From NCBI GenBank assembly GCA_035995165.1, contig DASYKU010000022.1, forward strand, positions 1 to 44,829: DNA of 44,829 nt, written 5' to 3'. The position numbers and the translations under genes were made by a program. The notes beneath the pieces were generated by a model. The model had not been told where the DNA came from. It saw nothing but the letters and a program-made list of their open reading frames with translations, and did no database searches. Positions 1-44,829 of this stretch are shown piece by piece. This DNA is from Mycobacteriales bacterium (GTDB taxonomy: Bacteria; Actinomycetota; Actinomycetes; Mycobacteriales; CADCTP01). Position 1 is the stretch's first letter. The number at the start of each line of letters is the position of its first letter.

Positions 1-153
1 GTGAGCGAGGAGGGCCCGGACCACGCCAAGTCGTTCACGGCGATGGCCCGGGTCGGCGGCGAGTCCTTCGGCAGCGGCGCCGGGCGCAGCAAGAAGGAAG
101 CCGAGCAGAAGGCGGCCGAAGCCGCCTGGACCACCCTCCAGGGCCGTAAATAG
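1..153 (+). CDS. rnc: Ribonuclease III, C-terminal end (5' part outside window)
   Basis: The first 50 codons are open from the window edge and end at TAG. They encode a double-stranded-RNA-binding domain tail: the [22 protein letters not shown] stretch is the beta-strand region, and [14 protein letters not shown] is the C-terminal helix whose KKEAEQ.AA pattern contacts dsRNA in RNase III. The enzyme processes rRNA precursors and structured mRNAs. The GTG at base 1 is a coincidence and not the true start, because the catalytic domain must lie upstream. Position just before mutM and smc is the usual actinobacterial order. Sure of the domain; RNase III follows from domain plus neighbours. Confidence 0.9.
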
Positions 154-179
154 CCGGGAGCGGCCCCCGTACCTCCGGG
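154..179 (+). repeat. Truncated copy of a GC-rich 3'-end repeat
   Basis: The 26 bases directly behind the rnc stop match the first part of the repeats at 7117 and 30068 with about four differences, sharing the core GCGGCCCCCGTA. Like those copies it begins right after a TAG stop and has the same orientation. Only the 5' quarter of the element is present here. Confidence 0.5.
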
Positions 180-216
180 TCCACCACCTCGCCGGTGCGG
201 CCGGCGGGTCGGGCGG

Positions 217-633
217 TCAGGCGTTGGAGCGGTGGCGCACTTCCTCCTCCAGGCGCTCCAGCGCCTCCTGCATGCCCTCGCGCATGCGGTCGGCGGCGGC
301 ACCGCGGTGCGATTCCGGCTGGTCGCCGAAGAACGACAGGTGCAGGTTCACCTCGGACGCGTCGTCGCCCTCGTGGTAGACCTGCGCCCAGCCGGCGTAG
401 TCGGGCCCTTCGCTGCCCCACTCCATCCGCAGCTGCTGCTTCTCCGCCCGGAACAGCCCGTCGGTGGCGTAGTGGTGGCCGCCGGCCTCACCCTCGACGT
501 GCACCCGGTCCGGCCCGGCGTCGGCGACCTCCATCGTCGTCGGCAGCCAGCGCTGCATGGTGTCGACGTCGGACATGATGTCGAACACGACGTCGGCGGC
601 GGCCGGCATGCGGCGGCTCTGCTCGTACTCCAT
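217..633 (-). CDS. SRPBCC-fold protein (polyketide cyclase/CoxG-like)
   Basis: A 138-residue protein, the normal length for a single START/SRPBCC domain. The opening [31 protein letters not shown] is the typical first strand and helix pair (threshold helices with a W-P turn). The middle alternates strands, and the protein closes with a long amphipathic helix from about residue 105 ([15 protein letters not shown]). Such proteins bind hydrophobic ligands; no catalytic residue can be assigned. The ATG chosen is the first in frame beside the intergenic gap. GATCAT lies 6 nt upstream, a near match to the leaderless -10 pattern used by neighbours, and there is no clear Shine-Dalgarno. It is transcribed divergently from mutM. 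Function unknown. Confidence 0.8.
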
Positions 634-666
634 GGCCGCATGATCTACCCGGTCGTACCCCGGGGC

Positions 667-672
667 TACCGT
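667..672 (+). promoter_or_regulatory. Leaderless-type -10 box of mutM (TACCGT)
   Basis: TACCGT is followed by exactly 6 nt and then the GTG start of mutM. There is no Shine-Dalgarno in between, so transcription probably starts at the start codon. No -35 is evident. Confidence 0.5.
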
Positions 673-678
673 GGCCGG

Positions 679-1536
679 GTGCCCGAGCTGCCCGAGGTCG
701 AGGTCGTCCGCACCGGCCTGGAGCGCTGGGTCGTCGGCCGGACGGTCGCGAAGGCCGAGCTGCTGCACCCGCGGGCGACCCGCCGGCACGTCGCCGGCCC
801 GGACGACGTCGTCGCCCGGCTCACCGGCCGGACGCTGACCGCCGCCCGGCGGCGCGGGAAGTACCTGTGGCTGCCGCTGTCCGGCACCGACGAGGCGCTG
901 CTCGGCCACCTCGGGATGAGCGGCCAGCTGCTGGTCGAGCCGCCGGAGACGCCGGACGGCCCGCACCTGCGGGCCCGGCTCGCGTTCACCGACGGCGGCC
1001 GGGAGCTGCGCTACGTCGACCAGCGCACGTTCGGCGGGCTGTCGGTGGAGCCGACCGTCGACGGGGTGCCGGCGGTGATCGCGCACATCGGACGCGACCC
1101 GATGGACCCGGCCTTCGACCTGGCCGCGTTCACCGCGGCGCTGCGGCGGCGGCGGACCGGGATCAAGCGGGCCCTGCTGGACCAGTCGCTCGTCTCGGGC
1201 ATCGGCAACATCTACGCCGACGAGGCGCTCTGGCGGGCGAGGGTGCACTACGCCCGGCCGACCGAGACGCTGACCCGCCCGGCCGTGGCCGCCGTGGTCC
1301 AGGGGGCGCAGGACGTGATGTCCGCCGCACTGGACGCCGGCGGCACCTCGTTCGACTCGCTCTACGTGAACGTCAACGGGGAGAGCGGCTACTTCGACCG
1401 CTCACTGGACGTGTACGGCCGCCGGGACGAACCCTGCCGGCGCTGCGGCACGCCGATCCGCCGGGAGCCGTTCATGAACCGCTCGTCCTACTTCTGCCCG
1501 CGCTGCCAGCCGCGGCCGCGCCGCGGCCGGTGGTGA
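679..1536 (+). CDS. mutM: Formamidopyrimidine-DNA glycosylase (Fpg/MutM)
   Basis: Base-excision-repair bifunctional glycosylase/AP lyase that removes 8-oxoguanine and formamidopyrimidines. The GTG start is fixed by the invariant N-terminus PELPEVE: after Met removal, Pro is the Schiff-base nucleophile and Glu the acid. Also visible are the RRRGKYLW lysine (codon 61), the helix-two-turn-helix signature [12 protein letters not shown], and a C-terminal zinc finger with C253-x2-C256-x16-C273-x2-C276. Length 285 aa is typical. The more upstream in-frame GTG/ATG codons would add residues before the catalytic proline and are rejected. The acylphosphatase gene overlaps its stop by GTGA, so the two are translationally coupled. 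A leaderless -10 (TACCGT) sits 6 nt upstream. Confidence 0.97.
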
Positions 1537-1820
1537 CCGTGCCCGGGCCGGACGTACGGCTGACGGCCTGGGTGCACGGGCGCGTGCAGGGAGTCGGTTT
1601 CCGCTGGTGGGTGCGGGCCCGGGCGCTGGAGCTCGGCCTGGTCGGCTGGGCCGCCAACCTGGAGGACGGCCGGGTCGAGGTCGTCGCGGAGGGGCCGCGC
1701 CCGTCCGTACAGGCCCTGCTCGACGCCCTGAACGGACCAGGCAGCCCCGGACGCGTACGGACGGTAGTCGAACGCTGGGCCGATTCGCGCGGAGGGATCA
1801 CCGGGTTCGCAGAGCGTTAA
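1533..1820 (+). CDS. acyP: Acylphosphatase
   Basis: Small 95-residue enzyme hydrolysing carboxyl-phosphate bonds such as acetyl phosphate. The acylphosphatase signature [11 protein letters not shown] is intact, with catalytic Arg25 in GFR and catalytic Asn43 in the WAANLEDG motif. The ferredoxin-like domain spans nearly the whole chain. The GTG start overlaps the mutM stop (GTGA). A second GTG two codons later (1539) is possible and would change nothing functionally. The mutM-acyP-smc order is common in actinobacteria; in this lineage the neighbour probably reflects operon history rather than a shared pathway. Confidence 0.95.
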
Positions 1821-1851
1821 CACGCTGTGGACACACGCAGCGACCAGGACG

Positions 1852-1885
1852 TTGACCGTCGTGCCGGTCCGTGCGACCCTATACC
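1852..1885 (+). promoter_or_regulatory. Possible promoter ahead of the small coiled-coil gene
   Basis: TTGACC at 1852-1857 is the best -35 in the 145-nt gap. A -10 is less clear: GACCCT at 1875-1880 keeps the right spacing (17 nt) but only the A2 and T6 positions, while TATACC at 1880-1885 is a better hexamer at 22 nt. Weak evidence. Confidence 0.25.
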
Positions 1886-1965
1886 TGTTGCACGCACCGG
1901 GTCATGCCTTGGTTCGCGTGCCCCTTCCAAGACCCACCGAAGCGTCTGGTGTGGAGGCCCACGAG

Positions 1966-2157
1966 ATGGCGAAGGCCCTTCTCGGCTATGTCGGTTCTGT
2001 TTCGGATCGTCGTCTCGTAGACGAGGTGACGTTCCTGCGTTCGCGAGTACGCGACCTGGAAGCCGAGGTCACGAGACTGCGTACCGAGCGCGAGACCAGT
2101 GATCTGGAGCGTGGTCTCCGGCGGCTCTCCGAGCTGCCCGAACCCGTCCTGGCCTGA
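1966..2157 (+). CDS. Small conserved coiled-coil protein upstream of smc
   Basis: 63 residues beginning MAKALLGYVG and continuing as one heptad-patterned helix (LVDEVTFLRSRVRDLEAEVTRLRTE), then a short acidic/leucine tail. The start is set by GGAGG at 1953-1957, 8 nt before ATG. Earlier in-frame starts lack a ribosome site. I recall similarly sized MAKALLGHVG-type proteins of unknown function in other actinobacteria at comparable loci, but cannot check this. It may dimerise through the coiled coil; no catalytic motif is present. A 7-bp hairpin follows the stop, so it looks monocistronic and separate from smc. Confidence 0.75.
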   Translation: MAKALLGYVGSVSDRRLVDEVTFLRSRVRDLEAEVTRLRTERETSDLERGLRRLSELPEPVLA

Positions 2158-2162
2158 GGTCC

Positions 2163-2183
2163 GGGCCGGCCGGTTGCCGGCCC
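2163..2183 (+). terminator. Hairpin after the small coiled-coil gene
   Basis: A 7-bp GC stem (GGGCCGG ... CCGGCCC) with a 7-nt loop begins 5 nt after the stop. There is no U-tract, as is usual for actinobacterial hairpin terminators. Confidence 0.5.
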
Positions 2184-2530
2184 ACCGTGACACCGCGTCC
2201 CGGATCGGACGCGGGCGATGCAGCGATCTCCCAGCGCGGTAGCGCCGCTGGTGGTCGCGCACCCCTGACGTCCCGGCACACACGCGCGACACCGCGCCTG
2301 GTCGCGCCGCGTACGCGTACGCCCGAACTTCCGCATCGGTCGCGTGGTGACGCGCCGTGCTCGACGTCCGGTCGTGCCGGTTCACAACCAAACCTGCACC
2401 TCGGCGTCGCCGCGGGCAACCTCCTGCGTGCGGCCGAGCGGCGGGCGCGGATCAGGTCCGGGGACCAGGTACCGTCTGCACGAGGGCCCTTCCCCGAGCC
2501 GGCCCAGCCGCCGTCCGCTACCGGAGAGTC
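2184..2530. other. 347-nt non-coding gap before smc
   Basis: No coding segment with the local codon bias on either strand, and no recognisable RNA gene. TACCGT at 2470-2475 could be the smc -10, giving a leader of roughly 50 nt that ends with a GGAGAG ribosome site just before the GTG. No convincing -35 was seen. Confidence 0.4.
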
Positions 2531-5500
2531 GTGCACCTCAAGAGCCTCACGCTGAAGGGCTTCAAGTCCTTCGCCTCGGCCACCAGCCTGCGCTTCGAGC
2601 CGGGCATCACCTGCGTCGTCGGGCCCAACGGCTCCGGCAAGTCCAACGTCGTGGACGCGATGGCCTGGGTGCTCGGCGAGCAGGGCGCCAAGGCCCTGCG
2701 CGGCGGCAAGATGGAGGACGTCATCTTCGCCGGCACGGCCGGCCGGCCGCCGCTGGGCCGGGCCGAGGTGACGCTGACCATCGACAACTCCGACGGCGCG
2801 CTGCCGATCGACTACACCGAGGTCTCCATCACCCGCCGGATGTTCCGCTCCGGCGAGAGCGAGTACGAGATCAACGGCTCGTCCTGCCGGCTGCTGGACA
2901 TCCAGGAGCTGCTCTCGGACTCCGGCATCGGCCGCGAGATGCACGTCATCGTCGGCCAGGGCCAGCTCGACTCCGTGCTGCAGGCCAAGCCCGAGGACCG
3001 GCGCGGCTTCATCGAGGAGGCGGCCGGCGTCCTGAAGCACCGCAAGCGCAAGGAGAAGGCGCTGCGGAAGCTGGACGCGATGCAGGCCAACCTCACCCGG
3101 CTCACCGACCTCACCGGCGAGCTGCGGCGCCAGCTCAAGCCGCTGGGCCGGCAGGCCGAGGTCGCCCGCCGTGCCGCCACCGTCCAGTCCGACCTGCGCG
3201 ACGCCCGGCTCCGGCTGCTGGCCGACGACCTCGACGGCCTGCGTACGTCGCTGGCCCGCGAGGTCGCCGACGAGGGCGCGGTCCGGGAGCGGCGCACGGT
3301 CGTCGAGCGCGACCTGGCCGCGGCCCAGGCCCGGGAGACCGAGCTGGAGGCGGCGATCGCCGCCGACGCGCCGGCCCTGGCCCGGGCCCAGGAGACCTGG
3401 TACCGGCTGTCCGCCCTGGAGGAGCGCTTCCGCGGCACCCACCGGCTGGCGGCCGAGCGCGGCCGGCACCTGTCCGCCTCCCAGGACGACGCCCGGACCG
3501 GGCGCGACCCGGCCGCGATGGAGGCCGAGGCGGCCGAGGTCCGGGCCCAGGAGGAGTCGCTGCGCGACGCCCTGGAGGACGACCGTGGCCGGCTGGGCGA
3601 GGCGGTGGCCGAGCGGCAGGAGCTGGAGCGGGCGCTGGCCGCGGCCGAGCGCGCACTGGTCGCCGCCGTCCGCGCCGTGGCCGACCGCCGCGAGGGGCTG
3701 GCCCGCCTCGGCGGCCAGGTCGAGGCCGTCCGGACCCGGCTGACGGCCAAGGCCGAGGAGATCGACCGGCTCGCCGCCGCCGCGGCCGAGGCCCGGGAGC
3801 GGGCGTCCGCGGCCCAGGCCGAGTTCGACGCGCTGCAGGGCCAGGTCGGCGCCCTGGACGAGGGCGAGCTCGGGCTGGACGAGCGGCACGAGGCCGCGGT
3901 CGCCGCGTACGACGAGGCCAGGGCCCGGGTCCGGGCGCTGGGCGAGGCCGAGCGCGAGGCCGAGCGGGACCGGGCCACCTGGACCGCCCGCAAGGACGCG
4001 CTCGCGCTCGGGCTGACCCGCAAGGACGGCGCCGGCGCGCTGCTCGCGGCCGGGGCCCGGCTGCCCGGCCTGCTCGGCTCCGTCGCCGCGCTGCTGACCG
4101 TCCGGCCCGGGCACGAGCCCGCGCTGGCGGCCGCGCTCGGCGGCATCGCGGACGCGGTCGCGGTCGGCTCGCCGGCCGACGCCGCCGACGCGCTGCGAGT
4201 ACTCAAGGAGGAGGACGGCGGCCGCGCGGGGTTGCTGGTGGGCGGCGCTCCCCTCGCTCTTCCTCGCGGGTCGTCCGGCGACGGGTCGCCGCCCGCACCC
4301 GGCCTCCCTTTGCCCGGGCTCGTTGCCGCGGTGGACCGCCCCGGGTGGCCGGCGCTGCCGGGCGGGGCCGAGTGGGCGCTGGACCTGGTCGAGGCGCCGG
4401 CGGCGCTGCGGCCCGCGCTGGCCCGCGCGCTGGACCTGGTCGCCGTGGTCGCCGACCTGGACGCGGCCCACGCGCTGGTCGAGTCGCACGCCGGCGTCCG
4501 CGCGGTCACCGCCGAGGGCGACCTGCTCGGCACCGACTGGGCCGTCGGCGGCTCGGCCAGCGCGCCGAGCGTGATCGAGGTCCAGGCCGCGGTCGACGAG
4601 GCCGAGACCAAGCTGGGCGAGGCCGAGACGACGCGGGCCGCGGCCGCGACCGAGCTGGCCGAGGCCAAGACCGCCGCCGACGAGGCCCGCCGCGGTGTCG
4701 ACGTCGCGCTGTCCCGCCTGAACGAGTCCGACGCGCAGCTCAACGCCGTCGCCGAGCAGCTGGGCCGGCTCGGCGCCGGCGCCCGCTCGGCCGCGGCCGA
4801 GGCCGACCGGATGGACAAGGCCCGGGCCGCCGCCGCGGACGCCCGCGAGCAGGACGTGGCCAGGCTGGCCGACCTGGAGGGGCGGCTCAGCGCGGCCGAG
4901 GAGATCCCGGTCGACGAGGAGCCCTCCACCGACGAGCGGGACGCGCTGCAGGCCCGCGGGGCCGACGTCCGGCAGGCCGAGATGGAGGCCCGGCTGGCCG
5001 TCCGTACCGGCGAGGAGCGGGTCCGGGCCCTGTCCGGCCGGGCCGACCAGCTGCTGCGGTCGGCGCAGACCGAGCGGGCCACCCGGGCCCGGCTGGAGGA
5101 GCGCCGGGCCGCCCGGACCCGCGGCGCCGCGGTCGCCGCCGCCGTCGCGACCGCGGCCCAGACCGCGCTGACCCGCATCGCCGGCTCGCTGGAGATCGCG
5201 GTCGCCGACCGGGACGCGGCCCAGCAGGCCCGGGTCGTCCGGGAGGGCGAGCTGCTCGCGCTGCGCACGTCCAGCCGCGAGCTGGCCACCGAGCTGGAGC
5301 GGCTCACCGACGTGGTGCACCGCGACGAGGTCGCCCGGGCCGAGCAGCGGCTGCGGATCGAGCAGCTGGAGACCGTCGCGGTCGAGCAGTTCGGCGTCGA
5401 CCTCGACGCGCTGGTCGCCGAGTACGGCCCGGACCAGCCCGTGCCGCCCTCGGCCGCGGACCTGGTCAAGGCCGAGACCGAGGGCAAGGACCTGCCGCTG

Positions 5501-6175
5501 CCGCTGCCGTACGAGCGGGCGGTGCAGGAGAAGCGGGCCGCCCGGGCCGAACGCGACCTGGCCCTGCTGGGCAAGGTGAACCCGCTGGCGCTGGAGGAGT
5601 TCGCGGCGCTGGAGGAGCGGCACGCGTTCCTGTCCACCCAGCTGGAGGACCTCAAGGCGACCCGGCGGGACCTGCTCACCGTGGTCCGGGACGTCGACGA
5701 GCGCATCCACGACGTGTTCGCCGCCGCGTACCACGACGTGGCGCGCGAGTTCGAGACCGTCTTCACGACGCTGTTCCCGGGCGGCGAGGGCCGGCTGGTG
5801 CTCACCGACCCCGACGACATGCTGGCCACCGGCATCGAGGTCGAGGCCCGGCCGCCGGGCAAGAAGGTCAAGCGGCTGTCGCTGCTGTCCGGCGGCGAGC
5901 GGTCGCTGACCGCGGTCGCGCTGCTGGTCGCGATCTTCCGCGCCCGGCCGTCGCCGTTCTACGTCATGGACGAGGTCGAGGCCGCCCTCGACGACGTCAA
6001 CCTGGGCCGGCTGCTGACGCTGATCGAGGAGCTCCGCTCGACCAGCCAGATCATCATCATCAGCCACCAGAAGCGGACGATGGAGATCGCCGACGCGCTG
6101 TACGGCGTGAGCATGCGTGGCGACGGGATCACGACCGTGATCAGCCAGCGACTGCGCGAGCGGGAGTCCGCGTAG
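2531..6175 (+). CDS. smc: Chromosome segregation ATPase SMC
   Basis: Condensin-type ATPase that organises and separates the chromosome with ScpA/ScpB. It is 1214 residues. The N-terminal MHLKSLTLKGFKSFAS and Walker A (GPNGSGKSN, 31-39) are followed by a first long coiled coil (about 170-500). The hinge (about 505-660) contains LPGLLGSVAALL and the Gly-rich helix, then a second coiled coil. The C-terminal head has the ABC signature LSGGER (1119-1124) and Walker B D1147-E1148. GTG is preceded by GGAGAG. Inside the hinge, residues about 570-605, lies a Pro/Gly/Ser-rich insert (LPRGSSGDGSPPAPGLPLPG) whose codons end in T or C far more than the rest. I infer a later insertion in a surface loop. 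Long antisense frames here are shadows. Confidence 0.97.
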   Translation: MHLKSLTLKGFKSFASATSLRFEPGITCVVGPNGSGKSNVVDAMAWVLGEQGAKALRGGKMEDVIFAGTAGRPPLGRAEVTLTIDNSDGALPIDYTEVSITRRMFRSGESEYEINGSSCRLLDIQELLSDSGIGREMHVIVGQGQLDSVLQAKPEDRRGFIEEAAGVLKHRKRKEKALRKLDAMQANLTRLTDLTGELRRQLKPLGRQAEVARRAATVQSDLRDARLRLLADDLDGLRTSLAREVADEGAVRERRTVVERDLAAAQARETELEAAIAADAPALARAQETWYRLSALEERFRGTHRLAAERGRHLSASQDDARTGRDPAAMEAEAAEVRAQEESLRDALEDDRGRLGEAVAERQELERALAAAERALVAAVRAVADRREGLARLGGQVEAVRTRLTAKAEEIDRLAAAAAEARERASAAQAEFDALQGQVGALDEGELGLDERHEAAVAAYDEARARVRALGEAEREAERDRATWTARKDALALGLTRKDGAGALLAAGARLPGLLGSVAALLTVRPGHEPALAAALGGIADAVAVGSPADAADALRVLKEEDGGRAGLLVGGAPLALPRGSSGDGSPPAPGLPLPGLVAAVDRPGWPALPGGAEWALDLVEAPAALRPALARALDLVAVVADLDAAHALVESHAGVRAVTAEGDLLGTDWAVGGSASAPSVIEVQAAVDEAETKLGEAETTRAAAATELAEAKTAADEARRGVDVALSRLNESDAQLNAVAEQLGRLGAGARSAAAEADRMDKARAAAADAREQDVARLADLEGRLSAAEEIPVDEEPSTDERDALQARGADVRQAEMEARLAVRTGEERVRALSGRADQLLRSAQTERATRARLEERRAARTRGAAVAAAVATAAQTALTRIAGSLEIAVADRDAAQQARVVREGELLALRTSSRELATELERLTDVVHRDEVARAEQRLRIEQLETVAVEQFGVDLDALVAEYGPDQPVPPSAADLVKAETEGKDLPLPLPYERAVQEKRAARAERDLALLGKVNPLALEEFAALEERHAFLSTQLEDLKATRRDLLTVVRDVDERIHDVFAAAYHDVAREFETVFTTLFPGGEGRLVLTDPDDMLATGIEVEARPPGKKVKRLSLLSGGERSLTAVALLVAIFRARPSPFYVMDEVEAALDDVNLGRLLTLIEELRSTSQIIIISHQKRTMEIADALYGVSMRGDGITTVISQRLRERESA

Positions 6176-6405
6176 GCCGGGGTCTCACGGCAGACTTCCT
6201 GGGTGGTCACCGTGTGCCGGCTGCCGACCGCGCCGGCCGTCTGACGGCGGGCTCACGTCGGTCTCACGGCTGTCCCGCGGCGGTCTCACTGCGGTCTCAC
6301 GGCTGCCCCGCGGCGGTCTCACGGCCGGCTCACGGCTGCCACACGCCCGTTGCGCGCCCGTCGCGTCCGGGGCTCGGTCGGTGCTCCGTCCGGCGCTCCG
6401 TTCGG
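6176..6405. other. Repeat-bearing non-coding gap after smc
   Basis: About 230 nt without a credible gene, dominated by the GGTCTCACGGC-type direct repeats listed next. Short antisense frames here translate only the repeat (Ser/Arg/Glu/Thr periodicity). Confidence 0.5.
6250..6340 (+). repeat. 33-bp tandem repeat (about two and a half units)
   Basis: Two adjacent units at 6259-6291 and 6292-6324 are near identical; each contains CGGTCTCACGGCTG followed by CCCGCGG. A half unit precedes (GGCTCAC at 6250) and another half follows (CGGCTCACGGCTGCC, 6326-6340). The GTCTCAC word recurs at both ends of each unit. Confidence 0.75.
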
Positions 6406-6442
6406 AGGAAATTCTTGCGGCCGAATGCAGCAAAGTTTTCCT
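6406..6442. promoter_or_regulatory. Imperfect inverted repeat upstream of vapB (possible operator)
   Basis: AGGAAATTCTTG (6406-6417) and CAAAGTTTTCCT (6431-6442) pair at 9 of 12 positions across a 13-nt spacer. The stretch is strikingly AT-richer than everything around it. VapBC complexes usually bind such repeats to repress their own operon; that role is inferred. Confidence 0.35.
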
Positions 6443-6472
6443 AGTCGCAATACAGACACGCCCGGTGAGGGC

Positions 6473-6478
6473 TAACAT
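6473..6478 (+). promoter_or_regulatory. Leaderless-type -10 box of vapBC (TAACAT)
   Basis: TAACAT ends 8 nt before the GTG of the antitoxin gene, and no usable Shine-Dalgarno lies between. The nearest purine run, GAGG at 6467, is too far upstream. Confidence 0.5.
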
Positions 6479-6486
6479 CTTGTCTC

Positions 6487-6741
6487 GTGTCCGTGATCCA
6501 GGTACGGGACGTGCCGCCTGATCTGCACCGCCGGTTGCGCGAGCGCGCTGCGGCGGATCAGATCACGCTGTCCGACTACGTGCTGAAGCTGCTGGAGCGG
6601 GACGCCGGCAAGCCGTCGACCCGGGAGTGGCTGGCGTCGCTGGCCCAGCGGGAGCCGGTCCGGGAAGTGGACGTCGCGGGGGCGCTGGACGGGTCGCGGC
6701 ACGACCGCGACACGCGGGCCGCCCGTGTACTGCGTTATTGA
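6487..6741 (+). CDS. Antitoxin, ribbon-helix-helix (VapB/FitA-like)
   Basis: 84 residues. The first 45 (VIQVRDVPPDLHRRLRERAAADQITLSDYVLKLLE) form a ribbon-helix-helix DNA-binding domain: a beta strand IQVRDVP, helix A, and helix B after the LSDYV turn. The C-terminal half is the flexible toxin-neutralising tail. It would bind the PIN toxin encoded next and repress the pair's own promoter. Its stop lies 14 nt inside the toxin gene (a 17-nt overlap), the usual VapBC architecture. GTG start without a Shine-Dalgarno but with a -10 at leaderless spacing. Family sure; the specific VapB subgroup is not. Confidence 0.88.
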   Translation: MSVIQVRDVPPDLHRRLRERAAADQITLSDYVLKLLERDAGKPSTREWLASLAQREPVREVDVAGALDGSRHDRDTRAARVLRY

Positions 6742-7111
6742 CGCGGGAGCCCTCCTCGAGCTGTTGTTGCGCACGCTGCGTGCCGAATCCGTGCAAGCGG
6801 TCGTGGACGACCGCCAGCTGGTGGCGCCGGCGGTGATCGACGCGGAGGTGCTCTCCGCCCTGCGCGGGCTGGAACGGACCCGCGCGATCTCGCCCGAACG
6901 GGCCGCGCTCGCGGTCGGTGACCTGCGCATCGCCCCGGTCGAGCGCGTCCCCCTCGACGGTCTCCTCGACCGCGCCTGGGGCCTGCGCGGACACCTCAAC
7001 GCCTACGACGCCCTCTACGTCGCCCTCGCCGTCGAACTCGACTGCCCCCTCGTCACCACCGACGACAGAATCCCCAGCCCCCGCCTTCCCGCCCAAGTCC
7101 TGCACGCCTAG
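6725..7111 (+). CDS. vapC: PIN-domain ribonuclease toxin (VapC family)
   Basis: 128 residues, a complete PIN domain. The acidic metal-binding set is visible: D6 (CVIDAGAL), E41 (VIDAEVLSAL), D95 (LNAYDALYVALA) and D113 (VTTDDRI). VapC toxins cleave tRNA or rRNA using Mg2+/Mn2+ until bound by VapB. The GTG start at 6725 overlaps the antitoxin stop by 17 nt. No missing active residue, so the toxin should be functional. Its target RNA cannot be read from sequence. A copy of the dispersed GC-rich repeat starts 5 nt after its TAG stop. An alternative identity as a stand-alone PIN nuclease is unlikely given the ribbon-helix-helix partner. Confidence 0.93.
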   Translation: MYCVIDAGALLELLLRTLRAESVQAVVDDRQLVAPAVIDAEVLSALRGLERTRAISPERAALAVGDLRIAPVERVPLDGLLDRAWGLRGHLNAYDALYVALAVELDCPLVTTDDRIPSPRLPAQVLHA

Positions 7112-7116
7112 TCCCT

Positions 7117-7218
7117 GTCGGGGGCGGCCCCCGTAACCCCCGGGCGGGACTCGGGTGCGGTGCGGGGCCCGGCCCGAGGTCTTCCACCGAGCCCCGCCGG
7201 GGGCGGAGGACCCCATCA
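7117..7218 (+). repeat. Dispersed GC-rich intergenic repeat, copy A
   Basis: About 102 bp nearly identical to 30068-30170. Shared blocks include GTCGGGGGCGGCCCCCGTAA at the 5' end and CTTCCACCGAGCCCCGCCGG further on, ending CCCCATCA. It can fold: GGGGG/CCCCC at the 5' end, and GGTCTTCC pairing with GGAGGACC around an inner GCCCC/GGGGC stem. It begins 5 nt after the vapC stop. Confidence 0.8.
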
Positions 7219-7230
7219 GGTCCACTGCTT

Positions 7231-7280
7231 GTCGGGGCGGCCCTCCGTAGCCCCCGGGCGGGACTTGGGTGCGGTGCGGG
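7231..7280 (+). repeat. Second, partial unit of the dispersed repeat
   Basis: The first 50 bp of the element recur in tandem with small changes (GTCGGGGCGGCCCTCCGTAG start, then GGGACTTGGGTGCGGTGCGG). It runs up to the end of the minus-strand gene at 7289. Confidence 0.7.
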
Positions 7281-7288
7281 GTTGCGGT

Positions 7289-7780
7289 TCAGCTGGAGGC
7301 GCCGGCGGCGCCGGCGGCGGCTCCGCTGGCGGAGTTCTGTTCGCGGCGCCAGAGGGTCATGACGACGGCGATGACGAAGACCTGGACCGCCGGTGGGAGC
7401 TGGGGTGGCAGCTCCACCGCGGCCTTCGAGCCGAACACTCCCCGCGGCGCCAGCTCGCCGACCACCGCGTCGCCGGCCAGCAACTCGTACCGGCGGGAGA
7501 ACCAGCCACCCTTCACCAGCTCGTACGCCTGCCCGCCGGTCGTCAGCCGCCAGCGACCCGACCACAGCGAGACCCGCTCGGCCGCGGCGTACACGCCCTG
7601 GGGGCCGGCCAGGGAGAGCCGGCGGTAGCGCTCCCGCCGGAACTCCCACTCCTCGCCGCCGGCCTGGATCCGCCCGCTCTCCCGCCAGGCCGACCCCAGG
7701 AACGCGCCCACCGGCGCCCCGCCCTGATCCAGCACGTCGAACCCCTGGCGGAAGCTCCCGCGCGGTCGTACGAGCAACAT
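7289..7780 (-). CDS. Unrecognised protein with tubby/LURP-one-like N-terminus and C-terminal membrane segment
   Basis: 163 residues. The bulk is alternating short beta strands with recurring Gly and Trp/Arg (FDVLDQGGAPVGAFLG, RERYRRLSLAGP, YELVKGGWFSRRYELL). This resembles the 12-stranded LURP-one/tubby-like barrel rather than an enzyme. A hydrophobic stretch near residues 132-147 (VQVFVIAVVMTLW) followed by RREQ and an Ala/Gly tail suggests a C-terminal membrane anchor. The ATG at 7780 has AACAAT 6 nt upstream on its strand, close to the leaderless -10 pattern, and a GGGGGGA run further up. Divergent from ftsY. Real gene by codon bias; fold is a guess and function unknown. Confidence 0.7.
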   Translation of the reverse strand: MLLVRPRGSFRQGFDVLDQGGAPVGAFLGSAWRESGRIQAGGEEWEFRRERYRRLSLAGPQGVYAAAERVSLWSGRWRLTTGGQAYELVKGGWFSRRYELLAGDAVVGELAPRGVFGSKAAVELPPQLPPAVQVFVIAVVMTLWRREQNSASGAAAGAAGASS

Positions 7781-7847
7781 GCCGGGATTGTTCCCCCCGG
7801 CACCACCGCCACACACCCTCGCGGGGCGGGCTGGGAGACTCGACGGC

Positions 7848-9020
7848 ATGGAGTTCCTGATCCTCGGGATCGTCATCCTGGTCGTGCTGATCGTCGCCGT
7901 GGCCGCCTTCGTGGTGCCGCGCCGGCGGGGTGGATCGGCGACCCTGCCGCCGGTGACGCCGCAGGAGCGGACCGAGGTCGAGCCGGGCGTACGGCCGCAG
8001 GCCGACACCGAACCGGAGGCGGAGCCGGGCGGCGGGACCGCGGTCGACACCACCGGGCCGGGCCTGGAGATCCCGGAGTCCGCCGCCGGGCGAATGGCCC
8101 GGCTGCGGGGCCGGCTGTCCCGCTCCCAGTCCACCCTCGGCCGCGGCCTGCTCACCCTGCTGTCCCGGGAGAAGCTGGACGAGGACGCCTGGGAGGAGAT
8201 CGAGGACGCGCTGCTGACCGCGGACGTCGGCGTGGGCGCGACCGGTGAGATCGTCGAGCGGCTGCGGACCCGGACCAAGGTGCTCGGCACCCGCTCCGAG
8301 GGCGAGCTGCGGGCGCTGTTGGCCGACGAGCTGGTGACCGCGCTGCAGCCGGACATGGACCGCACCCTGCACACCGTCCCGCACGGCGACGGCCGTCCCG
8401 CGGTGCTGCTCGTGGTCGGCGTGAACGGCACCGGCAAGACCACCACCTGCGGCAAGATCGCCCGGCTGCTGGTCGCCGACGGCCGCACGGTGCTGCTTGG
8501 CGCGGCCGACACGTTCCGGGCCGCCGCCGCCGACCAGCTGGAGACGTGGGCGAGCCGGGTCGGCGCCCAAGTGGTCCGCGGGCCCGAGGGCGGCGATCCC
8601 GCCAGCGTCGCGTTCGACGCGGTCAAGCGCGGCACCGAGACCGAGGACGAGCTCGGCGTCGACACGGTCATCATCGACACCGCCGGCCGGCTGCACACCA
8701 AGGTCGGGCTGATGGACGAGCTGGGCAAGGTCAAGCGGGTGATCGAGAAGCAGACCGCGGTCGACGAGACGCTGCTGGTCCTGGACGCCACCACCGGCCA
8801 GAACGGGGTCGTGCAGGCCCGCGTGTTCACCGAGGCCGTGAACGTCACCGGCATCGTGCTGACCAAGCTCGACGGCACGGCCAAGGGCGGCATCGTGGTC
8901 TCCGTGCAGCGGGAGCTGGGCGTGCCGGTGAAGCTGGTCGGGCTGGGGGAGGGGCCGGACGATCTGGCCCCGTTCGAGCCCGAGTCGTTCGTGGACGCGC
9001 TGTTGGGAGAGACCTCGTAG
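7848..9020 (+). CDS. ftsY: Signal recognition particle receptor FtsY
   Basis: GTPase receptor that docks ribosome-SRP complexes at the membrane. 390 residues: an N-terminal membrane helix (FLILGIVILVVLIVAVAAFVV, 3-23), an acidic Pro/Glu/Thr linker, then the NG domain. G1 is GVNGTGKTT (191-199), followed by the DTFRAAA motif, G3 DTAGRL (277-282) and G4 TKLDGTAKGG (from 339). The ATG is preceded by GGGAG. The partner Ffh is encoded about 12.5 kb downstream on the same strand. The short A-domain with a true N-terminal helix is the actinobacterial form. No anomalies. Confidence 0.97.
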   Translation: MEFLILGIVILVVLIVAVAAFVVPRRRGGSATLPPVTPQERTEVEPGVRPQADTEPEAEPGGGTAVDTTGPGLEIPESAAGRMARLRGRLSRSQSTLGRGLLTLLSREKLDEDAWEEIEDALLTADVGVGATGEIVERLRTRTKVLGTRSEGELRALLADELVTALQPDMDRTLHTVPHGDGRPAVLLVVGVNGTGKTTTCGKIARLLVADGRTVLLGAADTFRAAAADQLETWASRVGAQVVRGPEGGDPASVAFDAVKRGTETEDELGVDTVIIDTAGRLHTKVGLMDELGKVKRVIEKQTAVDETLLVLDATTGQNGVVQARVFTEAVNVTGIVLTKLDGTAKGGIVVSVQRELGVPVKLVGLGEGPDDLAPFEPESFVDALLGETS

Positions 9021-9073
9021 GTCCGGTGGTGTTAGCTGGCGGTCTCGTGCCCGCCAGCCCACCGGAGGACCCG

Positions 9074-10546
9074 ATGTCCTTTTCCCTGGACCGCCGCCGT
9101 TTCCTCGGCACCGCGCTGGCCGGGGCGGCGATCGTCGCGTTCGACCCGCTGCGCGGCGGCTGGGTCACCGCGGCCGAGGCGGCCGAGGGCGCGCCGGCGG
9201 GCGCGGTGTCCGTACCGGACCTGGACGGGGAGCTGACCACCGACCCGGCCGTGCTGGCCGCGGTGGCCGACGACTTCGGCCACATCGTGCACCGGACGCC
9301 GGTCGCGGTGCTGCGGCCGGGCTCGGTCCGGGACGTCGTGGCGCTGGTCCGCTTCGCCGACCGGCACCGGATCGCGGTGTCGATGCGCGGGCAGGGCCAC
9401 AGCACCGACGGCCAGTCCCAGGTGCACGCCGGGGTGGTGGTGGACTCGACGACGCTGGCCCAGGTGCACGAGATCCGGTCCGACCGGGCCGTCGTGGACG
9501 CCGGCGTGACCTGGCTGCAGCTCGTCACCGCCACGCTGGCGCACGGCCTGACCCCGCCGGTCTTCACCGACTACGTCGAGCTGTCCGTCGGCGGGACGAT
9601 CTCGGTCGGCGGCATCGGCGGCACCACCCAGACGTACGGGATGCAGGTCGACACCGTGCTGGAGCTGGAGGTGGTGACCGGCGAGGGCGAGCTGGTGCGC
9701 TGCTCGCCCAGCCGGCACCGGGCCCTGTTCGAGGCCGTGCTGGGCAGCCTGGGCCAGCTCGCGATCGTCGTCCGCGCGACCGTACGGCTGATCCCGGCGC
9801 CGGCCGCCGCCCGCGGCTACCAGCTCTTCTACACCGACCTGGACACGTACCTGGCCGACCAGCGGCGGCTGCTGGCCGGGCGCCGGTTCAGCTCGCTGGA
9901 GGGGCAGGCGACCCGCAACGCCGCCGACACCGGCTGGGACTTCTTCGTCGACGCCGCGGCGTACCACGACGGGACGCCGCCGGACGACGCCCGGATCACC
10001 CGCGGCCTGCGCTTCGACCCGGCCCGGACGGTGGTGACCGACTACACGTACCTGGAGTGGGTCAACCGGCTGAAGCCGACCGTCGACTTCCTCAAGTCGA
10101 TCGGCGCCTGGACGCTGCCGCACCCCTGGATCGACGTGTTCCTGCCGGACAGCCGGACCCGCGCGGTGGTGGCGGCGACGCTGGACACGCTCACGCTGGC
10201 CGACACCGGGCAGGGGCCGGTGCTGCTCTACCCGTTCCGGCCGGGGCTGGTCGGGCCCCGGTTCGTGCAGCGGCCGCGGGAGCCGGTCGCGTTCCTCTTC
10301 TCGCTGCTGCGCACGACCGTGCCGCCGGCCGACCCGCTGCGGCAGCGGGCCGACAACCGGGTCCTGTACGACCGGGCGCGGGCCGTCGGCGGCAAGCGCT
10401 ACCCGGTCGGCTCGGTCCCGCTCACCCCGGCGGACTGGGCCGCGAGCTACGGCGCCGACTACCCGGCCCTGGTCGCGGCGAAGGCGGAGTGGGACCCCCG
10501 GCGGGTACTCTCCCCGGGACAGGGGATCTTCGGGCCGCCGCGGTAG
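9074..10546 (+). CDS. Tat-exported cytokinin dehydrogenase-like FAD oxidoreductase
   Basis: 490 residues. A twin-arginine signal (LDRRRFLGTALAGAAI, 5-20, then an AEAAEGA cleavage region) precedes a PCMH/FAD_binding_4 domain. GQGHSTDGQ carries H109 at the position that covalently holds FAD in plant cytokinin dehydrogenases. FTDYVELSVGGTIS carries D166, matching the catalytic Asp of that family. VLGSLGQLAIVVRA and a C-terminal substrate domain with HPW (350-352) also match. Cytokinin dehydrogenases cleave the N6 side chain of cytokinins. Start ATG follows GGAGG (9064-9068). It sits alone between ftsY and amtB, perhaps an insertion. Alternative: another exported oxidase of this flavoprotein family acting on a different substrate. 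Confidence 0.85.
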   Translation: MSFSLDRRRFLGTALAGAAIVAFDPLRGGWVTAAEAAEGAPAGAVSVPDLDGELTTDPAVLAAVADDFGHIVHRTPVAVLRPGSVRDVVALVRFADRHRIAVSMRGQGHSTDGQSQVHAGVVVDSTTLAQVHEIRSDRAVVDAGVTWLQLVTATLAHGLTPPVFTDYVELSVGGTISVGGIGGTTQTYGMQVDTVLELEVVTGEGELVRCSPSRHRALFEAVLGSLGQLAIVVRATVRLIPAPAAARGYQLFYTDLDTYLADQRRLLAGRRFSSLEGQATRNAADTGWDFFVDAAAYHDGTPPDDARITRGLRFDPARTVVTDYTYLEWVNRLKPTVDFLKSIGAWTLPHPWIDVFLPDSRTRAVVAATLDTLTLADTGQGPVLLYPFRPGLVGPRFVQRPREPVAFLFSLLRTTVPPADPLRQRADNRVLYDRARAVGGKRYPVGSVPLTPADWAASYGADYPALVAAKAEWDPRRVLSPGQGIFGPPR

Positions 10547-10666
10547 CACGACCGGCGCGCCGTGTCCCCGTGACTGCGGGGCTTGCTCCGGACGGGTGAA
10601 GATCACCGTTCCGGACGGCGTCCGCCCGGTGTGACGAAACCCGGCCGTAGCGCAAGGGCCGGTGAG

Positions 10667-10704
10667 TTCACGGCCGGGAAACAGCCGGGATCCGCCTCGG
10701 AAAC
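10667..10704 (+). promoter_or_regulatory. GlnR-type operator in front of amtB-glnK-glnD
   Basis: The pattern TTCAC-N6-GAAAC-N6-GATCC-N6-GAAAC lies here with every spacer exactly 6 nt, so the two GAAAC half-sites are 22 bp apart. The described actinobacterial GlnR box is gTnAC-N6-GaAAC repeated. Both b-sites are perfect, the first a-site differs only at base 1, and the second is poor. It ends 48 nt before the amtB GTG. A GTGACGAAAC run at 10631 may be a further half-site. Confidence 0.65.
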
Positions 10705-10752
10705 CTCTCGCTGGAACCTTTCTGCCAAACCCCGTCAGCGAGAGGAGGGGCA

Positions 10753-12428
<1,676 letters not shown>

Positions 12429-12435
12429 GCACGTC

Positions 12436-12481
12436 CAGGACCCGGTCCGGTGCGGTGACCCCCGCGCCGGACCGGGTCCTG
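12436..12481 (+). terminator. 20-bp hairpin between glnK and glnD
   Basis: A perfect 15-bp stem (CAGGACCCGGTCCGG with its complement at 12467-12481) continues inward for 5 more pairs, one of them G-U, to a 6-nt loop. It starts 8 nt after the glnK stop and has no U-tract. It should act as a partial terminator or processing barrier inside the operon. It also swallows the GTG at 12481, arguing against that as the glnD start. Confidence 0.8.
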
Positions 12482-12504
12482 TGTGCGTACAGGGGGACGC
12501 GGTG

Positions 12505-14835
12505 GTGAAGCCCGCCGCGTCGCGACTGCGCGAGGGCCGGGCCGTGCTGCTCGGCAACGGCCTGCACGGCAAGGCGCTGCGGGACGCGCTCACCGGCCTG
12601 TACGACGAGTGGCTGGCCGAGGTGTACGCGGCCGCGGCCGGCCCCGCAGCGGACGTCGCGCTGGTCGCCGTGGGCGGGCTGGGCCGCCGCGAGCCCGCGC
12701 CGTACTCGGACCTGGACCTGGTGCTGCTGCACCGGGGCCGGTCCGGGATCGAGGAGCTGGCCGACGCGGTCTGGTACCCGGTCTGGGACGCCCGGGTCGG
12801 CCTGGACCACTCGGTCCGTACGGTCGACGAGGCCCTCGGGGTGGCCAAGGACGACCTCAAGGCCGCGCTCGGGCTGCTGGAGCTGCGGCACCTGGCCGGG
12901 GACGCGGCGCTCTCGCACGAGCTGCGCGAGAAGGCGTACGCGGGCTGGCGGCAGGCCTCGCCGCGGCGGCTGCCGGAGTTGCGGGCGGCGACGCTGGGCC
13001 GCTGGCGTACGGCCGGGGAGCTGGCGTTCCTGCTGGAGCCCGACCTCAAGGAGGCCCGCGGCGGGTTGCGGGACGTGCACGCGCTGCACGCGCTGGCCGC
13101 CGCCCAGCTGCTGGACGCGCCCGGGCCGGCCGTGATCGCCGCCCGCGAGGTCCTGCTGGACACCCGGGGCGAGCTGCAGAAGCGGTCCGGCCGGGCGCTG
13201 GACCGGCTGGTGCAGCAGGAGCAGCCCTCGATCGCCGACGCCCTCGGCCGGCCCGACGCCGACGACCTGCTGCGCGCGGTCTCCGACGCCGGGCGCACGA
13301 TCGCCTTCGCCGCCGACACCGCCTGGCGCCAGGTCGGGTCCGAGCTGGAGGCCCGCCGCCGCAGCCGGTCGCTGACCCGGGTGCTGCCCGGCCGCCGCAA
13401 CCCCGCGGTGCAGCGCCGGCCGCTGGCCGAGGGCGTGGTCGAGCAGGGTGGCGAGGTCGTGCTGGCCCGCGACGCCGACCCCTGGACCGACCCGGTGCTG
13501 GTGCTGCGCGTGGCCGCCGCCGCCGCCCGGTCCGGCCTGCCGCTGGCGCCGCACGCGCTGGACCGGCTGGAGACCGAGTCCGCGCCGATCCCGTCGCCCT
13601 GGCCGGCCGAGGCCCGGGACGCGTTCGTGGACCTGCTCGGCACCGGCCACCGCGCGGTCCCGGTGCTGGAGGCGCTGGACCGGGCCGGCCTGCTGGTCCG
13701 GCTGATCCCGGAGTGGGCCGCGGTCCGGTCCAGGCCGCAGCGCAACCCGGTGCACCGCTTCACCGTCGACCGGCACCTGATGGAGGCCGCGGCCGAGGCG
13801 GCCGCGCTGACCCGGACCGTGGCCCGGCCGGACCTGCTGCTGCTCGGCGCGTTCTTGCACGACCTCGGCAAGGGCTTCCCGGGCGACCACACCGACGCCG
13901 GGGTGGCGGTGGTGCGCGAGCTCGGCCCCCGCCTGGGCCTCCCGTACGGGGACGCGGCCACGATCGTGGCGATGATCCGGCACCACCTGCTGCTGCCGGA
14001 CACCGCGACCCGCCGCGACCTCGCCGACCCGGTCACCGTACGGACCGTGGTCGATGCCGTGGACGGCTCCCGCGACCTGCTCGACCTGCTGCACGGGCTG
14101 GCCGTCGCCGACGGCCTGGCCACCGGCCCGGCGGCCTGGACGGACTGGAAGGCCGACCTCGTGGCCGAGCTGGTGGACCGGGCCCGGGACGCGGTCGCCG
14201 GGCAGCCGCCGCAGCCGCCGCCGGTGCTCACCGCGGCCCAGCGCGAGCTGGCCGAGTCCAGCTCCGGCGGGGTCGCGGTGCGGATCGACGGGGACGCGGT
14301 CACGGTGGCCGCGCCGGACATGCCCGGACTGCTCAGCCGGACCGCGGGCGTGCTGGCGCTGCACCAGCTCGACGTCCGGGCGGCCAGCGCGGTCACCCTC
14401 GGCCCCACCGCGGTGGACGTGTTCACGGTCAGCCCACGCTTCGGCCGCGGCCCCGACCCGGCGCTGCTGCGGGCGGACGTGACCCGGGCGCTGGCCGGCT
14501 CGCTGCCGCTGGCGGACAAGCTCGCCGCCAAGGAGGCCGCGTACGGCCCCGGGGACGCGCAGGCGCCGCCGCGGGTGCTCTGGTTCGACGGCGCGGCGAC
14601 CGGCGCGACCGTGCTGGAGCTGCGGGCCGCCGACGCGGCCGGGCTGCTGCACCGGGTCACCGCCGCGCTGGAGCGCTCCGGGCTCGACGTCCGCGGGGCC
14701 AGGGTCAGCACCCTCGGCGGCGCCGCGGTCGACGCGTTCTACGTCGTCGGCGCCGACGGGACCCCGGTGACGGACCCGGACGTACGCCGGGCCGTCACCG
14801 AGGTCGTCCTCACTGCTGCTGGTACGTCGGGGTGA
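12505..14835 (+). CDS. glnD: PII (de)adenylyl/uridylyltransferase GlnD
   Basis: Bifunctional enzyme that modifies and demodifies Tyr51 of GlnK in response to nitrogen status. 776 residues. The nucleotidyltransferase motif [17 protein letters not shown] has G57-G58 and the metal pair D69/D71. The HD domain has HxnHD with H452-D453 in FLHDLGKG. Two C-terminal ACT domains begin near residues 601 ([15 protein letters not shown]) and 703 ([15 protein letters not shown]). The start is uncertain: GTG at 12505 is 7 nt after GGGGGA, GTG 12502 is also possible, and GTG 12481 lies in the hairpin. The 3' end overlaps the convergent PEBP gene by 26 nt. Confidence 0.93.
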
Positions 14836-15352
14836 TGATCGCGCGGGCCAGCGTGTGGAACAGCACGTTGAACGCGACGAAGGTCGGGGTCGCGTCCGGG
14901 TCCACGCCCAGGTGCTCGACATCCAGGGCGTGCACGGCGAAGACGTACCGGTGCACGACGTCGCCCGCCGGCGGCGCGGCCCCGTCCCACTGCCGCAGGC
15001 CGAAGTCGTCCCGGACGTGGAACGCGCCCTCGGGCAGGCTGTCGTCGTCCTTCCCGGCCCCGGTGTCGAGCGACGTGACGCTCGCCGGGATGTCCACCGC
15101 GGTCCAGTGCCAGAAGCCCGACGGGGTCGGGGCGTCCGGGTCGAAGCAGTTCACCACGTAGCTCTTGGTGCCCTCGGGCGCGCCGGACCAGGACAGCTGG
15201 GGCGAGAGGTTCTGCCCGCCGGCCGAGTCGTGCGCGAACGTCAGGTCCATCTGGGCGCCCTCGGTGACGTCCGTGCTGGTCACCGTGAACGTCGGCACAG
15301 CGGGCAACAGGTCGTACGGAAGCGGGGCGGTGGGTCGGTCCAGGGACGGCAT
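14810..15352 (-). CDS. PEBP-family protein (YbhB/YbcL type)
   Basis: 180 residues with the phosphatidylethanolamine-binding fold. [35 protein letters not shown] is the family's anion-pocket signature (DPDAP and the following GFWHW). A second conserved element is [12 protein letters not shown]. The 47-residue N-terminal part has no signal peptide, so it is probably cytoplasmic. Bacterial homologues have no firm biochemical role. The ATG is preceded on its strand by AAAGGAA at 8 nt. Its last 26 nt overlap the end of glnD tail to tail, so the two transcripts are antisense at their 3' ends. Family sure, role unknown. Confidence 0.92.
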
Positions 15353-15411
15353 GCGGGGTTCTTCCTTTCGCTACGGGTTCAGTCGATCAACGAATCCTGG
15401 TCGCGGCGGGT

Positions 15412-16440
15412 TCACCAGCCGCGCAGGTCGACGGGCCAGGTATCGACGACGGTCGCATCAGGGCCGTCTCCGGTGACCAGGTGCATCCGGTCGTGCAGGG
15501 CGACGGTCGGGTCGACGTGCGCGGGCAGCACCCGGACCCGGTCCCCGACGACCACCGACCGCGGCTCGTCCGGCGCGTACGTGGTGTGCTCGTCGGAGCA
15601 GAACCAGACCGTCGCGCCCGGGATCGTGGGGTTGCCGTGGTCCATCCCCAGCGACTTCAGCCCGACGTCCGCGACCACCCAGGGCGGCTGGATCTCGCTG
15701 CTGGGCGGGGCCGCGGAGACCACCGTCCCGAGCACGGTCAGTGCCGGCCGGAACGGCAGCCCGACCGCCCCGTACGCGGTGTCCATCAGCGCGTACGACC
15801 CGGCCTGGATCTCGGTCGCCACGGTGTTGTCGGCGTACGTCCCGGTGCCGCCGGCCGAGACGATGTCGCCGCCGACGTCGGCCGCGGCCCGGGCCAGCAG
15901 GGCCATGCTGTCCGCGGTCATCGTGCGGCGCTGGGCGGCGTCCGGCAGCAGCATGAGGTGGCCCTCGTAGCCCATCACGCCGCGGACGGTGAGGCCCTTG
16001 GCGCGGGCCAGGTCGGCGATCCGGCCGGCGTCCTCGGGGGCGCAGCCGCAGCGGGGGAGCCCGACGTTGACGTCGACGAGGACCTCGCGGACGCCGCCCC
16101 GGGACGCCGCCCCGACCGTCTGCTCCGAGTCGACCGCGACGGTGATCCGGGCCCGGTCGGCCAGCGCCCCGAGCCGGGTCGTGTCCAGCACCTCGTTGGC
16201 CAGCAGCAGGTCCTCGCCGAGCCCGGCCGCGACCATGCCCTCGACCTCGCGGACCGTGGCGCAGGTGAAGGCGCGGGCGCCGTGGGCGGCCTGGCGGGCG
16301 GCCAGGGCGGTGGTCTTGTGCGCCTTGACGTGCGGGCGCAGCCGCGGGCCCGGCAGCGCGGCGGCCATCGTGCTCAGGTTGTGCTCCAGCGCGGTGGCGT
16401 CCACGAGCAGCGCCGGCGTCTGCAGGTCGGTGACCTTCAC
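15412..16440 (-). CDS. D-threonine aldolase-like PLP enzyme (alanine racemase N-terminal fold)
   Basis: 342 residues. A TIM-barrel PLP domain starts TPALLVDATALEHNL. K39 in RPHVKAHKT is the Schiff-base lysine, and a C-terminal beta domain carries the metal site. That site reads H308-V-D310 (AHVDPTVALHD). In the family, His-x-Asp is the divalent-metal pair of D-threonine aldolase, whereas D-serine dehydratase has His-x-Cys. The aldolase, which cleaves D-threonine or other D-3-hydroxy amino acids to glycine and an aldehyde, is therefore favoured. The GTG start overlaps the stop of the CGNR gene (GTGA), so the two are one operon. Substrate not proven. Confidence 0.85.
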   Translation of the reverse strand: MKVTDLQTPALLVDATALEHNLSTMAAALPGPRLRPHVKAHKTTALAARQAAHGARAFTCATVREVEGMVAAGLGEDLLLANEVLDTTRLGALADRARITVAVDSEQTVGAASRGGVREVLVDVNVGLPRCGCAPEDAGRIADLARAKGLTVRGVMGYEGHLMLLPDAAQRRTMTADSMALLARAAADVGGDIVSAGGTGTYADNTVATEIQAGSYALMDTAYGAVGLPFRPALTVLGTVVSAAPPSSEIQPPWVVADVGLKSLGMDHGNPTIPGATVWFCSDEHTTYAPDEPRSVVVGDRVRVLPAHVDPTVALHDRMHLVTGDGPDATVVDTWPVDLRGW

Positions 16441-17093
16441 GGCGCGAGACTAGGCCGGGTCGGCCCGTCGCCGTGCTCGGGACGGCTGACCGCCCGACGA
16501 CGGGCGCGCGAGGCACGCAGGTTGGCGGCGTTGCCGCAGCGGCGGACGTCGTGCCAGACGCCGGAGTTGTTGCGGCTGCGGTCGTAGAAGGCGACCGCGC
16601 AGGCCGGCTTGCGGCAGAGCTTGAGGCGGGACCAGGTGCCGTCCCGCTGGGCCAGCAGCGCCTCGGTCAGCACGGTCGCGGCGATCCACTGCGCGCCCGT
16701 GCCGCGGGCCTGCGTCCCGACCGTCCCGGCGGCCGGGTCGAGCGTGAGACGCACCGTGCCGGCCACCCCACCGCCGTGGTGGCCGCCGGCCGTCCCTCCG
16801 CCGGGCGTCCCTCCGCCGGGCGTCCCGCCGGGCGGCCCGCCGGGCGGCCCGGCGGGCGCGGCGTCGCCGGGGCGGTCGCCGCCGAGCGCGTGACTGAGGG
16901 CGGCGCGCAGCGTGCGGAGGCGGGGGAGGTCGGCGTCGGTGAGCTCGACCGGGGCCAGGTCGCGGGCGGTGCCGAGCTCGGCCAGCAGGTCGGCCTGCCC
17001 ACCCGCGGCCTTGGTGTTGAGCAGTTCCTGGACCAGCGCGAGGCCGCCCGGGGCGACGCCGACGCCGTACCGCCCGGTGGCCGGAAGTGACAT
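16437..17093 (-). CDS. CGNR zinc-finger transcription regulator (ABATE domain)
   Basis: 218 residues. The N-terminal region (ALVQELLNTKAAGG ... LRTLRAALSHAL) is the stress-sensing ABATE-like part. The C-terminal CRKPACAVAFYDRSRNN and RRCGNAANLRASRARRR are the CGNR zinc-finger DNA-binding part, with Cys spaced C-x4-C and a CGN. Between them, residues about 76-110, is a Gly/Pro/Thr/His-rich linker built from 15-bp tandem repeats. The ATG has TAGAGT 6 nt upstream, a leaderless -10. The purine run directly beside the ATG is too close to be a good ribosome site. First gene of an operon with the aldolase-like gene and divergent from nmrA by 47 nt, which suggests it controls both. Confidence 0.88.
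   Translation of the reverse strand: MSLPATGRYGVGVAPGGLALVQELLNTKAAGGQADLLAELGTARDLAPVELTDADLPRLRTLRAALSHALGGDRPGDAAPAGPPGGPPGGTPGGGTPGGGTAGGHHGGGVAGTVRLTLDPAAGTVGTQARGTGAQWIAATVLTEALLAQRDGTWSRLKLCRKPACAVAFYDRSRNNSGVWHDVRRCGNAANLRASRARRRAVSRPEHGDGPTRPSLAP
16791..16850. repeat. 15-bp in-frame tandem repeats in the CGNR linker
   Basis: Two exact units of CGTCCCTCCGCCGGG (16791-16805, 16806-16820) are followed by degenerate 12-15 bp relatives. All keep the reading frame and code for Gly-Pro-Gly-Gly-Thr/Gly variants on the minus strand. Confidence 0.8.
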
Positions 17094-17099
17094 ACCTCA

Positions 17100-17105
17100 A
17101 CTCTA
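17100..17105 (-). promoter_or_regulatory. Leaderless-type -10 box of the CGNR operon (TAGAGT)
   Basis: On the minus strand TAGAGT is followed by 6 nt and ATG. It lies in the 47-nt divergent gap and is back to back with the nmrA -10, only 23 bp away. Confidence 0.5.
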
Positions 17106-17128
17106 TACGGCTCTGTCAGTTCAGGGGC

Positions 17129-17134
17129 TACGGT
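17129..17134 (+). promoter_or_regulatory. Leaderless-type -10 box of the nmrA-MFS operon (TACGGT)
   Basis: TACGGT, 6 nt, then ATG at 17141. The same hexamer and spacing recur at the lactone oxidase gene (19466). No Shine-Dalgarno of usable spacing. Confidence 0.55.
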
Positions 17135-17140
17135 GGGCCT

Positions 17141-18028
17141 ATGGAGACGAGAGTCAGCATCGCGGGCGGGTCGGGACGGGTCGGCGGGGAGCTCACCCGG
17201 CGACTGCGGCGGGCGGGGGTGCCGGTCCGGGTGCTCACCCGCGACCCGGCCGCGGCCCGGTCCCGGCTGGCCGATCCCGGGGTGGAGCTCGCCGCGGTCG
17301 ACTTCGCCGACCCGGCGACGCTGCGGGCCGCGTTCGCCGGTTCGGCCGCGGCGTTCCTCGCCACCGGCACCCATGAGCGCCAGGTCGCCGACGAGATCGC
17401 GCTGGCCGACGCGGCCGTCGCGGCCGGCGTGCCGCACCTGGTCACCCTGTCCGTACGGGGGTCGGGGCTGGGCGAGGACAGCACGGTGCTGCGCTGGCAC
17501 GGGCAGATCGACGCGCACCTGGCCGGGCTGCCGGTGGCCGCGACCGTGCTGCGGCCGGCGACGTACGTGGACATGATGCTGCGGGTCGCGGCCACGCTGG
17601 CCGCCGGCGCCGGCTGGGGCGGTCTGGCCGGCGCCGGCGCGATCAGCGCGATCGACAGCCGGGACGTCGCCGCGGTGGCCGCGGTGGTGCTGCGGGACGG
17701 CGCAGGCAGGCACGGCGGCCGGGCCTACGACCTGACCGGACCGGCCGCGGTCACGATGCCGGAGCTGTCCGGGCTGCTCGGCGTCGCGCTGCACCGCCCG
17801 GTGCCGTACGCGGTCCGGACCGAGGCGGAGCAGCGCGCGGTGCTCGCCGCGGCCGGCTTCGTCCCGCTGATGGTCGACGTGCTGGTGGAGATCGACCGGC
17901 TGATCGGCAGCGGCGTCTCGGCCGGCACGACGCCGACGGTCCGGGAGCTGACCGGGCGCCCGCCGTACCCGGCCGCCGACTCGGTGGCCGGCCACCTCGG
18001 GTTCTTCGCGGCCGCCCGGTCGGCATGA
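17141..18028 (+). CDS. NmrA-like NAD(P)-binding protein
   Basis: 295 residues, atypical short-chain dehydrogenase fold. The dinucleotide motif reads IAGGSGRVGGEL (GxxGxxG) near the N-terminus. LVTLSVRGSG and VLRPATYVDMML are the NmrA-type mid-protein elements. The catalytic YxxxK of classical SDRs is not evident, so it may sense NAD(P) redox state or reduce quinone/azo substrates rather than act as a dehydrogenase. ATG start with TACGGT 6 nt before it. An upstream in-frame GTG (17087) would overlap the divergent gene and is rejected. The MFS transporter start overlaps its stop by ATGA, so both proteins are made together. Confidence 0.88.
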   Translation: METRVSIAGGSGRVGGELTRRLRRAGVPVRVLTRDPAAARSRLADPGVELAAVDFADPATLRAAFAGSAAAFLATGTHERQVADEIALADAAVAAGVPHLVTLSVRGSGLGEDSTVLRWHGQIDAHLAGLPVAATVLRPATYVDMMLRVAATLAAGAGWGGLAGAGAISAIDSRDVAAVAAVVLRDGAGRHGGRAYDLTGPAAVTMPELSGLLGVALHRPVPYAVRTEAEQRAVLAAAGFVPLMVDVLVEIDRLIGSGVSAGTTPTVRELTGRPPYPAADSVAGHLGFFAAARSA

Positions 18029-19386
18029 GCGCGCGGACGCTCGGGGTCGCGGGGTTCGGCACGTTCCTGGCGATGATGGCGTACACGGCGCCGCTGGCGA
18101 CGTTGCCGGCGATCGCGGCCGACCTCGGGGCCGGGGTGTCGGCGTCGTCCTGGATCGTCGCCGCGATGAGCGTCGGGTTCGCGGTCGCGCTGGTGCCCAC
18201 CGGGGCGCTCGGCGACGACATCGGGCGGCGGCGGGTGTTCACCGCCGGCGCCGTGCTGCTGGCGCTGTCCTGCGTGCTGGCCGCGGTCGCGCCGGACGCC
18301 TCGGTGCTGATCGCGGCCCGGATCGTGCAGGGCCTGGGCGCGGCCGCGGTGCTGGCCTGCGGGCTGGCGCTGATCGGCGCGGCGTACCCGCCCGGTCCGG
18401 CCCGGGCCGGCGCCACCGCCTGGTGGGGCGCGATGTTCGGGGCCGGCGTCGCGGTCGGGCCGCTGCTGATGGCGCTGGTCCAGCACGGGACGAGCTGGCG
18501 GGTCACGTACGGGGTGCTGGCCCTGCTCGGGCTCGGGCTGGCCCTGGCCGGCCCGGCGCTGCTGACCGAGTCCACGCTGGGCCGGCACCGCGGCGTCGAC
18601 GCGGCCGGTGCGCTGCTGCTCGCGGCCGGCCTGGGCTGCCTGCTGACCGCGCTGACCGAGGGCCGGCAGGGGTGGGGGCGGCCGTCGGTGCTGGTCCTGC
18701 TGGTGGCCGCGGCCGCGTTCCTGGCCGCGTTCCCGGTCCACCAGCTGCGGGCCCGGGACCCGATGATCGACCTGCGGGCGTTCCGGCGGCCTCGGCTGCG
18801 GTCGGCCACGATCGGCGCGTTCGCCACCGGGATCGGGATCATCGCGATCAGCTCGTACACGCCGACGCTGCTGCAGCGCGGGCTCGGGCGGGGCGCGCTG
18901 CTCTCGGCCGTGCTGCTGCTGGCCTGGTCGGCGACGAGCTCCGCGGCGGCGCTGGCGGTGCGGGTGCTGCCCGAGCGCTGGAGCGGCACGGCCCGGCTGG
19001 GCGGCGGGCTGCTGCTGGTCGCGCTCGGGCTGGCGGCGCTGTCCGGGCTGTCGGTGACGGCCTCGCCCGGCCGGCTGGTCGCCGGGCTCGTGGTCGCCGG
19101 CATCGGCACCGGCGTGGCCACCGCGACGCTCGGCCGGGAGGCGGTCGCCAGCATGCCGCCGGACCAGGCCGGCACCGGCAGCGGCATCAACAACACCAGC
19201 CGGTACGTCGGGGCCGCGCTCGGCGTGACGATCGTGGCCGCGCTCGCCACCGGCTCCCGCCCGGCCACCGTGGTCTCCGGCTGGAACGAGGCCTGCTGGG
19301 TCTGCGCCGCGGCCACCCTCCTCGGCGCCGCCCTCGTCGTCGCCTCCGCCCGGGTGCCGGCGACCTCAGCGGTCGCACCGGCGTGA
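18025..19386 (+). CDS. MFS efflux transporter (DHA family-like)
   Basis: 453 residues with 12 or more hydrophobic helices. It has the loop 2-3 motif GALGDDIGRRRVF (motif A) and an antiporter-type helix 5 stretch (GAMFGAGVAVGPLLMALV). A central loop around RARDPMIDLRAFRRPRLR is typical of drug:H+ antiporters of the EmrB/QacA-related groups. It would export a small lipophilic compound; substrate unknown. The ATG overlaps the nmrA stop (ATGA). In context (NmrA redox protein, divergent CGNR regulator and PLP enzyme) the cluster looks like a small detoxification or metabolite-export module, an inference only. Confidence 0.9.
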   Translation: MSARTLGVAGFGTFLAMMAYTAPLATLPAIAADLGAGVSASSWIVAAMSVGFAVALVPTGALGDDIGRRRVFTAGAVLLALSCVLAAVAPDASVLIAARIVQGLGAAAVLACGLALIGAAYPPGPARAGATAWWGAMFGAGVAVGPLLMALVQHGTSWRVTYGVLALLGLGLALAGPALLTESTLGRHRGVDAAGALLLAAGLGCLLTALTEGRQGWGRPSVLVLLVAAAAFLAAFPVHQLRARDPMIDLRAFRRPRLRSATIGAFATGIGIIAISSYTPTLLQRGLGRGALLSAVLLLAWSATSSAAALAVRVLPERWSGTARLGGGLLLVALGLAALSGLSVTASPGRLVAGLVVAGIGTGVATATLGREAVASMPPDQAGTGSGINNTSRYVGAALGVTIVAALATGSRPATVVSGWNEACWVCAAATLLGAALVVASARVPATSAVAPA

Positions 19387-19465
19387 GCGGTCAGTTGCCG
19401 CCGGAGAGGGCGAAGAAGCGGTCGCCTGGTCCGCCGGCGCCGTCTGAGCCGTCGTGCGCTCTCGG

Positions 19466-19471
19466 TACGGT
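19466..19471 (+). promoter_or_regulatory. Leaderless-type -10 box of the lactone oxidase gene (TACGGT)
   Basis: TACGGT, 6 nt (GGGGTG), then ATG. Identical in hexamer and spacing to the nmrA promoter at 17129. Confidence 0.55.
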
Positions 19472-19477
19472 GGGGTG

Positions 19478-20779
19478 ATGCGCGAGCACTGGCGGAACTG
19501 GGCCGGCGACCAGACGGCCCGGCCCGCCCGGGTGCTCGCGCCCGCCGACACCGGCGCGGTGGTGACCGCGGTCAAGGAGGCCGCCCGGGACGGCCTGACC
19601 GTCCGGATGGCCGGCTCCGGGCACTCGTTCACCGCCGCCGCGGTCACCGACGGCGTGCTGCTGGACCCGACCCGGCTCACCGGCGTGGTCGCGATCGCGG
19701 GCGACCGGGTGACCGTGCGGGCCGGCACCCGGCTGCACGAGCTGTCCCTGCTGCTGGCCCAGCACGGGCTGGCGCTGGAGAACCTCGGCGACATCGACGT
19801 GCAGACCGTGGCCGGGGCGATCTCCACCGGCACCCACGGCACCGGCCTGGCGTACGGCGGGCTGGCCACCCAGGTGCTCGGGCTGGAGCTGGTCACCGGC
19901 GACGGCTCGATCGTGCAGGCCGACGGCGACCTGCTGGCGGCGGCGTCGGTCGGGCTGGGCGCCTTCGGGGTGATCACCACGGTGACGCTGCGGTGCGTGC
20001 CGGCGTTCGCGCTGCGGGCGGAGGAGTCCGCCGCCACGCTGCCGGACCTGCTCGGCCGCTGGGAGACGCTGCCGGCCGAGGCCGACCACGTCGAGTTCTA
20101 CTGGTGGCCGCACACGGCCGACTGCCAGCTCAAGCGCAACACCCGGGTGCCGCTGGCGGAGCTGGACCCGCTGCCCCGCTGGCGGGCGGTCCTGGACGAC
20201 GAGATCGTCGCGAACGCGCTGTTCGGCGCGGTCTGCCGGGCCGGCGTCCGGGTCCCGGCGCTGGTCCCGCCGGCGAACAGGCTGGCGACCCGGCTGCTGG
20301 GGGAGCGGACGTACACCGACCGGTCCCACAAGGTGTTCTCGCACCCCCGCCGGGTGCGCTTCCACGAGACCGAGTGGGCGATGCCGCGAGACCTGCTGCC
20401 GGACGTGCTGCGGGAGCTGGACACGACGATCCGCCGGCGCGGCTGGCGGATCTCCTTCCCGGTCGAGGTCCGGGTCGCGGCGGCCGACGACCGCTGGCTG
20501 TCCACCGCGTACGGGCGGGAGACCGCCTACCTGGCCGCGCACCGCTACGTCCGCGAGCCCTGGCAGGAGTACGTCGACGCGGTCGCCGCCGTCGTGCACG
20601 AGGTCGCCGGCGACACCGCCCGGCCGCACTGGGGCAAGCTGCACGAGCTGTCCGCCGGCGAGCTCGCCCCCCGCTACCCGCGCTACGCCGAGGCCCGGGC
20701 GTTACGAGCCTCCTGCGACCCGGAAGGCCGGTTCGTCAACGGCTACACGCTGCGCGTCCTCGGCCCCGTCTCGTACTGA
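19478..20779 (+). CDS. D-arabinono/L-gulono-1,4-lactone oxidase-type FAD enzyme
   Basis: 433 residues. The N-terminal FAD_binding_4 domain has AGSGHSFT (H49) and ISTGTHGTGLAYGGL, hallmarks of aldonolactone oxidases. The C-terminal ALO domain ends with the family's RPHWGKLHEL and a DPEGRFVN tail. It oxidises a sugar 1,4-lactone or an alditol, passing electrons to oxygen or a carrier. No signal peptide, so cytoplasmic. The ATG has TACGGT at leaderless spacing. Alternative: alditol oxidase; the split between lactone and alditol substrates cannot be decided by eye. Monocistronic in appearance. Confidence 0.9.
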   Translation: MREHWRNWAGDQTARPARVLAPADTGAVVTAVKEAARDGLTVRMAGSGHSFTAAAVTDGVLLDPTRLTGVVAIAGDRVTVRAGTRLHELSLLLAQHGLALENLGDIDVQTVAGAISTGTHGTGLAYGGLATQVLGLELVTGDGSIVQADGDLLAAASVGLGAFGVITTVTLRCVPAFALRAEESAATLPDLLGRWETLPAEADHVEFYWWPHTADCQLKRNTRVPLAELDPLPRWRAVLDDEIVANALFGAVCRAGVRVPALVPPANRLATRLLGERTYTDRSHKVFSHPRRVRFHETEWAMPRDLLPDVLRELDTTIRRRGWRISFPVEVRVAAADDRWLSTAYGRETAYLAAHRYVREPWQEYVDAVAAVVHEVAGDTARPHWGKLHELSAGELAPRYPRYAEARALRASCDPEGRFVNGYTLRVLGPVSY

Positions 20780-20846
20780 GACATCCGCGCGGCCGTTCCG
20801 GTCGAACGTACGGGGCAGAGTCAGCCGCATCGACGAGGAGCGAGCC

Positions 20847-21503
20847 ATGACTGCCGAGACCGATGCCCACGCCCTGTCCCACCCCCACCTCTCCCTCGAC
20901 CCGGTAGCCCCGGTAGCCCCGGCCGCGCCGGTGGCCAACCCGGCGCTGCTGGGGCTGATCACGTTCCTGCCTTCGGGCCTCACGCTCGGCCTCTGGTTCG
21001 TCGGCTACCTCGACACGGCCACGCTGCCGGGCGGGATGGTGCCGATCATGGCCCTGTCGGCCGGGCTGTTCATGCTCGTCGCGACGGTCTGGGCCGGTCG
21101 GGTCGCGGCCAACACGGTGGCCGCGATCTTCGGCGTCTTCTCTGCGTTCTGGCTGAGCTTCGCAGCCCTGGTGGCCGGGCTGACCAGCGGCTGGTGGGGG
21201 ATCACGGCAGCCGGGGTGAAGAGCGTGCAGTCGACGTACCTGCTCTCCTTCCTGCTCGTGTTCGTGCTGCTCACGGCGGCGACGCTGCGGCTGCCGATGG
21301 CCTTCACCGTCGGCTTCGTGCTGGTCGACCTGACTTTCCTGCTGGCGTTCCTGGCCGTGGCGAACACCAACGCGAGCCTGTTCACCTGGGCCGGCGTGAC
21401 CACGTTCGGCTTCTGCGCCGTCTTCGCGTACGTCCTGTACGACGGCTTCGGCCAGGACCTCGGCGCCCCCGCGATGCCGATGGGCAACGCGGTCATGCGG
21501 TAG
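20847..21503 (+). CDS. Acetate transporter family membrane protein (GPR1/FUN34/YaaH)
   Basis: 218 residues with six hydrophobic helices. The family signature near the first helix is NPALLGLITF (31-40; consensus NPAPLGL). The N-terminal 30 residues are a hydrophilic His/Ala/Pro leader, with three short VAP/AAP repeats. Members such as SatP/YaaH import acetate and succinate with protons. The ATG is well served by GAGGAG a few bases upstream. It stands between the lactone oxidase and ffh on the same strand. Substrate inferred from family only. Confidence 0.88.
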   Translation: MTAETDAHALSHPHLSLDPVAPVAPAAPVANPALLGLITFLPSGLTLGLWFVGYLDTATLPGGMVPIMALSAGLFMLVATVWAGRVAANTVAAIFGVFSAFWLSFAALVAGLTSGWWGITAAGVKSVQSTYLLSFLLVFVLLTAATLRLPMAFTVGFVLVDLTFLLAFLAVANTNASLFTWAGVTTFGFCAVFAYVLYDGFGQDLGAPAMPMGNAVMR

Positions 21504-21521
21504 GCGGTCGCCGCGGACGGC

Positions 21522-21527
21522 TAGGCT
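21522..21527 (+). promoter_or_regulatory. Leaderless-type -10 box of ffh (TAGGCT)
   Basis: TAGGCT, 6 nt (GGGTGG), GTG. No ribosome site apart from G-rich sequence. The same hexamer and spacing occur at the ABC permease (30327). Confidence 0.55.
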
Positions 21528-21533
21528 GGGTGG

Positions 21534-23027
<1,494 letters not shown>

Positions 23028-23076
23028 GCGGCACGCCGCTCCGCGGTCGCGACGACCAGCGCCAGCGGGTCGTCGC

Positions 23077-23154
23077 TCACGTGGTGGCCCGGGCGGCGGC
23101 GGCGATGAGCGCGTCGACCGCGGCCGGGTGCGAGATCAGCGACCCGTGCGCGGT
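23077..23154 (-). pseudogene. Possible remnant of an alpha/beta-hydrolase C-terminus
   Basis: After the Rrf2 stop, minus-strand bases read AHGSLISHPAAVDALIAAAARATT and a stop. A catalytic-His-like HG followed by a terminal helix is how many alpha/beta hydrolases end. Upstream of it the frame runs into the Rrf2 gene, so no body of such a protein exists. Could be chance. Confidence 0.3.
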
Positions 23155-23155
23155 G

Positions 23156-23611
23156 CTAGTGGGGTTCCCAGGCGGCGGGGTCGGCGGCGAGGGTGGTGAT
23201 GCGGTCGGGGAGCACGCCCGCCGCGACGTCGGCGAGCGTGACCGCCTCCAGCACGTCGCGCAGGTTGGCCCGGACCGCGATCCAGACGTCCTGCAGCGCC
23301 CGCGCCGCCCCGGAGTAGTCCAGGTCCTCCGGCCGTACGCCCCGGACCCAGGCCAGCGGCCCGTCCACGGCCCGGATCACGTCGGCGATGGTGATCTCGG
23401 CGGCCGGCGCGGCCAGCCAGTACCCACCGTCGGCGCCGCGCTGGCTGCGGACGATCCCGGCCTCGCGCAGGTCCCGCAGGATCGCGCCCAGGAACGGGAA
23501 CGGGATGTCCTGCGCCTGCGCGATCGCGTCACCCTTCACCGGGCGGTCGGGCGAGCAGGCGAGGTGGACCGCGGCCCGGACCGCGTAGTCCGCTTTCGCC
23601 GAAAGGTGCAC
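23156..23611 (-). CDS. Rrf2-family transcriptional regulator without cluster cysteines
   Basis: 151 residues. The N-terminal winged helix begins HLSAKADYAVRAAVHLA and has IPFPFLGAILRDLREAGIVRSQRGADGGYWLA, the Rrf2 recognition helix and wing. In the region where IscR/NsrR bind Fe-S clusters through three cysteines (about residues 90-110) the sequence is VRGVRPEDLDYSGAARAL, with no Cys. The only Cys (about 20) is in helix 1. It may therefore sense something other than a cluster, or act constitutively. GTG start with GATACT 6 nt upstream, close to the leaderless pattern. It lies 17 nt after the propeller gene on the same strand. Confidence 0.9.
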   Translation of the reverse strand: MHLSAKADYAVRAAVHLACSPDRPVKGDAIAQAQDIPFPFLGAILRDLREAGIVRSQRGADGGYWLAAPAAEITIADVIRAVDGPLAWVRGVRPEDLDYSGAARALQDVWIAVRANLRDVLEAVTLADVAAGVLPDRITTLAADPAAWEPH

Positions 23612-23628
23612 TCCCGGAGTATCCGCCC

Positions 23629-24549
23629 CTACTCGTGCAGCTCGGTACGCAGTTCGTGCGCGCCGTCCGGCCGGGTGACCTCGTAGTAGATCCGCGTCGT
23701 CCCGCCCGGCAGCGGCACGACCGAGAGGTAGCGGACCCCGCCGCCGCCGAACGGCGAGCGCACCGGCCCGGCGCCGTTGGCGTGCAGCAGGCCGTACCGG
23801 CCCGAAGGCAGCAGCGAGCCGGTGGCCAGGCCGGTCTGTTCCTCCCAGTTCTGCTCGGCGGTCGCGCGGCCGTCGTACGCGGCCTCCAGGGTGTCGCCGA
23901 AGCCGAGCACGGCGCTGACCCGCACGCCGCGGGCGTCCCACTCGCCGGCCCGTCCGGACAGGACGGTGCCCTCCCAGGTCCAGCTCACGCCGTCCGGGCT
24001 GGTCGCGTAGTCGGTGGTCATCCGGTCGGCGTCGTCCCAGCGGTGCAGCGGGTGCACCGAGGCCCACAGGTGCCAGCGCTCGCCGTCGTGCAGCAGGACC
24101 GGGTCCTTCACCCCGGCGGTGTCGCTGCCGGGCAGCACGGTCACCGCCGGCGCGGTGGTCAGTCCCTCCGGGGTGCCGGCCTCGACCAGGTCGACCCGCC
24201 AGTGCTTGGTGGCCGGGGTCGCGCAGCTGACGTACACCCGCCAGCGGCCCTCGGGCGTCCGGACCAGCGCCGGTCGCTCCAGCGACTCGGCCCCGAACCG
24301 GTCCCGCTCCAGCGTGGCGACCTCCTCGAAGTGCACGCCGTCGGCCGAGGCCGCGATCACGTTGCGGTAGCCGCGGCCCTCGCCGATCGGCCGCCGCAGC
24401 CGGTACGCCAGGTAGACCGTGTCGCCGTCCAGCACCGCGCTCGGACCGCCGGCCCAGGCACCGACTCCGTCCCCGGGCGGTCCCATGACCAGCGTCGACG
24501 CGGAGAGACGCGGCAGGGGCAAGGCGGCGCGGGTGGGTGTGGAGGTCAC
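23629..24549 (-). CDS. Five-bladed beta-propeller protein, glycoside-hydrolase-like (GH32/43/68 superfamily fold)
   Basis: 306 residues made of repeated blade motifs: AGGPSAVLDGDTVYLAYRLR, ALVRTPEGRWRVYVS, VKDPVLLHDGERWHLWAS, YATSPDGVSWTWEG and VRYLSVVPLPGGTTRIYYE. The KDPVLL and ERPALV elements with single acidic residues resemble furanosidase propellers, but I cannot assign nucleophile and acid with confidence. No signal peptide, so intracellular. The GTG chosen (MTSTPTRAALPLPRLSAS) is the first start inside the divergent gap. The in-frame ATG at residue 22 (MGPPGDG) is an alternative. Followed by the Rrf2 gene. Substrate unknown. Confidence 0.75.
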   Translation of the reverse strand: MTSTPTRAALPLPRLSASTLVMGPPGDGVGAWAGGPSAVLDGDTVYLAYRLRRPIGEGRGYRNVIAASADGVHFEEVATLERDRFGAESLERPALVRTPEGRWRVYVSCATPATKHWRVDLVEAGTPEGLTTAPAVTVLPGSDTAGVKDPVLLHDGERWHLWASVHPLHRWDDADRMTTDYATSPDGVSWTWEGTVLSGRAGEWDARGVRVSAVLGFGDTLEAAYDGRATAEQNWEEQTGLATGSLLPSGRYGLLHANGAGPVRSPFGGGGVRYLSVVPLPGGTTRIYYEVTRPDGAHELRTELHE

Positions 24550-24568
24550 CTTGCAAACCCTGCCACAA

Positions 24569-24593
24569 CTTTCCATGTAGATTGGTAGGAAAG
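24569..24593. promoter_or_regulatory. Divergent promoter/operator with CTTTCC-N13-GGAAAG
   Basis: Six-base inverted arms at 24569-24574 and 24588-24593 flank TAGATT (24578-24583), a good -10 for the sulfotransferase gene. TTGCAA at 24551 could be its -35 but is 21 nt away. A protein bound to the arms would cover the -10. The gap is the only one separating the sulfotransferase from the Rrf2/propeller pair. Confidence 0.4.
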
Positions 24594-24610
24594 CCGAAGG
24601 AGGTGGACCG

Positions 24611-25588
24611 TTGGCCCTCCCCGACTTCCTGCTGGTGGGCGCGCCGAAGGCGGGCACGACCGCGCTGCACGTGGCGCTGGCGGCCCACCCGCAGCTGTAC
24701 CTGTCCGCGGTGAAGGAGCCGAAGTTCTTCCTCACCGACGGCGCGCCCCCGGTCGGCCCGGGCGGTCCGGGTGACGCCCAGACCTTCAGCGAGTACGTCT
24801 GGCGCCGGAGCGACTACGAGGTGTTGTTCGACCGGGCGCCGGCGGGCACGCTCACCGGCGAGTCGACCACGCTCTACCTGCGTGACCCGGCCGCGCACCG
24901 GCGGATCGCCTCCGTGCTCCCGCAGGCCAAGCTGGTCGCGGTGATCCGGGACCCGGTCGACCGGGCCCACTCGAACTGGACCCACCTGCGCTCGGCCGGA
25001 CTGGAGCCGGAGGCGGACTTCCTGCGCGCCTGCGAGCTGGAGGAGTCCCGGGCGGCGCGCGGCTGGGGCCCGTTCTGGCGCTACCTGGACCTCGGCCGGT
25101 ACGGCGCGCAGCTCGAGCACCTCTACTCGGTCTTCCCGCGCGAGCAGGTCCACGTCGTGCTCTACCGCGACCTCCGGCGCGAGCCGGTGTCCACTTTGGA
25201 CGGCATCTGTGCCTTCCTGGGCGTGGACACCGGCGTGGTCACCTCGGTGCCGGCCTCGAACGTGACCGCGGCCGCGGCCGCGTCCGGGCTCGACCGCGCC
25301 GTCGGCCGGGTGCTGCCGGCGCTGGACCGGCTGCCGGCCTCGGTCCGGGCGCCGGCGACCGCGCGGATCCGCCGGTGGTTGCAGCGGGAGCAGCGGACGC
25401 GGGCGCCGCTGACGGCCGAGGAGCGGACCCGGCTGCTGCCGGTCTTCGACGAGGACGTCGCGCTGCTGGAGAAACTGACCGGACTGGACCTCACCCACTG
25501 GCGCGAGGCCCACGCCCTGGCCCGTCCCCCACTCGACATCCAAGGCCGCATCGGCACGGCCCACTCGGACATAGACCGTCCCTTGTAG
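24611..25588 (+). CDS. PAPS-dependent sulfotransferase
   Basis: 325 residues. The 5'-phosphosulfate loop reads VGAPKAGTTALH with Lys13, and the 3'-phosphate motif reads VIRDPVDRAHSNW with R113 and S121. Both are those of the heparan-sulfate/NDST-like branch of bacterial sulfotransferases. It would move sulfate from PAPS to a hydroxyl or amine of a carbohydrate or lipid; acceptor unknown. It starts with TTG, an unusual choice, made certain by AAGGAGG (24597-24603) 7 nt before and by the motif starting at residue 5. The C-terminal stop sits inside a 14-bp tandem duplication. No sulfate-activation genes are in the window. Confidence 0.9.
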   Translation: MALPDFLLVGAPKAGTTALHVALAAHPQLYLSAVKEPKFFLTDGAPPVGPGGPGDAQTFSEYVWRRSDYEVLFDRAPAGTLTGESTTLYLRDPAAHRRIASVLPQAKLVAVIRDPVDRAHSNWTHLRSAGLEPEADFLRACELEESRAARGWGPFWRYLDLGRYGAQLEHLYSVFPREQVHVVLYRDLRREPVSTLDGICAFLGVDTGVVTSVPASNVTAAAAASGLDRAVGRVLPALDRLPASVRAPATARIRRWLQREQRTRAPLTAEERTRLLPVFDEDVALLEKLTGLDLTHWREAHALARPPLDIQGRIGTAHSDIDRPL

Positions 25589-25599
25589 ACCGTCCTCTG
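25572..25599 (+). repeat. 14-bp tandem duplication across the sulfotransferase stop codon
   Basis: TAGACCGTCCCTTG is followed at once by TAGACCGTCCTCTG. The second unit's TAG is the stop codon of the sulfotransferase, so the duplication may have set the present C-terminus. Confidence 0.7.
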
Positions 25600-25653
25600 T
25601 GGACTCCCGCGCTGGGTTGGCGGGGCGGCGGGGTGGGTGGCAGGGTGGCGGGC

Positions 25654-26556
25654 GTGAGGGTCTCGGACGAGGTGGGGGAGGCGCTGTCCGCGGGGCGGGC
25701 GGTGGTGGCGCTGGAGAGCACGATCCTGGCCCACGGGCTGCCGGCCGGCCGCAACCGTACGGTCGCGGCGCGGCTGGAGGACGTGGTGCGCGCGGCCGGC
25801 GCGGTGCCGGCCACGGTCGCGGTGCTGGCCGGGGAGGCGGTGCTCGGGCTCTCCCGCCCCGAGCTGGACCACGTCTGCGATCCGGACGCCGGGCTGGTCA
25901 AGCTGTCCCGCCGCGACCTCGGCCCCGCGTACGGGCTGGGGCGGGACGGCGCGACCACGGTCGCCGCGACGGCCGCGCTGGCCGCCGCCGCCGGGATCCG
26001 GCTGTTCGCCACCGGCGGCCTCGGCGGGGTGCACCGGGGCGCGGCCGACTCGTTCGACGTCTCGGCCGACCTGGACGTGCTGGCGCAGACGCCGGTGCTG
26101 GTCGTCTGCTCCGGGGTGAAGTCGGTGCTCGACATCGGGGCCACGCTGGAGGCGCTGGAGACCCGGTCGGTGCCGGTGCTGGGGTACCGGACCGAGCGGT
26201 TCCCGGCGTTCTACCTGCGGGAGTCGGCGTACGACGCGCCGTGGACGGTGGGCTCCGTGGCCGAGGCGGCGGCGGTCGCGGCCGCGCACTTCGGGTCCGT
26301 CCCGGGGTCGGCCGGGATCGTGCTGGCCAACCCGGTGCCGGCCGCGGCCGAGATGCCGCGGGCGCTGCACGACGAGCTGCTGGCCGGCGGGCTGGCGCTG
26401 CTGACCGAGCGCGGGATCACCGGGCACGACGTGACGCCGGCGCTGCTGGAGCACTTCCACACGGCCAGCAACGGGGTCAGCCTCGACACCAACGAGGAGC
26501 TGGTCGTCGCCAACGCCGCCCTCGCCGCCGAGATCGCCGTCGCCCTCGTCTCGTGA
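25654..26556 (+). CDS. psuG: Pseudouridine-5'-phosphate glycosidase PsuG
   Basis: 300 residues. It splits pseudouridine 5'-phosphate into uracil and ribose 5-phosphate, breaking a C-C bond (Mn2+ dependent). Family marks: VVALESTILAHGLP with the catalytic-region Glu21, GLVKLSRRDLG (lysine that forms the ribose adduct region), FATGGLGGVHRGA, CSGVKSVLDIGATLE, and HTASNGVSLDTNEELVVANAALAAEIA at the end. GTG 25654 gives the usual N-terminus; GTG 25645, three codons earlier, is an alternative. The kinase gene follows with a GTGA overlap, so pseudouridine salvage is encoded as a unit. Confidence 0.95.
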   Translation: MRVSDEVGEALSAGRAVVALESTILAHGLPAGRNRTVAARLEDVVRAAGAVPATVAVLAGEAVLGLSRPELDHVCDPDAGLVKLSRRDLGPAYGLGRDGATTVAATAALAAAAGIRLFATGGLGGVHRGAADSFDVSADLDVLAQTPVLVVCSGVKSVLDIGATLEALETRSVPVLGYRTERFPAFYLRESAYDAPWTVGSVAEAAAVAAAHFGSVPGSAGIVLANPVPAAAEMPRALHDELLAGGLALLTERGITGHDVTPALLEHFHTASNGVSLDTNEELVVANAALAAEIAVALVS

Positions 26557-27527
26557 GCAACGCTGCCGCGTCCGGCGCCGGCGTTCCGCGCGCCGGCACC
26601 CCGGGCGCCGGCGTTCCGCGCGCCGGCACCCGGGGCCCGGATGAGCCGGCGGGCCGGGCGACCGCGCCCGGTGGGACCGGGCCGCGGATCGTCGTCGTCG
26701 GGGACGCTGCTCTCGACGTGCTGGCGCGGGCGGACGCGCTGCCGGTGCCGGGCGGGGACGCGCGGGCGACGATCGCGCTGCGGCCGGGCGGGGCGGGCGC
26801 CAACACCGCGGCCTGGCTGGCCGCCTGCGGCGCGCGGCCGGTGCTGGTCTCCCGGGTCGGGACGGACCCGGCGGCCGCGCAGGTCCGGGCCGAGCTGGCC
26901 GCCGCGGGCGTGGACGCCGTGCTGGCCGCCGACCCCGGAGCGCCGACCTGCACGGTGCTGGTGCTGGTGGACCGGACCGGGCAGCGGACCATGCTCGCCG
27001 ACCGGGGCGCGGCCGGACGGCTGGACCCGGCCGACATCGCGACGTCGGCCCTGGCCGGCGCCCGGCATCTCCATCTGTCCGGGTACGTCCTGCTGGACGA
27101 GTCCTCCCGGCCCGCGGGTCTGGCCGCGCTGGCGGCGGCGCGGCGGGCGGGGCTGACCACGTCGGTCGACCCGCAGGCCGCCGAGCTGCTGGAGCCGGGC
27201 TTCCTGGACCTGGTCCGGGACGTCGATCTGCTGCTGCCGAGCGCGGGGGAGCTGGCCGCGCTCGGCGGCGCGGCGGCGGTGCTCGACGCGGTCGGCGCGA
27301 TCGCGGTGACCGCGGGTCCGGGCGGGGCGACCTGGCTCGACCGCGACGGCGGGCTCTGGAACGTCCCGGCCGCGCCGGTCGACCCGGTCGACACCACCGG
27401 CGCCGGGGACGCGTTCGACGCCGGCCTGCTGGCCGCCCGCATCGGCGGCGCGACCCCGCTCGACGCGCTCCGCGCCGGGGTCGCCGCCGGCACCCGCGCC
27501 GTCCAACACCCCGGCGCCTGGCCCTGA
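26553..27527 (+). CDS. psuK: PfkB-family kinase, probable pseudouridine kinase PsuK
   Basis: 324 residues. PfkB signature 1 region is PGGAGANTAAWLAACG and signature 2 is DTTGAGDAFDAG (280-291), with catalytic D286 and the anion hole GAG. It would phosphorylate pseudouridine to feed PsuG; coupling to psuG by GTGA supports that substrate among PfkB sugars. The first about 45 residues before GPRIVVVGD are an extra Ala/Gly/Pro/Arg tail made of a 30-bp tandem repeat (GAGVPRAGTP twice) and are unlike other PfkB proteins. No alternative in-frame start with a ribosome site near the true domain start was seen. Confidence 0.88.
   Translation: MSNAAASGAGVPRAGTPGAGVPRAGTRGPDEPAGRATAPGGTGPRIVVVGDAALDVLARADALPVPGGDARATIALRPGGAGANTAAWLAACGARPVLVSRVGTDPAAAQVRAELAAAGVDAVLAADPGAPTCTVLVLVDRTGQRTMLADRGAAGRLDPADIATSALAGARHLHLSGYVLLDESSRPAGLAALAAARRAGLTTSVDPQAAELLEPGFLDLVRDVDLLLPSAGELAALGGAAAVLDAVGAIAVTAGPGGATWLDRDGGLWNVPAAPVDPVDTTGAGDAFDAGLLAARIGGATPLDALRAGVAAGTRAVQHPGAWP
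26574..26633 (+). repeat. 30-bp in-frame tandem duplication at the psuK 5' end
   Basis: Two almost exact 30-bp units (26574-26603, 26604-26633), each starting GGCGCCGGCGTTCCGCGCGC, encode GAGVPRAGT twice. Confidence 0.85.
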
Positions 27528-27540
27528 CCCGCGGCCCGCT

Positions 27541-27546
27541 TAGGGT
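27541..27546 (+). promoter_or_regulatory. Leaderless-type -10 box of the amidohydrolase gene (TAGGGT)
   Basis: TAGGGT, 7 nt, ATG. The lepB gene uses the same hexamer at 6 nt (36516). Confidence 0.5.
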
Positions 27547-27553
27547 GCGGGGC

Positions 27554-28621
27554 ATGCGGGTGCACGTCAGGGGAGTGGTCCTGCCGGCGGGCGAGCAGCG
27601 CGACCTCTGGATCGTCGACGGACGCCTGACGTACGAGCCGGTGCGCGACGCCGAGACCCTGACCACCGAGGGCTGGATCGTGCCCGGGCTGGTCGACTGC
27701 CACTGCCACGTCGGCATGAAGCCCGTCGGCGACGCGACCGAGGAGGAGATGGTCGCCCAGGCCGTCGCCGACCGGGACGCGGGCGCGCTGCTGATCCGCG
27801 ACGCCGGCTCCCCGGTGGACAACCGGTTCATCCAGGACCGCGACGACCTGCCCCGGCTGATCCGGGCCGGCCGGCACGTGGCCCGGCCCAAGCGCTACCT
27901 GCGCGACGTCGGCGTCGAGGTCGAGCCGGACGGCCTGGTCGCCGCGGTCGAGGAGCAGGCCGGCCTCGGCGACGGCTGGGTCAAGCTCGTCGGGGACTGG
28001 ATCGACCGCTCGGTGGGCGACCTCGTCCCGCTCTGGCCGGACGACGCGCTGGCCGCCGCGGTCGCCCGGGCGCACGAGCTCGGCGCCCGGGTCGCGGTCC
28101 ACACGTTCAGCGAGGACGCGCTGCCCGGGCTGATCGCGGCCGGGGTGGACACGATCGAGCACGGCACCGGCCTGACCGACGCGCTGCTGGACGAGGCCGC
28201 CCGCAAGGGCATCCACGTCACGCCGACCCTGCTCAACATCGAGACGTTTCCGGACATCGCCGGCACGGCGTCGAAGTACCCGGCGTACGCGGAGCACATG
28301 CGGGCCCTGCACCGCACCGCCCACGCCCGCATCCGGGCCGCGTACGAGGCCGGGGTCCCGCTGCTGGCCGGCACCGACGCGGGCGGGGTCCTGCCGCACG
28401 GGCTGGTGGCGAAGGAGATCCAGCAGCTGCACGCGGCCGGGATCCCGGCCGAGGCGGCGCTGGCGGCCGGCTCCTGGGGTGCGCGCGCGTTCCTCGGCCT
28501 GCCCGGCCTGGCCGAGGGCGCGCCCGCCGACCTCGTCGTCTACGCGGACGACCCCCGCAAGGAGCTCGGCACGATCACCGCCCCGGTCCGGATCGTGCTG
28601 CGCGGCGCGGTGGTCCGGTAA
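27554..28621 (+). CDS. Metal-dependent amidohydrolase
   Basis: 355 residues of the amidohydrolase superfamily. A small N-terminal beta domain leads to the metal motif VDCHCHVG (H50, H52). WVKLVGDW supplies the bridging Lys, AVHTFSE and DTIEHGTGL supply the two further His, and LLAGTDAGG the catalytic Asp. The C-terminal ADLVVYADDPRKELG strand pair completes the composite domain. This is the imidazolonepropionase/prolidase-like subgroup, hydrolysing a cyclic amide or peptide bond; substrate not assignable. The ATG fits the TAGGGT leaderless promoter; a second ATG three codons upstream (27545) would lie within that promoter. It precedes proS. Confidence 0.92.
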   Translation: MRVHVRGVVLPAGEQRDLWIVDGRLTYEPVRDAETLTTEGWIVPGLVDCHCHVGMKPVGDATEEEMVAQAVADRDAGALLIRDAGSPVDNRFIQDRDDLPRLIRAGRHVARPKRYLRDVGVEVEPDGLVAAVEEQAGLGDGWVKLVGDWIDRSVGDLVPLWPDDALAAAVARAHELGARVAVHTFSEDALPGLIAAGVDTIEHGTGLTDALLDEAARKGIHVTPTLLNIETFPDIAGTASKYPAYAEHMRALHRTAHARIRAAYEAGVPLLAGTDAGGVLPHGLVAKEIQQLHAAGIPAEAALAAGSWGARAFLGLPGLAEGAPADLVVYADDPRKELGTITAPVRIVLRGAVVR

Positions 28622-28650
28622 CCCGGAGGCGACCGCCGCTGCACGGCCCG

Positions 28651-28656
28651 TACCCT
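28651..28656 (+). promoter_or_regulatory. Leaderless-type -10 box of proS (TACCCT)
   Basis: TACCCT, 8 nt, ATG. A CGGAGG run at 28623 is much too far upstream to be the ribosome site. Confidence 0.45.
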
Positions 28657-28664
28657 CTGCTGGC

Positions 28665-30065
28665 ATGGCACGAGTGCTCACCCCGCAGGCGGAGGACTTC
28701 CCCCGCTGGTATCAGGACGTCCTGGCCAAGGCCGAGCTGGCCGAGAACGGCCCGGTCCGCGGGACCATGGTCATCCGGCCGTACGGGTACTCGCTCTGGG
28801 AACGGATGCAGTCCGAAGTGGACGACCGCATCAAGGCGGCCGGCGCGAAGAACGCGTACTTCCCGCTGTTCATCCCCGAGTCGTACCTGAAGAAGGAAGC
28901 CCAGCACGTCGAGGGGTTCAGCCCCGAGCTGGCCGTGGTCACCATCGGCGGCGGCAAGGTGCTGGAGGAGCCGATCGTCGTGCGGCCGACCTCCGAGACG
29001 ATCATCAACGCGTCGTTCGCGAAGTGGGTGCAGAGCTACCGCGACCTGCCGCTGCTGATCAACCAGTGGGCGAACGTGGTGCGCTGGGAGATGCGGCCGC
29101 GGCTGCTGCTGCGCACGACCGAGTTCCTCTGGCAGGAGGGACACACCGCGCACGCGACCGAGCCGGAGGCCCGAGCGTACGCGCGGCAGATCCTGCGGGA
29201 CGTGTACGAGGACTTCGTCGTCGACGTGCTCGCGATGCCGGTCGTGGTCGGCCGCAAGACTGCGCGGGAGCGGTTCGCCGGGGCCACGAACACGATGACC
29301 ATGGAGCTCATGACCCGCGACGGCAAGGCGCTGCAGATGGGCACCTCGCACGAGCTGGGGCAGAATTTCGCCAAGGCGTTCGGGATCGAGTTCCTGGCGC
29401 CCAGCGGGCAGCGGGAGTACGCCTGGCAGACGTCGTGGGGGTCCTCGACCCGCATGCTCGGCGGTCTGGTCATGGCGCACGGCGACGACGACGGGCTGCG
29501 CGTCCCGCCGCGGCTCGCCCCGGTCCAGGTCGCGGTGATCGTGATCAAGGCGGAGGCGGCCGAGGCCGCGGTCCGGGTCGCGGACGAGCTGCGGTCCGCG
29601 GGCATCCGGGTCGAGCTGGACGACCGGGCCGACATCCCGTTCGGGCGGCGGGCGGTGGACTGGGAGCTCAAGGGCGTGCCGCTGCGGGTCGAGATCGGCC
29701 CGCGCGACCTGGCCGAGGAGCGCTGCATGCTGGTCCGCCGGATCGCCGGCAACAAGACGCCGACGCCGCTGGCCGGGCTGCTCAACGCCGTGCGGGTCGC
29801 GCTGGTCGAGGACCAGGTCTCGCTGTACGACGAGTCGCTGCGGATGCGGGACTCCCGGATCGTCGACGTGAAGACGATCGACGACGCGGCCGACGCGTGC
29901 GTGACCGGGTGGGCCCGGCTGCCGTGGTCGGAGCTCGGCCCGGAGGGCGAGGCCAAGCTGGCGGAGCGGTCGGTGACCGTCCGCTGCCTCACCCGTGCCG
30001 ACGGGTCGCTGCCCGAGACCGGCGACGAGCCCGACGTCCTCGCGTACTGCGCCCGCGCTTACTAG
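28665..30065 (+). CDS. proS: Prolyl-tRNA synthetase, archaeal/eukaryotic type (ProS type 3)
   Basis: 466 residues, charging tRNA-Pro. There is no INS editing insert, so it is not the usual long bacterial ProS. Class II motif 1 region is FAKWVQSYRDLPLLINQW, motif 2 RWEMRPRLLLRTTEFLWQEGHTAHA, and motif 3 lies in the STRMLGGLVMAHGDDDG region. The anticodon-binding domain follows (VQVAVIVIK ... WELKGVPLRVEIGPRDL). The C-terminal zinc-like extension ends in the conserved terminal Tyr (CARAY). The ATG is set by the N-terminus MARVLTPQAEDFPRWYQDVL. A full copy of the dispersed GC-rich repeat starts 2 nt after its TAG stop. Confidence 0.95.
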   Translation: MARVLTPQAEDFPRWYQDVLAKAELAENGPVRGTMVIRPYGYSLWERMQSEVDDRIKAAGAKNAYFPLFIPESYLKKEAQHVEGFSPELAVVTIGGGKVLEEPIVVRPTSETIINASFAKWVQSYRDLPLLINQWANVVRWEMRPRLLLRTTEFLWQEGHTAHATEPEARAYARQILRDVYEDFVVDVLAMPVVVGRKTARERFAGATNTMTMELMTRDGKALQMGTSHELGQNFAKAFGIEFLAPSGQREYAWQTSWGSSTRMLGGLVMAHGDDDGLRVPPRLAPVQVAVIVIKAEAAEAAVRVADELRSAGIRVELDDRADIPFGRRAVDWELKGVPLRVEIGPRDLAEERCMLVRRIAGNKTPTPLAGLLNAVRVALVEDQVSLYDESLRMRDSRIVDVKTIDDAADACVTGWARLPWSELGPEGEAKLAERSVTVRCLTRADGSLPETGDEPDVLAYCARAY

Positions 30066-30067
30066 CC

Positions 30068-30170
30068 GTCGGGGGCGGCCCCCGTAACCCCCGGGCGGGG
30101 CTTGGGCGCGGTGCCGGCCCGGGCGCTGATCTCTTCCACCGAGCCCCGCCGGGGGCGGAGGGCCCCATCA
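30068..30170 (+). repeat. Dispersed GC-rich intergenic repeat, copy B
   Basis: About 103 bp almost identical to 7117-7218, same strand, again immediately behind a TAG stop (proS). The conserved outer stem in the second half is kept by G-U pairs where bases differ from copy A, hinting that RNA structure matters. Confidence 0.8.
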
Positions 30171-30235
30171 CCTTCACCGGGCTCCGTCGGGGCGGAGGGC
30201 CCCATCACCTTCATCCCGCTGGGGCGGAAGGCCCG
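30171..30235 (+). repeat. Tandem partial units following copy B
   Basis: The word GGGGCGGAGGGCCCCATCAC recurs (30155-30172 region and 30189-30208), with a third worn form at 30221. The rest of the gap to 30326 shows nothing else. Confidence 0.6.
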
Positions 30236-30326
30236 AGCACGCGCGCGGGTGTTGGAGGGGGTGACCGGTCTGCGGCGATGTGATCACGGTTCGGTATTGG
30301 TGAGGCGGGCGGCAGGACTGCCTTTC

Positions 30327-30332
30327 TAGGCT
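30327..30332 (+). promoter_or_regulatory. Leaderless-type -10 box of the ABC permease gene (TAGGCT)
   Basis: TAGGCT, 6 nt (GCGGGT), ATG; same hexamer and spacing as ffh. No Shine-Dalgarno. Confidence 0.55.
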
Positions 30333-30338
30333 GCGGGT

Positions 30339-33023
30339 ATGGCGCGACGGCAGGTCCCGGGCGTGCGGCGACGTCCCGGGCCGGCCCACCTGCTGCTGTC
30401 CCGGCCCTGGGTCCGGGCCCCACTGGCGGCGCTGACCCAGCCCGGCGCCTCGGCCGCGGTGCTGGTCGCGACCGCCGTGCTCGGCATCGCCGCGGCGACC
30501 GCGCCGCTGTTCCTGTCGGCGGCCACCAGCGGCGCGCTGCACCGGGCGGTGGCGACCTGCCCGGACTCGTACACCCCGGGCGTGACGAACCGGTCCGCGG
30601 ACAGCACCGACGCGGTCCTCCCGGCGCCCGCGAGTACGTACGCGGTGGCCGAGGACGGCGCTGTGCGGCAGGTGCTGGCCCGGCGCGGGGTGCCGGTCGG
30701 CGAGCGGATCCTGGTGCTGCCGGCGGCCAGCAACGACGGCTTCCTCACCGTCGGCACCGGCCGGACCGAGCTGTCGGTCACCGCGTTCGCGAGCCCGAGC
30801 GCGCTGAGCAAGGTCACCGTGCTGCGCGGGCACCCGGGCGACCCCGGGCTCTGGCTGCCGGACGGGCTGGCGCGCAATCTCGGCGTGGACGCCGGGGACA
30901 AGGTCACCGCCCGCGGCAAGCCGGAGCCGGTCGCCGGTGTCTACCGCGACCTGAACGACCCGAGCTACGGCGGCAGCCTGCCCGTCGCCTGGTGCCGCTG
31001 GGCGACGCTGATCGTGCCGACGATCGGCGACGCCGGCCCGCCGGTACGCCCGCTGGTGCTGACCGACGACCGCACCCTGCTCACGCTGGCGCAGAACGAC
31101 CGGCCCTGGGCGACCTGGTCGGCCGCGATCGACCCGGCCACCGCCCGGGCCGCCGACGCGGCCACGGTCGCGGCGGCGATCCAGGGCGCCGGGCCGGAGG
31201 TGTTCAGCACCGCCGGCGTGGTCGGGACGTACGTGGACCTCGACACGCTGGCCGGCGCCGCCGCCCGGGCGACCCAGGTCCGGGGCGCGCTGGCCGACGC
31301 GACCCGGCCGGCCGCGTACGCCGCGGTGCTGGTCGCGCTGCTGCTGGTGGCCGCGGCCGGCGGGTACTGGGCCGAGCGCCGGGCCGGCGAGGTCCGGCTG
31401 CTGGCCGCCCGCGGCATCGGGCCGCCGGGGCTGGCCGGCAAGGCCGTGCTGGAGATGATCGGCCCGGCGGTGGCCGGGACCCTGATCGGCTGGGCCGTGA
31501 CGCTGGCCGCCGCCCCGCACCTGGGCCCGTCCCCCCTGCTCGACGACGGCGCCGGCGTCCGGGCGCTGTGGACGGTGGCGGTCGCGCTGGTCGCCGGTCT
31601 GCTCGCGCTGGGCGCGGTCGCCGGCCTGCGTGGCCGCTCCACCGGTGAGCGCCCGCTCGGGCTGGAGCGCTCCCGCTGGGCCTTCGTGCCCTGGGAGCTG
31701 CTGCTGGTCGGGGCCGCGATCTGGTCGTACCAGCGGCTGCGCGGCGTCGGCGCGGTCAGCAGCGGCGGCGAGTCGGTCCGGATCGACCCGCTGGTGGTGG
31801 CGCTGCCGCTGCTGGCGCTGGCCGGGCTGACCGTGCTGGTGGTGCGGCTGATCGGGCTGCCCGTGGGCAGGCTGCAGGCGCTCGGCGGCCGGTTGCCGGT
31901 GCCCGGGTTCCTCGCCGTCCGCCGCCTCACCGCCGCCCGGACCGTCTCCGCCGGCGTACTCGTCGCGGTCGCGCTGCCGGTCGGCGTGCTTGTCGTCTGC
32001 GCCTCGCTGTCGGCCTCGGTCCGGGCCACCGTCGACACCAAGACGGCCACGTACGTCGGTGCCGGCGTCGCGTTGCGCACGGACGCCAGGCCCGGGGTGT
32101 TCGCCGACCCCGGGCCGACCGGCACGCCGGTCAGCCTGCTGCCGGAGGCCCTGGACACGTTCTCCCAGGAGCTGCCGGTGCTGGCCGTGGACCCGGCCAC
32201 CTTCGCCCGGTACGCCTACTGGCGCCGCGCGTTCGCCACCGAGCCGCTGCCGGACCTGCTCGCCCGGCTCGGGCCGGCCCAGGACGGCAGCGTGCCCGCG
32301 ATCCTGGCCGGGGGCGGCGACGAGGACGTCGACCATGTCTCGCTGGAGTCGCAGACGGTCCGCGTGCACGTGGTCGCCCGGACCGCCGTGTTCCCGGGCA
32401 TGCGCTCCGTGGCCGAGCCGCTGCTGGTGGTCGACCGGCACGCGCTGCCGGCGCTGAACCCGTACACGGCCCGCAGCGAGGAGGTCTGGACCCGGCCCGC
32501 CGACGCCGCGGCCGCCACCCGCGCGATCGGCGCGAAGGGCCTGCACGTGACCGGGCAGGTCAACCAGGAGAGCATCGTGCGCAACACCGACCTCTACCCG
32601 GTGACCTGGACCTTCGGCTACGTCCAGGTGCTGGCCGCGCTGGCCGGCGTGATCGGGGTGACCGCGCTGCTGCTCTACCTCGCGGCCCGGCAACGGTCCC
32701 GCACCGCCGCGTACGCGTTGAGCCGGCGGATGGGGCTGACCCGGCGGGCCCACCTGGCCTCGCTGCTGGCCGAGCTGAGCGTCGCGGTCGGGCTGGGTGC
32801 GCTCGCCGGGGTCGTGCTGGCCCGGCTGGTGCTGGCGCCGGTGGTGCGGGTGCTGAACCTGGAGCCGGGGCGGCCGCCGTACGCGGCCGTGCTGGTGGTC
32901 TCGGCCGGGGCGGTGGCCGGGGTCGTGGCCGGGGCGATCGGGCTGGTGCTGCTGGGTGCGCTCTCGGCCCAGGCGGTCGCGGACCGGGCCCGGCCCGCGG
33001 ACGTGCTGCGGGGCGTGGAATGA
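30339..33023 (+). CDS. FtsX/MacB-type ABC transporter permease
   Basis: 894 residues. One N-terminal membrane helix (about 39-62), a long periplasmic/extracellular domain (about 63-320), then helices near 327-345 leading into ERRAGEVRLLAARGIGPPGLAGKAVLE, the cytoplasmic coupling segment of FtsX domains. There is a second group of helices, another external domain (about 560-750), and a final FtsX domain from about 760 (ALAGVIGVTALLLYLAARQRSRTAAYALSRRMGLTRR). Two FtsX units in one chain is the actinobacterial layout; such exporters handle lipoproteins, antibiotics or cell-wall signals. The ATPase gene follows with an ATGA overlap. Cargo unknown. Confidence 0.88.
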   Translation: MARRQVPGVRRRPGPAHLLLSRPWVRAPLAALTQPGASAAVLVATAVLGIAAATAPLFLSAATSGALHRAVATCPDSYTPGVTNRSADSTDAVLPAPASTYAVAEDGAVRQVLARRGVPVGERILVLPAASNDGFLTVGTGRTELSVTAFASPSALSKVTVLRGHPGDPGLWLPDGLARNLGVDAGDKVTARGKPEPVAGVYRDLNDPSYGGSLPVAWCRWATLIVPTIGDAGPPVRPLVLTDDRTLLTLAQNDRPWATWSAAIDPATARAADAATVAAAIQGAGPEVFSTAGVVGTYVDLDTLAGAAARATQVRGALADATRPAAYAAVLVALLLVAAAGGYWAERRAGEVRLLAARGIGPPGLAGKAVLEMIGPAVAGTLIGWAVTLAAAPHLGPSPLLDDGAGVRALWTVAVALVAGLLALGAVAGLRGRSTGERPLGLERSRWAFVPWELLLVGAAIWSYQRLRGVGAVSSGGESVRIDPLVVALPLLALAGLTVLVVRLIGLPVGRLQALGGRLPVPGFLAVRRLTAARTVSAGVLVAVALPVGVLVVCASLSASVRATVDTKTATYVGAGVALRTDARPGVFADPGPTGTPVSLLPEALDTFSQELPVLAVDPATFARYAYWRRAFATEPLPDLLARLGPAQDGSVPAILAGGGDEDVDHVSLESQTVRVHVVARTAVFPGMRSVAEPLLVVDRHALPALNPYTARSEEVWTRPADAAAATRAIGAKGLHVTGQVNQESIVRNTDLYPVTWTFGYVQVLAALAGVIGVTALLLYLAARQRSRTAAYALSRRMGLTRRAHLASLLAELSVAVGLGALAGVVLARLVLAPVVRVLNLEPGRPPYAAVLVVSAGAVAGVVAGAIGLVLLGALSAQAVADRARPADVLRGVE

Positions 33024-33877
33024 CCCACCGCGCCGTCCCCGACCGCCCCCGCCGCGCCGCCGGCAGCCCGGCGCCGGTCGCCCCGGCGCCCGGTGGCCCG
33101 CTTCCCGTCGGTCCGGCGCTGGTCGGTCCGGCGCTGGTCGGTCCGGCGTCTGGCGGCCCGGCCTCCGGTGGCTCCGCGCCGGTCGACCTCCCGGACCGGC
33201 CGGTCATGGCGGCGGCGTGCAACGACCTGACCAAGGTCTACCGGGTGGCCGGCGCCCCGGTGACCGCACTGGACGGGGTCGACAAGGACTTCCCGGCCGG
33301 CGCCGTCACCACGGTCGTCGGCCCGTCCGGGTCCGGGAAGTCCTCCCTGCTGCGGATCCTGGCCCTGGTCGACCGCCCCAGCACCGGGTCCGTACGGATC
33401 CGGCGCGAGGAGGTCGGCTGCGTCGGCATCCGCGGCCGCCGGCTGCTGCGCCGGACCGAGATCGGCTACCTCTTCCAGGACCCGACCGCGAACCTGGTCG
33501 CGGACCTGGACGCGACCGAGCAGCTGCGGTTCGCGGCCCGGCTGCGGGGCCTGCGCCCGGACCCGGCCGAGGTCACCCGGCTGCTGGTGCTGCTCGGGCT
33601 GGAGCACCGGGCCCGGCACCTGCCCGCGCAGCTGTCCGGCGGCGAGCAGCAGCGGCTCGCGGTCGCCTGCTCGGTGCTGGGCCGGCCCTCGATCGTCATC
33701 GCCGACGAGCCGACGGCCGAGCTGGACTCGGCCGCCGCCGACCGGGTGCTGGAGGCGTTCGCCGACCTGGGCGGGGAGGGGGTCGCGTTCGTGGTCTCCT
33801 CGCACGACCCGCGGGTGGTCGAGCGGACCGACCACCTGCTCCGTCTGGACCGCGGCCGCCCGGTCGAGTCCTGGTGA
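33020..33877 (+). CDS. ABC transporter ATPase (LolD/MacB type)
   Basis: 285 residues. Walker A GPSGSGKSS, Q-loop YLFQDPTANL, signature LSGGEQQR, Walker B IVIADEPTAELD and H-loop VSSHDPRV are all intact. EPTAELD and the short domain fit the MacB/LolD class that powers FtsX-type permeases. It begins ATG overlapping the permease stop (ATGA). The N-terminal about 65 residues before AACNDLTKVYRV are a Pro/Ala/Gly/Val tail partly made from a 15-bp tandem repeat (VGPAL, VGPAL, VGPAS), which is not part of the ATPase fold. The true start could lie further in if this tail is not translated, for example at GTG 33188-33240 region codons, but no ribosome site was seen. Confidence 0.92.
   Translation: MTHRAVPDRPRRAAGSPAPVAPAPGGPLPVGPALVGPALVGPASGGPASGGSAPVDLPDRPVMAAACNDLTKVYRVAGAPVTALDGVDKDFPAGAVTTVVGPSGSGKSSLLRILALVDRPSTGSVRIRREEVGCVGIRGRRLLRRTEIGYLFQDPTANLVADLDATEQLRFAARLRGLRPDPAEVTRLLVLLGLEHRARHLPAQLSGGEQQRLAVACSVLGRPSIVIADEPTAELDSAAADRVLEAFADLGGEGVAFVVSSHDPRVVERTDHLLRLDRGRPVESW
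33107..33151 (+). repeat. 15-bp in-frame tandem repeat in the ABC ATPase leader
   Basis: GTCGGTCCGGCGCTG occurs twice (33107, 33122) and once with two or three changes (33137), coding VGPAL-VGPAL-VGPAS. Confidence 0.8.
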
Positions 33878-33912
33878 GACCGGTCGGGTCGGGACGACCT
33901 CCGCACATCTGG

Positions 33913-33963
33913 CATGATGGTCGACTGAGCGCGTCCTCTCGCCGGGTCCCTCTCAACCCGGCG
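33913..33963 (+). promoter_or_regulatory. rpsP promoter candidate and leader hairpin
   Basis: CATGAT at 33913-33918 (A2 and T6 of a -10 kept) is the best promoter hint in the 174-nt gap. It is followed by an 8-bp hairpin CGCCGGGT/ACCCGGCG with an 8-nt loop at 33940-33963. The leader from there to GTG is about 90 nt. No -35 is clear. Confidence 0.35.
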
Positions 33964-34051
33964 GGTGTACGCCCGTCTCGGTGAACGTCCCGCGTGCCCC
34001 ACTCGCGGACCGGTCGCCCGTCCATTCCGAGCAGCTGGAGTTCCTGCACCC

Positions 34052-34531
34052 GTGGCCACCAAGATCAAGCTCATGCGCATCGGCAAGATGCGCGAGCCGC
34101 ACTACCGCATCGTCGTCGCCGACGCCCGTACGAAGCGGGACGGCCGCTCCATCGAGGCGGTCGGCGAGTACCACCCCAAGGACGACCCGTCGACGATCAA
34201 GGTCGACTCCGACCGGATCCAGTACTGGCTCGGTGTCGGCGCGCAGCCGACCGAGTCCGTGGCCGCGATCCTGCGGGTCACCGGCGACTGGCAGAAGTTC
34301 AGGAACGAGCCGGCGCCCCCGCCCATGCTGGTCGCCGCGCCGAAGCGTGACCGCCGGGCCGCCTTCGAGGAGGCCGCCCGCGAGTCGATGAACAGCTCCG
34401 ACTCCACCGGCGGCGGCGACGCGACCACTCCGCGCAAGCGGGCGCCGAAGAGGACCGCCGCCGCCGCCGAGGCCCCGGCCGCCACCGAGACTCCGGCTGA
34501 GGCTCCGGCCGAGGCCACCCCGGAGGCGTAG
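34052..34531 (+). CDS. rpsP: 30S ribosomal protein S16
   Basis: 159 residues. The conserved body is [25 protein letters not shown] ... [12 protein letters not shown] ... [11 protein letters not shown] (about 1-85). Then comes a long Ala/Pro/Glu/Thr-rich tail of about 70 residues ending [13 protein letters not shown], as is common in actinobacterial S16. The GTG start is fixed by the S16 N-terminus; GGAG sits 11 nt upstream. It heads the run rpsP-khpA-rimM-trmD with no or minimal gaps (khpA GTG follows the TAG directly). Confidence 0.97.
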
Positions 34532-34762
34532 GTGCTCGAGGCTGCTCTCGAGCACCTGGTCCGGGGGATCGTCGAACACCCGGACGACGTACGGGTCGAC
34601 CTGGTCACCTCCCGCCGCGGCAAGCGGCTGGAGGTCCGGGTCAACCCCGAGGACCTCGGCAAGGTGATCGGCCGTAGTGGCCGTACCGCGAAGGCGCTGC
34701 GTCAGGTGGTCGCCGGCATCGGCGGCCGCGGCGTGCGCGTCGACGTGGTCGACACCGACTGA
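34532..34762 (+). CDS. khpA: KH-domain RNA-binding protein KhpA
   Basis: 76 residues with one KH domain: RLEVRVNPEDLGKVIGRSGRTAKALRQVVAGI, GxxG motif GRSG. It binds RNA with KhpB and influences cell division and ribosome assembly in other bacteria. The GTG begins on the base after the rpsP TAG stop, so translation is coupled. Position between S16 and RimM is the conserved one. Confidence 0.95.
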   Translation: MLEAALEHLVRGIVEHPDDVRVDLVTSRRGKRLEVRVNPEDLGKVIGRSGRTAKALRQVVAGIGGRGVRVDVVDTD

Positions 34763-34770
34763 TCTCCGTC

Positions 34771-35280
34771 GTGGACCTCGTGGTCGGGCGGGTCGGCAAG
34801 CCGCACGGTCTCAACGGCGCCGTCACCGTCGAGCTACGCACCGACGACCCGGACGCGCGGTTCGCGCCCGGGTCGTCGCTGCGTACGGACCCGGCCGAGC
34901 GCGGTCCGCTGACCGTCGCCGGTGTGCACCCGCGCTCCGGCGGCATCGTCGTGTCCTTCGAGGGGTTCGGCTCCCGGGAGGACGCGGAATCGCTGCGCGG
35001 CACCGTGCTGGTCGTCGACTCGGCCGAGCTGCCGGACATCGACGAGGACGACGAGTGGTACGACCACCAGCTCGTCGGCCTCGCCGCCGTCGACCCGGCC
35101 GGCACGACCCTGGGCACGGTCAGCGACGTGGTCCACTCGGCTGCCTCCGACCTGCTGGTCGTGCGGGACGCCGAGGACCGTGAGCACCTGGTCCCGTTCG
35201 TCCGGGAGATGGTGCCGGCGGTGGACGTGCCCGGCGGGCGCGTGGTGGTCGACCCGCCGGAGGGGCTGTTCGACCTGTGA
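34771..35280 (+). CDS. rimM: Ribosome maturation factor RimM
   Basis: 169 residues. The N-terminal RimM domain begins [24 protein letters not shown]. The C-terminal PRC-barrel has [26 protein letters not shown] and [27 protein letters not shown]. It helps assemble the 30S head around S19. GTG start 8 nt after khpA. Its stop overlaps the trmD GTG (GTGA). Normal family length and no anomalies. Confidence 0.96.
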
Positions 35281-35999
35281 GGGTCGACGTCGTCTCGATC
35301 TTCCCGGAGTACCTGGCCGGCCCGCTGCGGGTCTCCCTGCTGGGCAAGGCGGTCGAGCGCGGCCTGCTCGACGTGCACCTGCACGACCTGCGGCAGTGGA
35401 CCTCCGACCGGCACCGCACCGTGGACGACACCCCGTACGGCGGGGGAGCGGGCATGGTGATGCGCCCCGAGCCCTGGGGGCTGGCCCTGGACGCGCTGGT
35501 TCCCGACGGCGGGGCCCGGTTCGTGGTGCCGACCCCGTCCGGGCGGCCGTTCACGCAGGAGCTGGCACAGGAGCTCGCGGCCGAGCCCCGGCTGGTCTTC
35601 GGCTGCGGCCGGTACGAGGGGATCGACCAGCGGGTGGTCTCCTGGGCGGCCCGGCGGATGCCGGTCGACGAGGTCTCACTCGGCGACTACGTGCTGGCCG
35701 GCGGCGAGGCCGCGGTACTGGTCATGATCGAGGCGCTGGCCCGGCTGCTGCCCGGCTTCCTCGGCAACCCGGAGTCGCTGGCCGAGGAGTCGCACGCCGG
35801 AGGGCTGCTGGAGTACCCGGTCTACACCCGGCCGCCGTCCTGGCACGAGCTGGCCGTGCCGGACGTGCTGCTGTCCGGCGACCACGGCGCCGTCGCCCGC
35901 TGGCGCCGGGACGAGTCGCTGCGCCGGACCGCGGCCCGCCGGCCGGACCTGCTGGCCCTGGCCGAGCTCACCGAACGGGACCGGGAAGCCCTCGACTGA
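35277..35999 (+). CDS. trmD: tRNA (guanine-N1-)-methyltransferase TrmD
   Basis: 240 residues, SPOUT (knotted) methyltransferase making m1G37 in tRNA to prevent frameshifting. Visible marks: [11 protein letters not shown] at the start, [25 protein letters not shown], and the knot [30 protein letters not shown] ends the C-terminal tRNA-binding domain. The GTG overlaps the rimM stop. A 135-nt gap with a 5-bp hairpin (36008-36022) then separates it from rplS. Confidence 0.97.
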
Positions 36000-36134
36000 C
36001 CCCGGGTTTCGCAATGCGCGAAGCCGTGTGGCACCCTGGACTGGTTGTCGCGGGCCGGTTCGGGCCCCGACGCCCCTGACCGAGAGCCCCCGGTGCGCGT
36101 GTCCGCGCGCCTGTCGTACGAAGGAAGCGCCGAG

Positions 36135-36491
36135 ATGAACACGCTGGATGCCCTGGACGCCGAGTCGCTGCGTTCCGACGTCCCGGACTTCCGCCCCGGC
36201 GACACGCTGAAGGTGCACGTGCGCGTCGTAGAGGGTTCCCGCGAGCGCGTGCAGCTCTTCCAGGGCGTGGTCATCCGCCGGCAGGGCAGCGGCGTGCGGG
36301 AGACCTTCACCGTCCGCAAGGTCAGCTTCGGCGTCGGCGTGGAGCGCACCTTCCCGGTGCACACCCCGATCATCCAGAAGATCGAGGTCGCGACCCGCGG
36401 CGACGTCCGCCGGGCCAAGCTCTACTACCTCCGCGATCTGCGCGGCAAGGCCGCCAAGATCAAGGAGAAGCGCGACCCGGTGACCCGCTGA
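36135..36491 (+). CDS. rplS: 50S ribosomal protein L19
   Basis: 118 residues. Motifs: [36 protein letters not shown] and [20 protein letters not shown] ... [22 protein letters not shown]. It sits at the 30S-50S interface. The ATG is preceded by AAGGAAG (36121-36127) at 7 nt, one of the few clear ribosome sites in this block, so its mRNA has a true leader. The upstream gap may hold its own promoter. Confidence 0.97.
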
Positions 36492-36515
36492 CGCTGGGCA
36501 CACACCTGCATCTCG

Positions 36516-36521
36516 TAGGGT
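36516..36521 (+). promoter_or_regulatory. Leaderless-type -10 box of lepB (TAGGGT)
   Basis: TAGGGT, 6 nt (TGCCCG), GTG. No purine-rich ribosome site in the 36 nt after rplS. Confidence 0.55.
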
Positions 36522-36527
36522 TGCCCG

Positions 36528-37394
36528 GTGTCCGACGAGACCCCGGTGGGGACCCCAGCTCAGCCCGCCAGCCCGGATCCCGGCAAGGGCGGTGGTGTCC
36601 CCGCCGTCCGGCGGCAGAAGCGCGGTTCGTTCTGGCGTGAACTGCCGGTCCTGCTGGTCATTGCGATCGTGCTGGCGCTGCTGATCAACACCTTCCTGGT
36701 GAAGGCGTTCTTCATCCCGTCCGGGTCGATGGAGACCACGCTGCACGGCTGTCCGGGGTGCTCCGGCGACCGGGTGCTGGTCAACAAGGTCGTCTACCGC
36801 CTGCACGACCCGCGCCCGGGCGACATCGTGGTGTTCAAGGGCCCGGAGTCGTGGGCGCCGGAGATCACGACGATCCAGCCGACGAACCCGGTGTCGAAGG
36901 CGCTGCGGGCGGTGGCCGGCACGTTCGGGGTGTCGACGCCGGGCGAGAAGGACTTCGTCAAGCGGGTCATCGCGGTCGGCGGCCAGACCGTCCAGTGCTG
37001 CGACGAGCAGGGCCGGGTCACCGTCGACGGCCGCGGCCTGGACGAGTCGTACGTCTACTCGGCCGACCCGAACTTCGACGAGATCCCGTTCGGGCCGGTC
37101 AAGGTGCCGGCCGGGCGGCTCTGGATGATGGGGGACCACCGCGACGAGTCGGCCGACTCCCGGGCGCACCTCAACGACGCCGACCAGGGCACGATCCCGG
37201 TCGGCAACGTGATCGGCAAGGCGTTCGTGATCATCTGGCCGGTGAGCCGGTGGAACACGCTGGGTGCACCGAGCGACTTCGGCGGCGACGGGAAGCGGGC
37301 GCCGTACACGCTGCCGCTGCTGATCGGGATACCCGTGCTGCTGGTGGCCGGATTCGGTTACGCCTCGACCCGGCGACGGCGACGGCGACGCTAG
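36528..37394 (+). CDS. lepB: Signal peptidase I
   Basis: 288 residues. A Pro/Gly-rich cytoplasmic leader (1-32), membrane helix LPVLLVIAIVLALLINTFLV (39-58), then catalytic Ser67 in IPSGSME and Lys145 in DFVKRVIAVGG. Box E is GDHRDESADSR. Unusually for the family there is a second hydrophobic segment at the very C-terminus (LPLLIGIPVLLVAGFGYA) followed by a run of arginines, giving two membrane anchors. A Cys-rich turn, HGCPGCSGD, follows the Ser motif. It removes signal peptides, including those of the lectins and the Tat protein here. GTG start at leaderless spacing. Confidence 0.96.
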   Translation: MSDETPVGTPAQPASPDPGKGGGVPAVRRQKRGSFWRELPVLLVIAIVLALLINTFLVKAFFIPSGSMETTLHGCPGCSGDRVLVNKVVYRLHDPRPGDIVVFKGPESWAPEITTIQPTNPVSKALRAVAGTFGVSTPGEKDFVKRVIAVGGQTVQCCDEQGRVTVDGRGLDESYVYSADPNFDEIPFGPVKVPAGRLWMMGDHRDESADSRAHLNDADQGTIPVGNVIGKAFVIIWPVSRWNTLGAPSDFGGDGKRAPYTLPLLIGIPVLLVAGFGYASTRRRRRRR

Positions 37395-37410
37395 TACGCT
37401 CGCGGATGTC

Positions 37411-38124
37411 ATGACCGACCCGTTGAGACCACCCCGTGCCCTGGTGCGCCGGGACGCCGGGCTGTGGGCCTGCGAGAGCGCGCTGCGACGGCGCGGGTTC
37501 CCGCTGATCGCCGGCGCGGACGAGGCCGGCCGCGGGGCCTGCGCCGGGCCGCTGGTGGTGGCCGCGTGCGTGCTGCCCGACGGCAAGCGCGGCCAGGTGC
37601 CGGACCTGAACGACTCCAAGCTGCTGAGCCCGGCCGTCCGCGAGGAGGTCTACGCGGAGGTCGTCAAGCGCGCGGTGACCTGGTCGGTGGTGGTGATCTC
37701 CGCTGCCGACGTGGACCGGCAGGGGTTGCACGTGATGAACCTGGCCGGCATGCGCCGGGCGGTCGCGCAGCTGGAGCCGGAGCCGGCGTACGCGCTGACC
37801 GACGGGTTCCCGGTCCGCGGGCTGACCGTGCCGGCGCTGGCAGTGCCGAAGGGGGACGCGACCGTCGCCTGCATCGCGGCCGCGTCGGTGCTGGCCAAGG
37901 TGACCCGGGACCGGATCATGGTCGAGATGCACTCGCGGTGGCCGGAGTACGAGTTCGCGACCCACAAGGGGTACATCACGCCGATGCACTCGGCCGCGCT
38001 CGCGGCGCACGGGCCGTGCCCCGAGCACCGGTTCTCCTACGTCAACGTCCGACGCGTCGGGGGGCGTGCGGTGTTCGTGGCGCCGGTGCGCGAAGATGAG
38101 TCCGTGGAAGGCGTGACGGCATGA
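37411..38124 (+). CDS. rnhB: Ribonuclease HII
   Basis: 237 residues, removes ribonucleotides and RNA from RNA-DNA hybrids. Active-site motif IAGADEAGRGACAGP (D37, E38), then LNDSKLLSP and ASVLAKVTRDRIMVEMH ... FATHKGY. The N-terminal 30 residues (PPRALVRRDAGLWACESALRRRG) are the usual actinobacterial extension. ATG start; TACGCT ends 10 nt upstream inside the end of lepB and may promote an almost leaderless transcript. Its stop overlaps a 24-codon ORF (ATGA) that leads to the DUF2469 gene. Confidence 0.96.
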   Translation: MTDPLRPPRALVRRDAGLWACESALRRRGFPLIAGADEAGRGACAGPLVVAACVLPDGKRGQVPDLNDSKLLSPAVREEVYAEVVKRAVTWSVVVISAADVDRQGLHVMNLAGMRRAVAQLEPEPAYALTDGFPVRGLTVPALAVPKGDATVACIAAASVLAKVTRDRIMVEMHSRWPEYEFATHKGYITPMHSAALAAHGPCPEHRFSYVNVRRVGGRAVFVAPVREDESVEGVTA

Positions 38125-38195
38125 GCGAGCGGGTGGCGACGAGGTCCGGTCGGCTGGCGCCTGCGCCTGCCGGGCTGGCCGAGGAGCGGGCATGA
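38121..38195 (+). CDS. 24-residue coupling ORF between rnhB and DUF2469 gene
   Basis: ATG overlaps the rnhB stop (ATGA) and its TGA overlaps the DUF2469 ATG (ATGA). Ribosomes ending rnhB could therefore run through it into the next gene. It encodes MSERVATRSGRLAPAPAGLAEERA, with no recognisable domain. The DUF2469 ribosome site (GAGGAG) lies inside it. It may act only by being translated. Confidence 0.45.
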   Translation: MSERVATRSGRLAPAPAGLAEERA

Positions 38196-38500
38196 GTGCT
38201 GAAGATCTCGAGAAGTACGAGACCGACATGGAGCTGCAGCTGTACCGGGAGTACCGGGACATCGTGCGGCAGTTCGCCTACGTCGTCGAGACCGAGCGCC
38301 GGTTCTACCTCGCCAACGCCGTCGACCTGCAGGTCCGCAACGCCGACGGCGAGGTCTACTTCGAGCTGCGGATGAGCGACGCCTGGGTCTGGGACATGTA
38401 CCGCCCGGCCCGGTTCGTGAAGAACGTCCGCGTGGTGACCTTCAAGGACGTCAACGTCGAGGAGCTGGAGAAGCCCGACCTCGAGGTGCCGGACGCCTGA
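38192..38500 (+). CDS. DUF2469-family protein
   Basis: 102 residues, all-alpha/beta acidic small protein conserved in actinobacteria: MSAEDLEKYETDMELQLYREYRDIVRQFAYVVETERRFYLAN ... DAWVWDMYRPARFVKNVRVVTFKDVNVEEL. No catalytic motif is known; the aromatic-rich middle suggests a compact fold. The ATG is 5 nt after GAGGAG. Always near rnhB and yraN in this phylum; role unknown. Here the block to yraN is interrupted by about 2.9 kb of lectin genes. Confidence 0.95.
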   Translation: MSAEDLEKYETDMELQLYREYRDIVRQFAYVVETERRFYLANAVDLQVRNADGEVYFELRMSDAWVWDMYRPARFVKNVRVVTFKDVNVEELEKPDLEVPDA

Positions 38501-38519
38501 TCTGGGTACGCCGTCTCCC

Positions 38520-38687
38520 ATGACGCGTGAAGAGCCCGCTCCCGACCCCGAGCGGCCCGACATCCCCGCCGCGCCCGCCGACGCCCCCGAGGGCACCGTG
38601 CCGCCGGTCCGTTCCCTGCACGGCACCTCCGAGACCGCGCCGCCGGTCGAGGGCGTACGGACCCCGGAGCCGGACGACCCGGAGTAG
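38520..38687 (+). CDS. Short acidic, proline-rich hypothetical protein
   Basis: 55 residues, MTREEPAPDPERPDIPAAPADAP and so on, ending PEPDDPE: acidic, Pro-rich and certainly disordered. ATG is 20 nt after the DUF2469 stop. There is no Shine-Dalgarno; TACGCC sits 7 nt upstream, missing the last T of the -10 pattern. Third positions are mostly G/C as in real genes. Could be a genuine small protein or chance in Pro/Ala-rich sequence. Confidence 0.45.
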   Translation: MTREEPAPDPERPDIPAAPADAPEGTVPPVRSLHGTSETAPPVEGVRTPEPDDPE

Positions 38688-38759
38688 TCGGCCCGTCGGC
38701 CCTGCCGCTGGTGTCGCATCGCTCGTACGGTGTGGTTCGGGTCGAGGAGAGGGCGGCGA

Positions 38760-39103
38760 TGGGGGGCTGCGCTCTGGCGCAAGCAGTTGCCGGACGGTCC
38801 GTGGCAGTCGCTGGGCGGCCGGCTCGGCTCCGCCCCGGGCACTCTCCCGGCGGTCGGCGAGCGAGCTGTACATGGTGGGCAACGAGCACGCGCTCTGGTC
38901 GGCCTGCCAGGCTGCCGGCAGCTCGACCTGTCCCGGTTCGTCCGGATCGGCGGCATGCTGACCCGTGGGGCAGCGCAGCTGTGGAAGCCCTCGACGGCGG
39001 CACCGACGCTGCGGCTGGTCGTCGGCCCTGGCGGTGACAACCGGCTCTGGCGCGCACCAACCAGGTCGGGACGGGCACCTGGACCTGGCGCCTGATCTCC
39101 TGA
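38760..39103 (+). pseudogene. Decayed copy of the PLL-like lectin gene
   Basis: The text matches the last third of the two intact lectins downstream if three small frameshifts are allowed: GAALWRKQLPDGPWQSLGGR, then SELYMVGNEHALWSACQAAGSST, then LSRFVRIGGMLTRGAAQLWK, then TNQVGTGTWTWRLIS and stop. Against the 39238 copy, single bases are missing after 38930 (CTGG became CTG) and near 39052 (CGCGGC became CGCGC). Signal peptide and the first blades are absent. The same hairpin as behind the intact copies follows at 39118. Confidence 0.8.
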
Positions 39104-39117
39104 CCCTTCCTCACAGT

Positions 39118-39140
39118 GGTCCGTCCACTCCGGACGGACC
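39118..39140 (+). terminator. Lectin-family hairpin 1
   Basis: Perfect 9-bp stem GGTCCGTCC/GGACGGACC with 5-nt loop ACTCC, 14 nt after the pseudogene's stop. The stem is identical in sequence to the one at 40181. Confidence 0.7.
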
Positions 39141-39164
39141 GCCGCTGCCTTGCCCGATCGGACA

Positions 39165-39190
39165 GACCTGGGGCCAGGTCGTACCAGGTC
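39165..39190. promoter_or_regulatory. CCAGGTC repeats upstream of the first intact lectin
   Basis: GACCTGG-GG-CCAGGTC (39165-39180) is an inverted pair, and CCAGGTC recurs 10 bp on (39184-39190), so three half-sites lie one helical turn apart. Looks like an operator; not present in front of the second lectin. Confidence 0.35.
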
Positions 39191-39202
39191 CGCTCCCGTA
39201 CC

Positions 39203-39229
39203 CCTCCTGGGGTCGACATGACCAGGAGG
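39203..39229 (+). promoter_or_regulatory. Hairpin covering the lectin ribosome-binding site
   Basis: CCTCCTGG (39203-39210) pairs perfectly with CCAGGAGG (39222-39229), which contains the Shine-Dalgarno of the lectin GTG at 39238. The 11-nt loop holds ATG 39218, the start of an 8-codon frame (MTRRWGK, stop) that ends overlapping the GTG. Translation of the small frame would open the hairpin. Confidence 0.45.
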
Positions 39230-39237
39230 TGGGGAAA

Positions 39238-40170
39238 GTGACCCTGTCCAGAACTCTCGTCCCGGCGCTGCTCGGCGCGGCGCTGGTGACGCTGCCGCTG
39301 GCCGCCCCGGCCGCGGCGGCACCGCAGCCGCACGTGCTGCTCGGCGACATCTCGGATGCGGCGCTGAGCACGACCGCGTTCGGCGGCCTCGACACGTTCT
39401 ACGCGTCGACCGGCAACACGCTCGTGCACAAGGCCGAGGGGAGCGCCGCGGAGGACCTCGGCGGCGCCCTGCACGAGGGCCCGGCCGCGATCACGATCGG
39501 GTCGGAGTTCGCGAGCACGTGGGCGTTCGCGGTCGGGACCGACGACGCCGTCTGGTTCCGGCAGTTCTCCGACGGCCGCGGCACCTGGGGCCCGTGGACG
39601 CCGGCCGGCGGCCGGTCCTTCTGGCCGCCCGCGGCCACCTGCACCGGCGACGCCACCGCCCAGCCCACCCTGTACTCGCTGGGTACCGACGGGGCGATGT
39701 GGCGCAAGTCCCTCGCCGGCGGCAACTGGGCCCCGATCGGCGGCCAGTTCTTCTTCGGCCCGGGCGCGGTCCAGGCGCAGGCGGGCGTGTGCCCGTCGGA
39801 CCAGGACGTGTTCGGCGTGGCCACCAACTTCGCCGTGTACGAGAACCGCGGCGGTGGCTGGGCCAAGATCGGCGGCCAGGCGATCCTCTCCCCGGCGCTG
39901 ATCCGGCAGCCCAACGGCAGCACCGAGCTGTACGTGGTCGGCTTCGACAACGCCCTCTGGACGGCCAGCCGGGCTGCCGGCAGCTCGACCTGGTCGCGGT
40001 TCATCAGGATCGGCGGCAACCTGACCGGCTCGCCGGCGGCCCAGCTCTGGAAGGCGACGCCGACGTCGCCGACGCTGCGGGTGGTCGTCGCCCGCGGCGG
40101 GGACGGCCGGCTCTGGCGCGGCACCAACCCGGTCGGCACCGGCACCTGGACCTGGCGTCCTGCGCCGTAG
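39238..40170 (+). CDS. Secreted PLL-like beta-propeller (lectin-type), copy 1
   Basis: 310 residues. A Sec signal peptide (MTLSRTLVPALLGAALVTLPLAAPAAAA, AxA cleavage about 27) precedes about six repeats of one blade. Each blade has a DGAMWRKSLAGGNWAPIGGQ-like core: an acidic-Ala/Asn-[VLM]-W turn followed by W..IGG. These are the marks of PLL-family beta-propellers (DUF346-type repeats), proteins that in other bacteria bind fucosylated or methylated glycans. A Cys pair (CTGDATAQ and VCPSDQD) may form a disulfide. GTG start with AGGAGG 8 nt upstream, held in a hairpin. It is 40-50% similar by eye to the next gene, a tandem duplicate. Sugar ligand unknown. Confidence 0.82.
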   Translation: MTLSRTLVPALLGAALVTLPLAAPAAAAPQPHVLLGDISDAALSTTAFGGLDTFYASTGNTLVHKAEGSAAEDLGGALHEGPAAITIGSEFASTWAFAVGTDDAVWFRQFSDGRGTWGPWTPAGGRSFWPPAATCTGDATAQPTLYSLGTDGAMWRKSLAGGNWAPIGGQFFFGPGAVQAQAGVCPSDQDVFGVATNFAVYENRGGGWAKIGGQAILSPALIRQPNGSTELYVVGFDNALWTASRAAGSSTWSRFIRIGGNLTGSPAAQLWKATPTSPTLRVVVARGGDGRLWRGTNPVGTGTWTWRPAP

Positions 40171-40180
40171 CCACCCGTGC

Positions 40181-40203
40181 GGTCCGTCCATTTCGGACGG
40201 ACC
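40181..40203 (+). terminator. Lectin-family hairpin 2
   Basis: 9-bp stem GGTCCGTCC/GGACGGACC with loop ATTTC, 10 nt after the stop; same stem as hairpin 1. Confidence 0.75.
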
Positions 40204-40281
40204 GCTGCCCGTTCGGGCACTCTTCCTCCGCAGGCAACATTTCTGCGCCGCTGGCCATCGAGCAGGGTGGAGGTGGGGAGA

Positions 40282-41202
40282 ATGAATCTTTCCAGGGGGA
40301 GGACCGCACTCGCGGTCCTGAGCGGCGCGGCGTTCCTGCTGCCGCTGACCGGTACGGCGGCGGCCGATCCGGCGCCGCAGCCGGTGTTCGACCACTCGGG
40401 CGCCGCGGTGACCACGACCAACTTCGGTCAGCTGAAGTACTTCTACGAGGCCGCGGACGGCACGCTGGCCCAGTACACACAGGACGACCCGATCGGCCAG
40501 GGCGCCGGGCCGAGTCTCGGCGGCGCCCTGCACAGCCGGCCCGCGGCGGTCACGGTCAACGCGGACGACGACATGTACGTGTTCGCCACCGGGGCCGACG
40601 ACGCGGTCTGGTTCCGGAAGTTCGTGCGTGCCACCTGGGGCCCGTGGACGTCGATCGGCGGCCGCTCGCTGACCGCGCCGGCGGTCAGCTGCGCGGCCGA
40701 CACCCAGCCCCTCGTGTACGTCGTCGGCGGCGACGGGGCGCTCTGGCGGCGGAGCCTCGCCGGCGGCGGCTGGTCCTCGCTCGGTGGCCGGATGGGCTCG
40801 GCCCCGGCCGCGGTCCCGGCGGTCTCCGGCACGTGCGCGGTCGAGCAGGACCTCTTCGTACGCGGCGACAACGGCGCCGTGTACGAGAACCGGGCCGGCA
40901 CCGGCTGGACCCGCGTCGGCGGCCTGACGTTCCAGGCGCCGACCGTGATCCGGCTGCCCAATGGCAGCACCGAGGTCTACGTGATCGGCACCGACGGTGC
41001 GCTCTACCTTGCCAGCCGGGCTCCGGGCGGTGTCTTCTCGTCGTTCCACCGGATCGGCGGGGTGTTCACGTCTTCTCCGTCGGCGCAGCTCTGGCGGTCC
41101 GGGACGCTGCGCGTGGTGGTCGGGCAGGGGGCCGACGGGCGGGTCTGGCGCGGCACCAGCCGGGTCGGCTCGTCGATCTGGGCCTGGACGCGGCCGTTCT
41201 GA
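40282..41202 (+). CDS. Secreted PLL-like beta-propeller (lectin-type), copy 2
   Basis: 306 residues, paralogue of the preceding gene. Signal peptide MNLSRGRTALAVLSGAAFLLPLTGTAAADP (cleavage near 28), then the same blade series: DDAVWFRKF, GDGALWRRSLAGGGWSSLGGR, DNGAVYENRAGTGWTRVGGL, TDGALYLASRAPGG and DGRVWRGTSRVGSSIWAW. The two Cys (CAADTQ, TCAVEQD) are conserved with copy 1, suggesting a disulfide outside the cell. ATG start after GTGGAGGTGGGG with no covering hairpin. So the two copies may be expressed differently. Surface or extracellular glycan binding is inferred. Confidence 0.82.
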   Translation: MNLSRGRTALAVLSGAAFLLPLTGTAAADPAPQPVFDHSGAAVTTTNFGQLKYFYEAADGTLAQYTQDDPIGQGAGPSLGGALHSRPAAVTVNADDDMYVFATGADDAVWFRKFVRATWGPWTSIGGRSLTAPAVSCAADTQPLVYVVGGDGALWRRSLAGGGWSSLGGRMGSAPAAVPAVSGTCAVEQDLFVRGDNGAVYENRAGTGWTRVGGLTFQAPTVIRLPNGSTEVYVIGTDGALYLASRAPGGVFSSFHRIGGVFTSSPSAQLWRSGTLRVVVGQGADGRVWRGTSRVGSSIWAWTRPF

Positions 41203-41216
41203 CGTTCTTCCGCTGA

Positions 41217-41249
41217 CCGCCGGGTCGTCCACTTCGGACGGCCCGGCGG
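41217..41249 (+). terminator. Lectin-family hairpin 3
   Basis: 14-bp stem from CCGCCGGGTCGTCC with its complement (one G-U pair), loop ACTTC, 14 nt after the stop. It extends the same GTCC/GGAC core as hairpins 1 and 2. Confidence 0.8.
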
Positions 41250-41313
41250 TTCCGTTGCTCCGGTGCCTGTTCATGTGTCGTGTCTTTCATGTCTCGTGAC
41301 TCGTGTCGAACGT

Positions 41314-41347
41314 CTGTCCACAGCCGAACGCGTTGTCCACAGTGGAC
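41314..41347 (+). promoter_or_regulatory. Two DnaA-box-like sites upstream of yraN-comM-dprA
   Basis: CTGTCCACA (41314-41322) and TTGTCCACA (41333-41341) start 19 bp apart in the same orientation. The second equals the described actinobacterial DnaA-box consensus and is also part of the palindrome GTCCAC-A-GTGGAC (41335-41347). They lie about 65-95 nt before the yraN start, in a locally less GC-rich gap. Confidence 0.5.
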
Positions 41348-41409
41348 GTTTTCGGTCTGTCGTCCGCCCTGCACACTCGCGAGGCTCGTTCCCGACGAGG
41401 GGAGGACTC

Positions 41410-41772
41410 GTGGGACGGGTCAAGGGCGCGGTCGGCAGGTTCGGGGAAGAGCTGGCGGCGCGGCATCTGGAGGGCGCCGGGCTGCGGATCGTGGATCGCA
41501 ACTGGCGCTGCGCCGAGGGCGAGATCGACATCGTCGCCGCGGACGGCGACACGCTGGTGTTCTGCGAGGTGAAGACCCGCTCGGGCACCGGCTTCGGCGA
41601 CCCGGCCGAGGCGGTGACGGCGGTGAAGTCGGCCCGGCTGCGCCGGCTCGGGCTGCGCTGGCTGGCCGCGCACGGCATCGGCTGGCGGGACCTGCGCTTC
41701 GACGTGGTGACCGTCTTGCGCCGGCACGACGGCGGCGACCCGGTCGTACGACACCTCAAGGACGCGTTCTGA
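41410..41772 (+). CDS. yraN: YraN-family (UPF0102) endonuclease-fold protein
   Basis: 120 residues with a restriction-endonuclease-like fold. Motifs: FGEELAARHLEGAGLRIVDRNWRCAEGEIDIVAADGDTLVFCEVKTR, where E-x-D and E-x-K are the PD-(D/E)xK nuclease residues. The role in bacteria is unclear, perhaps DNA uptake or repair, given its fixed place next to comM and dprA. The GTG is preceded by GGGGAGG. The comM ATG overlaps its stop by one base (TGATG). No anomaly. Confidence 0.94.
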   Translation: MGRVKGAVGRFGEELAARHLEGAGLRIVDRNWRCAEGEIDIVAADGDTLVFCEVKTRSGTGFGDPAEAVTAVKSARLRRLGLRWLAAHGIGWRDLRFDVVTVLRRHDGGDPVVRHLKDAF

Positions 41773-43292
41773 TGACGTTGGCCCGGACGGTCTCCGTGGC
41801 CGTGCTCGGGGTCGAGGGCCAGCTGGTCGAGATCCAGGCCGACCTCGCCGACGGGCTGCCGGGCGTGACGATGATCGGGCTGCCGGACGCGGCCCTGCAC
41901 GAGGCCCGGGACCGGATCCGGGCCGCGATCGTGAACTCCGGGGAGGCCTGGCCGACCCGCCGGATGACGCTGGCGTTGCTGCCCGCGACGCTGCCGAAGC
42001 GCGGCTCGATGTTCGACGTCGCGCTGGCCGTGGGCGTGCTGGCCGCGGCCGGGGCGGTGCCGGCCGAGCACCTCGACGAGGTCGTGCTGCTGGGCGAGCT
42101 CGGCCTGGACGGGCAGCTGCGGGCGACCCGCGGCGTGCTCCCGGCGGTGATCGCGGCGGCCCGGACCGGGATCCGCCGGGTCGTGGTCCCGGCAGCGAAC
42201 CTGGCCGAGGCGACGCTGGTGCCGGACCTGGACGTCCGGGGCGTGGCCGAGCTGGCCGACCTGCTCGCGTTCCTGCGGGGGGTGCCGGAGCGGACGGCGG
42301 CCATTCCCCACATCCGGACCGGCCCGGTCATGTCCGGGCCGGACCTCTGCGACGTGGTCGGCCAGGCCGTCGGGCGGCGGGCGGTCGAAATCGCCGCGGC
42401 CGGCGGCCACCACCTGCTGTTCACCGGCCCACCGGGGTCGGGCAAGACCATGCTGGCCGAGCGGCTGCCGGGGGTGCTGCCGCCGCTCGGCGTTGAGGAG
42501 GCCTTGGAGGTCACCGCGGTGCACTCGGTCGCCGGGCTGCTTACCGCGGACGCGCCGTTGCTGCGGCGGCCGCCGTACCAGGCGCCGCACCACACGGCCA
42601 GCGCGGCCGCCCTCGTCGGCGGCGGCTCCCACCAGGCCCGGCCCGGGGCGGTGTCGTTGTCGCATCGCGGGATCCTGTTCCTGGACGAGGCGCCCGAGTT
42701 CCAGTCCGGCGTGCTGGACGCGCTGCGGCAGCCGCTGGAGAGCGGCGAGGTGGCGATCGCCCGGTCCGGCGGGGTGGCGCGATATCCGGCCCGGTTCCAG
42801 CTGGTGATGGCGGCCAACCCGTGCCCGTGCGCGGCACCGGCCGGCGAGGTGGACTGCCAGTGCACCTCGACGGCGAAGCGGCGGTACTTCGGGCGGATCT
42901 CCGGGCCGCTGCTGGACCGCATCGACCTGCAGGTCGCGCTGCAACCGGTCGCGCCGGGAGACCTGCTCGACGGCCTCGGCACGGCGGAGTCCTCGGCGGC
43001 GGTGGCGGCGCGGGTGGCGACGGCCCGGGCGGTGGCGGCGGAACGGCTGCGCGGCACCGGCTGGCGGATCAACGCCGACGTACCCGGTCCGCAACTGCGC
43101 ACCCGCTGGCGGCTGCCCGCCACGGTCACCGCCGGCGCCGACAGTCGCCTCGACGGCGGCGCCCTGAGCGCCCGAGGCTACGACCGCATCCTGCGTGTCG
43201 CCTGGACCGTGGGGGACCTGGCCGGCCATGACCGCCCCACCCAGGACGACGTCGAAGAAGCTGTCGCCCTCCGCACCCGCTGGAGCACCTGA
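41772..43292 (+). CDS. comM: ComM/YifB-family AAA+ ATPase (Mg-chelatase-like)
   Basis: 506 residues. The N-terminal Lon-like domain (VEIQADLADGLPGVTMIGLPDAALHEARDRIRAAI) is followed by an AAA+ module with Walker A GPPGSGKT (219-226) and Walker B ILFLDEAPEF. The NPCPC ... CQC cysteine cluster of the Mg-chelatase-like subgroup is present, then the C-terminal lid. In naturally competent bacteria ComM is a hexameric helicase promoting branch migration during integration of donor DNA. It is coupled to yraN by TGATG. The stop overlaps (TGATG) a 58-residue ORF that leads into dprA. Confidence 0.95.
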   Translation: MTLARTVSVAVLGVEGQLVEIQADLADGLPGVTMIGLPDAALHEARDRIRAAIVNSGEAWPTRRMTLALLPATLPKRGSMFDVALAVGVLAAAGAVPAEHLDEVVLLGELGLDGQLRATRGVLPAVIAAARTGIRRVVVPAANLAEATLVPDLDVRGVAELADLLAFLRGVPERTAAIPHIRTGPVMSGPDLCDVVGQAVGRRAVEIAAAGGHHLLFTGPPGSGKTMLAERLPGVLPPLGVEEALEVTAVHSVAGLLTADAPLLRRPPYQAPHHTASAAALVGGGSHQARPGAVSLSHRGILFLDEAPEFQSGVLDALRQPLESGEVAIARSGGVARYPARFQLVMAANPCPCAAPAGEVDCQCTSTAKRRYFGRISGPLLDRIDLQVALQPVAPGDLLDGLGTAESSAAVAARVATARAVAAERLRGTGWRINADVPGPQLRTRWRLPATVTAGADSRLDGGALSARGYDRILRVAWTVGDLAGHDRPTQDDVEEAVALRTRWST

Positions 43293-43468
43293 TGACCCGG
43301 ATTTCCGTCCGCAGGCGGACGAGGCCGGTCGCCGGTGGCGGGGGCGGCAGGGTGTGGTCGCCGGACCGTGTCGTCCTTCCAGCGGCCGCTGTACCCCGTC
43401 GCGGGCGCGGCCTGGCGTACGGGATGGCGAGGGAGCGCGGTCCCGGTGGTGGGTGGTCGGAGTGGTGA
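43292..43468 (+). CDS. 58-residue ORF bridging comM and dprA (doubtful)
   Basis: ATG overlaps the comM stop and the TGA overlaps a GTG of dprA (43465), filling the 178-nt gap exactly. Sequence is Arg/Gly-rich (MTRISVRRRTRPVAGGGGGR ... GGGWSEW) with no domain. Third-position G+C looks clearly lower than in neighbouring genes, which argues against a selected protein. It may only be a translated spacer that keeps coupling. Confidence 0.3.
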   Translation: MTRISVRRRTRPVAGGGGGRVWSPDRVVLPAAAVPRRGRGLAYGMARERGPGGGWSEW

Positions 43469-43470
43469 GG

Positions 43471-44661
43471 GTGCCGGCGGAAGAGGTGCGGCTGGCGCGG
43501 GCGTGGTTGACGCGGGCGGTCGAGCCGGGCCGAGGGCCGGTGTTCGATCTGGTCAGCGAGGTCGGGCCGGTCGAGGCGATGCGGCTGATGCGGTCCGGCA
43601 AGGTGGTCGGCGCGGTGTCCGCGTTGTCGGCCGCTCGGCGCGACCAGGACCGGGCCGCCGCCGACCTGGCCGAGGCGCACCGGATCGGCGCCCGCCTCGT
43701 CACGCCCGAGGACCACGAGTGGCCGGACGAAGCCCTGCGGGCGATGCAGGTCGCCTACGACCGGGAACGACCGGAGCGCCGGCGTTCGGGCTCAGGTCGG
43801 GATCAGGTCGAGCTGACCCCGCCGCTCGCGCTCTGGGCTCTGGGCGCGCCGCGCGTGGACGCCGCGTTCGACCGGGCGGTGTCGGTGGTCGGCTCCCGCA
43901 GCGCCACGCCGTACGGGCTGCACGTGGCCGGGATGCTCGCGCACGGACTGGCGGGGCGGCGCTGGGCGGTGGTCTCGGGCGGCGCGTTCGGTATCGACGC
44001 AGCGGCCCACCGCGGGGCGCTGGCCGCCGGCGGCCTGACCGTGGCGATCGTGGCCGGCGGCCTGGCCGAGCCGTACCCGCGGGCGCACGAGCAGCTCTTC
44101 GGCCGGATCGGCCGGGACGGGTTGATGATCAGCGAGTTCCCGCCGGACGCGACGCCGCAGCGGCACCGCTTCCTGGTCCGCAACCGGCTGGTGGCCGGGC
44201 TCGCCGCGGGTGTCGTGGTGGTCGAGGCGGGCCTGCGCAGCGGGTCGCTCGCGACCGCCCGGCAGGCGCTGCGGATGGGCCGGCCGGTGCTGGGCGTCCC
44301 CGGCCCGGTGACCTCACACGAGTCGGCCGGGGTGCACGCGCTGCTGCGCTCCGATCCCGAGGTCGGCCTGGTCACCCGCGCCGCCGAGGTGATCGAGGCG
44401 GTCGGGGCGCTCGGCGACGACCTGGCCGACCGGCAGGAGGCGCCTGCGAATCCCCGCGACGCCCTCGCGCCGCTGGCCCGCCAGGTCCTCGATGGTCTGC
44501 CCGCGGCCGGCGTCGCCTCCGCGGACCGGATCGCCGTCAGCTGCGGCGTTCCGCCCCTCGACGTCCTGCGCTGCCTCCCCGGCCTCGAACTCAACGGCTT
44601 CATCGAAGCGACCCCCGCCGGCTGGCAGCTCACGCCCACCACCCGAACCCCCCGCCCCTGA
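43471..44661 (+). CDS. dprA: DNA-processing protein DprA
   Basis: 396 residues. It loads RecA onto incoming single-stranded DNA in transformation. The Rossmann-like DprA domain shows VVGSRSATPYGLHVAGMLAHGL, VVSGGAFGIDAAAHRGAL, GLAEPYPRAHEQLFGRI, and RHRFLVRNRLVAGLAAGVVVVEAGLRSGSLATARQAL. The N-terminal SAM-like part precedes it, and a C-terminal winged helix (QVLDGLPAAGVASADRIAVSCGVPPLDVLRCLPGLELNGFI) ends it. Start uncertain: GTG 43471 is 8 nt after GGAG, while GTG 43465 or 43462 is possible and would be coupled to the upstream ORF. Last gene of the yraN-comM-dprA block. An in-frame Arg/Ser-rich insert (RPERRRSGSGRDQ) lies near residue 100. Confidence 0.95.
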   Translation: MPAEEVRLARAWLTRAVEPGRGPVFDLVSEVGPVEAMRLMRSGKVVGAVSALSAARRDQDRAAADLAEAHRIGARLVTPEDHEWPDEALRAMQVAYDRERPERRRSGSGRDQVELTPPLALWALGAPRVDAAFDRAVSVVGSRSATPYGLHVAGMLAHGLAGRRWAVVSGGAFGIDAAAHRGALAAGGLTVAIVAGGLAEPYPRAHEQLFGRIGRDGLMISEFPPDATPQRHRFLVRNRLVAGLAAGVVVVEAGLRSGSLATARQALRMGRPVLGVPGPVTSHESAGVHALLRSDPEVGLVTRAAEVIEAVGALGDDLADRQEAPANPRDALAPLARQVLDGLPAAGVASADRIAVSCGVPPLDVLRCLPGLELNGFIEATPAGWQLTPTTRTPRP

Positions 44662-44744
44662 TGTGCCGACTCTCCCTCGGGCCGCCGTCCTCACACTGGC
44701 TCGGGCCAGGGGCGTAGCGGCACGCCCTCGCCCTACCTGTCTGA

Positions 44745-44829
44745 GTCGGGCCGGGTGGGCGGTCGGCGGCCGTAGGGGCCGGAGGGGGAGGAGGTCGGTC
44801 GGGCCGGGTGGGCGGTCAGCGGCCGTAGG
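44745..44829 (+). repeat. Start of a 53-bp tandem repeat at the window edge
   Basis: A 32-bp block beginning GTCGGGCCGGGTGGGCGGTC occurs at 44745-44776 and again at 44798-44829 with one change, 53 bp apart. The array may continue beyond the window. No gene in 44662-44829. Confidence 0.75.

Follow-up and report, generated by a model that had tools for sequence, protein, structure and literature searches.

How did a small family of lectin genes come to lie among housekeeping genes, and is it expanding or decaying there? This question is raised by a locus in a Mycobacteriales bacterium whose genome comprises 5.37 Mb in 162 contigs; the window analyzed here is one entire contig of 44,829 nt. A preliminary description of its sequence had placed two intact secreted propellers and one wrecked copy, all related to PLL lectins, head to tail between DUF2469 and yraN. 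We found two open reading frames with signal peptides and Shine-Dalgarno sites and, 5' of them, a relic, as described. The order on the plus strand is, however, DUF2469, a 55-aa small ORF, relic A, lectin gene B, lectin gene C, and yraN, so that the small ORF separates DUF2469 from the lectin block (Table 1). The G+C content of the block (0.71 to 0.76) matches that of its surroundings and thus gives no sign of recent foreign DNA.

Table 1. Positions and basis of assignment of the features of the lectin locus (window coordinates).
Feature	Positions	Strand	Basis
DUF2469 gene, left housekeeping neighbor	38192-38500	+	Pfam PF10611, E 2.5e-53; 99% identical in congener
Conserved small ORF, 55 aa, left border of lectin block	38520-38687	+	Nucleotide identity to congener; C-terminal motif
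Relic A, piece 1: one blade, like C 40725-40824	38751-38855	+	Nucleotide alignment
Relic A, piece 2: 3' end of lectin gene, like B 39924-40170, two single-base losses	38862-39104	+	Nucleotide alignment
Hairpin after A, 11-bp stem	39116-39142	+	Homologous to those after B and C
Lectin B, 310 aa, GTG start, signal peptide about residues 1-28, predicted six-bladed propeller	39238-40170	+	ORF, sequence matches, AlphaFold model
Hairpin after B, 11-bp stem	40179-40205	+	z-score -5.05 for 40168-40240
Lectin C, 306 aa, ATG start, signal peptide about residues 1-28, predicted six-bladed propeller	40282-41202	+	ORF, profile match, AlphaFold model
Hairpin after C, 16-bp stem	41215-41251	+	Stem prediction
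yraN (UPF0102), right housekeeping neighbor	41410-41772	+	Pfam PF02021, E 1.1e-28

The small ORF apparently encodes an unannotated conserved protein. Its nucleotide sequence is 82% identical over 38519-38682 to that of the congener, the sole other genome of the genus in our collection (G001). The predicted product is proline-rich and ends in the motif GTSE-x-x-x-PV-x-G, which also lies 3' of DUF2469 in 9 of 26 loci from several families, at an expected chance frequency of about 1% per locus.

To which family do B and C belong? Neither protein was recognized in searches of Pfam and NCBIfam. Among PDB sequences, B matched the PLL/PHL lectins of Photorhabdus (E 6.7e-27), as did a profile of B and C (E 6.9e-31); all eight sequences matched by the profile were PLL/PHL (E 1e-22 to 1e-31), and these were the sole convincing PDB matches. 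AlphaFold models, built on three-sequence alignments, had pLDDT values of 79.8 (B) and 77.6 (C), and in both the 23 listed strands fall into six groups of about four, so that the fold, which is a prediction and not a solved structure, would have six blades. Structural searches with the model gave two rankings. Foldseek, whose score mixes sequence and shape, placed PLLs at the top (E 3e-15), whereas VIA-align placed six-bladed fucose lectins first (Z 28; 2.5 to 3.2 Å over 266 to 272 residues) and PLL4 next (Z 24; 25% identity). The predicted toroid aligned with those of the fucose lectins AAL and AFL with Z values of 26 to 28 over about 260 to 278 residues, but the B+C profile found no match to them in sequence at an E value of 1, and identity in the structural alignment was 9 to 15%. 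Thus, the proteins are PLL-like by sequence and fold, as had been proposed, but have six predicted four-stranded blades in place of the seven of PLLs, for which reason we do not file them as seven-bladed PLLs; six-bladed lectins also score above PLLs against the model. Several homologues in related genomes contain six regular motif units, so a six-bladed form is not unique to the genome studied. B and C probably work like a PLL, although only some of the residues at PLL sugar sites could be matched in them. One ORF in a related genome (G075, locus L012, 1501-2805) is very regular: its 434-aa product repeats a PLL-like motif unit six times, exactly every 44 residues.

Both intact genes have Shine-Dalgarno sites and appear to encode exported proteins. 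The start of B is preceded at 8 nt by AGGAGG, and GGAGG lies 5' of the start of C. Judged by eye, both N termini combine a charged residue and a hydrophobic stretch with an AAA-type cleavage site and lack a lipobox, from which we infer that the products would be exported by Sec as soluble proteins of about 280 aa when mature. B and C are 50 to 53% identical in amino acid sequence and have two cysteines in common (C135 and C185 in B numbering), which may form a disulfide. They differ in their blade motifs: of the six blades, B retains the tryptophan of the ALW motif in four and C in three, and where blade 5 of B has the aromatic pair Trp/Trp, that of C has Tyr/Phe and has thus lost its tryptophans. 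These differences suggest that the two proteins would retain different numbers of active putative pockets, as is seen among PLLs.

We next consider the wrecked copy. Relic A extends over about 38751-39104, and its clearest ungapped resemblance in piece 1 is to C (81% over 48 nt), while piece 2 is 79% identical to B over 282 nt that include the 3' hairpin (E 2e-61). The interval from the small ORF to the relic resembles the first part of B or C no more than shuffled sequence does, indicating that the front has been lost. There are three frame changes, at the junction 38855/38862, at 38929/38930, and near 39052. The latter two are single-base losses that can be read against the neighboring copy B, as had been claimed. 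The first, previously counted as a further frameshift, belongs to an internal deletion: about 143 to 146 nt, or one blade, are absent at the junction, and this length is not a multiple of three. Could A be an artefact of assembly or sequencing? Two of its three frame changes are losses of one base beside a G, as such an error might produce, but its front and about 145 nt of internal sequence are gone as well, and a difference of 17% from B in the aligned coding part shows that it is no misassembled B. Moreover, 11 neighboring genes aligned with those of the congener over 2,855 codons contain no frameshift or stop. We therefore regard an error of this sort as very improbable.

The 3' flanks bear on how the copies arose. 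The hairpins after A, B, and C are homologous to one another and stable and are not followed by a run of T; they are possibly terminators. A, B, and C are thus three head-to-tail copies of one unit consisting of a gene and its 3' hairpin, which, with the sister relationship of B and C described below, bears out tandem duplication. Separately, the core of the hairpin occurs 15 times in the genome, and the flanks at the seven other sites inspected are all different, so the hairpin was rejected as a dispersed repeat of this kind.

How old are the duplications? Where codons encode identical residues, silent differences amount to 0.23 between B and C, 0.21 between A and B, and 0.23 between neighboring genes and their counterparts in the congener, well below the level of 0.41 expected at saturation for the codon usage of this genome. 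The corresponding Nei-Gojobori dS values are 0.43 (B and C, mature part), 0.29 (A and B, 76 codons), and 0.38 (11 neighboring genes, pooled). Because third positions are 94 to 97% G+C, absolute dS values are rough, and the argument is carried by the comparison with the neighbors. Since the values for the lectin copies are similar to that for the split within the genus, the duplications are of that order of age, and the recent amplification put forward in the preliminary description is not supported.

The proteins have nonetheless evolved fast, with a dN/dS of 0.90 between mature B and C (bootstrap 95% interval, 0.68 to 1.25) versus 0.33 for the neighboring genes. This would be expected if B and C were under positive selection that tracks changing glycans, with A a discarded variant of the arms race, and the unlike aromatic residues of blade 5 and the longer branch of B (0.64, nearly three times the 0.23 of C) point in the same direction. 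However, the ratio does not exceed 1, and strands (0.92) and loops (0.90) do not differ, although selection acting on binding loops would be expected to raise the ratio in the loops; relaxed constraint explains the data equally well. We consider positive selection unlikely. The opposite account, in which the entire block is under relaxed constraint and being lost while B and C are open yet little used, draws on the same ratio near 0.9, the death of one copy in three, and the absence of any copy from the congener. Yet B and C have kept open frames, starts, signal peptides, the cysteine pair, and blade motifs at a dS of 0.43, and this account too seems to us improbable. The earlier view that surface recognition here is either diversifying or dispensable is consequently left with both halves, as the fast evolution fits either and the absence from the congener fits the second.

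The distribution of the family bears on both its origin and its persistence. In a search of 297 other genomes (E 0.001, the best few candidates per genome being scored, so that weak homologues may escape), PLL-like domains were found in 31, many inside larger proteins, and the best relatives of B and C were 32 to 37% identical. By the same scoring, the family is absent from the congener, so the three-gene state is not fixed across the genus; with one congener, the absence fits loss there or gain here. Homology between the window and the congener ends after 38682 and restarts near 41300-41380. The slot in the congener is occupied by the small ORF and, on the opposite strand, a SnoaL-like gene (named by eye; about 2250-2610 of L038), and the latter was not found in the genome studied in a search run without a positive control. 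DUF2469 and yraN had been taken to be usually adjacent. Among the 20 relatives in which both genes were found in the fetched stretch, they lie within 400 nt of each other in 12 (gaps of 123 to 372 nt), but the gap is 638 to 1396 nt in the other 8 and often holds different ORFs, so the adjacency is borne out in part. The gap is a variable slot. No relatives of B and C were found in phages and viral contigs, which gives no hint of a phage origin, and a plasmid search returned two weak matches (28 to 30% identity). A tree of 39 rows groups B with C as sisters (support 100/100) on a long stem of 1.06. The tree program warned of long branches meeting at the point where the pair attaches, which leaves its closest relative outside the pair uncertain; B and C themselves group on the basis of 53% identity. 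Judged from these sequences, the B-C pair is specific to the lineage and has no close relatives.

Collectively, these data lead us to favor, as the probable reading, that the variable slot between DUF2469 and yraN houses a long-established family of secreted lectins related to PLL, which is specific to this lineage, is arranged in tandem, and drifts in copy number as genes are born and decay. On this reading, Sec would export B and C, which would adopt a six-bladed toroidal fold that the conserved cysteine pair perhaps stabilizes. They would be multivalent, with sugars bound between blades in pockets like those of PLL and PHL, each protein retaining different pockets. New copies would come from unequal recombination between neighboring units and be lost by decay, which we propose would follow if binding were an advantage in some settings but not in others. 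That the target is a host or phage glycan is speculation. A stronger version, in which this is a six-bladed, Sec-exported branch of PLLs in one bacterial lineage whose neighboring copies diverge by selection for different sugar specificities, is doubtful. The initial observation is sound and of an ordinary type, most likely the gain and decay of copies in a small group of lectin genes, and leaves the picture of how such families evolve unchanged. It does add a secreted, tandemly duplicated relative, predicted to be six-bladed, to a lectin family known almost entirely from work on Photorhabdus, and B and C form a natural pair with which to ask how sugar recognition responds to blade number and to the loss of pockets.

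The closest known system is the PLL family of Photorhabdus (PLL, PLL2 to PLL5, and PHL), which has the repeated blade motif G-T/S-D-x-A-L-W in common with B and C. In P. laumondii, a stretch of 7.7 kb contains five PLL paralogues (PMC12203525); likewise, two genes and a remnant lie in tandem here. PLLs have seven blades and about 370 aa, whereas B and C have six predicted blades and a shorter mature chain, and the two groups are 22 to 25% identical in structural alignment. No signal peptide is recognized in the Photorhabdus proteins (PMC12203525), whereas those of B and C, identified by eye, are of the Sec type. The sugar pockets of PLLs (H and P sites) lie between blades and have conserved tryptophans, and fucosylated and O-methylated sugars are preferred (PMC12203525); O-methylated sugars are common in some bacteria, fungi, and nematodes (PMC6943638). 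In blade number, the predicted toroids of B and C instead resemble the fucose lectins AAL, AFL (FleA), AOL, and SapL1, their best structural matches, although these gave no sequence match and those listed are fungal. PLL-like domains from the same order and class (e.g., at L010, L012, L069, and L029) have the motif in common with B and C at about 27 to 37% identity, but those proteins are often 550 to 720 aa long with the propeller in the C-terminal half, whereas B and C stand on a long stem of their own.
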